Assembly: GCA_001630475.1 (NCBI GenBank)
Contig: KV419402.1
Coordinates: forward strand, 637,691 to 701,690
Reading direction: 5' to 3'
Origin: Sistotremastrum niveocremeum HHB9708
Lineage: Eukaryota; Basidiomycota; Agaricomycetes; Sistotremastrales; Sistotremastraceae
Length of the DNA stretch: 64,000 bases
The position numbers and the translations under genes were made by a program. Position 1 is the stretch's first letter; every line of letters starts with the position of its first letter. A model generated the notes under the pieces. That model made no database searches and was not told where the DNA came from. It was given only the letters and a program-made list of their open reading frames with translations. Below are positions 1 through 64,000 of the stretch, one piece after another.

Positions 1-757
1 TATCAGAAAACTCTAAACAGACTGGGAATCACATGGAAATCTCGAACACGATCTTGTAAAACTATTTTGAGAAGAGTCCGCGCAGTGGAGATCGAAGAAA
101 GAATATAAATGAGCCAATAGCATGCCTTTAGCATATCGAGGCGAAACGGTGCCGGATTTGAACCGTGTGGTTGGGATCGATGCCGGATGGTCGGAAATCG
201 ATAGGAACGGAGTGTCGCATGGTCTAGGAATATTTGGGGAATTTAGGAAGGCGAGGAAAAGCGAGGGAAGAAGGGGAGAGCCGGTTTCGGTGAGAGCCTT
301 GAGCTGCCGAAATATTGGTTGTCGTGCCGAGTGGCTGATGATAAGGAATGGAGGGCCGTAAGCCGCGCGATGGAGTCGGATATTGAAAAAGCCCGAGTGG
401 CTGAACTCTAATTGAGTAGGAGATAACAAGATAGGAAGGTGGGAAGGGGTAAACTCGATGGATAAGGGCGGGCGCCAAAAGTCAACGCAATCACGTTGAG
501 ATTACGTAATGGCTAACCGGGGATTTTCCGAGCGATGGCGATGACTATATTCGCATGACTAATACACGATGCTACGCTACTCTACATTATATTCAATCTT
601 GGACCAGAATGAGCATATTGTCGCAGAGAGATACATGTGACTGAATATAGCACGAGGACAGAAAGAGCTATGGTCGTTCTCCATCTGACAACATATCAAG
701 GCCACTGCAGGGCAGCGAAACGTGATGAAAAAGGATCTCTGAGATTATCTTGCGCAT
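1..757. other. No supported gene
   Basis: Several overlapping open frames exist on both strands, the longest being a 138-codon minus frame at 13-429. None has a recognisable domain, signal peptide or convincing splice continuation. A short stretch near 150-165 resembles a reverse-complement tRNA T-arm, but no cloverleaf can be drawn around it. I see nothing else that can be named. Confidence 0.4.
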
Positions 758-1302
758 TCATGCAGCGGTGCTTACTGGCTGAAAATCGCAGATGAGCGGG
801 TTAGTGAATGGACACAAGAGATGACTCACCACCCGGCAGCCGCAGTAGGTTGCACTATCACTTGTCGAAGCTATGCAATATTGTGCACAAGGGATCGGGC
901 CACATCCGCATGAGCTCGTGACCGATTGACCCAGAGGGCAGGCAATGGCGGGGCAAATGGTTGGGCCAGGCTTGATGGTTGTTTTGGTCGGCTAGATCAA
1001 AATTCAACGCTGGCGTGATTCGCTGTTCTAAAGCCTCTTACAAGAGGAGTTGGGCATCCACAACGCTCGATTCCAGTCGTATCATAAATGCAGAACTGTT
1101 CGGCACAGATCTAGGCAATAGTCAGATCTGATCGCTCACAATTATAATTACTCACAGGACCACATCCACAAGTGGGAGCTGGAAGTGCACGAGCGGCCAA
1201 GGGGCAGGCAATCTCGGGACAGGCTATTAAAGCAAGGGCACTGGGTGTCACGAGAAGAGCAACGGTGAAAGAAGCAACAGCCTTCGCAACAATTGAATGC
1301 AT
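758..1302 (-). CDS. Secreted cysteine-rich protein with two 8-Cys modules
   Basis: Predicted 132-aa secreted protein from four exons (1302-1156, 1110-1042, 991-830, 778-758), joined at GT-AG sites; the exon sum is 399 nt. Residues 1-24 form a signal peptide (charged start, hydrophobic core, ALA end). The mature part is two tandem modules of about 40 residues, each with eight cysteines: C28, 33, 45, 47, 51, 56, 66, 68 and C85, 90, 100, 102, 107, 111, 122, 124. Each module has the order C-P-x-I-A-C-P-L, then C-G-C-G-P-I, then a closing C-G-C. Module 1 is split by an intron after CGCGP. No catalytic motif is visible. The all-paired cysteine count suggests a small extracellular, effector-like or cell-wall protein. 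No named family is recognised. Confidence 0.75.
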
Positions 1303-1358
1303 GATGAGAAGAAGTGGGAACGATGGCGAAGAAGGATAGTCCCAGGCCCACGAGCTTG

Positions 1359-1365
1359 TTATATA
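1359..1365 (-). promoter_or_regulatory. TATA box of the cysteine-rich secreted gene
   Basis: TATATAA on the minus strand, about 57 bp upstream of the ATG at 1302. The position and sequence fit a core TATA element of an inducible secreted-protein gene. Confidence 0.4.
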
Positions 1366-3064
1366 CCCGCGCAGAATGAGATGGCCCCCCTTGATTTTAC
1401 TCCGACAAACCAAGAGATCTAATAAATTGTAAAGGTCCGAGTCTTACCGTCGATATATCGCCCAATGCAACATTGAGTAACAAAATAGTTCCGAAGACCA
1501 AGGACCCTGGTGATGTTCCTGAAACGTGGACAGTGACAGGAAACGGCAATACAAAAAGTCTCCGAAGCGTTTCCAAGGTCCAGATCGGGAACAATCACAA
1601 ATTACACAGTGAGTCATCAGGAACCGAGCGAGTCAGAAGGAGTAAATCAGCAGAGAAATGAAAGACAAAAGATCCTTTTGTGAGCTCAAGTTGGGACATG
1701 TTCAAGAGGACACTCTTCGGCGCCAGGATGTTACAGGCGTAACTTGACCATTCAAACGTGCATCACCTGAGCGTCGGCCCTGTCAATGGGGTGATGTGGG
1801 ATTGTGTACAATACGCCTGGGCGTTATTGAGGCTGCGCGCGGAGATGTGCAAGAACTTGTCAATAGATGGCCAGAGACCAGGCCGGTAGTGCCCGCTTTG
1901 GAATATCTGGGTAAATACCGAGGGATGCTCGGATGCGACAACTGACTCAATCCAGGCACGCCAAAGCAGATTCATTTTCCCCGTGACGAGACTGAGAATT
2001 TGTAGATTCGGGCTTATCGGCCGACGGGGAACGGAATCACAGGACATTTCTTGCAGATTTTCTTCATATAGATTAGAGTAGAAGGGCGGACGCGGCATAA
2101 ATTATGAGCGTTCAGCGGACGAAGTTGATAGTGGCGCAGATCACAATAGTGCTACAAGCCAACGCCGGGCATTCGATGCCAGATTTCTCGAGCAGTCTTG
2201 GCGTATTATTTGTAAGAGATCCCCAGTAGGAGAACGACCAGAACTTGGACCAGAAGCAAAAGGATGAACGGGAGTATAATACGCTTCACGGGATAGTGAC
2301 GCGAGGTGAGATGTCCGGTTCTGAGTAGCACGGTAGGTCCAGCGGAATATCAGCTCGCACAACGCGAAGAAACGATATTGCTCTGCTCAGTCCTGAAAAT
2401 GCATGGAGAAGAATTTGCCTGCGCTCAAATCTACGTAGTGAAAGCAAAGGTCGGTCAGTCGCACTGGCACAATGATAGTGTCGTACACTTACTTGGACTC
2501 ACGTCCACGAAGAACACGGGACTAGTTACATTGGAGGAGGGGTCAGAATAATACTCACACACATAGTTTATCTTGATGTTCAGAGTTTCGCCCTGTGTCT
2601 CACAAGCTCTCACTGGACAGAGTGGATGCCTTTAGTCTTGCCTTCAGTTGATCATCGATTGAGGCTCAGAGTTTTCGGGTTTCGGTGATGTCACCATGAG
2701 AGTTCAGATTCCAGCATGGTGTGAAGAAAGATGGAATACCTTCCATTCTATACACCAGTCCAATTTTTCCAAGCTTTTAGGAAAGCCGAAGCCTGAAGGT
2801 GAAACGCGAAGCGGAGCCTCAATTCTCCAGGGGCAAAAGCTTTGACTGCCCAGAGCAGCCATCAGCCATTCTGAAAACATCACGCTCCTTTCACGATTGT
2901 ATCATCTCTTGTCGAGGTATATATACGCTGTGCCATCTTGAAAATGTACTCTAAGCTAACTTCGTGAGCGCCAGGCAACCCGGAAAAGCCGGTCTATTTT
3001 TACTCCCATCTGCTGCCTCTTTCGTAGCGGCAGCCTATCCTCATAAAAGCTGGGTGTCCTACGC
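1366..3064. other. Intergenic, with unassigned minus-strand frames
   Basis: Two minus frames (1763-2098 and 2141-2362) have mildly protein-like composition and could be exons of a degenerate gene. They cannot be joined into a recognisable protein. The last 150 bp, with TATATATA at 2918-2925, are probably the promoter and 5' leader of the downstream glycosyltransferase gene. Confidence 0.35.
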
Positions 3065-5024
3065 ATGATGTTCAGTCTGCGCAGGAGGAACCTGACGCGA
3101 CTATCCTTTCTGGGCGCCGTCCTGGTGTCCATCTACCTCATTTTCGCCCCCTCACGTGCTTCCCGAGACGAAATCAAGCAGCATGGTGTCTTTGAACGAA
3201 TAACAAGAGGAATCGACAAAACTTTAGACCCTCAGAGAAATTCATTTCTTCAGTCTCGAGTGGGAAGAGATGAGTCGTATGATTTGTTGAAAGGGGTGAT
3301 CAACGATGGAGTGACAGACTATTGGGAGAGATTTCAAAAACCATTGTGCGTATTTGATTCCGTTAACACGTTCGCCTGGTCTGACCCCTACTTGCAGTAT
3401 TACTGGTTATGATACGTCTCATGTGGACCACCAAATTGTGCGAACTGCAATGGAAGATCTGCTCTCTCTCAATGGTTGGGTCGCTGCCGATTGCCCTACA
3501 CTCATTCGACCGTTTGGCCAGAACAACAAAGAGAACACATACGATGATCTCGCCCGACAAAATCACCTCTATTTCATCGCCATTGTCATCCATTCAGCCG
3601 ATCATTTCCTTCTCGATCAACTCGCCGTAATCGTGCAAATGGCCAGACGCTTGGGTCCTCAAAATCTCTTTGTGTCTATGTTGGACTACGATTCCAAAGA
3701 CGCGACGGCCACTCTGCTAGATCTTTCAGAAGCCGTGTTGACTCTTTTGGGCGTCCCCTTCAAGATTCGACATGTAACGGGGGCAACCTCCGACGAGTCG
3801 GCGGCCTACTACCCCGCTGAGGAAGCCTACACAAGGAATCTCGTCCTTCAGCCTCTGAGGGAGCTGTATGAGAGGCGAAAAGTCCAATTCCATCGTGTTA
3901 TTTGGTTGAAAGGATTTACGTGCCCCAATGATATCTTCGAGACTATTCGAGTCAGTCAGGCGAATTCTGCGGCTATGGTCTGTGGGATGGACTGGGCTGA
4001 GCACAACGGGTTCTTTATATTCTCAGATCGGTGCGTCTCCTATGACTTTCACTTAGCCGATATCTAACTTCGCGCAGATGGAGAACTCGAGATATGGATG
4101 GTGATCAATTCCGTCAGTCAAAGTCGTCATCCAAACCTGATGCCGGTCCCCCACGCGACAAGCATGGCTCTGAACGTTACGCGGTTCACTTGCCATTCCA
4201 AGTCTTTTGTTGCGAATCAGGGACGCACATCGTCGACCCATCGCAGAGCTACTATCGAGGCATCAAATACCGCGCCGGCGAGAACTTCCACAATCTTTCC
4301 ACCTCGGATCCCACCCCCGAATGGGCACCCGATGCGCCGTGTATGGACAGCAGTCAGGCTTGGTTCTGCAGAGATCTGTGGATCGATGCGGCCAAGGTGG
4401 GGACAAAGGAGTCGGAGAAGGAAGCTTATCAACCTCAATGGGAAGAACCTCATGACGTACAGCCTGTGAGGAGAGTGCGCCGTGACGCAGAGCCAGCTGC
4501 AGAGGCAGAGGCAGATAACTTGGGTGCGGACGGAGAAAAGCCTGCTGAAGAAGAGGCAGAACCGGCTGAGAAGGGCCAACCTCCCCCCAGTGACGCAGAT
4601 GCCAACGTGGGCTCCGACTACGATGCCATGCCAGACACGGATGAAGGACTGGATGAGATCATTCCGTCGAGCAAATTCAGTATCCCCAATTCTGCTTTCA
4701 GTCCTGCGCGTATTCTTGTCAATCCACGATGTGTGACCACATACGCTGGCGTCAGTCACACGAAGCTTGCACAGGATCTTTTCGGAGACAGAGATGACGA
4801 GTCGGCTGTGGGCGGAAAGTACGTACTCGACGATTGGGAAGGAGCCCCGGATAGCTTTGTATGTCAAGAACAGAGGTGAGATGACGTTTTATCCTGTTAT
4901 CGATAAATGACTTACGTCTTACATTTATTATAGGCACACTGGTGGTAGGAAAGCGACCAAAACGCAACGGCGGTTAGGTTTCTCTGTCCACGATGAACTA
5001 GAACGCATGGGAGAAATTGTTTAA
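3065..5024 (+). CDS. CAP59-like alpha-1,3-mannosyltransferase
   Basis: Type II membrane glycosyltransferase of the cryptococcal CAP59/CMT1 family (Pfam CAP59_mtransfer), expected to act in the Golgi or ER on cell-wall or capsular mannans. Four exons: 3065-3345, 3398-4030, 4078-4875, 4934-5024. A single N-terminal anchor (about residues 10-27) follows an Arg-rich cytosolic start. Family landmarks are an SMLDYDSKD acidic motif, the block around VCGMDWAEHNGFFIFSDRW, and PFQVFCCESGTHIVDP. An acidic Glu/Ala/Asp-rich insert of about 70 residues (encoded near 4470-4670) interrupts the C-terminal half and looks disordered. The start is the first of two adjacent ATGs. The donor substrate is inferred from the family, not seen in the sequence. 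Confidence 0.9.
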
Positions 5025-5261
5025 CGGACTTTTTGTTAATTTTCATCTTTGTATCAAGCTACTGTGGTTATGGTCGTTTCTATACACTAATATCTATACC
5101 TCTACTTGCTTTGGCGCGAAGGGCCGTTAGATTGATCCTAATGATCAAATTGGGATCAATTCACGTGCGTGGATGCAAGCGCTTGTTTGGTATTCTTTGG
5201 CTTCTGGGGTCAAACATTTCGTCACCGATTTGCTTCCAGTCTTTATTCCCCACTCCCATCA

Positions 5262-5280
5262 TCTCCATCTCCATCTCCAT
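5262..5280. repeat. CTCCAT hexamer repeat
   Basis: About three copies of CTCCAT in the 5' leader of the glycogen synthase gene. A simple sequence tract with pyrimidine-rich character. Confidence 0.5.
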
Positions 5281-5353
5281 ACCTCGCAGTGGCCTGTTAG
5301 GGTGCCATCCATACCTACATCTTTGAGACACACCTCTCAAAAAATTCAACTCG

Positions 5354-7957
5354 ATGTCTGGAACGCTAGACAGACGCGATGTCAAAGAGCCCCAACTCTT
5401 CGAATGCGCTTGGGAAGTCGCCAACAAAGGTCAGAAAAGACGCATTTATAGTATTTCGAGGGCTCATATTGACCATATCTCTTCATATCATCTGTAGTTG
5501 GCGGCATCTACACGGTCATCAAGACGAAAGTCCCAGTGACTGTCTCAGAATTCGGCGACCGATATTGCCTCATCGGTCCTCTATCGTACAAGACGGCACC
5601 TATGGAAGTCGAAGCCAAAGAGCCCACTGATCCAGCACTCATCTCTACTTTACAAGCAATGCGAGAGAGCGGTGTCAAGTGCCTCTACGGACGATGGCTC
5701 ATTGAAGGCGCACCCAATGTCCTACTCTTCGACACCAGCAGTCAATATCACAAGCTCGATGAATGGAAGGGAGACCTATGGAACCTCGCAGGGATCCCGA
5801 CCCCGCCAAATGATCACGAGACGAACGAGACAATTGTTTTTGGGTATTTGGTTGCATGGTTCCTCGGAGAGGTGAGAGAATCCAATCTCTGGGTATAATT
5901 CTCGTATCCTGAACGCGTCATTTCTTCTGCGATCACTTTAGTATACCTCGCGTCAGCTGAAGACTACTGTTGTCGCCCACTTCCACGAATGGCAAGCGGG
6001 GCTCGCGATTCCTCTTTGCCGAAAGAGACATATCGACGTCTGTACCGTTTTCACCACCCACGCGACTTTACTTGGTCGCTATCTCTGCGCGGGTTCAGTA
6101 GACTTCTACAACAATCTGCAATACTTCGACGTCGACCACGAAGCCGGGAAGCGTGGCATTTATCACCGTTATTGCATCGAGCGCTCTGCCGCACACTGCG
6201 CGGATGTCTTCACCACCGTATCCCATATCACCGCATACGAGTCAGAACATCTTCTGAAAAGGAAGCCCGACGGTGTCTTGCCCAACGGCTTGAACGTAGT
6301 TAAGTTCAGTGCTATGCACGAATTCCAGAACTTGCACGCCATCGCTAAGGCCAAGATCAACGACTTCGTCCGTGGACACTTCTATGGACACTACGACTTT
6401 GATCTCGATAATACGCTTTATGTGAGTCATTACGTCATGCGCTAATGACGTGCTTCTTAAGCTCATGCTCGCCCAGATGTTCACCGCGGGACGATACGAA
6501 TATCGCAACAAAGGTGTCGATATGTTCATCGAGTCCCTGGCTCGACTGAACTACCAGCTGAAGAGTTCCGGAAGCTCCGTGACTGTTGTAGCGTTCATCA
6601 TCATGCCCGCCGCCACACACTCGTATACCATCGAAGCACTCAAGGGGCAAGCGGTGACGAAGCAACTTCGTGATACTGTGACCGAGATTCAGAACAGGAT
6701 CGGCCAAAGATTGTTTGATAAGGCATCGCGTTACACAGGGTGAGTGTTTAAATATCCGCGATTGATAATAGACGCTCAAACCACATCCAGAGAGAATATC
6801 AACGAAGTAGCTTCCGTTGACGATCTTCTCTCCGACGAAGACAAGATCCTACTCAAACGTCGCATCTTCGCCCTGAAGAGAAACTCCTTACCGCCTGTCA
6901 CCACCCATAACATGGCCGACGATGCTACCGATCCCATCCTCAACCAGATCCGCCGCGTTCAGCTGTTCAACAGCAGCAGCGATCGCGTCAAGGTCGTCTT
7001 CCATCCCGACTTCTTGAACTCAAACAACCCTATCCTTGGATTGGATTACGAAGAGTTTGTCAGAGGATGTCATATGGGCGTCTTCCCCAGTTACTACGAA
7101 CCATGGGGTTATACTCCTGCGGAGTGTACTGTGGTAAGAAGCTATGCGCTGCAACCGTCTTCCACTCCTCACTGATCTTCTCTAGATGGGTATTCCTTCG
7201 ATCACCACCAATCTTTCCGGCTTCGGCTCGTTCATGCAAGACTTGATCGAGAGCCCCGAAGACGAAGGATGCTACGTCGTAGATCGCCGCTCGAAATCCA
7301 TCGAAGACTCAGTCAATGAACTTACCAATTACATGTTCTCCTTCTGCCAAAAGTCTCGTCGCCAAAGGATCAATCAGCGTAATCGCGTCGAACGATTGTC
7401 GCCCCTTCTGGATTGGAAGAACCTTGGGATCGAGTACAGCAAAGCAAGACAGTTGGCAATGCGGAGAGCGTACCCCGATTCATTCGAAGAGTGGGATGAG
7501 TTCGACTTCAGTGGTGTTGAGAAGCCTCCGTTCAGTGTTCCTGGTAGTCCGAGATACAGAACTGGCATGGCGACGCCAGGTGATCTGGGTACTCTCACGG
7601 AAGAGGTATGCCGATCCTCTCTCCAGTGGCTCCTGTTCTCATTCTGACACACATCAGATGCAGGGTCTTACCACCAGTGACTACAGAGGGTGGCATGGTG
7701 CACAAGAAGATGACGAGAGCTACCCCTTGTAAGTTCCTTTGATCTTATTTGCATTCCGTCATCTAATCATCTATGCTCTCAGCCCTCTCGTCATGAAGAT
7801 CCGCTCGCGTTCAGGTTCCGTCAGATCCGGCGCTTCAACTCCCGGCGGTACCCAATCCAACAATCTCACCGAAGGCGACCTCGAAAAAGCCGACGCAGCC
7901 CTCAATAGCGTAGTCAAAGGTCAACCCAACGGAAACGGCCACGTCAACGGCCGTTAA
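5354..7957 (+). CDS. GSY1: Glycogen synthase (GT3)
   Basis: UDP-glucose-dependent glycogen synthase that elongates glycogen chains in the cytosol. At least eight exons begin with 5354-5429, 5498-5871 and 5942-6421; all junctions keep phase. The N-terminus carries the donor-site KVGGIYTVI block. Next come FHEWQAG and [14 protein letters not shown]. The C-terminal half has the GT3 catalytic region [10 protein letters not shown] (glutamates seven apart) and the arginine cluster [14 protein letters not shown], which in eukaryotic enzymes senses glucose-6-phosphate. A Ser/Thr-rich tail after [12 protein letters not shown] would suit regulatory phosphorylation. The length (roughly 700 aa) matches the yeast and animal enzymes. 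No damage is seen. Confidence 0.95.
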
Positions 7958-8775
7958 ACCCCCAATATCAACCAACGACACAAGTCCTCGCTGAAAGAAT
8001 CGCATCGCATTTCCTGCTTGATGCCTTGCTCGATGCATTCTCAAGCGCTTTCAAAATTAGCATCTATAAGTCTTTCATTGCCCTTTCGAATTTCCGATGA
8101 TTGTCTCTACAATGTATATGTTGTCAATGCTCACTTACTGTTCATAGCCTGTTCGAACTCTTTTCATAACTACATGCGTGTCTGTATGTCCATAAAATAT
8201 ATAATTGCTAAATGGGTCGCTCTTAGATGCGACTTGAATGTCGATCGCGACTATCGGAAATTCAATTTGCAACCTTGACCTGAAACCGTTCGACCATGTC
8301 TCGCCCTTGGTCTCGCAAACTACTGAAATGATATGCGAACATGGGAATCTAGGCAGCCTCACTACGCCTCACATGTTGTTTTCCTTCGTCTACTTTGATC
8401 CCTCGGCTCGTGCGGCACACACGCTTGTGAAAACTCGACCGGTGCCACGAAAGGATTGGGCAACGTCCATGTTCCTGAGAATCGGCAACGACGAAAGACA
8501 ACATAAGGAGAAAAGGCAAGGGTTTGGTGAGAGTCGTATGTCATACTCATGCCGTCTACTTATTTCGTCCAGGTTTTGATTCTAATGGCGGTCTAAGCCC
8601 TCAGTTGGACGGACACGGCTCGCTTCCCACTGAGCTGCTTAGGCTCGGGAAATTGTACAGGACTGCTATTGATATCGCGGCTTCAGGGGATTTAAAGACG
8701 TTGCACTGGGAGACGGAGGATGCGTTTGAGTTAAAGGATGTTCACCGTCACCAGAGTCGGTGTATTATTGATTTT
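7958..8775. other. Intergenic region
   Basis: Contains the 3' untranslated region of glycogen synthase and then DNA with no convincing gene. An open frame runs from about 8524 into the next gene, but its upstream part is not signal-peptide-like and may be non-coding. Confidence 0.35.
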
Positions 8776-9642
8776 ATGCATTTCATCCAGTACGTCCTCT
8801 CATCCTATTCCTCAAATACATATCCTAACGCTGAGGATATAATAGCACTGGCTATTTCACTCGATACGACTACCACCAGTGCATCAAAATGCCCCGACGC
8901 ACTCGTTCAAACGACAAGAACGATAACGCATCATGGACATTCTGTGGAAATCACCAATTTCTCATGTCCATCTCTCAAAAAACGCGCCGCAGAAGCTTTC
9001 GTCTCCGCCGAGACCGAGAACGAGCCTCGAGATATTTCATCTCTCCAAGCTCGAGATCTAGCCAGGACTCCAAAGAGATCTGCGTCACAATGTACAGGAA
9101 ACCCACTCAACTGTATCTGCGGTCAAACCTGTACGTCCCCTCCCCCCTCCTCTCCCACCTAACCCACTCTAACCCTCTTCTCATCTAATCTTCTACATAG
9201 GCACGACAAACTGCAACACCCTAATCTCCGAACTCGTGATCCTCTCAGACTGTCAAACCCTAACCCTCGTAGTAGGATCCGAACAAGGCTCATTCTTCCT
9301 CGGACCCATGGGCTCACAGAGCGCTAAATTCGATACGTGCGAGATTACGGCTTTTAATCCTTCGAGTAGTACTACTATTGAATATTGTTTTGATGATTGG
9401 GTGCGTGCTCCTTTTTCTTTGTTGGATTGGGCTGATTGGTGTGGGTTTGGGTGTGTGTAGGCGAGTGCGATGGTTGGATCGGCGGAGAAATGTGCGGGTG
9501 GGAGTCCGACGCTGAATGATTTGAATTGTATTGGGTTTGAGACGACGTGGGAGCTTGGGTGAGTTCATCGTTGTTGTTGTTGTTGTTGAATTGGGGAGAT
9601 TTGATTATTGATGATGTTTGTAGGCTTGGACATCCGAATTGA
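8776..9642 (+). CDS. Small secreted-type Cys-rich protein, copy 1 (5' end uncertain)
   Basis: Paralog of the gene at 14001-14934. Shared landmarks in order are a CP-x-x-x-V start, a G-H-x-V-x-(F/I)-T block, C-x-C-G-(Q/E)-T-C, a central disulfide-rich part and C-F-D-D-W-A-S. Introns fall at the same two places: inside the last Cys codon of CxCGxTC, and after the Trp of CFDDW. A further intron precedes the last six residues (GLGHPN). The 5' end is unresolved. The ATG at 8776 is the only upstream in-frame one nearby, but its product lacks the signal peptide seen in the paralog. Either a short signal-peptide exon was missed or it has been lost. Resembles fungal small secreted proteins of unknown or lectin-like function. 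Confidence 0.6.
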
Positions 9643-10806
9643 TGCGTAGGAAAGACAAAACTTGTACTTTTGATCGAATTAGGCATTTAGCGTTTTATGA
9701 ACAGGTAGTTGACGATCTCCGGAAGACTCTTACGATCGACGACATCAAGCATCCAAACACGAGCCCGGCCTTCACGTCCTAAAAGAAAACTACAAGACGC
9801 GTCTCGCCGTCTGTGATCTTCGAAAACACACGTCCTCCGCCTGCATATATCTCCTTAATGACGTCCAAGAATCCATCAAGCTTCATCTTCGCCCACACTA
9901 GTACTTATGCAGCCGCTCCAAAAATTCCGAAAGTTCGAATGCCGGCGATTCTGGCTCTATCACGATTCACGAGCGACATCCTTGCAATTGGTCGATCCGT
10001 GGCCCTGCTTTGCTTTCGGGCGGTCGCGAGTAGGGGAGGAAATAGGCGGTTCGGACGTTGTGATCGCGTGTGCTACTTCTGATTAAGATCTGATTCCTGG
10101 CCCGGGTGCGGAGTTTGCCTCTGATTATTTGAGGACGTCCTAGCCTATTGCGTAGATTCCTTCACCTTTTTGGTCCCTTTGGATCAGCCGCTTGCCACTC
10201 ATACTAGTATTCATACCTCTATGCGCGCGCAAGATGTGTACTAGACTTTTCAAGATTCTGTTCTTCGTGACCTGCCGCCAGTATTATCACTCTTGGCATC
10301 ACAACTGTGCGATTCTGTATTCGCGCATCGGTGAGCGGTTCTCGTCTTTTATTTTCCTTTGCTTTGATCTATCACGCGTCGTCTCTATTTTGTCTTTTCT
10401 TCTGGAAGGCAATTGATGCCTCTACCACGACGCGGAGTCGGACTTTTTCTCATCTTCACGCTGACTTTGCTCGTGAATCGTGATCGCTGTTCCGGGTCTT
10501 GCTTTCAACTTTTCATATTTTCGTTTCTCCGACCATGACTTTACAGCACAAGCCTGTTTTTCTATTCGATATCCACAATTCATGTAATCCAACCATGTCA
10601 GTCATAAATATACGCGTATCAGTCAATCTTCGGTGAAAGCGCCCTGAAGAAGAAGGACGGAGCTGGGCGCCTAACGAGAAGTTTTGCTTTGGATCCGGAA
10701 ATTCGCACGGTGTCCACCTCTAAAAACTTGACTCGTCCCTTCTCCCTTTCTCTCTCAGTACCAGTGCCAGTGACTAGCGATTGTAGCCAATCGACTATAG
10801 CCCATC
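9643..10806. other. Intergenic region
   Basis: No gene can be supported. Several short plus-strand frames (for example 9813-10082) have no recognisable motif. The last 100 bp are pyrimidine-rich and serve as leader for the ornithine carbamoyltransferase gene. Confidence 0.4.
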
Positions 10807-12141
10807 ATGAGCGTCCCACACCTCATGACCCTCGCAGACCTCTCCGTCCCCCAAATCAACCGACTCGTCCGACACTCCTTCGCCCTCAAACAACTCTCAA
10901 CCCCCTGGCTCAAACCAATGCCCCGCCGCTCCATGCCCTCCATCACAACCACAAAGTCCTCCACCGGCACCGGTCTAAAAACAAAATCTAAAAAAGTCAA
11001 TGACTTGAGATTACCTTCTCAGAGTCTTTTCAATAAGACTATTGCGTTGCTTTTTTCGAAGAGGAGTACGAGGACTCGGGTTAGTGCTGAGACTGCTGCT
11101 GTGCTTCTTGGGGGGAGGGCGTTGTTCCTTGGGAAGGAGGATATACAGTTGGGTGTTAATGAGAGTGTTAGGGATAGTGCGAGGGTGCTTGGGGGGATGT
11201 GTCAGGGGATATTTGCGAGGGTGGGGGATCATTCTGAAATTGAGGTTCGTTTTTCTAGTGCTTGTCATCTTATTAAAAAGAAACTTATGAATGAATAGGA
11301 ATTAGCGGAACATTGTCCTGTACCTGTTCTTAATGCCCTCTCATCCCTCTGGCACCCCACCCAAATCCTAGCAGACATCCTAACCCTGCACGAACATTCC
11401 CACCTCTTCACCTCCCCCTCCCCCTCCTCCACATCCACATCCACACCCCCAAAATCCCTGCGCGTGCGCGAACTCCCCCCTCTCCCCCCACTAACAATAA
11501 CATGGCTCGGCGATTCCTCCAACGTCCTGCACGACATCCTAGTATCTCTTCCTCGTATGGGCCATAAAGTACGTGTTGGAGCGCCGAAAGGGAGGGCTTA
11601 TGAGTGTCCGGAGGAGGTGTGGAGGAGAGTTGTTGAATTGGGGTGTGAGGGGAATATTTATTGGACGAGTGATCCGAGGGAAGCTGTTCATGGTGCGGAT
11701 GTCGTCGTTACCGACACTTGGTCAGTCCCCTCCTCCCCCTTCCTATTTTCCTATTTTCCTGGTAGAGTTGCTGATGATTGTGGGTAGGATCTCAATGGGC
11801 CAAGAAGCCGAAAAAGAACAACGTCTAAAAGATTTCCAAGGTTATCAAGTCACAGAAGCGCTCTGCGCCGAAGGAGGCGCGAAAGAGAATTGGAAATTCT
11901 TACATTGTCTGCCGAGGAAAGAACATGAGGTGGATGATGAGGTCTTTTATGGACCTCGTTCGCTCGTTTTTCCGGAGGCTGATAATCGCAAGTGGACGAT
12001 TATGGCTTGTTTTGAGTACGTTTTTCTCTTTGGTGTTTTGTGATATGGGGCTGATGATGATGCGTGTGTAGTTTGTTGTTTGGGAAGTGGGATTTGGAGG
12101 CGGAGGCGGAGAGTTATAGTCGGAAGAGTGAGGAGTCGTGA
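10807..12141 (+). CDS. ARG3: Ornithine carbamoyltransferase
   Basis: Makes citrulline from ornithine and carbamoyl phosphate in arginine biosynthesis. Four exons: 10807-11244, 11299-11720, 11788-12015, 12072-12141. Catalytic landmarks are all present: FSKRSTRTR (carbamoyl-phosphate loop), LWHPTQ, DTWISMGQE and HCLPRK. The start at 10807 leads directly into the family's usual LMTLADLS beginning, so there is no mitochondrial transit peptide in this model. This is like the cytosolic S. cerevisiae enzyme and unlike many filamentous fungi, where it is mitochondrial. A basic Ser/Thr/Lys-rich insert of about 30 residues precedes the STRTR block and a Ser/Pro/Thr insert follows HPTQ. Both lie at surface-loop positions. 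The gene ends 133 bp from the convergent neighbour. Confidence 0.93.
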
Positions 12142-12273
12142 ACGATAGCCGCGGGTTATTGAGAGCAGAAAAGTATATACTGATATACAGTGATCTACAA
12201 CAATCTTCCGAAAATTACTAATACAACGACGGAAACACTCGTTATTTTCTTCTTCTTCGTTTCGTTCAGACAT

Positions 12274-13015
12274 CTACATATTCGGGAAATCCTGCTTGGG
12301 AGCATCAGCCGTCCCAGACTCATACTTCCTCACCGGCTCCTTCGCAGCCTTCTCATCCGCCTTGAACTCCTCCACCTCGGGACTATCCATCAAACTCGGT
12401 ACCTTGTCCGCTTGCCATTTCTTGAAACTGAATCCCCAGCCGTCATGTGAATAATCTTTCTCGTTCGCTTGGTCTTTGTGATATTTGACTTGGATGAAAT
12501 CTGAGTCGAGGGTGTCGGGGTCGAGGGAGAGTGATACGAGGCCGTTTATGGTCGTTTCTTTGCCCAATCCTCTGAATTTCCAAAGCTACTCCAAAAAAAC
12601 CCATCAATCCCACATCTCGAACGAGGGAAAAAGAGGGAGAAGGACGCACCTGTTCATTCTTAAACTGAATCAAATCCCTATCATTCCTCACAACCTCCCA
12701 CCCCAAATTCTCACTCCTACTAAACAACTTGGGCAGCGCGAACCACTGCGCAGCCATCTTATATCGATCATTCGCATATACGAATTGATCGTCGTAGACA
12801 CAGTCTGGTGTATATCTCTTGACCCTCTCTACTGTAGGTTGGCATGAGTAGAGAGCTATTATGTCGTCCAAAAGGCTTTGGCGAGCGGGGGAGAGGGGGA
12901 GGGAGGAGGAGGGGTTGGGGTGATAATCTGCGGAGGTGGAGGTTTGGCGTGGTTCGAAGTTTTCGCCGGGTTGGCCGGATTGGTTTGGGAAGTGGACTTT
13001 GTCGGCATGAGACAT
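12274..13015 (-). CDS. NTF2-like conserved fungal protein
   Basis: Predicted 225-aa protein from two exons (13015-12650 and 12585-12274, 64-bp intron). The first 45 residues are disordered and Ser/Pro-rich. The rest has the hydrophobic and aromatic layout of SnoaL/NTF2-like folds: a helix ending ALYSCQP, then YTPDCVYDDQFVYANDRYKMAAQWFALPK, then a C-terminal strand with WGFSFKKWQADKVP and a charged tail. No enzymatic residues can be assigned. A palindromic CTTATATAAG at 13117-13126 lies about 100 bp upstream and may act as TATA box. It is convergent with ornithine carbamoyltransferase; no functional link is implied. Confidence 0.75.
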
Positions 13016-13126
13016 TATGGCGGCCGCGAAGGATCAAATAAAGATTTTCAAGTTAACAACAATGGACGCGGTGAAGATGGTGGGGGTTGTAAAGAACATC
13101 GTAAAGAACTCGGGAGCTTATATAAG

Positions 13127-14000
13127 AGCACAGACTGGCAGATAGGAGCTGATAGGAGCTCAAGAGAGTGAAGAACGAAAATCCGCTAGTGAATCATTCA
13201 ATGACGAATACAGTATCGTGCCAGTGGATCGATCCAACAACCAAACGATCGTTGCCTGACGCCCTTTATCGTTTTCGGTCTTCTCGGTGTTAGTGCAGGA
13301 GTCTTTATGGTGGAGAAGAGCTTGGAGATGTCGATGGTGAAGAGACGTAGGTCGTCATCGTTGAGTGCAAGCCTGAGAGATCTGCTGGGTCGGCAAAGGC
13401 CGCAGAGTTTGACTTTACGATGACACCCTTGTTGACAGTGCGTGGAATATTGATTGAACATTCAATTTTATACGTGGATTGTGATAGTGTCGATAAGAGG
13501 TTTAAAAGCGATTTTACTAGTAAGGGCCAGTACCAGAGGGAATAAAACCTTGAAATGCAAAACGGCGTCCCCATATTCACCTTGCCAGTGATATTAAATT
13601 TCATTGAGTTGAGTTGGGACATTATCTTGGATCTTCAAACGTGAGGCACCGACTAGATTGTTTCCCTATTAAAGCCTAACAGCCCTCCCATGGATTTGGT
13701 ACACCGCCTCTTCCTGATTGGGAGATCGTCCATGACTCTGTGCGAGACAAACAGCCACTCATTACATTCCATATCGTACACATACATGACCTGAAAAAAA
13801 GGGTAGCTACGGATGCATGTACGTACTGAACGAAGTATAACAATGACATTGTTGCCTCGCGCAAAGAGACGACCGATGATTCACTCAAGTCCAACAATTG
13901 TTAACAAACCCAACAAACCCTGATTTTTTTTGTATTTATTTATTTTCTCGTTGGGAAGCCCATATCCTGTCTTTCTTGTTATTGTCGAAAGACTCCGACC
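13127..14000. other. Intergenic region
   Basis: Short frames on the minus strand (13198-13897) have no recognisable domain or signal. The stretch is moderately AT-rich, with T-runs near 13925. No gene is supported. Confidence 0.4.
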
Positions 14001-14934
14001 TTAGTCGGTGGAGCTGAATACTCTGTCACCAGCATCAGGTACACCAATATTGGTGTTACAGGTATAAGATACATACTCAACAATCCATTCCTGCACAAAT
14101 GCACCATTGACGACTGATACACACTCACTGACTCCACCGGGACAAACTTCAGAGAGCTGGAAAGCGAGGCTGGCCTGCAATTATCAACGTGCTTGAGATG
14201 AGCTCATCTCAATGAGCGTGAGCTCGTACCCAATCGTCAAAGCATGCTTGAAGAGAGGTATCAGGTTGCGCATTGCCAATGGAGGTTTTGCAGGTTCCCA
14301 AGGATGCAAATTCAGCTGCGAAGGGGGCGAGGATGAAATCAGTGCCCGCTGAAGAACATCAGGCCGGTGATCAGACAGGTGAGAATCAGGTCAACAGTTG
14401 ATGACTGACCCAGTGAATTCAAATCTTCAGCCAAATCAAGACAGTCCGTTTCGCTGATCGGTACCGGCGGAGCCTCACATAAAGTCAAACCACCTGCCCG
14501 CGAATACCATAGTCATTACTAGTACATGCTTCTCAAAGTATCACGCCGAAGGAAACTTACATGTTTCACCACATGCACAGGGGGAAAAGATGCACTCGGC
14601 CGCAGAACGTGCCTCGAGAACATCTCGAAGCTTGATAACTGGGGCCGGAGCGATGATTGGAAAATTGCCGACGGGCAAACCAGTCTTCAACTCGGTGCGT
14701 TCAGCAGTCTGTCCACAGGTGACGGACGTGAAGTTGACGTGACGTCCTGACGGTGCCTTGACGAGCTCTGTCTTCGTAACGGTCGGGTTTGGGCAGAATG
14801 AGGCTCCGAGGGCCGCCGTCACTGTATAGCCACACGACCAGGCGATGTGAGCTCGATAAATCAGCCATAAACAGATTGAAATACTGACCAACGGAGGAGA
14901 GCAGAGCAAATGCGAGAACTTTGAGGAGAGCCAT
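14001..14934 (-). CDS. Small secreted-type Cys-rich protein, copy 2
   Basis: Predicted 227-aa secreted protein from five exons, beginning ATG at 14934 and ending TAA at 14001. A signal peptide of about 22 residues (MALLKVLAFALLSS followed by VVTAALGA) is interrupted by the first intron. The mature part starts SFCPNP. It has CACGETC, SETDC, GTCKTS, CFDDW and EVCPGG, and ends with a cysteine-bearing YTCNTNIG segment. The paralog at 8776-9642 shares the CxCGxTC and CFDDWAS blocks and two intron positions, but lacks this copy's intron in NSL-AGTDF and its longer C-terminus. The fold resembles small extracellular lectin-like or effector-like fungal proteins. Function unknown. Confidence 0.75.
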
Positions 14935-16580
14935 AGGATATGAAAGAGGATTTTGAAGTAAATCGCTACTGAGCGAGGTCCAATGTTGCGCTTTTTCAAG
15001 TAAAAAATCAAGGCACGAGAGGCACGTCGAGCTGTTTGCTTGGGACGAAGCTTGAGAAAGCGGGTCCAGAGCGTCCAAAGTGTTCGAGAAGGGAAACGGA
15101 GTTCCCAATACACCCAGTGGGTGGGCTGTGCAGCGGTGTCATGAAGCTGAGGGATGTACTTTGCAATCCGGAGAGGCTTTTTCCGCCGAGTTCAACTTCC
15201 AAAAATCCAGAAAAATGCAGGCGAAATATATTCGAGTCCGAGAGCACCTCGCTTGGAGTTGTAGAACGAAGCCAGGCTAAAAGTTCGATTTTCGTCCTGC
15301 GAACCAGAGAAGAATAGAATATATTTCAACAAAACCAGATTTTCGAGTACGAACACGTTCGTCCATGCCGATGAGAAAGTTCTCGGAAGGTCTTGAACTC
15401 AATGCCTGAGACAACGCCGATCAGAAAGCGATCTTCTTGATTTTGATTTCTCGGAGGAATTCGCGCTAGCAAATAAGACGGAGCCTTTGCTCTGTTCGAG
15501 CCAGATAAACGCTTGACCGTGCTTAGCACGGTAATAGATAAGAGACAGCTGAACGTATGGACACAAGGGACGTAGGGCCTCATCCGCGTTTGGAGCTTTT
15601 GCCAGCTCTTTTGCCCTCCTCCTTCAGATTCCTAGACGTCGAGAAGCAACTGCCCGCGTTATCGCGATGGTCTATGTAAGATTAAGGAGTGTTCGAAAGC
15701 CATGCGTCCTAGTGGCTAGTTGTCAGATACGAACTCAACCCGAGACTTCTTCAAGATTCGCCTGATGTTTGTACATCGATGGCTATTTTTGTATATCTGA
15801 CTCGGATGCATGGTGTTCCGAGAAAATTCTATCAGTTGTGTCATGAGGGGATAATGCCATGACCCGAGAAGCTCGTACAATGTGCTTTGCGTTCAAGTTG
15901 AAAGGGGCAGGCATGGTAACTAAGTATGTAGATAATCAGCCCGGGTACTGACCTATGTCCGAGGTAGATAATAGCCAGGATAGCATGTATCTAGCTCGAG
16001 AGGGTTAGCAGGTACATTATCAGGTGAGGATAGGATATGGTCTGGGCGAAAAGAAAGAGGACGGATGTACTCACAGATGTATCGGCTCAAGAGAATGGAT
16101 GGATCAGCGAGGATAGGAGAATATATAGAATAGGGTAGGAGAATGAGAATAGACTGAGATTGAGATCTCATATGTGGTCGTTGCCGACTGTGGCCCTGAG
16201 CGTCGGCAGAAGCAGTGAGAGAAGCGTCGGTGGGTTCCTCGACGCTTCGTCCCGACGGCGCAGGCACTGGCACCGACGCTTCTCATCGGCATCCTCGCCG
16301 TCGTCGATCCCCGAGCCATTCCCGCCGCGTCGCCCGGCTATCGCGCTCGCTGTACTCGACGACGAGGACGATGTAGGACGTCTGCCGAACCCCATACCCC
16401 AACATGTATATATATTTGAGAAGCTACAGATGAGTAGAGTACGAATATACAATCATATATTAACTGTTACTGATTACTATAGTCGATCGCGTACACAATA
16501 GCAGGAGGCCATGTTCTCAACTTTCTCAGTGGCAAACAACGTCACGTCATATGGAGTAAAACCGAATGCCAGCCTCTCAA
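14935..16580. other. Gene-poor intergenic region
   Basis: No supported gene. A GC-rich segment at 16190-16400 reads on the minus strand as a Ser/Gly/Asp/Arg-rich peptide starting at an ATG near 16397. Its low complexity makes coding uncertain. The remainder holds short unrelated frames. Confidence 0.35.
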
Positions 16581-16680
16581 CCAAATAGCTCAGTAGTTAA
16601 CCTGTAACCCCGGGATCTTCGAAAATGCGTTTTTAACACGTGTTCGATTCCTTGGCAGTCTTTTTCTTTTCTTTTTTCTT
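16581..16680 (+). repeat. tRNA-like pol III unit
   Basis: TAGCTCAGTAG (16586-16596) matches the pol III A box and GTTCGATTC (16642-16650) matches the B box. A run of T residues at 16661-16670 could terminate transcription. The acceptor, D and T stems do not pair as a cloverleaf, so this is not a functional tRNA gene. A decayed tRNA or a tRNA-derived SINE head is more likely. Confidence 0.4.
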
Positions 16681-17572
16681 CCTTCAAAACCTTCAAAGCC
16701 TCCAGCACGCAATCGCTCGTGTGCTCGAGGTCCGTTGGTTTTAATTTTTTGCGCTAGTAATTCTAATACGATATTCAGCATAACGTAACGAATATGTAAG
16801 AGACCCTTGTCTCAATGTCGTTGAGAAATCGCTGTTGTGGACACTCGACAATTCAGACTGGGACACTACGAGGTTTTTTTTGGAGCCTATTTTTGACGTC
16901 CCGGCGCATGTATTGTGTTAAGTACGACATTTTATACCCAAAGATAATCATTCCTGAGGACTAGTGTAGGTCTACGAGTCTGTAAATCGCAAACGGCGGC
17001 TGTCCGATGACATCATCCTTGTTTGTGTCTCTCGCATTTTTGGCTGCACGCGTTCAAGACACACATTTTCTTGTTACCGTAATCTATTCGATATCTTCTA
17101 TTGCCTGAAACTATACATCATGCTCTCAAACTCGTGTGGTCAGGTCTACATCCCTTTCGTCTGCAGACTTCATTAAGCGCCGTGCCTGTGCCAACCATCC
17201 TTGACAATGGCCTATATTTAGCTAAATCCTTCGACTTTATCAGCGAATACACACTCTACTAACCACTAATGCATCCGCCTTGACTCTCAGTTTCTTAGAA
17301 CATCCTCCCGTCACGTCCCTGCCACCCCTTGCATTTGACCGTGATCACGGGCATTTTGTCACGTCACGGTCACACGGCGCCTCGCCAACCGTATATTTTG
17401 TTGAATGCACGCTCTTGCTTCTCAAACTGTCAATTCAATGCATGAGAACCTTGGGAGACTCGAAAAAAGGGACTCTATCCTCTCACAGCAACGTAGTGAA
17501 ACATTCTCAGGTAATCTTGGCAATTTTTCAGATTTTTTCTCAAATTTTTGCTCGCATTTTTCGATTTTTCTG

Positions 17573-17589
17573 CCGGGGCTTCGCCCCGG
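17573..17589. repeat. GC-rich hairpin
   Basis: Perfect palindrome CCGGGGC-TTC-GCCCCGG: a 7-bp stem with a 3-nt loop, preceded by about 60 bp of T-rich DNA. Such hairpins occur near the 3' ends of Helitrons and other repeats, but the CTRR terminus expected of a Helitron is not clearly present. Confidence 0.35.
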
Positions 17590-17924
17590 ACCCCCTACTG
17601 TATGTATCTACCTAATACAATATATGACAGCTGTCATCTCACTCGAAGCTTCCCATACGCCATCCAGAGCCCTGTAAAGCCTGCCGCCGGGCTGTCCAAT
17701 GTCCATCCCGTCCCTAGCAGATGTCCGGTCGGCTCTTCTTGGTCAGGGTTATCTTGTTTGCCGGTTCCTGATCCATAGTTTTGGATGAACCGTAGTTTTG
17801 GTTCAACGTCCTTTGCCGAACGAAGCCCAAGCGGAGGGACCCGTTCGGTTCTTTGCGGAAGATTGTGCCGAAGAAGTCTTCACATGCGCTCGCTTGCCTT
17901 ACCTTCCAACTCGACATAAAGACT

Positions 17925-17980
17925 TCTCTTGTCTAAAGCGTTCGACGTCTGAAATGGCGGTTGTGGGTTCGATTCCCCGA
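17925..17980 (+). repeat. tRNA-Leu-like fragment
   Basis: GTCTAAAGCG (17931-17940) followed by GGGTTCGATTCCC (about 17965-17977) resembles the D-arm end and T-arm of a leucine-type tRNA, with a good B box. The 5' acceptor and anticodon stem cannot be built. Best read as a tRNA-derived repeat or pseudogene. Confidence 0.35.
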
Positions 17981-18040
17981 AGTTCTCTTTTGGAGTTTAT
18001 TCTAAATTTCGACTTCACATGTAACAATTGGCGAGCAGGC

Positions 18041-18340
18041 TAGTATTCGTTGGGTGCATCTGTTGGGTTGTAGGATGCATCGTGGGCTCAGTTCATGATG
18101 CATCTAGAGGGTGGTTTGCAGATAGGGTACGGGGTACACCACCGTTCCTGCCGGATATCGGATTGATATCCCGCGCGCGACTCTCCGAGCATTCCGCTCC
18201 GGATACCGCCTGATATCAGGCCGAGACCTTTTGATGCCAGATCATAAAATCAGGCGATATCGTTTTGAGGCGATATCACACAAGACCCTCGGCCTGGTCT
18301 CCTCTGATATCAGCTCTCAGCTGAGAGTCCTCCCGGATAT
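18041..18340. repeat. Palindrome-rich inverted repeat, left arm
   Basis: A cluster of GATGCATC motifs (18068-18115) followed by many GATATC motifs, with perfect short palindromes such as CCTGATATCAGG. The reverse complement of 19665-19960 shows the same order of blocks: GGATGCATC, TACACCACC, then GGC(C/T)GAGACC with TGAT(A/G)CCAG. The two arms are therefore divergent inverted copies. Confidence 0.45.
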
Positions 18341-19042
18341 CGCTCAGTATCCTCATGAGATGCCTTTAGATCACAGGATTTTCCTTTTTATTTATTTATT
18401 CCAGAATGGACGGCGCGCGAAATAAATAATAAATAGGCAATGGTATTCAGGTTTGCTATAGGAAAGTCTACAATACAATAGTTGGCGCAGATACAAGACC
18501 TCCTCTGCTGTATAACTCTACCCTTATCTCATTGTCTTCACCAGAACTGCTCTCACGCGACATCACTCTCACTCAAATCGACTCGACATGGGCATCCGCG
18601 AGGTGAAACCGAGTCTCTGCTGTGAGTTTGGGTAAGTGTTGGGATAAGTCATTGAAGATATCAAGTTGCGCACCTGATGTCAGCGCATGCTAGCCAATGT
18701 TCAAGAAAAGGAAGCTGTAAGGTGGCTGTCAGTGAGCCTTCGCCGGGGTGGAAGCCAGAGAGACGTTACCTTTGGTGGCTCGCCAGACGAGCAGGTTAAT
18801 TGTTGTCGACGGGATATAGTCAAAAACGGATCTCATTAGGGGTCAAAACAGAGAGCGCACTAAGAGAAGTAATAGAAGACGTCTTGTCGATCTTGCGGAG
18901 GGAAGAACGGGCACAAAGGTGAAGTCGTCGTTGAAGTGATGATGGAGAGTGTTCAGGCGGAGTTGGAAATTGCGGAACAAGACGTGCGCGCAAAGTTCAA
19001 CATCACGTGATGTTTAGGGCAGGCTTGGATGACTTCGGCACC
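18341..19042. other. Unassigned DNA between repeats
   Basis: No gene is supported. On the minus strand a short ATG frame near 18836 (hydrophobic, with LLVW) is followed by possible splice sites, but no in-frame continuation gives a recognisable protein. Confidence 0.3.
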
Positions 19043-19519
19043 GCTGCGTATAGTGTTTGCAAGTCAGGTCACTTAACCGCCAAATAACCGCGACTTAGCC
19101 GTAACTTAACCATTTGTGACCTAACCATGGTTAATGGTCATGGCTCAGAGCTAGTGGTCAAGTCACAGTCATAGACCTCCCCGAAATCCTTAACCGCTTG
19201 CCTTGACCAACATGGGTAGATCCTTGTCTACAGCCTTCCCCAGGCCTTCTGGTGTGTTCTGCTTGTCATATACATCATATATGAGGACCAATAACCTAGA
19301 TTAAGTGGTAAAAAGTGGAGATTTATGACTTTTTTGAGGTCATAACCGCAGTAACCGGTCAAAGTCAGGTCATGGTCACCCAATTTTGGCTTAACCGTGA
19401 CCGTTGGCGGTTATAGGTTACAGCAAAACCTGTTAACCATAACCGTGGTTTGGTTACGGTTAGGGCCTCCGAGGGGCCCATAACCTAACTTAACCTGACT
19501 TTCAAACACTAGCTGCGTA
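19043..19519. mobile_element. hAT-type MITE with target-site duplications
   Basis: A 461-bp element at 19051-19511 begins TAGTGTTTGCAAGTCAGGT. The reverse complement of its other end reads TAGTGTTTGAAAGTCAGGT, giving terminal inverted repeats of at least 19 bp with one mismatch. The 8-bp direct repeat GCTGCGTA lies immediately on both sides (19043-19050 and 19512-19519), the size expected of hAT transposases. The interior has no open frame of note and is filled with short AACCG/GGTTA-type subrepeats. A non-autonomous deletion derivative. The perfect target duplication suggests a fairly recent insertion. Confidence 0.85.
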
Positions 19520-19664
19520 CTTGCCGGTGAGCTGTTCCGCACGACGAACAGGCCCAAATTGAGGGCGGGTCGACGAAATCACACTGAGGGAGACCCAAGT
19601 AAGCTAATTCATTGAGTTTATTAAGTCATGGTACATCAGCTATGTTATGGTAGTGGTAAGCAAG

Positions 19665-19960
19665 GACTAGCTATTGATATGTATCTGGCGAGATTGGGAG
19701 ATATCACAGGGATATCGAGGGATATCCACGGGCATCTCGAAAGGTATCCCGAGTGCCGAGATCCGGCTGGTATCATTTTGGTCTCAGCCGATATGCGAAA
19801 TTCGATATCGTGGGAGGATTCGGCTCTGATATTTCTGGGCCCTCGGGCGGGATTGGTGGTGTAGGATGCATCCGTCACACGATGTCAGATGCATCCGGGA
19901 GAGCAGGTATTGATACGAGAGACTTAAAGTCATATATTATCTCGATAGCCAGCTAAAATG
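19665..19960. repeat. Palindrome-rich inverted repeat, right arm
   Basis: GATATC motifs (19698-19815) followed by GATGCATC motifs (19867-19900), the mirror-image order of the arm at 18041-18340. The pair encloses about 1.3 kb that contains the hAT MITE. May be the ends of an old TIR element or two copies of one repeat in opposite orientation. Confidence 0.45.
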
Positions 19961-21595
19961 TACCCCGAAAATGTACAGCTAGCTGGAAAATGTGTTACCT
20001 CCTAAGCTGCCAGCATTGAAAGGGGATTCAGTTCCATACGTGTGACGATGGGCAAGAAGATCGGACTTAGAATTTGAGCTCACCGCTGCGCTACGGCTAC
20101 CTTCGAAATGTCTCCGAAAACAAATTGGCGACTGCTGCTCATGCACTACGGACATGTGGATCCTCGATAATTCTGAAACGTTGTCTAGACCTTTCTCGGA
20201 GCGGAGTAGCAGCTTACTAGTATAAGCAGAGTCGATGGATGGAGAACGCTAGGACAGCCGCGGCTGTTGGAGGCACCAGATCTACGCTCACATCCACTTG
20301 CATGATTACTAAGGCTTCTGCAATTCTTCCCCTTCTTGGACCCGCCACTACCAATATGGTGCGCACTTTCACAGTCTACAGACTCTACACTGCATGTCCT
20401 TTCACTACTGGTGAGAAACTTCTCACCCGTATACGAATTCTCTTCTGGCCGAGACTCACTGTTGGGCATGGCTGCCGTAAGATTGCATTCGTACCTAATA
20501 TCTGGATCAGTGAGCCAGAATATAAGTAACAGACGGAAGCAGATGACTGGAAAAAGCAAGGGGAAGCGCAGTTGCCGAGGCGCCGAGGTCCGGCTTCGGA
20601 GCCGAAAGCGGCTTGGCAACCCGATGTCCGACTCCGAAGGCCAGCGCTGAGTGCTGAGCGCTGACCTCGTCGCTTCAGCCATCCTCATCTCCTTCGCGCT
20701 GTTCAACGTCCTCTTCTGCTTGGCTATTCTGAACAGAAATCTGGCAACGAATTCAGTAGGAGGTCAAAATGAAGACGACGAGCTACATGAACCAGCCCAT
20801 TTTCAACCTCCGCTTCTCCAGCTTAACTCTTCTCCACTCTCACCTGCGGATGGCCGCAGGGCTCGCTGTTTCGTGCAAACGTGACGAGTCGTTCTGGTGT
20901 TGGGGCATCCCGAGTCAAACGGCCAGTCACTCTCCCCCAGGAGCGTGGCTGGTCTACCAGTTTGTAGAGCTTAATGACGCGCAGGACCGGCTGCGTGGCC
21001 TTGTCGCAAGACGGGACACTTTCCCTCTGTTGAGGGGCAAGTAAAGCACGCATATCATAGCCGGGGTGTGGGCCGGAGGTTGAGAGCCTGCGGGCATCCC
21101 TCTGGATTCCTTGATTGTATGTCAGAAGAAGGTTTGCATCCGCACATGGCAAACGTCTTCTGCAGACGCTGAAGTTTCGCTCTCTTCCCCCATCTCGGTC
21201 TGGGGGAGCGAGCATCGAGTCAACTTCACAGCTTGCAACATATTGTATTGTCTGCTCCATCTTCTACCTCTATAGGCCAGAGTAACCTACCTATATCTCA
21301 GAAGAACCTTTGAGTATATACATAGCTTGGAAGCCTGGAAACAGTAAGCGCAGGTACTCTATGCAATCAAACTCTTGCCAAGACTCTTGCTCTCTTGACC
21401 TCTTGTTGATGCGTCGGACTCTCATAATGAGTTGTTCCTCATTTTTCCATAGTCATTACAACATTACTAGGTACAACACTAATATATGAAAGCGATTTTT
21501 GGTAGTGCGAGTATCGCACGATTAGACCAAATGTTATTAAAGTGGTGTTCTAATATTCCGAGTAAACGCCTGCCAGCGAGAGGCATACTGGTCAT
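19961..21595. other. Gene-poor region
   Basis: Long but unrecognisable frames occur, including a minus 173-codon frame at 20185-20706 and a plus frame at 20651-20884 with one hydrophobic stretch. Neither has a known domain or a clean splice context. No gene is supported. Confidence 0.35.
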
Positions 21596-23143
21596 TTATT
21601 GACCGACAGGTCCAGCGGGGAGGAGCTCGGGGCATCCGAAGGGAGTAGCGACGATGCTCAACAAAGTCTGGATGTTCTTCTTGAAGGTAGGGTTAGTGAC
21701 ATTGTTGAGAGTGTGGGGCAAGTTGTTAAGAACGAAGTCGGAGTAGGCAGCGTTGCACTATGAAAAGGAACAAATGTTAGTCACGGTCATCGCGATTTAA
21801 TGAAAAATGGAGGCATACATCGTTGTTGGGAGGATCGACGACATAGACGCCATTGACGTTAGCGCCGGGTTGGATAGTGTGAGGAGCGAGGATCTCAGCG
21901 GCGGTGTCGACGATGAAGTCGAATGTACCAGGGGAAGAACGACGGAACCAGTTAGGTGCGAAAGTCTGGTTTTGGAAGATCGAAGTCAAAGCCTGTTTGC
22001 TCAAGAGACCGTCCGTTCCTTGTCACAAAATTAGATCTCAATGACTAGGAGTCGGAATTTAGAGGCCTTACCGTTAGCAAAGAACGTGAGGATGAAAGCA
22101 GCTTCATTGTAGCTGGATGCGATACGGGAAGAGTGGAATGAGACGGTCGCGTCGGCGGCCTGAGCTTCCTGGAAGCGCTGGAACTTGAACTCTTGCATAA
22201 CTTTCATGTTGACGATGGAGGCGGGTCCATGGACCGGGTCGTCGTCTCCGAATTCCGCGATGGCGGAGAGGAACTGCGTTGAATGTCAGAAGGTGCACAT
22301 AAAGATAAAATAAAAGAAGACATACCTCGTCGAAGAGATCGATTTGGAAGTGGACGTCATCGCCGTTGTTGAAGTCTTGACGGGTCATGGAAACGTCACC
22401 TGCAGTTCGCGCTGAACTTCAACTCTTTCTCGTGAAGGTGACGGATTGGCACATACCTTCAAAGCGGTCATGCTTGGCAATACCACCCGGGGGAGCAGGG
22501 CCGTCGATCGCACCAGGAACGACGGGGATTTGAGGGGAGACCGAACCGATGGAGAGTTTGTTCAAGTAAGCGTTACCGCGGGCCATCTGTCAAATTTGCG
22601 TCAGGAACTTGGAAAGAACAACTTGGACTATTATCTTACCATGGAGAAACCGGCGAGGAAACCGGCGAGATCGCGATCCATGTTGAAACCTTCGCGAGTA
22701 CCGGCGAGGATTTCTTCGAAAGATGCGATACCGCTGATATGATGATGAGCCTCGTGAATATATGACGTGATGTTTAAGATACGTACTTGCGAGGAATATA
22801 TCCGTGGTTGGCCAGGGTGTTCAAGGCAGCTACACCAAGGTGTTATATTCGTGGCCAACAAATGTCCGTCCACAGTTTGACTTACGGCAAGGTCCACGCT
22901 GATCATTTGGTCCAGGTGCGATATAAGGGTGAGCGGCATCTACAGTAGAAAAGTTATCAATAAAATGACGAGTTGTGATTGTTGGAAACAATGCATACCA
23001 GGAACCTTCTTGATACCGACATCAGTGGATCGAGGAGGGAGGGTGATGATAACACCGCCGGCTGAGGAAGTAGCTGCGCCGAGAACAACGGTAGCAGAGA
23101 GGGAAGCAGCGATGAACGCGAAAGCTTTGAGTGTTCCGAACAT
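21596..23143 (-). CDS. Unspecific peroxygenase (heme-thiolate, long type)
   Basis: Secreted heme-thiolate peroxygenase of the heme haloperoxidase family (Pfam Peroxidase_2), using H2O2 to oxygenate aliphatic and aromatic substrates. Predicted 367 aa from nine exons, all junctions in phase. A signal peptide covers about residues 1-22. The heme ligand lies in PCP (C66). The magnesium/distal motif is EGD (155-157). The catalytic pair R230 and E237 has the seven-residue offset of the R189/E196 pair in the well-known Agrocybe enzyme. The set PCP-EGD-R-E marks the long subfamily. Two C-terminal cysteines (C315, C356) could form the long-type disulfide. N-glycosylation sequons are present (for example NQT, NVT). 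The TATA box lies about 100 bp upstream. Confidence 0.92.
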
Positions 23144-23242
23144 TTCGAGGTAGGCCTGAGATGTGTAGAAGATGAGGGGATGTAGACGAGGATGACTTGT
23201 CGGGAGACTGGTCGATGGAGAAAGTCTGTCTTCAACGGAGGT

Positions 23243-23250
23243 CTTTTATA
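23243..23250 (-). promoter_or_regulatory. TATA box of the peroxygenase gene
   Basis: TATAAAAG on the minus strand, 100 bp upstream of the peroxygenase ATG. A clean core-promoter match. Confidence 0.5.
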
Positions 23251-25925
23251 CAGAAGTTGTGGTATAGCATTTCTTCGAGGTCATGCATGAATATACCCCA
23301 ATGTAGCTCGTTGACGATGGCATGGCCTGCTACACTCTGCGTCGATGTCACTCTGCACAATTATTTTAGTCAGCGTGAGAGGAAGCTAAACATAGACCTA
23401 CATAGTGTGTTGCATCATAGTCAGCGATTGAATGCGACGGCGAAGGAACACGAAGATACTGACGCACTAGACCTCAGGCTAGCGGAAGAGATCAGCTTCG
23501 CGTTCGTTGGCGGAAGCATCGTCACGCGCACTGGAACAATTCATTTAACCCAATATACCTAGCGACATGCGAGTTAGCCGTCGTCTGTGTTTCAAGAGCT
23601 GACCCACGACAATAGACGTGCGTCGAGCTTACCAGTCAGCTGGGAAAGAGCACCGAACGGACTTCTGCAGCTCTAAGCTCTCATTCAGAGATACGGGTAT
23701 CTCGATAGATTATTCTCGAGTTCACTTGGGTCATTGAATCGGTGCCTGAATGACTCTTTCGGAATCCGTCACCACGGTCGCTGGAATCAAATGTGTACGA
23801 CTGCATTCTCGAACCAGGTGACAGGTTCAAGTTGAGCTGAGGAGAATTGGGATTAGTGCAAGTACTAGTCAATCTAGGCTCATGAACGTTTCTTACCACA
23901 TCTCCATTTCATTGTTGAAACTCCACTACATTGCCGGAAAGACGCATATGAGGCGAGGAAAGTCGAAAGAGTTGACAAACATCAAACGTGTACTATAGAG
24001 GGAGCGTGGGAAATCGGCTAGTTGGCCGCGCCCTGATTGTCATGGGAAACGCTGACGCCGGTCTCGGCGCTGCTTCCATTTGGGGCGGATTATCTGAGAG
24101 GATTTTTCGGACAAACGAGTGCTATGCAATCTGGGGATGTCGGAGTCCTGCAGAGGGAGAGCAAACAAAAAAAAATCGGTTTATTTGCATTTCATTTCAA
24201 TTTTTGTTTCAAAGAATATGGGAACTGACACATCTACCGATAACTGACGGTAGGACATTAACAAGACTGTGCATCCTTTGACCTTCCTAGGGGCAAAAGT
24301 ATCCATTTCGGCATGATCTTCCAGCGTTACTGAATCCTGGATTTGGATAAATCACTCTGCACCCAAATAGTCAGTCCCGACATTGATTGGGTTGCCGAAG
24401 TCCGAAACTTTAACATGACCAGGGGTAAGAAGTGTAAGATTAGGGAGCCAGAGTGATCACTTAGCGACGACTATAAGCTTCTTCCCATGCATGAACCATG
24501 TCGAAGCAACCGATTATCAATTCTTTCAGGGGTAGAGTCTCGTTAAAGATATTCGGCTATGACGCTGTAGTTTTCGTTGTCCGACGCAAAGTCTTCTTTC
24601 ACGCAAAGTCTTCTTTCACGCAAAGTCTTCTTTCACGCAAAGTCTTCTTTCACGCAAAGTCTTCAGATTGAAAATCGAAAACCACATGTAGTACAGCGTA
24701 CATGACCGAGCTTGGTCCCGCATATTGAAGAAGGAAGATGGAGCTACAGTCCCATTGTGTCTCAGTTCGTTTGTTTGGCTGATGCGGGATGGACTCCACC
24801 GTCGAGTCTAGTGCGGATATTGTCTGGCTCTCACAGACACGGATAGCCAAGTTTTCTCAGTAAGCTGAAGAGCTGTCTCAGCTTACAATCCGTGCAACTA
24901 CTATATGCCAATGGATCAGTGACCTGGGTCGATTCGGAGAACTCATATAGATGTTGACGTACCATCAAACATCGGTCCAGCTATTTGAGGTCACCAGGAA
25001 AACAGGATGATGACGGGTTCTTTCTGAACGTGATATCAGGACACCAGTATCGATGAGAGTATTACAGAAAAGTAGACAGAGTAATTTCCCGGTATTTGTA
25101 GGCTTTAGAGAGCTTTCCTTGTCGATAGGAGGCCTCTTGAGTTTTAGTGGATAGGAACAATTGGTCTTTTATTGAAAGGTTCGCTGAGGGCTAAAACGAA
25201 TCACGAGTCCAACATAAAAAATCTGGCCACACCAGTAACGACCTGTTCTTCAGGGCCGACATTCATTTCGTTTCACATCACATATGGGTGCGGCCGTCCA
25301 TCACTAGTCAAATTGGACGTTGCAACGAAGAGAAGAGGCGAGCATTAAGGCGAAGAGTCTTCAAGAGTAAAGTTGAAGCTTCAGTCGACGTCGGACTGTG
25401 GTGCTGGAGCTCCTACTAGGTAGTAATCGAACTGAGGCGCCCTCCTGAATTAAACGCACGAAGATACGACAGGCGCCCCGTAGATTTCCAGCACAAATTC
25501 ATAGAGTAGTACCCGGCCTTCATAGACGTGCAAAATTCATTCTGAGTGTTAGGGAGGGATATGGCATGTTCAAGGTCGCGCTCTTTGCCGGCGCCTCTCC
25601 TCTGCACCTTCATCACTGCTATAGCCTCATTCCAGGTCTTGAATATACTCTCCATCGCATGTATACCGCAATGTACACCTCAGGCGTTCATCTCGACGCC
25701 CATCACGTACTTCTGCGCCTAAACGGCTGATGTGGCTTCACTAGAGCAAGGCCTGCGCGCGACTTGGCTGGTCTTCTCAGGACTTAACCCTAGTATAATT
25801 ACTGGTGGCGCTTGGCTGGGCGACTGTCTGCCTGCCAGATCACTGGCCTTGTCTCATCCTTGTTGCTTCAAAAAATTCGTTGGGGTCAAACAGATCAAGC
25901 CAGAGTGCCACCGCCAGCCCCCGCA
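23251..25925. other. Intergenic region
   Basis: About 2.7 kb without a supportable gene. Frames at 23197-23562 and 25416-25655 have no recognisable features. The 17-bp tandem repeat inside it is listed separately. The last 200 bp are the leader of the CAX gene. Confidence 0.4.
24584..24664. repeat. 17-bp tandem repeat, 4.8 copies
   Basis: Unit ACGCAAAGTCTTCTTTC repeated in perfect head-to-tail order: four full copies and a 13-bp partial copy, with no mismatch seen. A young minisatellite. Confidence 0.9.
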
Positions 25926-27974
25926 ATGCCTATCGACGGTCTACCATCGAATGGGCATAATGGATTGTCCAACGTCATCCATGACGATCCAGAACTCGGT
26001 CTCCAACGACGTCCAACTGTCAATAAAACTGATCCCGAACAATCGACTGGAGATGGTGCTAAGGCACGACAACGAACATTGGGCGAACAAGCCGAGGACA
26101 TTCTCGAATTCGCGCTAGTGGAAGCAAAAACTGAGTCGGCGCAATTCTGGAAGAGACTGACAGGGACTGGAAAAAGGGTGCCTTCATGGAGAATGAGCTT
26201 GAGAAATATCGTCATGTCGAGCCCACTCAATGTGCTGCTGGTTTTCCTTCCTATCGCGTGGGTCGCGAGATACAAGGCGGATCATTTCAACGAAGCGGAA
26301 AGGTTCTCTTGTAAGTTTTCGTCTTTAATGCGATGCAATAAGAGATACTAACTTCAGTTGTTCCTTAGTCGCCTTTCTAGCTATTATACCTCTGGAAATG
26401 ATGTTTCGATGGGGCGGTGAACAGATGGCCCTGTATCTGGGAAAGGTACGTGTCTCGCATCTCCATCCGCATAGCCATCTTATATACTCTCAGTCCCTTG
26501 GTGACCTGCTGGAAATCACCTTGTCAAAGTATGTCCATGTCGTCCAGAGGAAACTATGCTGAGCTTCAGTAGTGCAGTTGAAGCAACGCTCGCAATTTTT
26601 CTTCTATTCAAGTGCGAGTAAGTTCTCACTTTTCACATCTGTCATATTCGTCAATGTTCTTTCCGCAGACTGCGCCTCGTCCAATCGACCATTATCGGCG
26701 TTCTGATCCTACATCTTCTCCTGATTCCTGGCACATCGTTTCTCGTCGGCGGCGTACGCATTCTAGAGCAAAATCTGGAGGAACGCGAAACCCAACTCAA
26801 TCATTCGCTCCTTACTCTTGGCGTCATGGCCATCATGCTACCAACAGCTCTGTTCACCGCACTCAATAGAGGAGATATTCTATCAGAAGCAAGAGGAGGG
26901 GAGCATAGCGCTGGGACCGCATTGTTGACAGATGAGACCCGAGGTCACTTCTTGGTGTTCAGCAGAGCACTGGCTATATTGTTGCTCGCAGTGTACGTCC
27001 TACGTTTCTTCCATGCGTTTCTCGTACTCATGCGGATGTAGTTACGTATGCTCTCGTATATTTCGTCACAATCCTCCGGGAAAGAAGGATCTGAGTGCGG
27101 GCGATGCTGAACCTCCGCCAGAAAAGGAGCCTGAGACGAATCCTTGGGCATGTATAACTCTTCTTGTTGTCACCATCAGCATCATGGCGCCTACTGCTGA
27201 ATGGGTACGTCCGAACATTGCTTAGATCAATAAAGAAGCTCATGCACACTCTCAGCTTGTCGACGCTGTAGCTGAGATCGAAGAGGGCTCTAGCATACAA
27301 GACGAGTACGTGAAAGCCTCCTGAGCTCGGTTTCAACGGCTCATCAAACCCATTGATTAGGTGGCTTGGACTATTTCTTCTTCCGCTCGTCTCATTCGGC
27401 GCCGACGGAGCAGTAGCGACACTCTTCTTCCTCAAGAAAATTTTGACCATGAACTATAAGCTTGAGGTGCCGGATGAGTTGGCAAGGGGTATCGCCATCG
27501 ATCTCAGTATACAGTTCGCTCTATTTTGGATGCCATTCTGTGTTGTCCTGGGATGGTGGATTGGGAAACCGCTCACCTTGCCTATTGGTGTGTCTTTATT
27601 TCATCAGGTCAGGATATAAATTGAATGATTTGTCAGATTTGTTCGAGGTGTCAGTGCTGATGGCCACCTGTTTGTACGTTTTCTCTTGCTTCGCAGGAAA
27701 AGTGATTTCGTATTGATAACAGTTTGCTTCAGCCTTGTGAACTACGTCACCGCAGATTCGAAAACGAACTGGGCGGAAGGCCTGATCATGATTGTTTTCT
27801 ATGTTATGATCGTACGTATTCCCCTTGCTGCAGACGGGTGATGGTTCTCATTACTTCAAGGCTATTGTGGCTTGGTTCTATCCCGGTCAAGAGGAGATCA
27901 TACCGTTCATGAGATGCGAGAGCGTGGCATCGGCGCTCAGCGGTTTGCTGAACGGGACGATCACTCCAGACTAA
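25926..27974 (+). CDS. CAX-type cation/proton exchanger, paralog 1
   Basis: Membrane antiporter of the calcium/proton exchanger family, probably vacuolar, swapping Ca2+ or another cation for H+. Multi-exon; start ATG 25926, stop TAA 27972-27974. A soluble N-terminus of about 90 residues precedes the segment SSPLNVLLVFLPIAWVARYK. The first pseudo-repeat has GDLLEITLSNAVEATLAIF, with the conserved N-A-V-E ion site; it needs the second of two adjacent AG acceptors. The second repeat reads LLPLVSFGADGAVATLFFL, where the family normally has GNAAEH. A charged loop (PPPEKEPETNPW) separates the halves. The end EEIIPFMRCESV is shared with paralog 2 at 51887-54095, and exon boundaries look alike. The substrate is not proven; monovalent-cation VNX1-type transport is an alternative. 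Confidence 0.88.
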
Positions 27975-28317
27975 GATGCTAATAAGACAGTTAGCTCGAG
28001 TTGCAACTGCAGGCGCGGTTCCAGTTTGCTCATCTTGCCGGCTTACGATGACTTTCGAACTCGAAACTTTCGATAGGCGCCCTGCGCTGATCATGCAAGC
28101 AAACGGCGGACGGCCAGTTGCGTCTACCATTCGACTTCCACGGGCAGCGCCCATTGAGCTACGGTACTAATGAAGCTTGAATGTATCCTTAATGGACCTT
28201 GAACAATTATCAATTCTTCACGCAGTCAATATATTCTTAAGTCATACACTGCATTGGTCGTTCAATCTGTACGATACCATGACTAATATATCTATATAAT
28301 TGTTTGCTTTCCATCTT
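27975..28317. other. Convergent intergenic spacer
   Basis: Between the convergent CAX and arsenic genes. AT-rich near 28190-28315, with likely 3' end signals. No gene is seen. Confidence 0.4.
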
Positions 28318-30047
28318 TTAGTCTTCTGATGCAGTATCGAATTCCACAAGATCTTGGGTGCTAGGGTCGGATTTCCAACGTACAATACCGCCCTCTAACA
28401 CAAATGCTTGAGAAGTCGTGATGCTTTGCGCCTCGAGATAATCTTGATACCTAGCAAATATATATGTTACTCGACCGCGGGGACATTGACAACTAATCGC
28501 GTACCATCCCGCACATCGAGGACCACGCCCGTTAGAGCGACCGCAGTAAAATATTACCTTGGGTATATGCCCATATGCAGACAAAAAAGCCGGTAAATTG
28601 TCGTAGAACGATTGGGCTCGCCATTGAACGCTTCCGATTACATGGCCGCCCTGAAAATATGAGGAAAATTACGGATTAGAGATACAGATACACACCGCAT
28701 GGTCTTCCCCTCGAACGTCAACGACTAAATAACCATGGCCCGAGCGGAGCTCGGCAATCCGAATCATTTCAGCAAGGGTACTCGGTGACATGAGATCGGG
28801 GGAACATCGCGCGGGCGGATATGCATCCCACCATCTCAAGAGCACAGATGGGGTTGGCTGTGTTATATCACTAGAGTCGTCGGGCTTGACGGCGTATATG
28901 TGATAGGAAGCTATTTCGACAGACATCATCAAAAGCGCCCCAATTTTCTTGATTTGGAGATACTTACCAGCCCATTCGTTCGCGTCAAAAGACGCTTCTG
29001 GGACGGTGGACGACGGAGGAGGAGCAGTGCCACAGCAAGCGGGCTCTTCGGTCTTCTCGGTGAAATATACGTTCAGATCGGATCCGGTAGCGACAAAGGT
29101 CGCGTCTGGTAAATTCTATGAGCTCGTGTGAACATTCAAGACGTGATGATGGAGTACCTTCCAAGCCCGCCTGTTCCAAAAGGCCTTTGTATTCATGCAG
29201 CTGGATGGCTCCCGAGATACAGCCAACGTAAAGAGCTAAGTCATCACGGATTTGATCAGGAAGCGATTTCTTGGCAACGATCTATGCAATTGTGGGTCAA
29301 CCAGAAAAGGGGATCGAGGGCCTTCGAACATACATCGCTAAGAGCCAAGCGGCCTCCCGGTTTCAAAACGCGAAATATTTCACGAAATATATGTAGCTTT
29401 CCGGGAGGAGGGAGTAGATTGATGACGCAGTTACTCAGGACGCAGTCAACAGAAGATGTAGCGATAGGAAGGGGTTCTGTAAGTTGTGCCGCCACGAATG
29501 CCACATGGGGTGGGCTGAATCCTTGCTTGGTCGCATTCTGCCGTGCTTTGGCGACCATATCCTGTGATGCATAAGTTCTTGGGAAGTATGATGGGGAAAA
29601 TAGAACACATACATCCGAACCATCCAGTCCTATGGCTTGTCCAGTCTTGCCAACCTTGCGCGCCGCGAGGAACACATCGAAGCCACCTCCTGACCCCAAG
29701 TCGAGGACCGTTTCTCCCTAATAGCGATGAGAAGGTCTCTCGAGGTTATGGTGGTAAGCTAACTTCTTTAATCGATGCATTCGCGACTGGATTGCCACAC
29801 GCAAGGCCCATATGAGACTCTGAAGGAGCAGTCTTGATTTCGTCGGCCGTATAGCCAAACGCATTGGCAACTCGCACTGAATCTGGACGTTCGTCAGCAT
29901 GTACGCTCGCCAGTCAGACAAGGGCATGATTTGATACTTACACGCTTCATTGTGGTCTGTCTTCGCGATGGTGCTATAGGCTTCGCGGACTACCTGAACC
30001 AGTTTGGCGTCTTGATCGTTGGCATTACTACTCATGACAGGGTCCAT
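28318..30047 (-). CDS. Fused arsenite methyltransferase - rhodanese/Acr2-type reductase
   Basis: Nine in-phase exons (30047-29942, 29876-29764, 29717-29613, 29561-29334, 29281-29158, 29105-28968, 28910-28696, 28650-28505, 28450-28318) total 1308 nt and encode 435 aa. Residues 1-281 are an AS3MT/ArsM-type methyltransferase. It has the SAM loop LDLGSGGGFD and the arsenite-binding cysteines C62 (LACGNP), C153 (SNCVINL) and C205 (VGCISGA), nearly the positions 61, 156 and 206 of human AS3MT. The methyltransferase end SYHIYAVKP runs on to RWWDAYPPAR, DVRGEDHA and the loop YCGRSNGRGPRC (C379-x5-R385), typical of fungal rhodanese/Cdc25-like arsenate reductases. The fused protein could reduce arsenate and then methylate arsenite. 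No transcript evidence is available here; two genes with readthrough would be the alternative. Confidence 0.87.
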
Positions 30048-30437
30048 AATCTGCGAGAGTGGTCAACGGTCACAAGAGAATATGGCGTTCGGGGTCCAGT
30101 ATGGGACATGTCTTTTATCAGTCTCGGTGATGCTGAGAGCCGAATTTGAAGACGAAGTCGCGAATTTGGAATTCAACACGCCTTTGCGCGCTGACGGAAC
30201 CTGAGACTCCGAAAAGTCAATATATTCTCTCGTCTTCTAAGCCTTCTCTGTGTCGTTCAGAAAGATCATAAATACAAACAGAGTAGAGCTACACTATATT
30301 TGGGTATGCCAAGAAAATCAGAAAATTTCAATCCCGCGTACAAGAAATATCTCGAAGTCGTGAAGGTTTATTCGACAGTCAGACTTTGAGACAAGGCGAA
30401 GAGAGGTCCATCTTTCACATCCAGACAATAGTCCGCT
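30048..30437. other. Intergenic spacer
   Basis: Holds the promoter of the arsenic gene and the 3' end of the GMC gene. Nothing else is visible. Confidence 0.4.
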
Positions 30438-32788
<2,351 letters not shown>

Positions 32789-32807
32789 TCAAGCAGCCTC
32801 AGGGTGA

Positions 32808-32815
32808 ATTTTATA
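32808..32815 (-). promoter_or_regulatory. TATA box of the GMC oxidoreductase gene
   Basis: TATAAAAT on the minus strand, 62 bp upstream of the ATG at 32746. Confidence 0.45.
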
Positions 32816-33656
32816 CCCTTCGTTCATGTGTACGCTAGGTCCACATGCTCAGGGAAACAGAACAGTCGGGTCCAAGAGGGAGTCGGAAGACGACGGGGGA
32901 AGCTCTGGTCCAATTGAGCTCGGGAGCCATACAAACATCCAGCTCCTGAGAGTCAAGCCTGTCTTCCCATTGATCGTCATGAAAGTAGGGGACCAGGGCG
33001 CGCATGGCGCGACCTCAGCATGACATGCCTCCGCCCCATGAGCTCAGATAAACGGGCTGCTGAAGACTACAGTCCAATCATGGGTTCTAATGCTGAGGTC
33101 TTGAGCATTCCTGAGCGAAATTTCTTTCATCCGGACACATGGACTGATTGGGCTGGCAACAGAAGGATGACCTTCAGACGCCGTCTATAGCAGCCGCTAA
33201 ATCGGATTTTGACAAGGGCAGAGACCCCTTTGCACCGAATAGTCCCGGGCATTCGTTCAAGTGAGGCAATGTCAGGGACATTATAAGGCAATAGAGTCGG
33301 GGTAGAGCTGCGATGGGATGTCTTCACCAATTGGTCTTCACCAGTAACGAGACGCAAATGAAGCAAGATATAATCCGACAAGCGCCGGCTGAAAAGGCAA
33401 TAAATTACTGACGGACGCTGTACGATGCAATTGGATTCGGAGCAATGTCTGGCTATGGCGAAAACACGGCTCAATGGCACGAAATATAGATTGAAGGGTG
33501 AACCACAAAACAGGGAGGTAGCGTGAATGCAATATTGCACATGTACAGACTTGGAAATCTACACGGATTTGATACCATACTCCATTTGTTTACCTATGAT
33601 CAATCATACGTGGGCCATCAAGCTTCTCTCCTCATGCGGGCAGGCCTACTAGTGGG
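32816..33656. other. Intergenic region
   Basis: A minus frame at 33127-33540 lacks recognisable features. No gene is supported. Confidence 0.4.
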
Positions 33657-36600
33657 TCAGGAACCTCTAGTCATTTCGTGCAGCATCAACTCTTCTTGAG
33701 CGGATTCAAGAATCGTCTTTCGAGCCAGCAGTCGCTGCCGCCGTAAAACGACATCAGGCGATTCGACGAGCCAGTCCGCGCATTTCTGTACCGCTCCAGG
33801 TTTGGTCAATCCAAGTTGGGCAAGCAGACGTTCTTGAATAGTCTCTGAGAACTTCCGCACAAAGTTCTTGTCGATGTGCATCGAGACTTCGTCGACGAAG
33901 CGCTTATGGGCGACTATAGATTAAATGGGTATCGTGAGATCACATCACGGGGTTATGAGAGAAATGACTTGCTCTCAAAATAAGCTCGAACTTCCGCCAT
34001 GATATCGAGTGCAGGTGAGGCTCTGGGATCCGAGAAAGGGAGACCAAATATTTGCGCTTTGGTCACCTCCAAGCCCATGTTGCGGATTGCTCCAATCGCG
34101 ATGCTTAAGTTCCGTTCGGTCTCATCCATACTGAGAGTAGAATGCGCCCTGCGAACCACTCTGTTTTCTCGGTATTTTCGCATCATTGTGATCTTGCAGC
34201 TTTCCCAGTCATGTTCATTGAGCGTATGAGGAAGATCCTCGGCAGAGAGAACATCCTTCAGAGTTCGCTCCGTTTCACGGTACAATCGGATAAGGAGGTC
34301 GCACATGATAGTCCTGGTAGCGAATCAGTTAGCTCTGCGTTATCTGACTGTGGCACCTCAGACTCACAGAACCCTCCCCTTGAGACCGTCAAGAGTGAAC
34401 TGCTTGAAAGTTTGTTGCACCAAGGACTTCATGGTGGCCTTGAATTGGGCATTGATGGAATCGAAACATTCTTCGAGAGGTTTGCTCCACTGCTCGGTGG
34501 AAGAGAGAATTAGTTTGTTGATGACCTCGAAAGGGTAGTGTCCAGGAAGCTCGCGACTTCTTGCCCTATACACAAGACTCCCGTAAGCTCTGGGAATTAT
34601 GGGAAATTATTGCAAGTGTGGGTTTACCTTTTAATGAGCTCGGACGTCTCATCAAGGTAGAGGATGCGCCCTGTGCCCTCGGTATCCTCCTCCAGTCTGG
34701 TGATGTACGAAGCCTCTTCCTCTGGTCCCATCTCACCTCGATTCCATGGCCGAAAACGAGGTGCCGTTTTATGGACCTTGTCAAGAAAGCTGTTGTACAC
34801 TTTATGAAAGCTTTGAATGAGACGCTGCTCGTCATTTTCTTCCGGTTTCCCATCAATCTCTGCTTTGGCATCGGCGCTAAATTTGAGGGCTAGACGCATG
34901 ACATGGAGCATGGGGTCTTTGATGTCAGGTTCAGGGATGGAATCCAGATCAGCGTTCACACGTTCCAGAAGGGTTGCCACCTGCCAGCGTATTTGCGGAA
35001 GCCTCATGGCAGATTATAGTCACTAAGTGAAAGAAGGCGTTCCGATAAGAGACCACTCACTTTTCATACATCAACGATGTAAGAGTGATCGACAGATAAT
35101 TTGTTAGGGACTTGGAGCCCAATCGGTCCCAGACGTAAGGAGTGCAATTCCAGGGGGCTGTTGAGAGAAAGAAATTCTTTTCTCGAGCTCGGGCTTCTTC
35201 CCATGAAATTGGGTCCCGCAGTTCTTGTGGATTTGACAATTTGACGCAGAACCAGCCATGATGCGACCGCCTGTGTTCTTTCCGGAAAAGCGAGATCCAT
35301 TTTCCTGCGGTACCCGTCTCGATGCGATCAGGCTTTGTGAGCACACCTGCGAAAATCCGTCAGGCACCGTAGCATGAACATCAGCAAGTCATTCACCAAT
35401 GGTACGGTCTGTCAAATTAGAATCATGGAGAACAAGTTTCCCTGCTCCTTGATTCTCGTAATCCGCTAGATATTCGTCGGTAACCACACCCACAATAGTA
35501 TACAAGAGAATGGTTCCTTACTGTCACACGAGATGGCGAGCAGAATGAGACAATTTGGTTGTCTGATATAGCGTTTCGCCAGATCTTCCACAAGGGTGAC
35601 GTCATTGGGGTCTCCATCTTCTCTGACGTTCGCAATTATTCCTGCGCATAATAATTAGGTTCTGCCCATCTTCGGAGGCCTGACACTAACCAGGCAAATC
35701 ATAAAAGAAGAGATCAGGTATCTTCGGTCCCGTGACTCGCAAACAAACGCAATTATGAGAAAACGACAGGGGCTTCTTGCCAGCAATCGTCAAATCATCG
35801 TCGTTCAAAAAATTCTGCAGGTCGATATCGGGCCTTAGGATGGCACGCTGGGCGCGTCGTAACTGTTTTTCGACATCTGCAGGATCGAACAATGTGCTTC
35901 CAAAAGTCACTTCGTTCACTTCCTTAAGCGGAACGCCATTTGTGTCGAAAGCAAGGCGAAGATGGATGTCACATGACCATTGTGGAGCACGCCCCAGACG
36001 ACATTCCATAGGGCACCTGCGGGAATGTCAGAAATCTCAATGAAGCCAGTCTTGATTCGACTACCTAGTGCACGTTCCGCTATCCCTTGGGAGCTTGATC
36101 TGAAACAACATTGTCAAAATCGCGCCTGATCCTCAAAGTCTCACGATAATCACTTGAGAAATAGATTCGATGAGAGAACTCTTCCCAACGCTCTGGGAGC
36201 CGATCACTACAATCTTCGGGAGATCCACTTCCCGTTGAATTCTGGTTAAACCCGAATAGGCATGATTGTGTGTATTCAGAGCGAAAGTTTTCGCTTGACT
36301 CACCCGGTGCTATGCAGGCTCCCAATCAAGTTCATGAGATTGCTTCTCGTCTCCGTATGCTCGATGGATTCATCAATGGTAGCTATGACACAGGAGACGT
36401 TGTCAAGTAGCATAAGACATCAACACAGTTTTACTCACCGTCGAATAGATCACTGAGACGGGCGGGGTCATGATCGATCTCGGAGGTCGTCGCACTGTCC
36501 GATAATGAAGCTGACTGTCCGCTGACCGAGTCAGCTGAGGATTCTCGGAGCGAGTATATCTGTTGTGAGCGAGGACTCGCGACAGTTAAGACGTCGGGAG

Positions 36601-36796
36601 CCATCTCGCCTTCTTCGTCAATCGGTGATGCTTCCACTGAATATGTGGTGGCGTCGACGGTTCCGAAGTCCCCTTCTGATACGTTGTTCGGAGTAGACTC
36701 GCTATAGAGGACTGCTTGCGGAGCCATTGGAAGTCGGACTTCAAGTTCGCCGTTATGAACAGCCAGTGGCCGCGATGCACGGAGGGGGGTTTCCAT
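33657..36796 (-). CDS. Dynamin-like GTPase, paralog 1
   Basis: Large GTPase of the dynamin/Mx superfamily, expected to self-assemble on and remodel membranes. Multi-exon. The ATG at 36796 (METPLRASRP) is the only in-frame ATG; the frame further upstream opens only with TTG. A disordered Ser/Asp-rich N-terminus of about 130 residues is followed by G1 VVIGSQSVGKSS, G2 LPRDSGTCTRCPMECRL, G3 FYDLPG and G4 GVLTKPD. A helical stalk region (RFRPWNRG and ELPGHYPFEV) and a C-terminal GED-like helix ending EELMLHEMTRGS follow. There is no PH or transmembrane domain. The tandem paralog lies at 38117-41415 on the same strand. The cellular role (organelle division, trafficking or Mx-like defence) cannot be told from sequence. 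Confidence 0.85.
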
Positions 36797-38116
36797 AGTC
36801 CGAGATCTACGCAGGCAAGGAACGGCTGCAAAGATGGGGCGAATGGCGCAGTTCCAACGAGTCTTATACTCGTCAATGGGAAGGCGTATCTTGAAGACGC
36901 TCTTGACAGACAATCGCCACCCTAGAACACATGCTCGAGAGCTTGCACCTGCACAGTGTGGTGGAGGAACCTAGTGCTGACACGATGACCTGCGCATTTT
37001 GATTCTTCTATAGCGGATAAGTCGACTAATCTGGCGAGGTCAGCTGAGAGAAATGATCTACAATGGTGAAGTGGTCGTACCCGCGCAGCACAACCTGGCT
37101 TCTCCTATCTGACAACGTCAGTAATAGCTTCAACGTGGTTGTCAGTCTACCTGACCTTCATACACGAGAGAAATGAGACAAGTAAATCCTCGTAGGGACC
37201 CCACAATGCCTACGGGTATCATGGAGAATAGTACAGGAGAGGGGCCTGGTCCTGGGCCCGAAGCTTGCAGTAAAGCATTTTTAAGAGTTCGCATGTCATG
37301 CGTCTTCCTCGGGATCCATTCAGGTAATAATGCGTTCTCATAGAGGGACGTTCTGGGTGACGCGCGATAACGTCTGGCCGAGTGAATTCGACATTCCTTC
37401 AAGTTGATCCACTGAAGAAGCGGACCAATCAATGAAAGCCAGTCAAGTGCACCCAAAGACTGAGTACCGATCCAGTCCAATCAAAATGATGATGCCACCG
37501 TATGTTGAATAGAGTCGCTGAAGCCACTTCAAAGTAACATGCTGGGCTCTGAGGACTGTCCACTGCTTCTCCTACGGATCAGACGGCCTCCGTATCGTCA
37601 TCAGTACCCTTTATTAGATGTCAGGATGAGAACGCCGAAGACGCAGTAAGGCTTACACTTCAGTGGTTGTAGCAACTGAGTAGCTCTGGATTGACCTCCG
37701 GATTGATCTACCTCAAATACAAGGTTTCTTGAGGTGACGACACAGTGTATCAGATTTGTGAATCTGTAGGAATGGCTCCTGAGCCTGAGAGATAAATCGT
37801 ATGCCCAATATCATTGATCGCGGCGAGATAGCATTTCTACATGAACTAGAGAAGTGCAAGAGACGAGTGCTTGGTAAGCAAGAGCAGGCGCGCGGCACAG
37901 GTCGATAAGTCTTCGATGAATATGGATCAACTGAACACATCATGCACAGTTCTTGCACTTAATCGACCCTTCTTCTATCATATGATCGATATCTCAAGGC
38001 AATGCGAGTTTAGGAAAATGAATATTCCAAGATATTGGCTTCAGCGCGAATTTACGTTAACAGGAACTCTGCGCCTGAGACGTATCAAGAGAAAGACAGT
38101 ACCAATCTGGCGCAAT
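36797..38116. other. Spacer between dynamin paralogs
   Basis: A minus frame at 37142-37480 lacks an ATG at its beginning and any known domain; it may be a gene relic. No gene is supported. Confidence 0.35.
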
Positions 38117-41100
38117 TCACTCGTCGAGCTGATTACGGATCAATTTTTCCTGTGCAGACTCGAGAGCGTGCTTCCAGGCGTGCAGTTCCTCTCTGCGTTT
38201 GATCACATGGGGCGCCTCGGAAAGCCAATTGGCACACCGAGCATGCGCACCGTCTTGAGTCAATTGCAAACCGTCGATCAAATGCCCTTCGATGAGCTCC
38301 GAGAATTTCCTGACGAAGTTCTTGTCGATATGCAGGGGTGCTTCATCGACGAATCGTTTGTAGGCAACTGATACTTATCAGACAAAGGGTGGACATGATT
38401 GCGCTATAATACACGGACCTTGGAAGTACGCCCTGACCTCTGCCATGATCTCTAAAGCAGGGGAGCTCTCTGGCAAAGGTGTGGTGTGGATACGTTTGCC
38501 TTGCATACGTTCTAGGTCTTCTCGACTCAAGGCAATGCCCAGGTGTCGCAAGTTCGACAATACTTCTTCGAATGCATCAGGGTAGTCGGAGACATCGCGC
38601 GGGTAATAGGAATTCCGAGAAGCAGGACGTGAAGCCATCACGGGGGACTGTGGGTCAATCACTGCAGGCGAGCGATAAACCTCACTGTATTTTTGAGTCA
38701 TTTTTGCTTTGTAGCTTGCAAGATAATGCGTGTTCAAAGTCCACGGAAGGTCTTCGACGCCCAGGAGATTATCTAGCTTGTCAAGCGTTTCGCGATGAAG
38801 ACGAATCAAGAGTTCATGCACGAGATCCCTGATCAAAGCTCAATCTCGTGTCCAGTTCGTGGAAAGTCTCAATAGGATTACCTGATTCGGCTTTCGAGAC
38901 CGTTATGGCTGTGCTGTTCGAAGGTTGCATGCACAAGACCATCAGCGCCCAGAAGAGACTCGGACATCGTCTCTTCAGCATCCGAGAAACACTGTCGAAG
39001 TGGTGATCCCCATTGATCTGTAGACGTCGCGATCATTCGACGTTTGACTTCAAACGGGTAGTTCCCGGGAAGCTCGCGAGTGCGACCCCTGTCCAAGAAT
39101 GATTAGCTTGAGATGGGAGCATTGAGAAACAGCAAATACTTCTTTGCGAGTGCCGTCACTTCGTCAAGATGATAAATACGACCAGTGCCATACATATCCT
39201 CATCCAGGGTATTCCTAAGCTTCATGTCGTCCCAGACCAGTTTCGTACCTCTATTCCATGGACGGAACCTAGGAGCTGTGCGACGTATTGACGCCTGGAA
39301 AGCTTCGTAGACTTTCTGGAGGCTTTGAACGAGATGATGTTCGTCTTCGTCCTCTGGGATGCCGCGGACTTCAGCAGCTACATTCCTGGAGAAAGCCGCG
39401 ACTAGCGATAATACGTAGTGCACTGGATCCTTGATGTTTGGAATCGGCATCGAATCCAGCTCTTCGTTAACGTCGCGAAGGCGAGCTGTCACCTGGCGAC
39501 GTATCTCAGGCAGCCTATGGCGAGATGTTCACATCAATGCTGGAACTAAGAATATGGGTAGCCTTACTTTTCATGAATGACATCTGACAAAAGCCGAGAA
39601 AGGAACTCGGTAAGGCTTTCCGAACCAAGTCGCGAGCGAATCTCAGGAACAGAATTCCAAGGCTCGTTAGCTCTGAAAAATTCCATCTCGTTGGTACGCG
39701 CTTCTTGCCATGATATTCCGCCTTTCAACTGTTCCGGAGTTGACTGCTTGACGCAGAACCACCCGTGGGTCAACTTGTTCTGTTGGCCCCGAATGAGGGA
39801 TAGCCATCGATCAGCAGTGCCATTCTCGATGAGATCCGGCTTAGTAAGCACGCCTGCAGTGCGGGTTAGGCAAGTTAATCCAGGGACACACCATTGCGAC
39901 TCACCGATGGTGCGGCTCTTTAGCATCGGATCATGGAGCACGATCCCACCCGCTCCTTGGTTCTCATAGTCGGCTGAGATAGTTTCAGAATATTATGATC
40001 GGCCCTGAAAAAAGCGAATGCCTACTTTCACAGGATATGACGAGGAGGACAAGACAGTTAGGTTTGCGAATGTAAGTCTTCGCCAGTTCGGTGACAAGAG
40101 CGACGTCCCGAGGGTCTCCGCCTTCTTTGACACTAGCAATTAAACCTGTGGTGAGTTGTTAGGGCCACTTTAGTCGGTTCCGATGAAAAGGATTCAAAAC
40201 TTACCAGGCAAATCGTAGAAGTAGAGATCAGGGATATTTGGTCCAGCCACGCGGAGACAGACACAGTTGTGGGAAAAGGACAGAGACTTTCCCGAGATGC
40301 GTAGATCTTCGTCATTCAAGAAATTATCGATGTCGAGTTCGGGCCTCAAGATGGCGCGCTGAGCACGACGCAACTGTTCTTGAACATTGACTGGATCGAA
40401 TAGGGTGCTTCCGAAGGCCACTTCTTTGACTTCGTTTAGGGGAAGGTTGTCCCTGCCAACGTGATATCGTAGATAGATCTCGCAAGACCACTGCGGGGCG
40501 TTTTGTAGCCGGCATTCGATAGGGCAACTGCGATCTTTGAGTGCGCGATAGACGTAGTAAGTAAAGATAGTCTCACCGAGTGCAAGTGCCCCTATCTCGG
40601 GGAAGCGTAATCTGTGAAAATGGCGTGAGCGCCCCAACATATCGATTTGATTTTGGTACGGACTTGGGAGATTGACTCAATCAGAGAGCTTTTGCCGACA
40701 CTTTGAGACCCGATCACAACGATCTGAGGAAGATCTATCTCGCGCTGGATCCTGGCAAGGTAATGGACATGACTACCATCATCCGAGTGAAGGTCTGCCG
40801 AACGTACCCCGTACTGTGAAGGCCCGCCAGAAGACTGACAAGACTGCTTCTGGTGCTCACATACTTCTCTGTCCCTTTGATAGGAGCTATCAATGGAATG
40901 TAAGATCTCTCCATCGGAGGATCAATGGCTTGACTGACCACTATCAGATGAATCAACTCCACGTTGACCTTGATTCGGATCCACGGGCGGCGGCGCCCAC
41001 TTCTTTTCAGAAGGAGGAGATAACGACTCCGGCATTCCAGAGGAATTGCTGAGTGCTATTACATCATCATGGTCCTGCGAGTGAACGTACGATGAGAAAA

Positions 41101-41415
41101 GAACGGGGGCGATGAAGTTGGTAAAAATTTAAAACGCACCAACGTCAACGATTCGGGAGGTTCAAAGAAGCCCGAGTTCGATCTTGCTCGTGTAGCTATC
41201 TCTTGAGGTGGAGGCGTCGACGGCCTGGAGCCGTAGGTTGAGCGCACGGGAGACTGCGATCGCAGGGATTGTTGAGAGGGCGCCCGCGAAAGAGCGTATC
41301 GCGATTCCGGCCGATCCTGCTCCTCTGGCTCGGGGGGACGAGGAATCGCTTGGGCTCCAGTCCACGTCATAGGGCTTTGGTTCCATCCGAGTCCAGAGTT
41401 GCGCTTGCGGGGCAT
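38117..41415 (-). CDS. Dynamin-like GTPase, paralog 2
   Basis: Second tandem dynamin-superfamily GTPase, with the same order of parts as its neighbour. It has a disordered Ser/Pro/Arg-rich N-terminus (MPRKRNSGLGWNQSPMTW), G1 VVIGSQSVGKSS, G2 ITLPRDRGTCTRCPIECR (assembled across two short exons), G3 FYDLPG and G4 GVLTKPDLI. The stalk has RFRPWNRG and ELPGNYPFEV. The GED-like end has HIDKNFVRKFSE and finishes at RNQLDE. The two copies share many blocks, for example FGSTLFDP, QLRRAQRAILRP and FSHNCVCLRV, so they arose by local duplication. Their N-termini are unrelated. Every GTP-binding motif is intact in both, suggesting both are active. A TATA box lies about 80 bp upstream. Confidence 0.85.
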
Positions 41416-41492
41416 TGTTCAAGGCTCTGGTTGATTGTGAAGAGAATATTTAGCAGACGAGTCTGGCGTCCATTTTGCTCTGCGGAGCCGTT

Positions 41493-41500
41493 CTTTTATA
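41493..41500 (-). promoter_or_regulatory. TATA box of dynamin paralog 2
   Basis: TATAAAAG on the minus strand, 78 bp upstream of the ATG at 41415. Confidence 0.45.
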
Positions 41501-42303
41501 CTCGCAGACATGCCTGATCCTGCAAGCAAAAGCCCATCGTACTATTTCCGCGACGATCGCGCTCTCTGTCCCCAAATTATCAGACCCTGCAGTCGAAAGA
41601 TAAGACTCGAGCGTCGTACCGACATAGTCTCCCCATGTATTTTGATAGTTTCTAGGGCCTAAGTTTGCCTTTTCTGGCACGATGAACGACGCGAACGAGT
41701 TCATGAAACATAATGGGGGGTGGCGACGTGACGTATGAATGACAGCGAGGCATCGCATGGTTTGAAGGACCTCGGGACTGGTGTATAGAGCCTTGATGAC
41801 CGAACAATACACTCGTGAAGGTCATCCCAGAGACCTCTTTTGAACGAGCTGCATTCTCCGGGAAGCACGATTGCTTCTTCGCAGCACGACGGTAGTTCAA
41901 GTTGGACTATCTAGATGCTGAAACTACGAAATATAAGTAGGAATGACTACCTCGTCGGACTAGGGCATGATGGCTTACGATGAAACGTACACCACGAGGC
42001 AAGAGCGGTCCAAGCTGAAGAAAAGCTAAGAAATAAGCGCTGGTAAGCAGCCGTCGATATCGGAATTATCGGCCCGACGACTCGCGCATGCTCGATCGCG
42101 AGGTCTTGACTGTCTTGTCGAGGTCTCCTCAAAATTTGACTTATGGCACATTGTCTCAATATGCAATGCGTATCTGATTCGAGTACATCGAACCCGAAGA
42201 TAACTCCCATCAAAGAAAACTTGTAATGTAATGCAGGACACAACAGAACAGAACGAAATCAATCCATCAAGCAATCGATCTAAAACCCCGGCTGAGTCAA
42301 ATA
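41501..42303. other. Intergenic region with unassigned minus frames
   Basis: Minus frames at 41450-41812 (120 codons) and 41947-42307 could belong to a small gene, but no domain, signal or splice model is convincing. Confidence 0.35.
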
Positions 42304-44482
42304 TCATCGCTGCCCCCTCTTCTCAGCAACAACAGCCTCAACCCAAGTCATAACCGCCGTCTCCAACATCTCATCCCACCCTTCATCCCCTCTTGCAACA
42401 AGCTTCGCATCAAAAACCGGCAATTCAATCTGAGGCGGATGAGGAGGTAAAGCAACAGGTTTCGAAAGAGGTGATGGCGAAGGCGAGGGAGATCGGACGA
42501 GTTTGTGGGATATTGAGGGGGGTGGTGCGAGTGGTTGGAGAGCTTGGGCGGGCGTTATGATTTGTATCAGATACCGTAATTTCAGTGCTCTGGAATTTTA
42601 ATTAGTCAGTGTTGGAAAAATGAATGAGAGGAACTGACGCGATCCAAAGACGGAGGTTATCAATCCTCCTGAACGTCCAGCCGATTTTCTTCCCTTTCTC
42701 ATCGACATCTTCCTTCGTGGGTCCACTCTCCAACGCAAGAATATCATGAACGGAATCGAGGTTGATGAACCCCCATTGTTTTCTCGATTTCCGGACCCCA
42801 GCGTTATAGGCGAAACACAATAATTGGCCTGAAGCTAAAGATTGAAGCAAATCGAGTCGAGAGGAATTTGACGGAGGAGGTAGAGCATGGATTATTGATG
42901 CAGGAAGGAGGTGGACAAGCAGTGCTCGGGCGCGTTCGAGAGGCTCGTCAGAGAATGAAGATCGTTTAGCCCAGATTGGAAGATCGACGTCTTCAATTTC
43001 TTCTTCCTCTTCTAGGACTTCTTGCAAAGACGAAGGTTCTTCCGTGAATTCAAGTCTGGCAGAGGCACTTCGACCTCTGGGAGGCGTCGATGTTCCTTCC
43101 CCATCTCCGCCACTTCCCCTCCGAACTTTCTCCTTGACAAGTTCGCGTTTGACCGCTTCCCATCCTCTCGATCCATCCTCCCTCGGACCAGAGAAGAGAA
43201 CTTCATCGACAGTGTCCAGATATTTCCCCACAGCTTCCTTTTCAACCTCCAATTCCTCAAGCGTCATATCATTCCGATAAAGCCACCCACTTCCAAGTAC
43301 CAATCGCTCATCCCAATCATCTTTCTTCTCCTCTTCCTCCTCCTGCGCAAATTCATCCTGTTCTTCAGTCCACACAGGAACAGGCGCATGTCGGCCAGAG
43401 ACCTTCACGACCGAAAACGCGAAAGAAACATTCGACTCGATATCCTCATCGCTCATACTCATCGGCGACGAAACGCGCTCAGCAGAGTTCTGTGAACGCG
43501 TCGATTCGGATCCATGATCACTCTGTGCATCATACGCGTCGTCGCTCAAAGGCAATCGCGCAGATTCTTCTAATGATCGTAGGACGGCGAGAAGATCGAG
43601 TGCTGATCTACGGATTCGAGCGAGAGGTGTTGATGAGGAGGATGGATTGTGGTCTGGATTGGAGACGGATCGTGTGGGGATTTTAGGTTTGAGAGTGTGG
43701 GGTTGAAATTCCCTTTGAGGGGCCCGATGGACAGGACCGGATTCATCGTCCGGTAAGGAAATGAGATAATTTCGTACGGAGCGGATGGCACGTGTAGTGA
43801 CTTTTAATGCGGTGAGGATGTCGAAGTAGTCTTTTGTAGGAGATCTATGATTCCGTACGGGTGACAGGAAATCACTGGGAGCCGAAGAAGAGGAAGGGAC
43901 TGAGGGCGGTGAAGGCGGTAGTCGCCATGTACGAGCGACGACATCAAGGTCATCGATCATGGCGGGTCTGAGTTGGTCTGGGTCGACTTCATAAGTCTTG
44001 ACGAAAGGCGGAAATGAAGGCGCGTGGATTGAAGGCGGAGCTGGCGTTTCGGGGAAGATGAAGTCGGGCTCTTCGAGTATTGAGTGATCGTCGGTGGTCT
44101 GTTTGTGGGAGTCAAAGCTTCCTAGTGCAGGTCGGGCATTGCTGCTAGGCTTCAAAGGTCTTTGAGAGAGTCAGATGCGCTCAAAATAAGAAAAGTAAGG
44201 CTCGACTGACTGATGCTTAGCAGCCAAGCCAGTCTTGGTAAAGTAATGTTGTAAATGCTCGATGCTCCCCAACGCCATTACACTCTCCCGTTTGGCAGCA
44301 CTCCTACTGAACGGTTTTGAAGGTTTATTAGTCGAATTGACGAAAGGATAAAATGCGGTCTGGCGTCGCGATTTCTTAGCAGGTGTCGTCGCAGGACTTG
44401 ACCCGGAGCCAGAGCTGCCTTCAGCGATAGACTGAGGGACTTGAAGATTTGTCGTGTCCGATTGTGGTTGTGAAGAAGCCAT
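42304..44482 (-). CDS. Conserved fungal protein with CH-like C-terminal region
   Basis: Predicted 692 aa from three exons (44482-44211, 44159-42639, 42589-42304); the sum is 2079 nt. The N-terminus has a conserved block FSRSAAKRESVMALGSIEHL followed by QHYFTKTG. The middle is long and disordered: Pro/Ser-rich segments, an acidic run of Glu, and repeated SSS. Near residues 510-600 the segment LASGQLLCFAYNAG with WGFINLDSVHDI and GWTFRRIDNLRLWIAALKLRY resembles a calponin-homology-type fold. The end is Pro/Ser-rich, then WDEMLETAVMTWVEAVV. This looks like a scaffold or cytoskeleton-associated protein, inferred only from layout. No named ortholog is recognised. Confidence 0.75.
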
Positions 44483-44768
44483 TAGAAATAGAGCGCTAGC
44501 AAGAAGATAGAAAACGTTAAAATCGTAAAGGGTCGGTCTGACGTGGTAGATAGCAAACGCGGTAACCGTTGCCTGAAACGCGGCCGTCGGACGGATTTTC
44601 GGGACGCGATCGACATCAGCAACGCAAGCGCCGGTCCCGGGCTCGCCTGCATTTCAGTCTAGAAATCCAGATGTTGTGCTATTAGTACTAGTGCTATTTT
44701 TGTAGTAGGGGTAGTATATCTATGCGATGCAGATCATGTCGTAAATGATTATTTGGAAATCTTCCGAT

Positions 44769-46040
44769 TTACTGAGCGGGTACTTCTCGTTTCGAACTCG
44801 AATTCCAAGCGGCTGCAATTCCTGCATCCTCGGCTTCTTTCTGAGCGCGAAGACCTTCTTTTTCGGTGTCGTCTAGAATCTGTTGTTCGACTGCTTGACG
44901 GTCTTTGGCGGAAACAGCGGCGACACGCGCTTTGTAGGCTCTGAATTTGTCGTCTGTTCCGAGGAGATAATCAAGCCACCGGAAACAAGATGCATAGTTC
45001 TATTCCAATGTCAATAGAGGAACGGAAACGGGAAGAGGGGACATACGTTGATGAAGGACATATGATGGAAATCGTGATAGTCTGCACCGCCCCAGAAGGG
45101 AAGGATGTGGCGCAATGACCACGGGAAGTCTTTTCGAGTCAGAGGAGAATTTAAGAGATCAAAGTAACAACATACCGTAGCCCGAGTGGGCATCGATGGT
45201 CTGGAAAAGCTTGACACTGATCCACAAGTACACAGTAGCAATGTGCATCTCCCCAGTCAAGAAGCAATACAACATCGGTCCACCAATAACTCCCACACCA
45301 AGAATAAGAACTTCAAGAGGATGAGCGTACTCTGCTGCTAGTCCAAAAGGTGCAGAGTATTTATGATGAATCTTGTGAATGCGTTTGTAGAGGGGACCGT
45401 AGTGCAGGGATTTATGGGCGAAGTAGTGCCAGAAGTCTTCGAGGACGAAGAAGATTGCGACTTGGACGGCCATGGTTTTCCAATTCGGGAAGGGGACTTG
45501 CCAGGTCTGCATGCCGAGGGCTTCTGCCATTGGGTGGAATAGCCAGATCTATGAGACACATTAGACGACATGCTTGGACGAGAGCATGATACACACCTGT
45601 GGGATTTCGACGGTGAAGTGTGTAAGGAGAACGAGCTTTGTGCATTCCCATTGATCTTTCGGCGAAGGTACTTTTCCCTGAGTAAACGTCAATGTGTAAT
45701 CAAAACTCCTGGCGCAATAGACTGACGGGCTGGAGTTTCCATCTGTTGAAGTACGGAATAGCATCGACGATGATCCAAGGAATACATCGGCCAAAATACA
45801 CAATCTATATGTGAATGTCATTGACTCCTTGAGGTGGACTCAAATACATGCACATACCTCATGAAGCACGAAACTCATAAGACCAGTAGCAAGAATAGGA
45901 TTGTCGATCCAAAGGTACCAATTGACCCATTGCATCTCAAACCAGTTCAACTGAGTGAAATCCGTATTGGCATATAGATGAGCGGTGGGCTCTGGATGTA
46001 ACAATTCCTGGAGAAGTGACTCGAACATGATGAGAGTCAT
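44769..46040 (-). CDS. ERG25: C-4 methylsterol oxidase
   Basis: Endoplasmic-reticulum di-iron oxidase that removes C-4 methyl groups from 4,4-dimethylzymosterol in ergosterol synthesis. Predicted 342 aa from six exons, all in phase. The three histidine clusters of the fatty-acid hydroxylase family are complete: HYFAH (155-159), HKIHH (172-176) and HDFHH (257-261). Hydrophobic helices include [15 protein letters not shown] and [20 protein letters not shown] charged C-terminal tail of about 60 residues is rich in Glu, Ala and Lys. An alternative start is four codons downstream (Met5). It is divergent from the RhoGEF gene with only 222 bp between start codons, so the two promoters overlap. Confidence 0.94.
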
Positions 46041-46262
46041 GAAGAAAGAAAAGAATATCGTGCCACCGCTCTGACCAGCACTGGCGAAGAATCGAACGAC
46101 TTGCCCGTGCCGGCTTTTCGGCCCTCAATTTCTCACGCTTATTTTCCCGATTTGTCGAGCTCATGAAAACACGTGACCGCGAGCTTTGTTCCTTTTTGCC
46201 TTTGTCCTGCTCTTTGTCTCTGTCGTTGACCTCCGTACCCCCTACACTTTGCCGTTAAAATC
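46041..46262. promoter_or_regulatory. Shared divergent promoter, ERG25 / RhoGEF
   Basis: A 222-bp spacer between divergent start codons, with pyrimidine-rich tracts toward the RhoGEF side (46185-46240). No TATA box is obvious in either direction. Confidence 0.4.
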
Positions 46263-49236
46263 ATGCACGCCTCGAATCGCTATCGCTCTCGCAGTCCTAG
46301 GCCTCCACCTCTGCCTCAGAGTCCTCGACCGACTATCTCAGTCACAAAGCCCAAGTCGAAGAATATTTCGAGTAGTAACTTGAATGGACCAACGACTCCC
46401 AGGACATCTAGGCCATCACGTCCAAGCTCCCCGGAATTTCCTGCACGATCTCCTGCTCTGCGTAGACCACCGCCTGTGCCACGTAGTCCCCGTCCAGTTT
46501 TATCGCCGGCATTGAAGAAAAGCTCAAGAAATGACCATTCAGTAAGATCTCCCGTCAATCCTACCGGTATAGTCATTTAATCAATGGCCATGCAGCAGTG
46601 GACGTCGAGTCCAGTTACGAAGGAAGAACATATTCCAGAGGATCAAATCGCGATAGCCCTCTCACCCTCCGACGACTCTCTCTACACCGGGAATAAACGA
46701 GAAAGCGAAATCAAACGAACACGACTCCAAGATCTCGTACAAGGTCTCGGTTTAGGCGTCCAACTCCCCAATCACGATATCCCCCAGACTCCCTCATTCG
46801 ACTATTCTCCACCTCTCAAACAATCTAATTCTAATATGCGCCGAATATCAACGTCTCCGAACATGACACCCTATATCGTCCCTTCATCCCCTTATACATC
46901 GCCTTATGCCGATATCGGATCTCAGATAGATCGAATGAGCGACGAACTTGTTCGAAGTAGACATTCTATTGGCGATTCGTATGTTGCGATGGCGAAACAG
47001 ACTATCCGAAACACCAAAACCCCGCCGGATCCTGACCATAATAGCGATCTCAGTCCTCCTGAAGACTACGGTATACCTCCGACCGATAGCGATCTCTCTT
47101 CTCTTGGCGAAGCGAAGTTCAATACGCAGAATGATCCGGAAGAATTCACTGTCGGCGCTGCTAAACTTATTCGAGAAGTCTCTCTCAAATCGACGAATTC
47201 GAGCGTGGCACCATCTTCGTATTCTTCTGATCCCGCGAGCAAAGATTCGTCCTCTGGGTTCTCACAGTATCATCATCGATCGATTCAGGATAATGCGCAG
47301 GATTCGGCTCGAAATCATCTCTTATCTGCCCTCCATGCCTCAGAGACTTATTTCACCAATACGCTCCGAAAAGCGCTATCTCTCTTCGTGCTACCTCTCC
47401 GGCTCCGTTCTCTATCCCACTCCCCGAATCTTCTAGTCCCATCTTCCTCACCAGGCTGGATCGATGGTCTTCCTGCTCCGATCGGACGGTTATTCGACTG
47501 GTTAGAAGATATCGTCGTCATTCACGAAAGACTTCTGCGGGATATGGAAGGCATTGATGTCGATGAAGCTCTAATGGATTTCTCAGGTCGACTGGAAGTA
47601 TATCAAGGCTATCTGATTCGATCGGAGAGCGTCATCGAGCTTGTTGAGGAGCTGATCGATGAACCTGATAATGATTTTGGAGAATTTGTGAGGATGCAGG
47701 GGAAGGACCCGGCTTGTGGGGGGAGGACGCTGCCTTATTTTTTGAGGATGCCGATAACGAGGTTGGCGGAGTATCCTGAAGTGTTCAAGGTGAGTCATTC
47801 TTGGGCTCCTCGCGATCGTAGCTGACATGAAGGCGTAGAGTTTGTTGGATGTGACGCGGCACACACATCCATCATACATCTCGATCTTATCACTCTACTT
47901 CAGTTGCACGAATACGATCGACGTCATGAACGAAGTCAAGAGACGAGAAGAAGAACACGAATTCCTCAAAAATATCGAGAAGCGCGTCATCGGACTCGAA
48001 GAAACAGGATGGAAGCTCGCTCGAAGGGAACGAAGACTTATCGCTCAAGGCCTCCTCAAACTCGTCGATGATCCAGATATTGAATCCTCCAATACGCTCA
48101 AACGACCGATGACGCCTGGCGCTTCTTATGGGAATTCGAATTCGAAGGGCGGTCACGGTTCGAAAGAATGGGATGCGGCTTCGACGAGTTCCTCGGATTG
48201 GATATCTTCCGAGTCGAGCGCTTTTGCTTCCGCGACGCATTTCACACATCATCCTTCGCCTCGTCGACGAGCTCACTCTCTCACGCATCTTCGGGAGAAA
48301 CATAATCATGGGAAGGAGAAAGATGAAACGAGCGTTTATGCGTTCGTTTTTACGGATGTCGTGCTTTTGACGCTTCCGAGTGGTGGATCGACGCCGGAGG
48401 AGTTGGAGCTTTTGAGAGGGATTGGGGTGTCGAAGGTTCTGACTGTGGTTGATCTTTCGGGGCAAACGAGTATGTTCACTATCCTTATTTTTATTCATAA
48501 CTGACTATCTGTAGACCATGACCATCTAATTCGTCTCGATATTATTCCCCTCCTATCCTCCCCCTCGTCTCCCTCGTCGTCACCGTCAGGAGGGCCACCC
48601 CACCAAGTCCACCGAATTTACCTCTCCCTAACCGAACGAATGACACCTCGAATGTCACTAGCACCTTCATCTCTGATCCACGAAGCTCGTCGAAAATGGT
48701 TCGCAGCATTCAAGCAGTGTAACATGCACGCTCTTCGTACGCTCGTATATCCCGAGGGAGCAGAAGATGAAAGAGAAGATTTCGAGGAGGCTTTGAAAGG
48801 CGTTCGGAACGCGGGTTTGCCTATGCCAAAGAGCCCATCTCAGCAGATGATTTCACAGATGCAACAGAATCAGATGCAGGGACACCAAAACCACGGACAG
48901 GGACAGAAGTACGGGATGCAAGGGCCGGGCCAGGGGATGGGGATGAGCGTGGGGATGGTAAATGGGGAGAGAGAAGAAAGAGGGTGGTGGTCTTTGAGGT
49001 TTCAGATGATGATGAGGGAGATGAGGAGAGCGCAAGTTGTTGGTGCTAGTGGGGTCTCAGGGGGTCGCTTGGGCATTGCGACCAATGTCGGCACCGAGGG
49101 TCGAGCAGAGAGGGGTCATTCGAAAGAAAGGCGAACGAAGAGTCAATTGCCTGTTCCTGGGTATGGTAGCCATGGCTCGCGAAGAGGCGCAAGTGTGTCG
49201 CCATCAGCTGCGAGCTCGGGTAGGAGGAAGGGATGA
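46263..49236 (+). CDS. RhoGEF (Dbl-homology/PH) protein
   Basis: Guanine-nucleotide exchange factor for Rho/Cdc42-type GTPases, acting on polarity and the cell wall. Predicted 941 aa from four exons (46263-46541, 46596-47789, 47839-48469, 48515-49236); the sum is 2826 nt. Exon 1 encodes a Pro/Arg/Ser-rich SH3-ligand-like region (RSPRPPPLPQSPRP). The DH domain spans about residues 310-500: SARNHLLSALHASETYF at its start and PITRLAEYPEVFKSLLDVTRHTHP at its conserved last helix. A PH-like region follows (RRLIAQGLLKLV, then VYAFVFTDVVLLT), interrupted by a long Ser-rich loop. The C-terminus has a Gln/Met/Gly-rich low-complexity tract and basic Ser-rich end. The joint between exons 1 and 2 uses a 54-bp intron and keeps frame. 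Confidence 0.85.
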
Positions 49237-49519
49237 AGTAATCATAATAAAATTTTGTAGATAAGATTAGATTGTTAGTCCGGTAAGGGATAGAAGTAAC
49301 TTTATGGAGGTAAGCTTATGGAAGCTATAGCTTTACTAGGCTTTAGCTAGGGAGCACGCGGGCGTGAGATGGATGTCGCGTCAGATGGCGTGATGGCGTG
49401 CTTTGCGCGAAAGAGCAACATGGTCGCCTTCAAAAGGATCGACATTTTCCACTCGTGCTTTATCCCCTCTTCTTCATCTTCTTCGCCATCCCTAACACCG
49501 TCACCGTAAATCATAAGCA

Positions 49520-51403
<1,884 letters not shown>

Positions 51404-51633
51404 GCGGTTCGTTGTAATTGTAAAGAGTAATAGTAACATAATGTATTGGGGTGCAATAAGGACAAGAATCTCGTCGTTGTAAGAATTAAGATTGAATGTA
51501 AGAAATGACAAGGGCTTGTCGTTTGTCTTGGCTGTCAACGAGGGTGTGATCTGATCGGACGGAAGTAAATCACATTAGACCCGCTTTGTCGATATTCCCG
51601 TAATATCGCCCTTACAATATCGCCCCTTGCTTT
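51404..51633. other. Intergenic spacer
   Basis: 3' region of the sulfhydrylase gene. No feature is recognised. Confidence 0.4.
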
Positions 51634-51858
51634 CTACAAGAACACTCTTGACACGGTCTCGAATACGACCCAGACCGTAACAAATACAAGAAACCCAGTA
51701 ACGAGCCCAGTAACATTTTTCAAAGAGGCACGCTGGAAATTTCCAGATGAGGACAAATTCTTAGCAGGCGCCGCCAAGAACTCCACGCCGAACACGATTC
51801 GATGGCCCTTGCTCGTCTGAACGCGGCCATGTCCAATACCCGTCTCTCCTTCAACCAT
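51634..51858 (-). CDS. Possible small tail-anchored protein
   Basis: A 74-codon frame starting at the ATG at 51858, divergent from and 28 bp from the CAX paralog 2 start. It begins MVEGETGIGHGRV and ends in one strongly hydrophobic segment (VTGLVTGFLVFVTVWVVF) with a short polar tail, the layout of a tail-anchored or small membrane protein. The frame overlaps the presumed CAX leader and has no recognised family, so it may be chance. Confidence 0.3.
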   Translation of the reverse strand: MVEGETGIGHGRVQTSKGHRIVFGVEFLAAPAKNLSSSGNFQRASLKNVTGLVTGFLVFVTVWVVFETVSRVFL

Positions 51859-51886
51859 CACCGTCTCCCGCTCTCCTTATACCCCG

Positions 51887-54095
51887 ATGTCTAGAGATCC
51901 CCATCCCTCTCAAACTCGTTCAGCCGTAATGTCGTCCTCGCCAACCAGTCGTGTCATCAGTCCATCTTCGAGTGGACGTTCTGAAAAGACGTTACAGTCC
52001 TCGAACAGCAATATCGGTCCTGGTCTTCAACGACGCCAGACCCGTGTCCCAGATCCAGAACGTCAAGGATCTCTCCCTCCTCCTGGTACATTGGCATCTG
52101 CTAATGGCAATGGCGCGAATGGACTGGAAGACCCCAATGAAGCTCAGACTTATACTGAAATGGCTGAAGATCTCTTCGAACGAGGATATGAAGAAGCAAA
52201 AACGCGCTATCGACGATTCTGGGATCGCTTACGCGGGAAGGGAAGGAACGTACCAGGGTGGAAGAGGAGTTTGAAGAATATCATCATCTCGAGTCCCCTC
52301 AACGTGCTTTTCGTTTTCTTACCTGTGGCATGGGTCGCACGATGGAAAGACGATCATTTCAGCGAGGGAGAAAGATTTGCTTGTGAGTCCTCGTAGATCA
52401 TTGGCTGTGGTGGCATCATGATACTGATCGATAATGTCGTAGTTGCATTTTTGGCTATTATTCCGCTGGAAACGATGTTCCAATGGGGTGGTGAACAGAT
52501 GGCTTTGTACCTTGGCAAGGTTCGTATTTTATTTCGTATCCTCGATGATTTCGTCTCATCCATACATTAGGAACTGGGTGATCTGATGGAAATTACTTTA
52601 CATAAGTATAGTCCAGCATTGCTCTTTCTCGTCGACGAAGTACTGACGGATTATATAGCGCCGTCGAAGCAGCTCTAGCAATATTCCTTCTGGCCAAATG
52701 CGAGTACGTACACTCCTCCCCTCCACCCATTCCACTCTCCTGACAACGCCATCGCCCAGACTCCGCCTCGTCCAATCTACAATCATCGGCGTAATAATCC
52801 TCCATCTCCTCCTCATCCCCGGTACATCCTTCTTAATAGGCGGTGCCCGAATCCTGGAACAGAATCTTCACGAACACAATACCCAACTGAACCACTCCCT
52901 CCTCACTCTCGGAGTGATGACGATAATGCTTCCTACGGCGTTCTTCACTGCGTTAGATAGAGGCGATATTATTGGGGAAGCGAGAACTGGGGAGAATAAT
53001 CAGGGAACGGAATTGTTGACTGATGATAGACGGGGACAATTCTTACAGTTCAGTCGAGCTTTGGCGTTGCTTTTACTTGGAGTGTACGTCCCCTTTCTTC
53101 CCTTCGATCATCTTTTCTAATGCTGCTACAGGTATATATGCTCGAGGATATTCTTGCATAATCCTCCTGGTGAACTGACATTACACGAATACGACGCCGA
53201 AGCGCCGGAGATCAAGAAAGAAGAACAGAAAGTGAAAGAGAAGTTGAGAGAGGAAGATCCAGAACTGAACCCTTGGATATGCATACTTCTTCTCGCTGTG
53301 ACTATTGGTATAATGGCACCTACAGCCGAATGGGTGCGTTACTCATTCCATGGAGTCTCTTCGAGTGATTAATGCTACACCAGCTCGTAGATGCAGTAGC
53401 AGAAATCGAGGCGGGCTCATCAATCCAAGACGAGTACGCACCTTCCTCTTCCCTCCCCAAACCCAAATCTAACACAATACTCCAGATGGCTCGGCCTATT
53501 CCTCCTCCCGCTTGTCTCATTCGGCGCAGACGCAGCAGTCGCAACCCTCTTCTTCCTCAAAAAGATTCTCTTCCTCGCACCCGAACCTCCGGCTGAATTA
53601 GCTCGAGGCATCGCTATAGATCTGAGTATCCAATTTGCGTTGTTCTGGATGCCTTTTTGTGTGGTTTTGGGGTGGTGGATTAATAAACCCCTTACTCTCC
53701 TTTTTGGTGGGCCTCGATCTTGCTTCTCTGTATGTGAAACGAGAGTCGATCGGTTCGTGCAGATCTGTTTGAGGTGTCGGTGCTGATTGCTACTTGCTTG
53801 TACGTCCGCTGGATCATTATTCGTGTTGTAGAAGTATTGACGTTTATGCAGCCTTGTGAACTACGTTACGGCGGATTCAAAAACAAACTGGGCAGAAGGT
53901 GTCATTATGATCGCCTTTTATGCTATGATTGTTTGTCTCTCCTTTTATTTCCGGCGAACTGAATGTTAATCCACCATGCAGGGCGTCGTGGCTTGGTTCT
54001 ATCCCGGTCAGGAGGAAATCATACCGTTCATGAAATGCGCGGGTGTAGGAGAGACATTGAGCGAGTTAATCAATGGGACGCTCTCGCAGGATTAG
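51887..54095 (+). CDS. CAX-type cation/proton exchanger, paralog 2
   Basis: Second exchanger of the same subfamily as 25926-27974; close relatives 26 kb apart on the same strand. ATG at 51887, stop 54093-54095. The Ser/Arg-rich soluble N-terminus has SPTSRVISPSSSGRSEKTL. Then come SSPLNVLFVFLPVAWVAR, FWRGGEQ-type text (FQWGGEQMALYLGK) and the first ion-site segment HNAVEAALAIFLL. The second site is again changed: VSFGADAAVATLFFL in place of GNAAEH. The end DSKTNWAEGVIMIAFYAMIGVVAW matches paralog 1. The inter-half loop is longer and more acidic than in paralog 1 (EIKKEEQKVKEKLREEDPE). Probably vacuolar or Golgi; the cation is undetermined. Confidence 0.88.
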
Positions 54096-54291
54096 TTTCC
54101 TTTCCTTCTTTTCTTTTTGCTCCGTTCTGGGTTTTATCTTCTTAGCTCTTCATGCATATTGCTTTCAAGCTCGACTCTCTCATCGCACGATTCGCATCCT
54201 TCTTTTTGATCTCGATCCGTCACCGCTTTCAAAATTATGCTATCTCTGACTAATTATTAATTGATTCAATTTTGATGCTATGATCCTCGTC

Positions 54292-55459
54292 TTACGAGTC
54301 TTCGCGAAGAGCTCGTTTTCCGAGTTGAATCACAGCCTTGCGAATCTCATCCGTGATCAAACTCCTCAATCTATCACTCTCCTCCCTCTCCCTCTCCACC
54401 TCCACCTCATCCTGCGCCCTCTCCCCATCAACACCGCCTTTCACAGGGCTCCCCAACCCGACGCTAGGATGACGCGGTTCTCGCAAACCTAACATCGCCT
54501 TCCGAATAGTCTCTGTGAATTGAGGTGAATGTGGACCGAATGTGATGGTGAGATTTGGGGAGTTCCATATTCTAGGAACGAATTTTGGGGAGGGACGAGG
54601 TTCGGGCATCAGTTCATCGAAGCCTGTGAGGTAGATTGGGATTATGGTAGGAGGGTGACGGGCTTCCATTAGCATTCGGCCTCTGTTAACCAGGATTTCA
54701 TCAGTATTGAAGAGGTGCGAGGGGAGAAGGGAGAGGGAGAGGGACGTACATTCCCCATTTGAATGGACCGAGGCCTGTGGTGGATTTTGATGATTCTTGA
54801 AAGACTTTGCTTTCGGGGAATAAATGGATCTTTGAGTCCATCAGTACGCTGTACGGGAAAGACAGAAAAATGGCACAGACCCATTCTCCAGAGTTAAGAA
54901 GGGAAATAGCATCGTTGACAGCAGGTTGGTATATCCCTCTACCACGGAACGTCTCGATGACTTGACCCGCTCTGAAAAATTCTGACAAGACTCTGCCACC
55001 ATGACACAACAAGTCAGTTCGAGCCCGATGAGAGAGAGAACGGGATATCGCACGGATTGGTGAACATGATATCAGAAGCTCCTAGAGCCCATCTCATGCT
55101 CTTCGTGTCACGAGAGAAATAATGCGATGAAGGGAGTATACCCCATGTCAGCGGTTCATCTAATCTTTCTCCCTATCACTCCCCCATCTTCTACAAGTCA
55201 TACACAACGCAGAACGTACACTGATATATGATTCGATACTATACACCTAGTCAGTCGATTCGAAGGCGAGGGAGGCGTAGATGGACGAACCTGTTATGAC
55301 ACCTGCGCCGGCATTGCGACGTTTGGTGTCGTTGAGCGCGTCGAGGAGGTGGTGGAGGCCTTCTATGCGTATGGAGGGTACGAAACCGAGGTTAAGGAAT
55401 GACTTGCATATGAGGCCTATGCTGCTGATTGTGATCGCTGAAGTCAGAGAACGCCGCAT
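54292..55459 (-). CDS. TAZ1: Tafazzin-like lysophospholipid acyltransferase
   Basis: Mitochondrial acyltransferase of the tafazzin family, remodelling cardiolipin acyl chains. Multi-exon. The ATG at 55459 gives MRRSLTSAITISSIGLICKS, a short N-terminal helix. The catalytic H-x4-D box is NHISVLDEP. Next are GASDIMFTNP, VIETFRGRGIYQPAV, the EGK-type HLFPESKVFQ and FKWGIGRMLMEARHPP. The C-terminal region is helical and charged (VEREREESDRLRSLITDE). The second acidic position in the H-box segment is Glu, where Asp is usual. A DNA transposon sits 27 bp upstream of the start codon and has displaced the native promoter. Confidence 0.88.
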
Positions 55460-55479
55460 GCGACGACGCACGACGGCAC

Positions 55480-57241
55480 GAGCCGTACGGTTGCCCCTGA
55501 GTCCTTAGTAGAAAATTTCAAAATACATTTTTCGTTTTCATTTCTCACGACAGGTTACCCGAGGTATTTCACCGAGGCCGCCTTTTTGGTTCCGCCACGT
55601 GCCAGGAGCTGGTAGGATGTTATCTCATGTCAGATCTACCAGTATCGCGGTGTAGCAAGTGGTACTCGAATATTACTTAGGCATAGGAGTTCGGCGCCAG
55701 AGTCTGCAAGTCCTCTGAATCAAGTTACCTCTTTTCTCAGTCCCATAGGTTTTCATGAGCGTCAGAGACATTCACGGAGATAAACGAGACAGATCCCGAA
55801 CATAGCATCGTAGCATCGTTCGAACTCCTTGCGCAAAGAATTGTCGAAGGCTTGGTATCGTGTATCCACTTCTGAGCAGTATATTTCGTATCATTCTAAA
55901 TTAAATGTATAGGCTGATATAGCGACGGCTGGTGTGTTCTCAATCAGATATCTCGCAACCCCGACTATCTGTCGAACTTTTCCGTTTGTTGTGAGCTCAT
56001 CTTCCTCAGAAGCATATTAGATTCATTTGCTGTGGATCACAGGTGTCATAAGCTTCTGCGGACCTGCCTTGCAACGTGTGTGCTGTCGTTTTCCATTCGA
56101 CATTGTTGTTTTCGGCATGCGACGAGCAGAACATGGCAGCGAAACCAAACGAGACTCGACAAGCAAGAAAGAATAAAGAATAGTATATAGACCACAGATA
56201 TGGAAGCGAGGCACGACTGACAGTAAAGAGAAAAAGAGCCGGAGAAACCAAGTTCGAGAGAGTGAGTTGGAATACGAAAGGTTCGTCGAGCACCCGTATA
56301 GCTGCACAGAAGCGGGGGTTTTCAACGAGCAATTCTCTTAGAATGTCGGAACGGAGTGATGGTGGTAATTGGTCTGCAATCAGATATTGCATGCATTACC
56401 GGATAAAAGACAGGGATGGTCAACAACGTAAACAAGGATGCACACATCAATCCTCTGAGATCCATGAGCCCGTGTATCCCTCGTACATCTCCGGTACTTC
56501 CATAGGTCTGTTCTGTGATTTCCGAGAGATACGAGCACAGCGCACAATTGTCAGCCTGGCTCTTGTATGAAGAGAGTGAAGAATCAGGCGAAGAAGAGAG
56601 AGGTTGTCATTTTGGAGATGTGTTTGCGACGCTGATGAGACGAGGAGGACTCTGAAATGCTGGCAGAAGCATTTCGAGATGGACGAAAGGTTATCAGAAT
56701 CTTCGAAATACGACATGGTTGCCAGCAATCATCTGTCAAAGGCGAACTTTTGGTTGTCACCGGAATTCTGAAGAGATCCCCGGGGAATTCCGGAATTGCA
56801 AATACCAGAAATAATATACTCAACTTCTCCGCAAGCCAATGCTTCGAAAAACTTGGCGAGTCCAACTCTCAAGTCGCGTGGCCGACTGTTCGATGGGGTC
56901 AGGATGCTGAGTAACGAAAGACGTGTGCAGACAAGGTAACAGCCAGAAGAGTTGACAACAAGACTACGTGCGCCATGGGAGAGCATTTAGATCAATGTGA
57001 GTCGCCTGTACAGAATCGTCGACGCAAAGAGGGCCTCGAACAAAGCACAACTCGGCTAAAGTCGTTCAAAGTCCGCCAGCACAGAAACTTCTCCGAGTTA
57101 GCCGAACGAATCTGGATCTGCATCCGGCATCCCCAGCGACTGGCCTCGGTGAAATACCTCGGGTAACCTGTCGTGAGAAATGAAAACGGAAATTGTATTT
57201 TGAAATTTTCTACTAAGGACTCAGGGGCAACCGTAGAGCCG
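55480..57241. mobile_element. 1.75-kb TIR DNA transposon with 6-bp target duplication
   Basis: The element spans 55486-57235. Left and right ends (55486-55579 and 57142-57235) are inverted repeats of 94 bp differing at only two positions, beginning TACGGTTGCCCCTGAGTCC. The flanks carry the direct repeat GAGCCG at 55480-55485 and 57236-57241. The 1.56-kb interior has scattered short frames (for example minus 56006-56392) but no recognisable transposase, so it is probably non-autonomous. A 6-bp duplication does not fit the common hAT, Tc1/mariner or piggyBac sizes. Near-identical ends suggest recent activity. It lies between the tafazzin and methyltransferase genes. Confidence 0.85.
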
Positions 57242-57341
57242 GCTGGCGTCTTGGCTGGCGTCTTTCAAAAATTTTAGATGCTATATCTGCCAGCGAGTCT
57301 AATATGTATATCTTAGGATGGATCTACAATGAGACGACAAT

Positions 57342-58133
57342 TTATTTTCTGACGAGCCGGCCGACTCTATGCCAGAAAAGGTGTTCCTCGGGCTCGCCTT
57401 CTTTGACCCACATCCTGCTCTGACCTTCGCTCCAGTCCCACTCCGTACTTTGTTCAATCCAAATATGACTCGGCTGATCCAATCTACATCCACCAAAAAA
57501 TCTCTTCCAAACAGGCGTCCAAAATGCCTGCCAAAAGCTCACATCTCGAAGATGCGAGCGAACGTGTTCGTAGAATAAAATTTGGCCACCGGCCGGTTTG
57601 AGGGTCCGATTTACGAGTGAGTTGATGGTCTTTTGGGGAGAAGGGATGGAACATAGTGTGAGGATGGTGATGAGAGTATCGATAGTGTGTTCTCCTCCAA
57701 TTTGAGTGATAATTTTATCGATTTCTTCAGCTCCGTAGGGAATGATGTCAAAATTCCCTTTCGCCTTCGAATATCCGTATTTCGCAGCTCGTGATATGAT
57801 ACGAGCGTGCATACGCTCGTTAGGCTCCAATGCGATGAATTTTGTGATACGAGGATGATCGAGGTAATCGAGTGTATGTCCGTGGCCTGCGCCAATGTCT
57901 AGGACTACACCATATGCATAAGGTGGGATGAGGTCTTGTTTGGAAGATTTAGCATTGCCATCTACTCCATCTCCGTAAGGTATCCAAAGGAGAGAAAAGA
58001 ATAGATCGGAGAGCTTGGACGGATGAAATATAAGGGATGGATGCTTTAAGAGTGCGCTGAGGAAGGGTAAGAGGACCAAAGTTAGCCCTCCTCGCATGTC
58101 TGAGATTGGAGAGAGGATGGCGGGTAGCTTCAT
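57342..58133 (-). CDS. Class I SAM methyltransferase (METTL7-like)
   Basis: Single-exon 263-aa methyltransferase. A hydrophobic N-terminus (LTLVLLPFLSALLKHP) suggests membrane association. The SAM-binding glycine motif is VVLDIGAGHGHTLDYL (about residues 76-91), followed by the acidic strand end FIALEPNERMH. Post-motifs are DTLITILTLCSIPSP and LKPAGGQILFYEHVRSHL, the layout of Methyltransf_11 proteins related to METTL7 thiol or lipid methyltransferases. The C-terminal region is Trp-rich (WDWSEG, MWVKEG, LFWHRVGR). The substrate is unknown. The lack of introns is unusual in this window. The right end of the TIR transposon lies about 100 bp from its stop codon. Confidence 0.85.
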   Translation of the reverse strand: MKLPAILSPISDMRGGLTLVLLPFLSALLKHPSLIFHPSKLSDLFFSLLWIPYGDGVDGNAKSSKQDLIPPYAYGVVLDIGAGHGHTLDYLDHPRITKFIALEPNERMHARIISRAAKYGYSKAKGNFDIIPYGAEEIDKIITQIGGEHTIDTLITILTLCSIPSPQKTINSLVNRTLKPAGGQILFYEHVRSHLRDVSFWQAFWTPVWKRFFGGCRLDQPSHIWIEQSTEWDWSEGQSRMWVKEGEPEEHLFWHRVGRLVRK

Positions 58134-58782
58134 CGTCGATTAGATGGCTGGCGACGAGGACGTGGTGGGAGTTCGGTAAACAAAAGAACAGAGTCCGACG
58201 TCGCGGCTTATTCAGTGCCGCGGTCAGCGTGGAGGTCTCAATTTGCGCGTTCAGAGTCAGCTATCATCGATCCCAGCGCGCCTGTGGATAGCGAGGTTAT
58301 GAAGAAATATAGGTATCCGTATGGAATATAGGAAGAGATAGTTAAGTGGGCATGTGTGCTTCAGGTTGAAGGCGTACATTCCAGTGACAGATGATGCTCA
58401 GCACAGAGCACCGCGGACTATCCTATGAACAACCAAGCGAGCATCAGAATGGCAAGCGTTTTCCATGAGGACAGGATCGTTCGTGAAAGCTGAAGTAGAT
58501 TTGAATTTCTTGGGGCAGTTCAAGTCGATTGAGCTTGCTCGCAGGCTGGTTGGTTGAGAGGTCTTACTTTCGGAGTCGGGCATCGGACTTCACCTACTCG
58601 CCTGGCACACGCAAAATTACTGACTATAGTGCAAGTTCATAGCAGCACAGTCTTCTGAAGGTTTTACACCATCCCGTCCATTATATTCTAATTTTCAATC
58701 TGTTGACGCGTGTCATTTAGGGCCTCGTTTGACGCGTCGCGGTTAGCTCAAGAGTGGAGTCGCGCCGCAAGTTGACTGCCCG
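58134..58782. other. Intergenic region
   Basis: No gene is seen. The final 100 bp form the promoter of the first F-box gene, with two ACGCGT sites listed separately. Confidence 0.4.
58706..58737. promoter_or_regulatory. Two ACGCGT (MCB-type) sites, F-box gene A
   Basis: ACGCGT at 58706-58711 and 58732-58737, 77 and 51 bp upstream of the ATG. The motif is the MluI-box bound by MBF (Swi6/Mbp1-type) factors at G1/S genes. All three tandem copies have it near the start. Confidence 0.45.
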
Positions 58783-60534
58783 ATGTCCAAGTTATTGCAA
58801 TTACTCGAAACTTTCGAGACGAACTTCTCAGAAGAAATGTGAGTCCCCTATGATATACACGCTATGATCAAGATCATGAAAGCGTCGAATGGCTAGCCGT
58901 CAACAAACCTTGAGTCACTATGCTTCGGGCCAAAGGATAACGACTATAAATGAAACCCAGCAAGGTAAATCTTGATCATCTGTTCGGCTCGTTATAAAAC
59001 TCGCTTCCTGATCCTCCTTAGCTCTAGCTCAAATGGAATGCCGAATGAAAGCGTACCTGACACAGCAGCGTAACATGTGTATGCCCATCGGACGCCTATC
59101 GGTGGAAATTGTTGTGGAGATTCTTGAGTATTGCTTGGAACAGGGGCTGGATCGATGCACGCCTCGTATTATATACCCATCTGCCTTTTTCTGGTGAGAT
59201 ACTGTTGGTGGAATTGGACGTGGATCTTGCTCATAAACGTTAGGTGCAAAACATGGAGGACCATAGCGATAAATACACCATCACTATGGTCCCAAATCTT
59301 TCTTCCCGCACCTCGCAAGATGTTTAGGCTTCTTCGAGACCGCAGCGGGACCGCATCTTTGACCGTATTCGTCCTCGCTAGCAAACACACTCTGAAAGAC
59401 TCGGAGCTGACTTGGGTCGGCAATGCTCTTTGTGAAATCATCCCTCGGATCTCGCATCTGACGCTGGAATGGTCTCTCCACAAGAGTTCCGGAATTCTTC
59501 GCGAGTTCCTTCTGGCATATGTGGGTCAAAAACAATTTGATCGTCTCCGATTCTTGGAGTGGGACGTAATGTTGCATGAACCTTCATCTGAGATCTTCAC
59601 GTTGAACGCTCCGGAAGTGAGATCTTTGAAAGTGAACGGGGAGATGTTTCGAGCTCTACGCTTGCCATGCCCCCACGTCGTTCGACTGCAGCTTATCCTT
59701 GACGATGTTTATATGTCATCAGAAGAAATTCTCGGTCTACTTTCCGAAGTGCCGTACCTGGAGCATTGCGAAATTAGCGACCCTGAGCCGATCTCTGGTC
59801 CTTTAACGACCAATTCTCGACCGCTCGTCCTGCTTTCCAATCTTCGATATCTAGCCATCGGTGCAGTAACGATCCGCCATGCAGGGTATTTACTTCAACA
59901 CCTCGAGATTCCCTCTTCCGCGAAGGTACAACTTGAAATATGGAGCGACGACTCGGAGGGTGAATCAGAGGATGTACCACACTTCGTCTCTCTTAAAAGC
60001 GTTCTTCCGACTAGCATGGCCCCTTTCCTCGGCCTTGGAATGACATTTACTGGTGTAAACTCCTGTTTCACCTTCACCACGGAGTCGGAAGGATCATTGG
60101 CTTTAGACTGTCAATTTGACAACTTGGCTCAATTGTTTTCTGAACCCTCAGATCTCGCCTCGTATGCCGCAATCCTGACCGAAGTCGAAGTGCAGTACAT
60201 GCCCTTCACGCTGCCCGCAACACGTCACTTGATCAATGCTTTTCTGTTGTGGTCGCGCATCACACAACTCAGGGTTCAACTAGACGAGAACGACTTCGAA
60301 AGACTGTTGACCGCGCTCGAGGACACGCCGGAAATCGTTTGTCCTCGCCTTCGGATTCTTGACTGTGGGGACACCAAATTAAGCAGTGCACGCATGGTTG
60401 TCTTCTTGGGGTTTCGGAGGGACAAAGGTGTTCCAATCACGGAATTGACAGTGTCGAGAAGGTGCATAGAGGGTGATGTGAATGACCTTTCTCCTTTGGT
60501 GACAAAACTTGTTATCACGGATTTGGATCCATGA
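58783..60534 (+). CDS. F-box-like protein, tandem copy A
   Basis: Predicted 528 aa from four exons (58783-58838, 58897-58964, 59022-59193, 59244-60534); the sum is 1587 nt. Agaricomycete-expanded F-box family. The F-box-like segment is MPIGRLSVEIVVEILEYCLE, split by an intron before the conserved KTWRTIAINTPSLWSQIFLP. It would bind Skp1 in an SCF ubiquitin ligase. The rest is a leucine-rich, LRR-like array with irregular repeats (LTLEWSL, LRFLEWDV, VRSLKVNG, LRYLAIG), presumably substrate-binding, ending FLGFRRDKGVPITELTVSRR. Exon 2 is 68 nt in this and both sister copies. Frame intact throughout. The substrate is unknown. Confidence 0.82.
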
Positions 60535-61155
60535 AGCTCGACTGTTAATATTTTCAATAGTGTTTTAGCTACTAATCAGGTGTCTGGGCGAGGAGACATC
60601 AGGAAATGGGGTCCTGAAATCAAAGTCGCTCCATACCACGATACAACCGTACCAAAATCTGCTACGAGACTGCTATGGGACTGCTATGGGACTGCTACGA
60701 GCTTGTCAATTCACATGAAGTTGCTATGGGGCGCTACGGTAGATGATCTCGGGCGTCAATTGAGTGCTTTATAAACGGGACTTGTCTATACTCGCTATGT
60801 GTCTACATGTCGCTACAGGGAAACCTATAGGACTACGATATCTCTACGATATCGCTACCCACTGCGGACCCTGTTTCCTGATGGATTTCTTGATTCCTAA
60901 TGGATTTCTTCCATTTACTAGTACACGCATCATTCGTGGGTCCCCTATGGGGCTTTCTGGCTTATATATATTATATATATGTAAGGCCAGGTTCTAAGGT
61001 GGTCATGACGGTGATGACCTCAAGCTCATGAGCGGACTTTAAATTGGCGTTTTTCTCGATTTTCTTCTCTCATCACAGGCTCACCCAAGCAATCACGACT
61101 GCTGGTATCGGATTTGAACTGTCCTGAGGCGTGTGGCAATACCCTAGCCAAGCCG
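60535..61155. other. Intergenic spacer with simple repeats
   Basis: Contains short imperfect repeats of GCTATGGGACT (60670-60710), GGATTTCTT repeats (60880-60910) and an AT microsatellite at 60962-60980. No gene is seen. A segment near 61095-61150 has a minus-strand B-box-like match but no foldable tRNA. Confidence 0.4.
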
Positions 61156-61161
61156 ACGCGT
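61156..61161. promoter_or_regulatory. ACGCGT (MCB-type) site, F-box copy B
   Basis: One ACGCGT, 20 bp upstream of the former ATG of the broken middle copy. Its position next to the start parallels copies A and C. Confidence 0.4.
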
Positions 61162-61175
61162 CTGGAACACGCGCC

Positions 61176-62944
61176 ATGTCGAGGGATCCGAAGTTGGATG
61201 CCTTATTCAACAATTGTTATTCAAAGGGTTTGAGACGAAGCTGGAGGAACAGCTGTGAGTCTTTTGCAACTTTCCACAACGTGAACAGAACTTGATGATA
61301 TCTGACTCTGTGTAGTCAACAACGCCTGCTTGGATCCGGGGACTACTCTGCGAGAGTCAGTGCCATTGAAAGCACTGAACAAGGCGAGTCGCGTTGATTT
61401 CTTGCCAAATTGATAACTTGCAACTTACAGCATTATCCTGCAGCCTGGAGCGAAATGGAACAACGGATGAACCTCTACCTGAAACGACAACGGAACATGT
61501 GCGCACCGATAGGACGGTTACCTGATGAACTTGTTGTGGAAGTTCTTCGATACTGCTTGGACAGTGAAAATAGTGTATATTCCAACAGCTTGTGGTGCCC
61601 ATTCCGGATCCCACCCGCGTATTCCTTGTAAGCAAGCTTGCTTGTAAGTTCATGTCAGCCCTGTATCGAATTGAGAGCCACTTTAATCTTCCCTTTAGAT
61701 GTGCGAGGTGGAGGACTGTCGCAGTCAATGCTCCATCTCTATGGTCAAAAATCATTCTCCCGCTACCCTTAAAGATGTTTAAGCTGCTTCGCGATCGGAG
61801 TGTTCCGGCCTCTCTAGATCTCGACGTTTTCGTCTCATACGAACTTTTCGAGCGTGACGATGATCTTATCTCCCGAACCGGCGATTCTCTACGCCATATC
61901 GTTCCTCGCGTCTCGCGGTTGCATGTGAGGCATCCAGCAGACAACCAAATGAACGATTTCCTAGGGTCACACATAGGACAGAAAGAATTCAGCTCGCTCA
62001 CATCTCTTGAGGTGGATGAGAGCGAAATAGAAGACGATATCAGGGAGGCTGTATATGTTCTCAATACACCTCTCCTCCGCAAACTCGCCTTTTTCGGCAG
62101 AACATCCAGTCTGTCACGCTTTCCTCTCGCAAACCTGACCGACATGACACTTGACGCAATGTCTTTGAGTGGGCTAGAAATCCTCAAGCTACTCTCTGCG
62201 ACGCCGCGGCTGGAGTGCTTCGATATTGTCTATGGCGATGTCGTCTGTTCTGATGATACGATCCCCTTACCAAACGTATCGCTCCCGTTACTTCGAAGAC
62301 TTGCCATAATTGAGTTATTGACGGACGAGGCAGACCGTTTACTGTACCATCTTGAGGTACCTCCATCTGCCCATCTGAAGCTATGGGTAAGTAATGACGG
62401 ACATTCTACTACCATCGAAGATTTCATTGGTCGTCATATGGCCACGCACTATGGACTCAAGATCTTCGTCGAACCTCTTACATTCACATTGATGTCGAAG
62501 TGTAAAGAGGACATCTCGTTCTGTACACTGCTTGATTCCGAGCCGGCGGTAGATTTCCTGGCCCTTTCCAAACATCCTACGAACCTCTCCCGGCTCGAGC
62601 TGGCGATAGAACTCCCCCCTATAAAGGTTCTCATCGGAGCACTGCGTGCATAGGATCTTCTTACCCACATATGTGTCCGCGTCGACGAGGACGACTTCGA
62701 AAGACTGTTAACAGCCTTAGAAGAAACCCCAGATATCGTCTGTCCGGCCTTGACTATCCTGGATTGCACCGGAACAAAATTTAGCACCATTCGCTTGTGT
62801 TTCTTCCTCCGCTTTCGAAGAGATAAAGGTGTTCCTATGGAGGAGTTGAGGATCACAAGAGGATCTGCTGAAGGTGGCGTGGACGCTCTTTTACCGTTGG
62901 TGGCGGAGTTTTTTGAAGTGGATGAAGTCATTGAAACGTACTAG
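61176..62944 (+). pseudogene. F-box-like protein, tandem copy B (broken)
   Basis: Clear sister of copy A: the 68-nt exon 2 (61316-61383), APIGRLPDELVVEVLRYCLD, RWRTVAVNAPSLWSKIILPL, an LRR-like body and the ending RFRRDKGVPMEELRITRG. Three oddities point to decay. In exon 1 the frame beginning at the ATG (LDALFNN) does not continue into LFKGFETKLEEQL, and the frame that joins exon 2 lacks an ATG. Intron 2 has a GC donor (GGCGAGT). A TAG at 62651-62653 lies in frame, where copy A has sense codons, before a still-conserved 97-codon end. The rest of the 353-codon main frame is uninterrupted, so decay is recent or a truncated protein is made. Confidence 0.75.
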
Positions 62945-63251
62945 GTGATGGTGTCTTTGAAATGCAGTCCAGAGGCGGTGTTTATATACTGTACAGTAGA
63001 TATGACTGTCTATATTGAGGGGTCCGAACATACTCATCATCTCTGATCATCAGCGAATCAGCGAATCAGCATGGATTCCAAAAATCCCAGAAATCTCCGT
63101 CGTTGCTCGTTGCGGTACTACCGCTTTCGGAAGCGGGATCCGGACGATCCCCTTCAAGCTTCAACAGCTGCTTCAACTGAGGCTCTCAGCGCTGGCCTCG
63201 GTGCTCGGTGTGACTTCTTTTGCTTTTGATAGCGTGTCACCGAGAGCATTT
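62945..63251. other. Intergenic spacer
   Basis: Spacer between F-box copies B and C. It contains a short direct repeat of CAGCGAAT near 63050-63070. No gene is seen. Confidence 0.4.
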
Positions 63252-63266
63252 ACGCGTTAGACGCGT
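63252..63266. promoter_or_regulatory. Two ACGCGT (MCB-type) sites, F-box gene C
   Basis: ACGCGT at 63252-63257 and 63261-63266, 59 and 50 bp upstream of the ATG at 63311. Spacing is close to that in copy A. Confidence 0.45.
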
Positions 63267-63310
63267 CGTTACATTCTGTCCAATTGCAAACACCTCTAGC
63301 AGTAGTCGTG

Positions 63311-64000
63311 ATGGACGCCGCGTCGAAAAATTTAAGCTTGGATGCCCTGTTCAACTTGAATGGGTTTGAGGCGAAGTTGACGGATGGACTGTGAGTGTTG
63401 TCCTACTAAATTCCAGGTATCGGAATATGTGGCTCACCAATGCATCACGCAGTGAGCAGCGTCTCCTCACTTGTCATACTTCTGCTGGGAAAATGAGCGC
63501 CATAGACCAAACCGAACAGAGTATAACGCGTATGGTCCCCATCTGTGAGTCCATTGATTTACTCACTACATCCCAGATCTTGTTACTGCAATAACCGAGA
63601 TGCAGAAAAAGACAGTTCCTGATCTGAGACGCAAGCGGAATATGCACGCCCCTGTAGGACGGCTGTGTGACGAACTCATTTCAAGGATCCTCGAATATTG
63701 TGTTCACGACGAATGTCAACACAAGAAGCTCTCATGGAATTATACTCGTGAAGACCATGATACTAAGGCCCACTATCGGTTATACGTTCCCTCAGCTTTC
63801 TCCATGTATGGCTGTCTCTTTCTCCCTCTGTTTCAAGCTAACCCATTGAGCTAACCGCAAACCTTAGCTGCACGAAATGGCGGTTCGTAGCGATCAACAC
63901 GCCCTCTTTATGGACAAAAGTCTCTCTCCCAGCAAATCAAGAGCTTTTCCAACTTTTCCGACATCGTAGCCGTAACATGCCTCTGGAGGTCATCCTCCGC
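63311..64000 (+). CDS. F-box-like protein, tandem copy C (runs off window)
   Basis: Partial gene: exons 63311-63390, 63453-63520 (68 nt, as in the sisters), 63577-63805 and 63868 to beyond 64000. It begins MDAASKNLSLDALFNLNGFE, the intact version of the start that is broken in copy B. The F-box-like segment APVGRLCDELISRILEYCVH is followed across the intron by KWRFVAINTPSLWTKVSLPA. All phases match copy A. No break is seen in the visible part. The C-terminal LRR-like region lies outside the window. Confidence 0.8.

Follow-up and report, generated by a model that had tools for sequence, protein, structure and literature searches.

The gene at positions 30047-28318, on the minus strand of the window (the whole 64,000-nucleotide stretch of DNA analysed), very probably encodes, as read from genomic DNA, a single protein in which an arsenite methyltransferase (ArsM) is fused to a rhodanese-fold domain. 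On balance, we favour the reading that this protein is a bifunctional enzyme that would both reduce As(V) and methylate As(III), and we infer the two activities, the order of the steps and the benefit of linking them from the predicted protein.

Gene structure and splicing

The gene was rebuilt as nine exons that together give 1314 nt and a protein of 437 aa, with the sole stop codon at the end. All eight introns are bounded by GT-AG and are 45–59 nt in size, and CTNAY branch-point motifs, which are not decisive here, are present in five of them. The shortness of the introns, like the CAP59-type mannosyltransferase encoded elsewhere in the window, suits a gene that is probably from a basidiomycete. 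An earlier note on this DNA had described nine GT-AG exons with an open frame and a total of 1308 nt. The same exons and open frame were obtained here, and the difference in length arises at exon 2, which has two possible acceptors (29883 and 29877) lying 6 nt apart, such that the protein would be 435–437 aa long. Acceptor 29883 gives 1314 nt and the residue numbering used throughout (C64, C155, C207 and C381-x5-R387), while acceptor 29877 reproduces the 1308 nt of the earlier note together with its residue numbers (C62, C153, C205 and C379-x5-R385). The features of the gene are as follows.

Exon 1: 29942..30047, minus strand; ATG start at 30047 and N-terminus of the ArsM part.
Exon 2: 29764..29882 (alternative start 29876), minus strand; AFGYT through to C64GNP, with the first predicted arsenic-binding Cys.
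Exon 3: 29613..29717, minus strand; SAM-binding motif VLDLGSGGGFDVFLA.
Exon 4: 29334..29561, minus strand; SNC155VINL, with the second predicted arsenic-binding Cys.
Exon 5: 29158..29281, minus strand; GC207ISGA, with the third predicted arsenic-binding Cys.
Exon 6: 28968..29105, minus strand; ArsM C-terminal region, with the Cys-Cys pair C251, C252.
Intron 6: 28911..28967, 57 nt, minus strand; in frame, without a stop, and containing ATGATG.
Exon 7 (fusion exon): 28696..28910, minus strand; ArsM strand ASYHIYAVKP, linker, then RWWDAYPPAR through to VVDVRGEDHA.
Exon 8: 28505..28650, minus strand; rhodanese-fold domain with the catalytic-type loop C381GRSNGR387.
Exon 9: 28318..28450, minus strand; end of the rhodanese-fold domain and stop codon.

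The ArsM part contains six joins; when the protein was aligned with bacterial ArsM, five of them, those of introns 2–6, were found in gap-free aligned stretches, and this homology supports the predicted splicing of the ArsM part. The join at intron 1 lies in a gapped, poorly aligned stretch and hence falls outside this check.

The junction lies within a single exon

Exon 7 is open throughout. Since the end of ArsM and the start of the reductase-type part are both carried by this stop-free exon, the fusion is independent of any guessed intron, and the placement of the junction within one exon (28696-28910) by the earlier note is confirmed. The final strand of ArsM ends at residue 283 (KP283) and is followed by a linker of ~15 aa, after which RWWDAYPPAR begins at residue 299. 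The terminal strand reads AASYHIYAVKP in the window protein versus AASVQVYAVKP in bacterial ArsM, and it is conserved in the bacterial clade (for example, YNVNEYAASVQVYAVKP in locus L009 and YDVNDYAASVRVFALKP in locus L014). The junction in the window protein reads FDANEWAASYHIYAVKP, in which intron 6 interrupts the AAS; at this join the spliced sequence ANEWAASYHIYAVKP aligns without gaps to VNEYAASVQVYAVKP of L009. Among the matches listed, ArsM homology in the nearest bacteria extends to residue 283 and stops within the exon that opens the reductase part. Two Pfam domains, Methyltransf_31 at residues 73–225 and Rhodanese at residues 329–421, were found in the same protein, so that the fusion is not due to chance. 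With one open frame holding both domains, the single-gene fusion proposed in the earlier note is strongly supported at the genomic level.

It is very improbable that the locus instead yields two products by way of separate or alternative transcripts, with the fused model being an over-join. Translation of a reductase-only protein could begin at the ATGATG of intron 6, as a single frame without stops (ORF 28669-29115) extends through exon 6, intron 6 and exon 7, and intron 7, if retained, would bring a stop into the frame and truncate the reductase; however, no stop separates the domains in exon 7, and a separate reductase would start with the terminal strand of ArsM, which is conserved in bacterial ArsM. 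There is thus a small chance of a reductase-only protein from the intron 6 ATGATG, and such a protein would retain the ArsM strand.

The N-terminal part is an ArsM-type methyltransferase

By its family matches, the region of residues 1–283 is a predicted complete arsenite methyltransferase. It was matched by Pfam Methyltransf_31 with an E of 7.5e-31, and the best NCBIfam family was the arsenite methyltransferase PRK11873 (E 1.6e-73; 247.5 bits, below the cut-off of 263). In the PDB, the arsenic methyltransferases 4kw7 and 4fr0, which we take to be those of the alga Cyanidioschyzon, matched the ArsM part with a best E of 1.8e-28. These three sets of matches agree with the AS3MT identity assigned earlier from the sequence. 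The three methyltransferase cysteines, previously described as intact, were likewise borne out: C64, C155 and C207 pair with cysteines in the 4kw7 alignment (CmArsM 72, 174 and 224) and are invariant across an alignment of seven sequences. The C251–C252 pair in exon 6 is common to the bacterial clade.

A fourth, N-terminal Cys (CmArsM 44) is absent, C64 being the first Cys of the protein; the earlier note was silent on this position. In a crude count, the N-terminal Cys was also missing in 21 of 88 fetched proteins, including 18 of the 22 clade relatives; the count covered 88 of 91 proteins, checked that stretch only and used crude start choices. An ArsM requiring only two conserved cysteines has reportedly been described in the title of a study, and the missing fourth Cys is therefore no strong objection. 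We take the missing position to be equivalent to Cys32 of AS3MT. Because a Cys32-type position is absent, methylation of inorganic As(III) is not assured, and the first methylation step may be limited. In the available passages of PMC5398495, Cys32 of AS3MT is described as required for the first methylation step and not for the second. Most ArsM of transfer hosts have four cysteines in the account given by the available passages of PMC5552862, in contrast to the window protein with its N-terminal one lacking, and the ArsM set of that study demanded only three of the four.

Relatives of the ArsM part

Of the 91 loci fetched for comparison, 6 come from plasmids (our choice among the 25 that were listed out of 157 matching records), 5 from viral contigs and 80 from genomes, these last being the best 80 out of 550 relatives. 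The closest relatives, among the best 80 of the 550 from the genome scan, were ArsM proteins of Acidobacteriota and Planctomycetota; among the matches listed, identity to locus L007 was 50% over 258 columns. A tree was built from 90 rows, with rows of >330 aa cut to the last 330 and with L091 and L063 left out, the latter because its extracted frame was short and not ArsM. The window protein falls within a set of 23 rows with support of 100/95, and the other 22 rows of this set are from Acidobacteriota (11), Planctomycetota (8) and Pseudomonadota (1) or are unassigned (2). Fungal and planctomycete ArsM also group together in PMC5552862 (as Group IV, in the passages available). The N-terminal domain is most likely a three-cysteine methyltransferase of bacterial (planctomycete/acidobacterial-type) descent, and its exact place within the set is unsure because its end branch in the tree is long (1.25).

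The C-terminal part has a predicted rhodanese fold and a seven-residue loop

A rhodanese fold is predicted for the C-terminal part from a match to Pfam Rhodanese (PF00581) at residues 329–421 (E 1.1e-6; 29.5 bits versus a gathering score of 22.2). In a sequence comparison, the nearest solved structure was 1T3K (E 1.4e-6), which was deposited as a dual-specificity tyrosine phosphatase and is presumably Arabidopsis Cdc25/ACR2. The yeast YGR203W structures 3FS5 and 3F4A also matched the C-terminal part (E 2.2e-6 and 2.8e-6), as did CDC25A weakly (E 0.041), while two other structure matches, with E of 0.019 and 0.79, were to unrelated proteins.

The loop C381-G-R-S-N-G-R387, as read from the rebuilt protein, consists of seven residues with C-x5-R complete, in keeping with the earlier description of an intact C-x5-R loop. 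Directly before the Cys, Tyr380 occupies the place of the His of HC-x5-R. The available passages of PMC2994645 give the catalytic loop as seven residues in Cdc25 and six in sulfurtransferases. An ordinary sulfurtransferase was ruled out by the loop being of seven residues rather than six, and the loop length together with the nearest structures favours placement in the reductase/phosphatase branch over the sulfurtransferases. The earlier claim of a rhodanese/Acr2-type reductase is thus favoured as regards the branch, while arsenate reduction in vivo is a predicted activity. As Cdc25 phosphatases have the same loop and the His of HC-x5-R is Tyr here, sequence by itself cannot tell a reductase from a phosphatase.

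Arsenate reduction by Cdc25B/C is reportedly termed adventitious in the title of one study. Active rhodanese domains transfer sulfur or phosphate or reduce arsenate, and the HCx5R enzymes of the Cdc25 type combine a phosphatase with an arsenate reductase activity; Cdc25B/C depend on the Cys and the Arg of the motif to act as reductases, and the mechanism proceeds by attack of the Cys followed by the action of glutathione/glutaredoxin (available passages of PMC10135228).

Search for the fusion in prokaryotic and viral sequences

The fusion was found in none of the 91 prokaryotic and viral-contig loci (0/91), where the best match to the reductase part had an E of 3.0 and none fell below 1. Similarly, no single place in any of the 157 matching plasmid records covered 80% of the fusion protein, and the reductase part alone gave no plasmid match at E 0.1. 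A scan of viral contigs with the fusion protein recovered no relative, and a scan with the alignment recovered five loci, among them L091 with a match only 44 residues long.

Some of the matches listed ran past residue 283, reaching residue 300 in L013, 295 in L058, 310 in L057, 305 in L078, 293 in L065, 331 in L080 and 335 in L040. L013, L057, L058, L078, L080 and L040 were rejected as fusions, their alignments crossing a stop after the ArsM frame ends, and L065 was rejected because its open tail is short, contains Cys pairs and does not match the reductase part. Among the matches listed for 14 whole genomes, none extended beyond residue 286. The reductase part was matched weakly in one of 294 genomes centred on a planctomycete genome (E 1.9e-4) and in two of 297 centred on an acidobacterial genome (E 2.9e-4 and 6.3e-4). 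At two of these weak-match loci (L092 and L093) the matched stretches are rhodanese-like and without the C-x5-R loop, and at the other (L094) the match extends no further than the Cys.

Given that the fusion is missing from all 91 loci and that no place in the 157 plasmid records covers 80% of it, we rejected a bacterial donor as its source. Because the fusion is absent from the prokaryotic and viral loci examined, and matches to the reductase part are rare and weak, the join is probably fungal in origin, and it probably arose after the acquisition of a bacterial ArsM. The fusion would then probably represent a gene of bacterial descent combined with a eukaryotic-type domain.

Proposed function

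In the bifunctional reading that we favour, arsenate bound in the C-x5-R loop would be attacked by C381, and arsenite would be released via glutathione and glutaredoxin. The arsenite, as a glutathione complex, would then bind to C64/C155/C207, either within that polypeptide or in a neighbouring one, and would be methylated with SAM to give mono- and dimethylarsenicals. The earlier note proposed that the coupling would avoid release of arsenite; such channelling between the domains is a hypothesis. In Aspergillus fumigatus, genes annotated ArsC, ArsB and Cyt19 adjoin one another (available passages of PMC3289889), and reduction and methylation genes thus sit together in another fungus. The clusters of that species (ArsC, ArsB, Cyt19, ArsH) differ from the window gene in being composed of separate genes; the likeness lies in reduction and methylation occurring together, with ArsC likened by annotation. 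A more far-reaching proposal, which is tentative and rather unlikely, is that mushroom-type fungi have in this protein an enzyme dedicated to turning arsenate into methylarsenicals. Arsenite would pass between its domains without leaving the protein, and the enzyme would supply the macrofungal As(V) reductase and methylase and feed methylated arsenicals into the formation of arsenobetaine.

Alternatively, the rhodanese-fold domain may have no role in arsenate reduction and act instead as a protein phosphatase, or as a module for regulation or binding. The phosphatase entry and, weakly, CDC25A among the nearest structures, the Tyr in place of the His of HC-x5-R, and the modest Pfam Rhodanese match are all consistent with this. 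We nevertheless consider it unlikely, given that Arabidopsis ACR2 has both arsenate reductase activity and phosphatase activity (available passages of PMC4585942), and that being joined to an arsenic enzyme suggests a function connected with arsenic.

It is quite unlikely that the fused domain serves the methylation cycle, either by reducing pentavalent methylarsenicals or by re-reducing the methyltransferase cysteines between rounds. While its physical attachment to the methyltransferase would suit such a role, and the absent N-terminal Cys would allow for an additional reductant, the clade members without that Cys (18 of 22 in the crude count) show no such domain. Because these bacterial relatives lack the domain, a fused reductant is not required. 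Moreover, the available passages of PMC10135228 describe C-x5-R enzymes for arsenate and phosphate.

If the protein is a bifunctional As(V)-reducing and As(III)-methylating enzyme, as we prefer, then the gene, in joining both predicted activities, would be a direct, clonable candidate for As(V) reduction and methylation in mushrooms. The fusion also makes the coupling testable by point mutants (C381, C155) and by split versions. In the available passages of a 2026 study of Hebeloma mushrooms, the enzymes of As(V) reduction and arsenic methylation are left as an open question (PMC13314834), and those of a 2022 study call arsenobetaine biosynthesis in mushrooms unknown and propose a link with methylation (PMC9609160).

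Comparison with known systems

The window protein shares the SAM motif, the three cysteines, the C-terminal strand and the grouping with Planctomycetota/Acidobacteriota with ArsM/AS3MT Group IV, as described in the available passages of PMC5552862. To the ArsM/AS3MT architecture it adds a C-terminal rhodanese-fold domain that is absent in the 91 fetched loci. This domain has in common with Acr2/Cdc25-type reductases the rhodanese fold (by homology) and the seven-residue C-x5-R loop, and the alignments with 1T3K and YGR203W share a C-x2-S-x2-R-G-P signature, with Ser for the Cys in the 1T3K row. It differs from them in having Tyr for His and a fused methyltransferase, with ~90 residues aligned. 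The yeast Acr2p is likened by description, and its link with Cdc25 and rhodanese is taken from the available passages of PMC4585942.

ArsM fusions as such are already known. In Brevundimonas, ArsM is fused to the repressor ArsR (available passages of PMC10190100), and in Naegleria gruberi to the selenophosphate synthetase SelD (available passages of PMC5552862); the selenoproteins ArsM-AhpD and ArsM-DUF2284 (NCBIfam NF041537 and NF041536) are ArsM fusions with yet other partners. None of these partners (ArsR, SelD, AhpD, DUF2284) is of the Acr2 type. Among the titles and abstract openings listed in searches of open-licence literature, none described an ArsM-Acr2-type fusion. The words "fusion" or "fused" together with "rhodanese" were not found in the main texts searched for them.

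One fetched locus listed as viral, L090 (IMGVR_UViG_3300021310_000168), has a 409-aa frame with an N-terminal helix-turn-helix, ArsR-like by eye, followed by ArsM. It resembles the ArsR-ArsM fusion of Brevundimonas, with the ArsR label assigned by eye.

Neighbourhood and other features of the window

Just past the 3′ end of the window's fusion gene lies a calcium-exchanger-like gene (25794-27974, plus strand; one of its fragments matches Na_Ca_ex with an E of 6.8e-4, short of the cut-off), and upstream of its start, on the same (minus) strand, is a GMC oxidoreductase at ~30.4–32.5 kb. Neither of these recognised neighbours is an arsenic gene, and the 19 window fragments scanned yielded no recognisable arsenic transporter. 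An ORF at 51821-52396 (plus strand) resembles, by eye, the N-terminal part of the calcium-exchanger-like gene (SSPLNVL.VFLP.AWVAR), which suggests that it is a paralogue; Pfam gave no match in the 51821 fragment.

Two long frames on the plus strand, 59128-60534 and 61574-62653, for which Pfam gave no match, are alike by eye (WRT.A.N.PSLWS) and are perhaps tandem F-box-type genes. A second SAM-dependent methyltransferase is found at 57342-58139 on the minus strand (Methyltransf_23, E 6e-8) and is not ArsM-like by eye. Finally, a CAP59-type mannosyltransferase is present in two overlapping frames at 3315-4879 on the plus strand (PF11735; E 7.5e-27 for one frame and, short of the cut-off, 6.1e-6 for the other).
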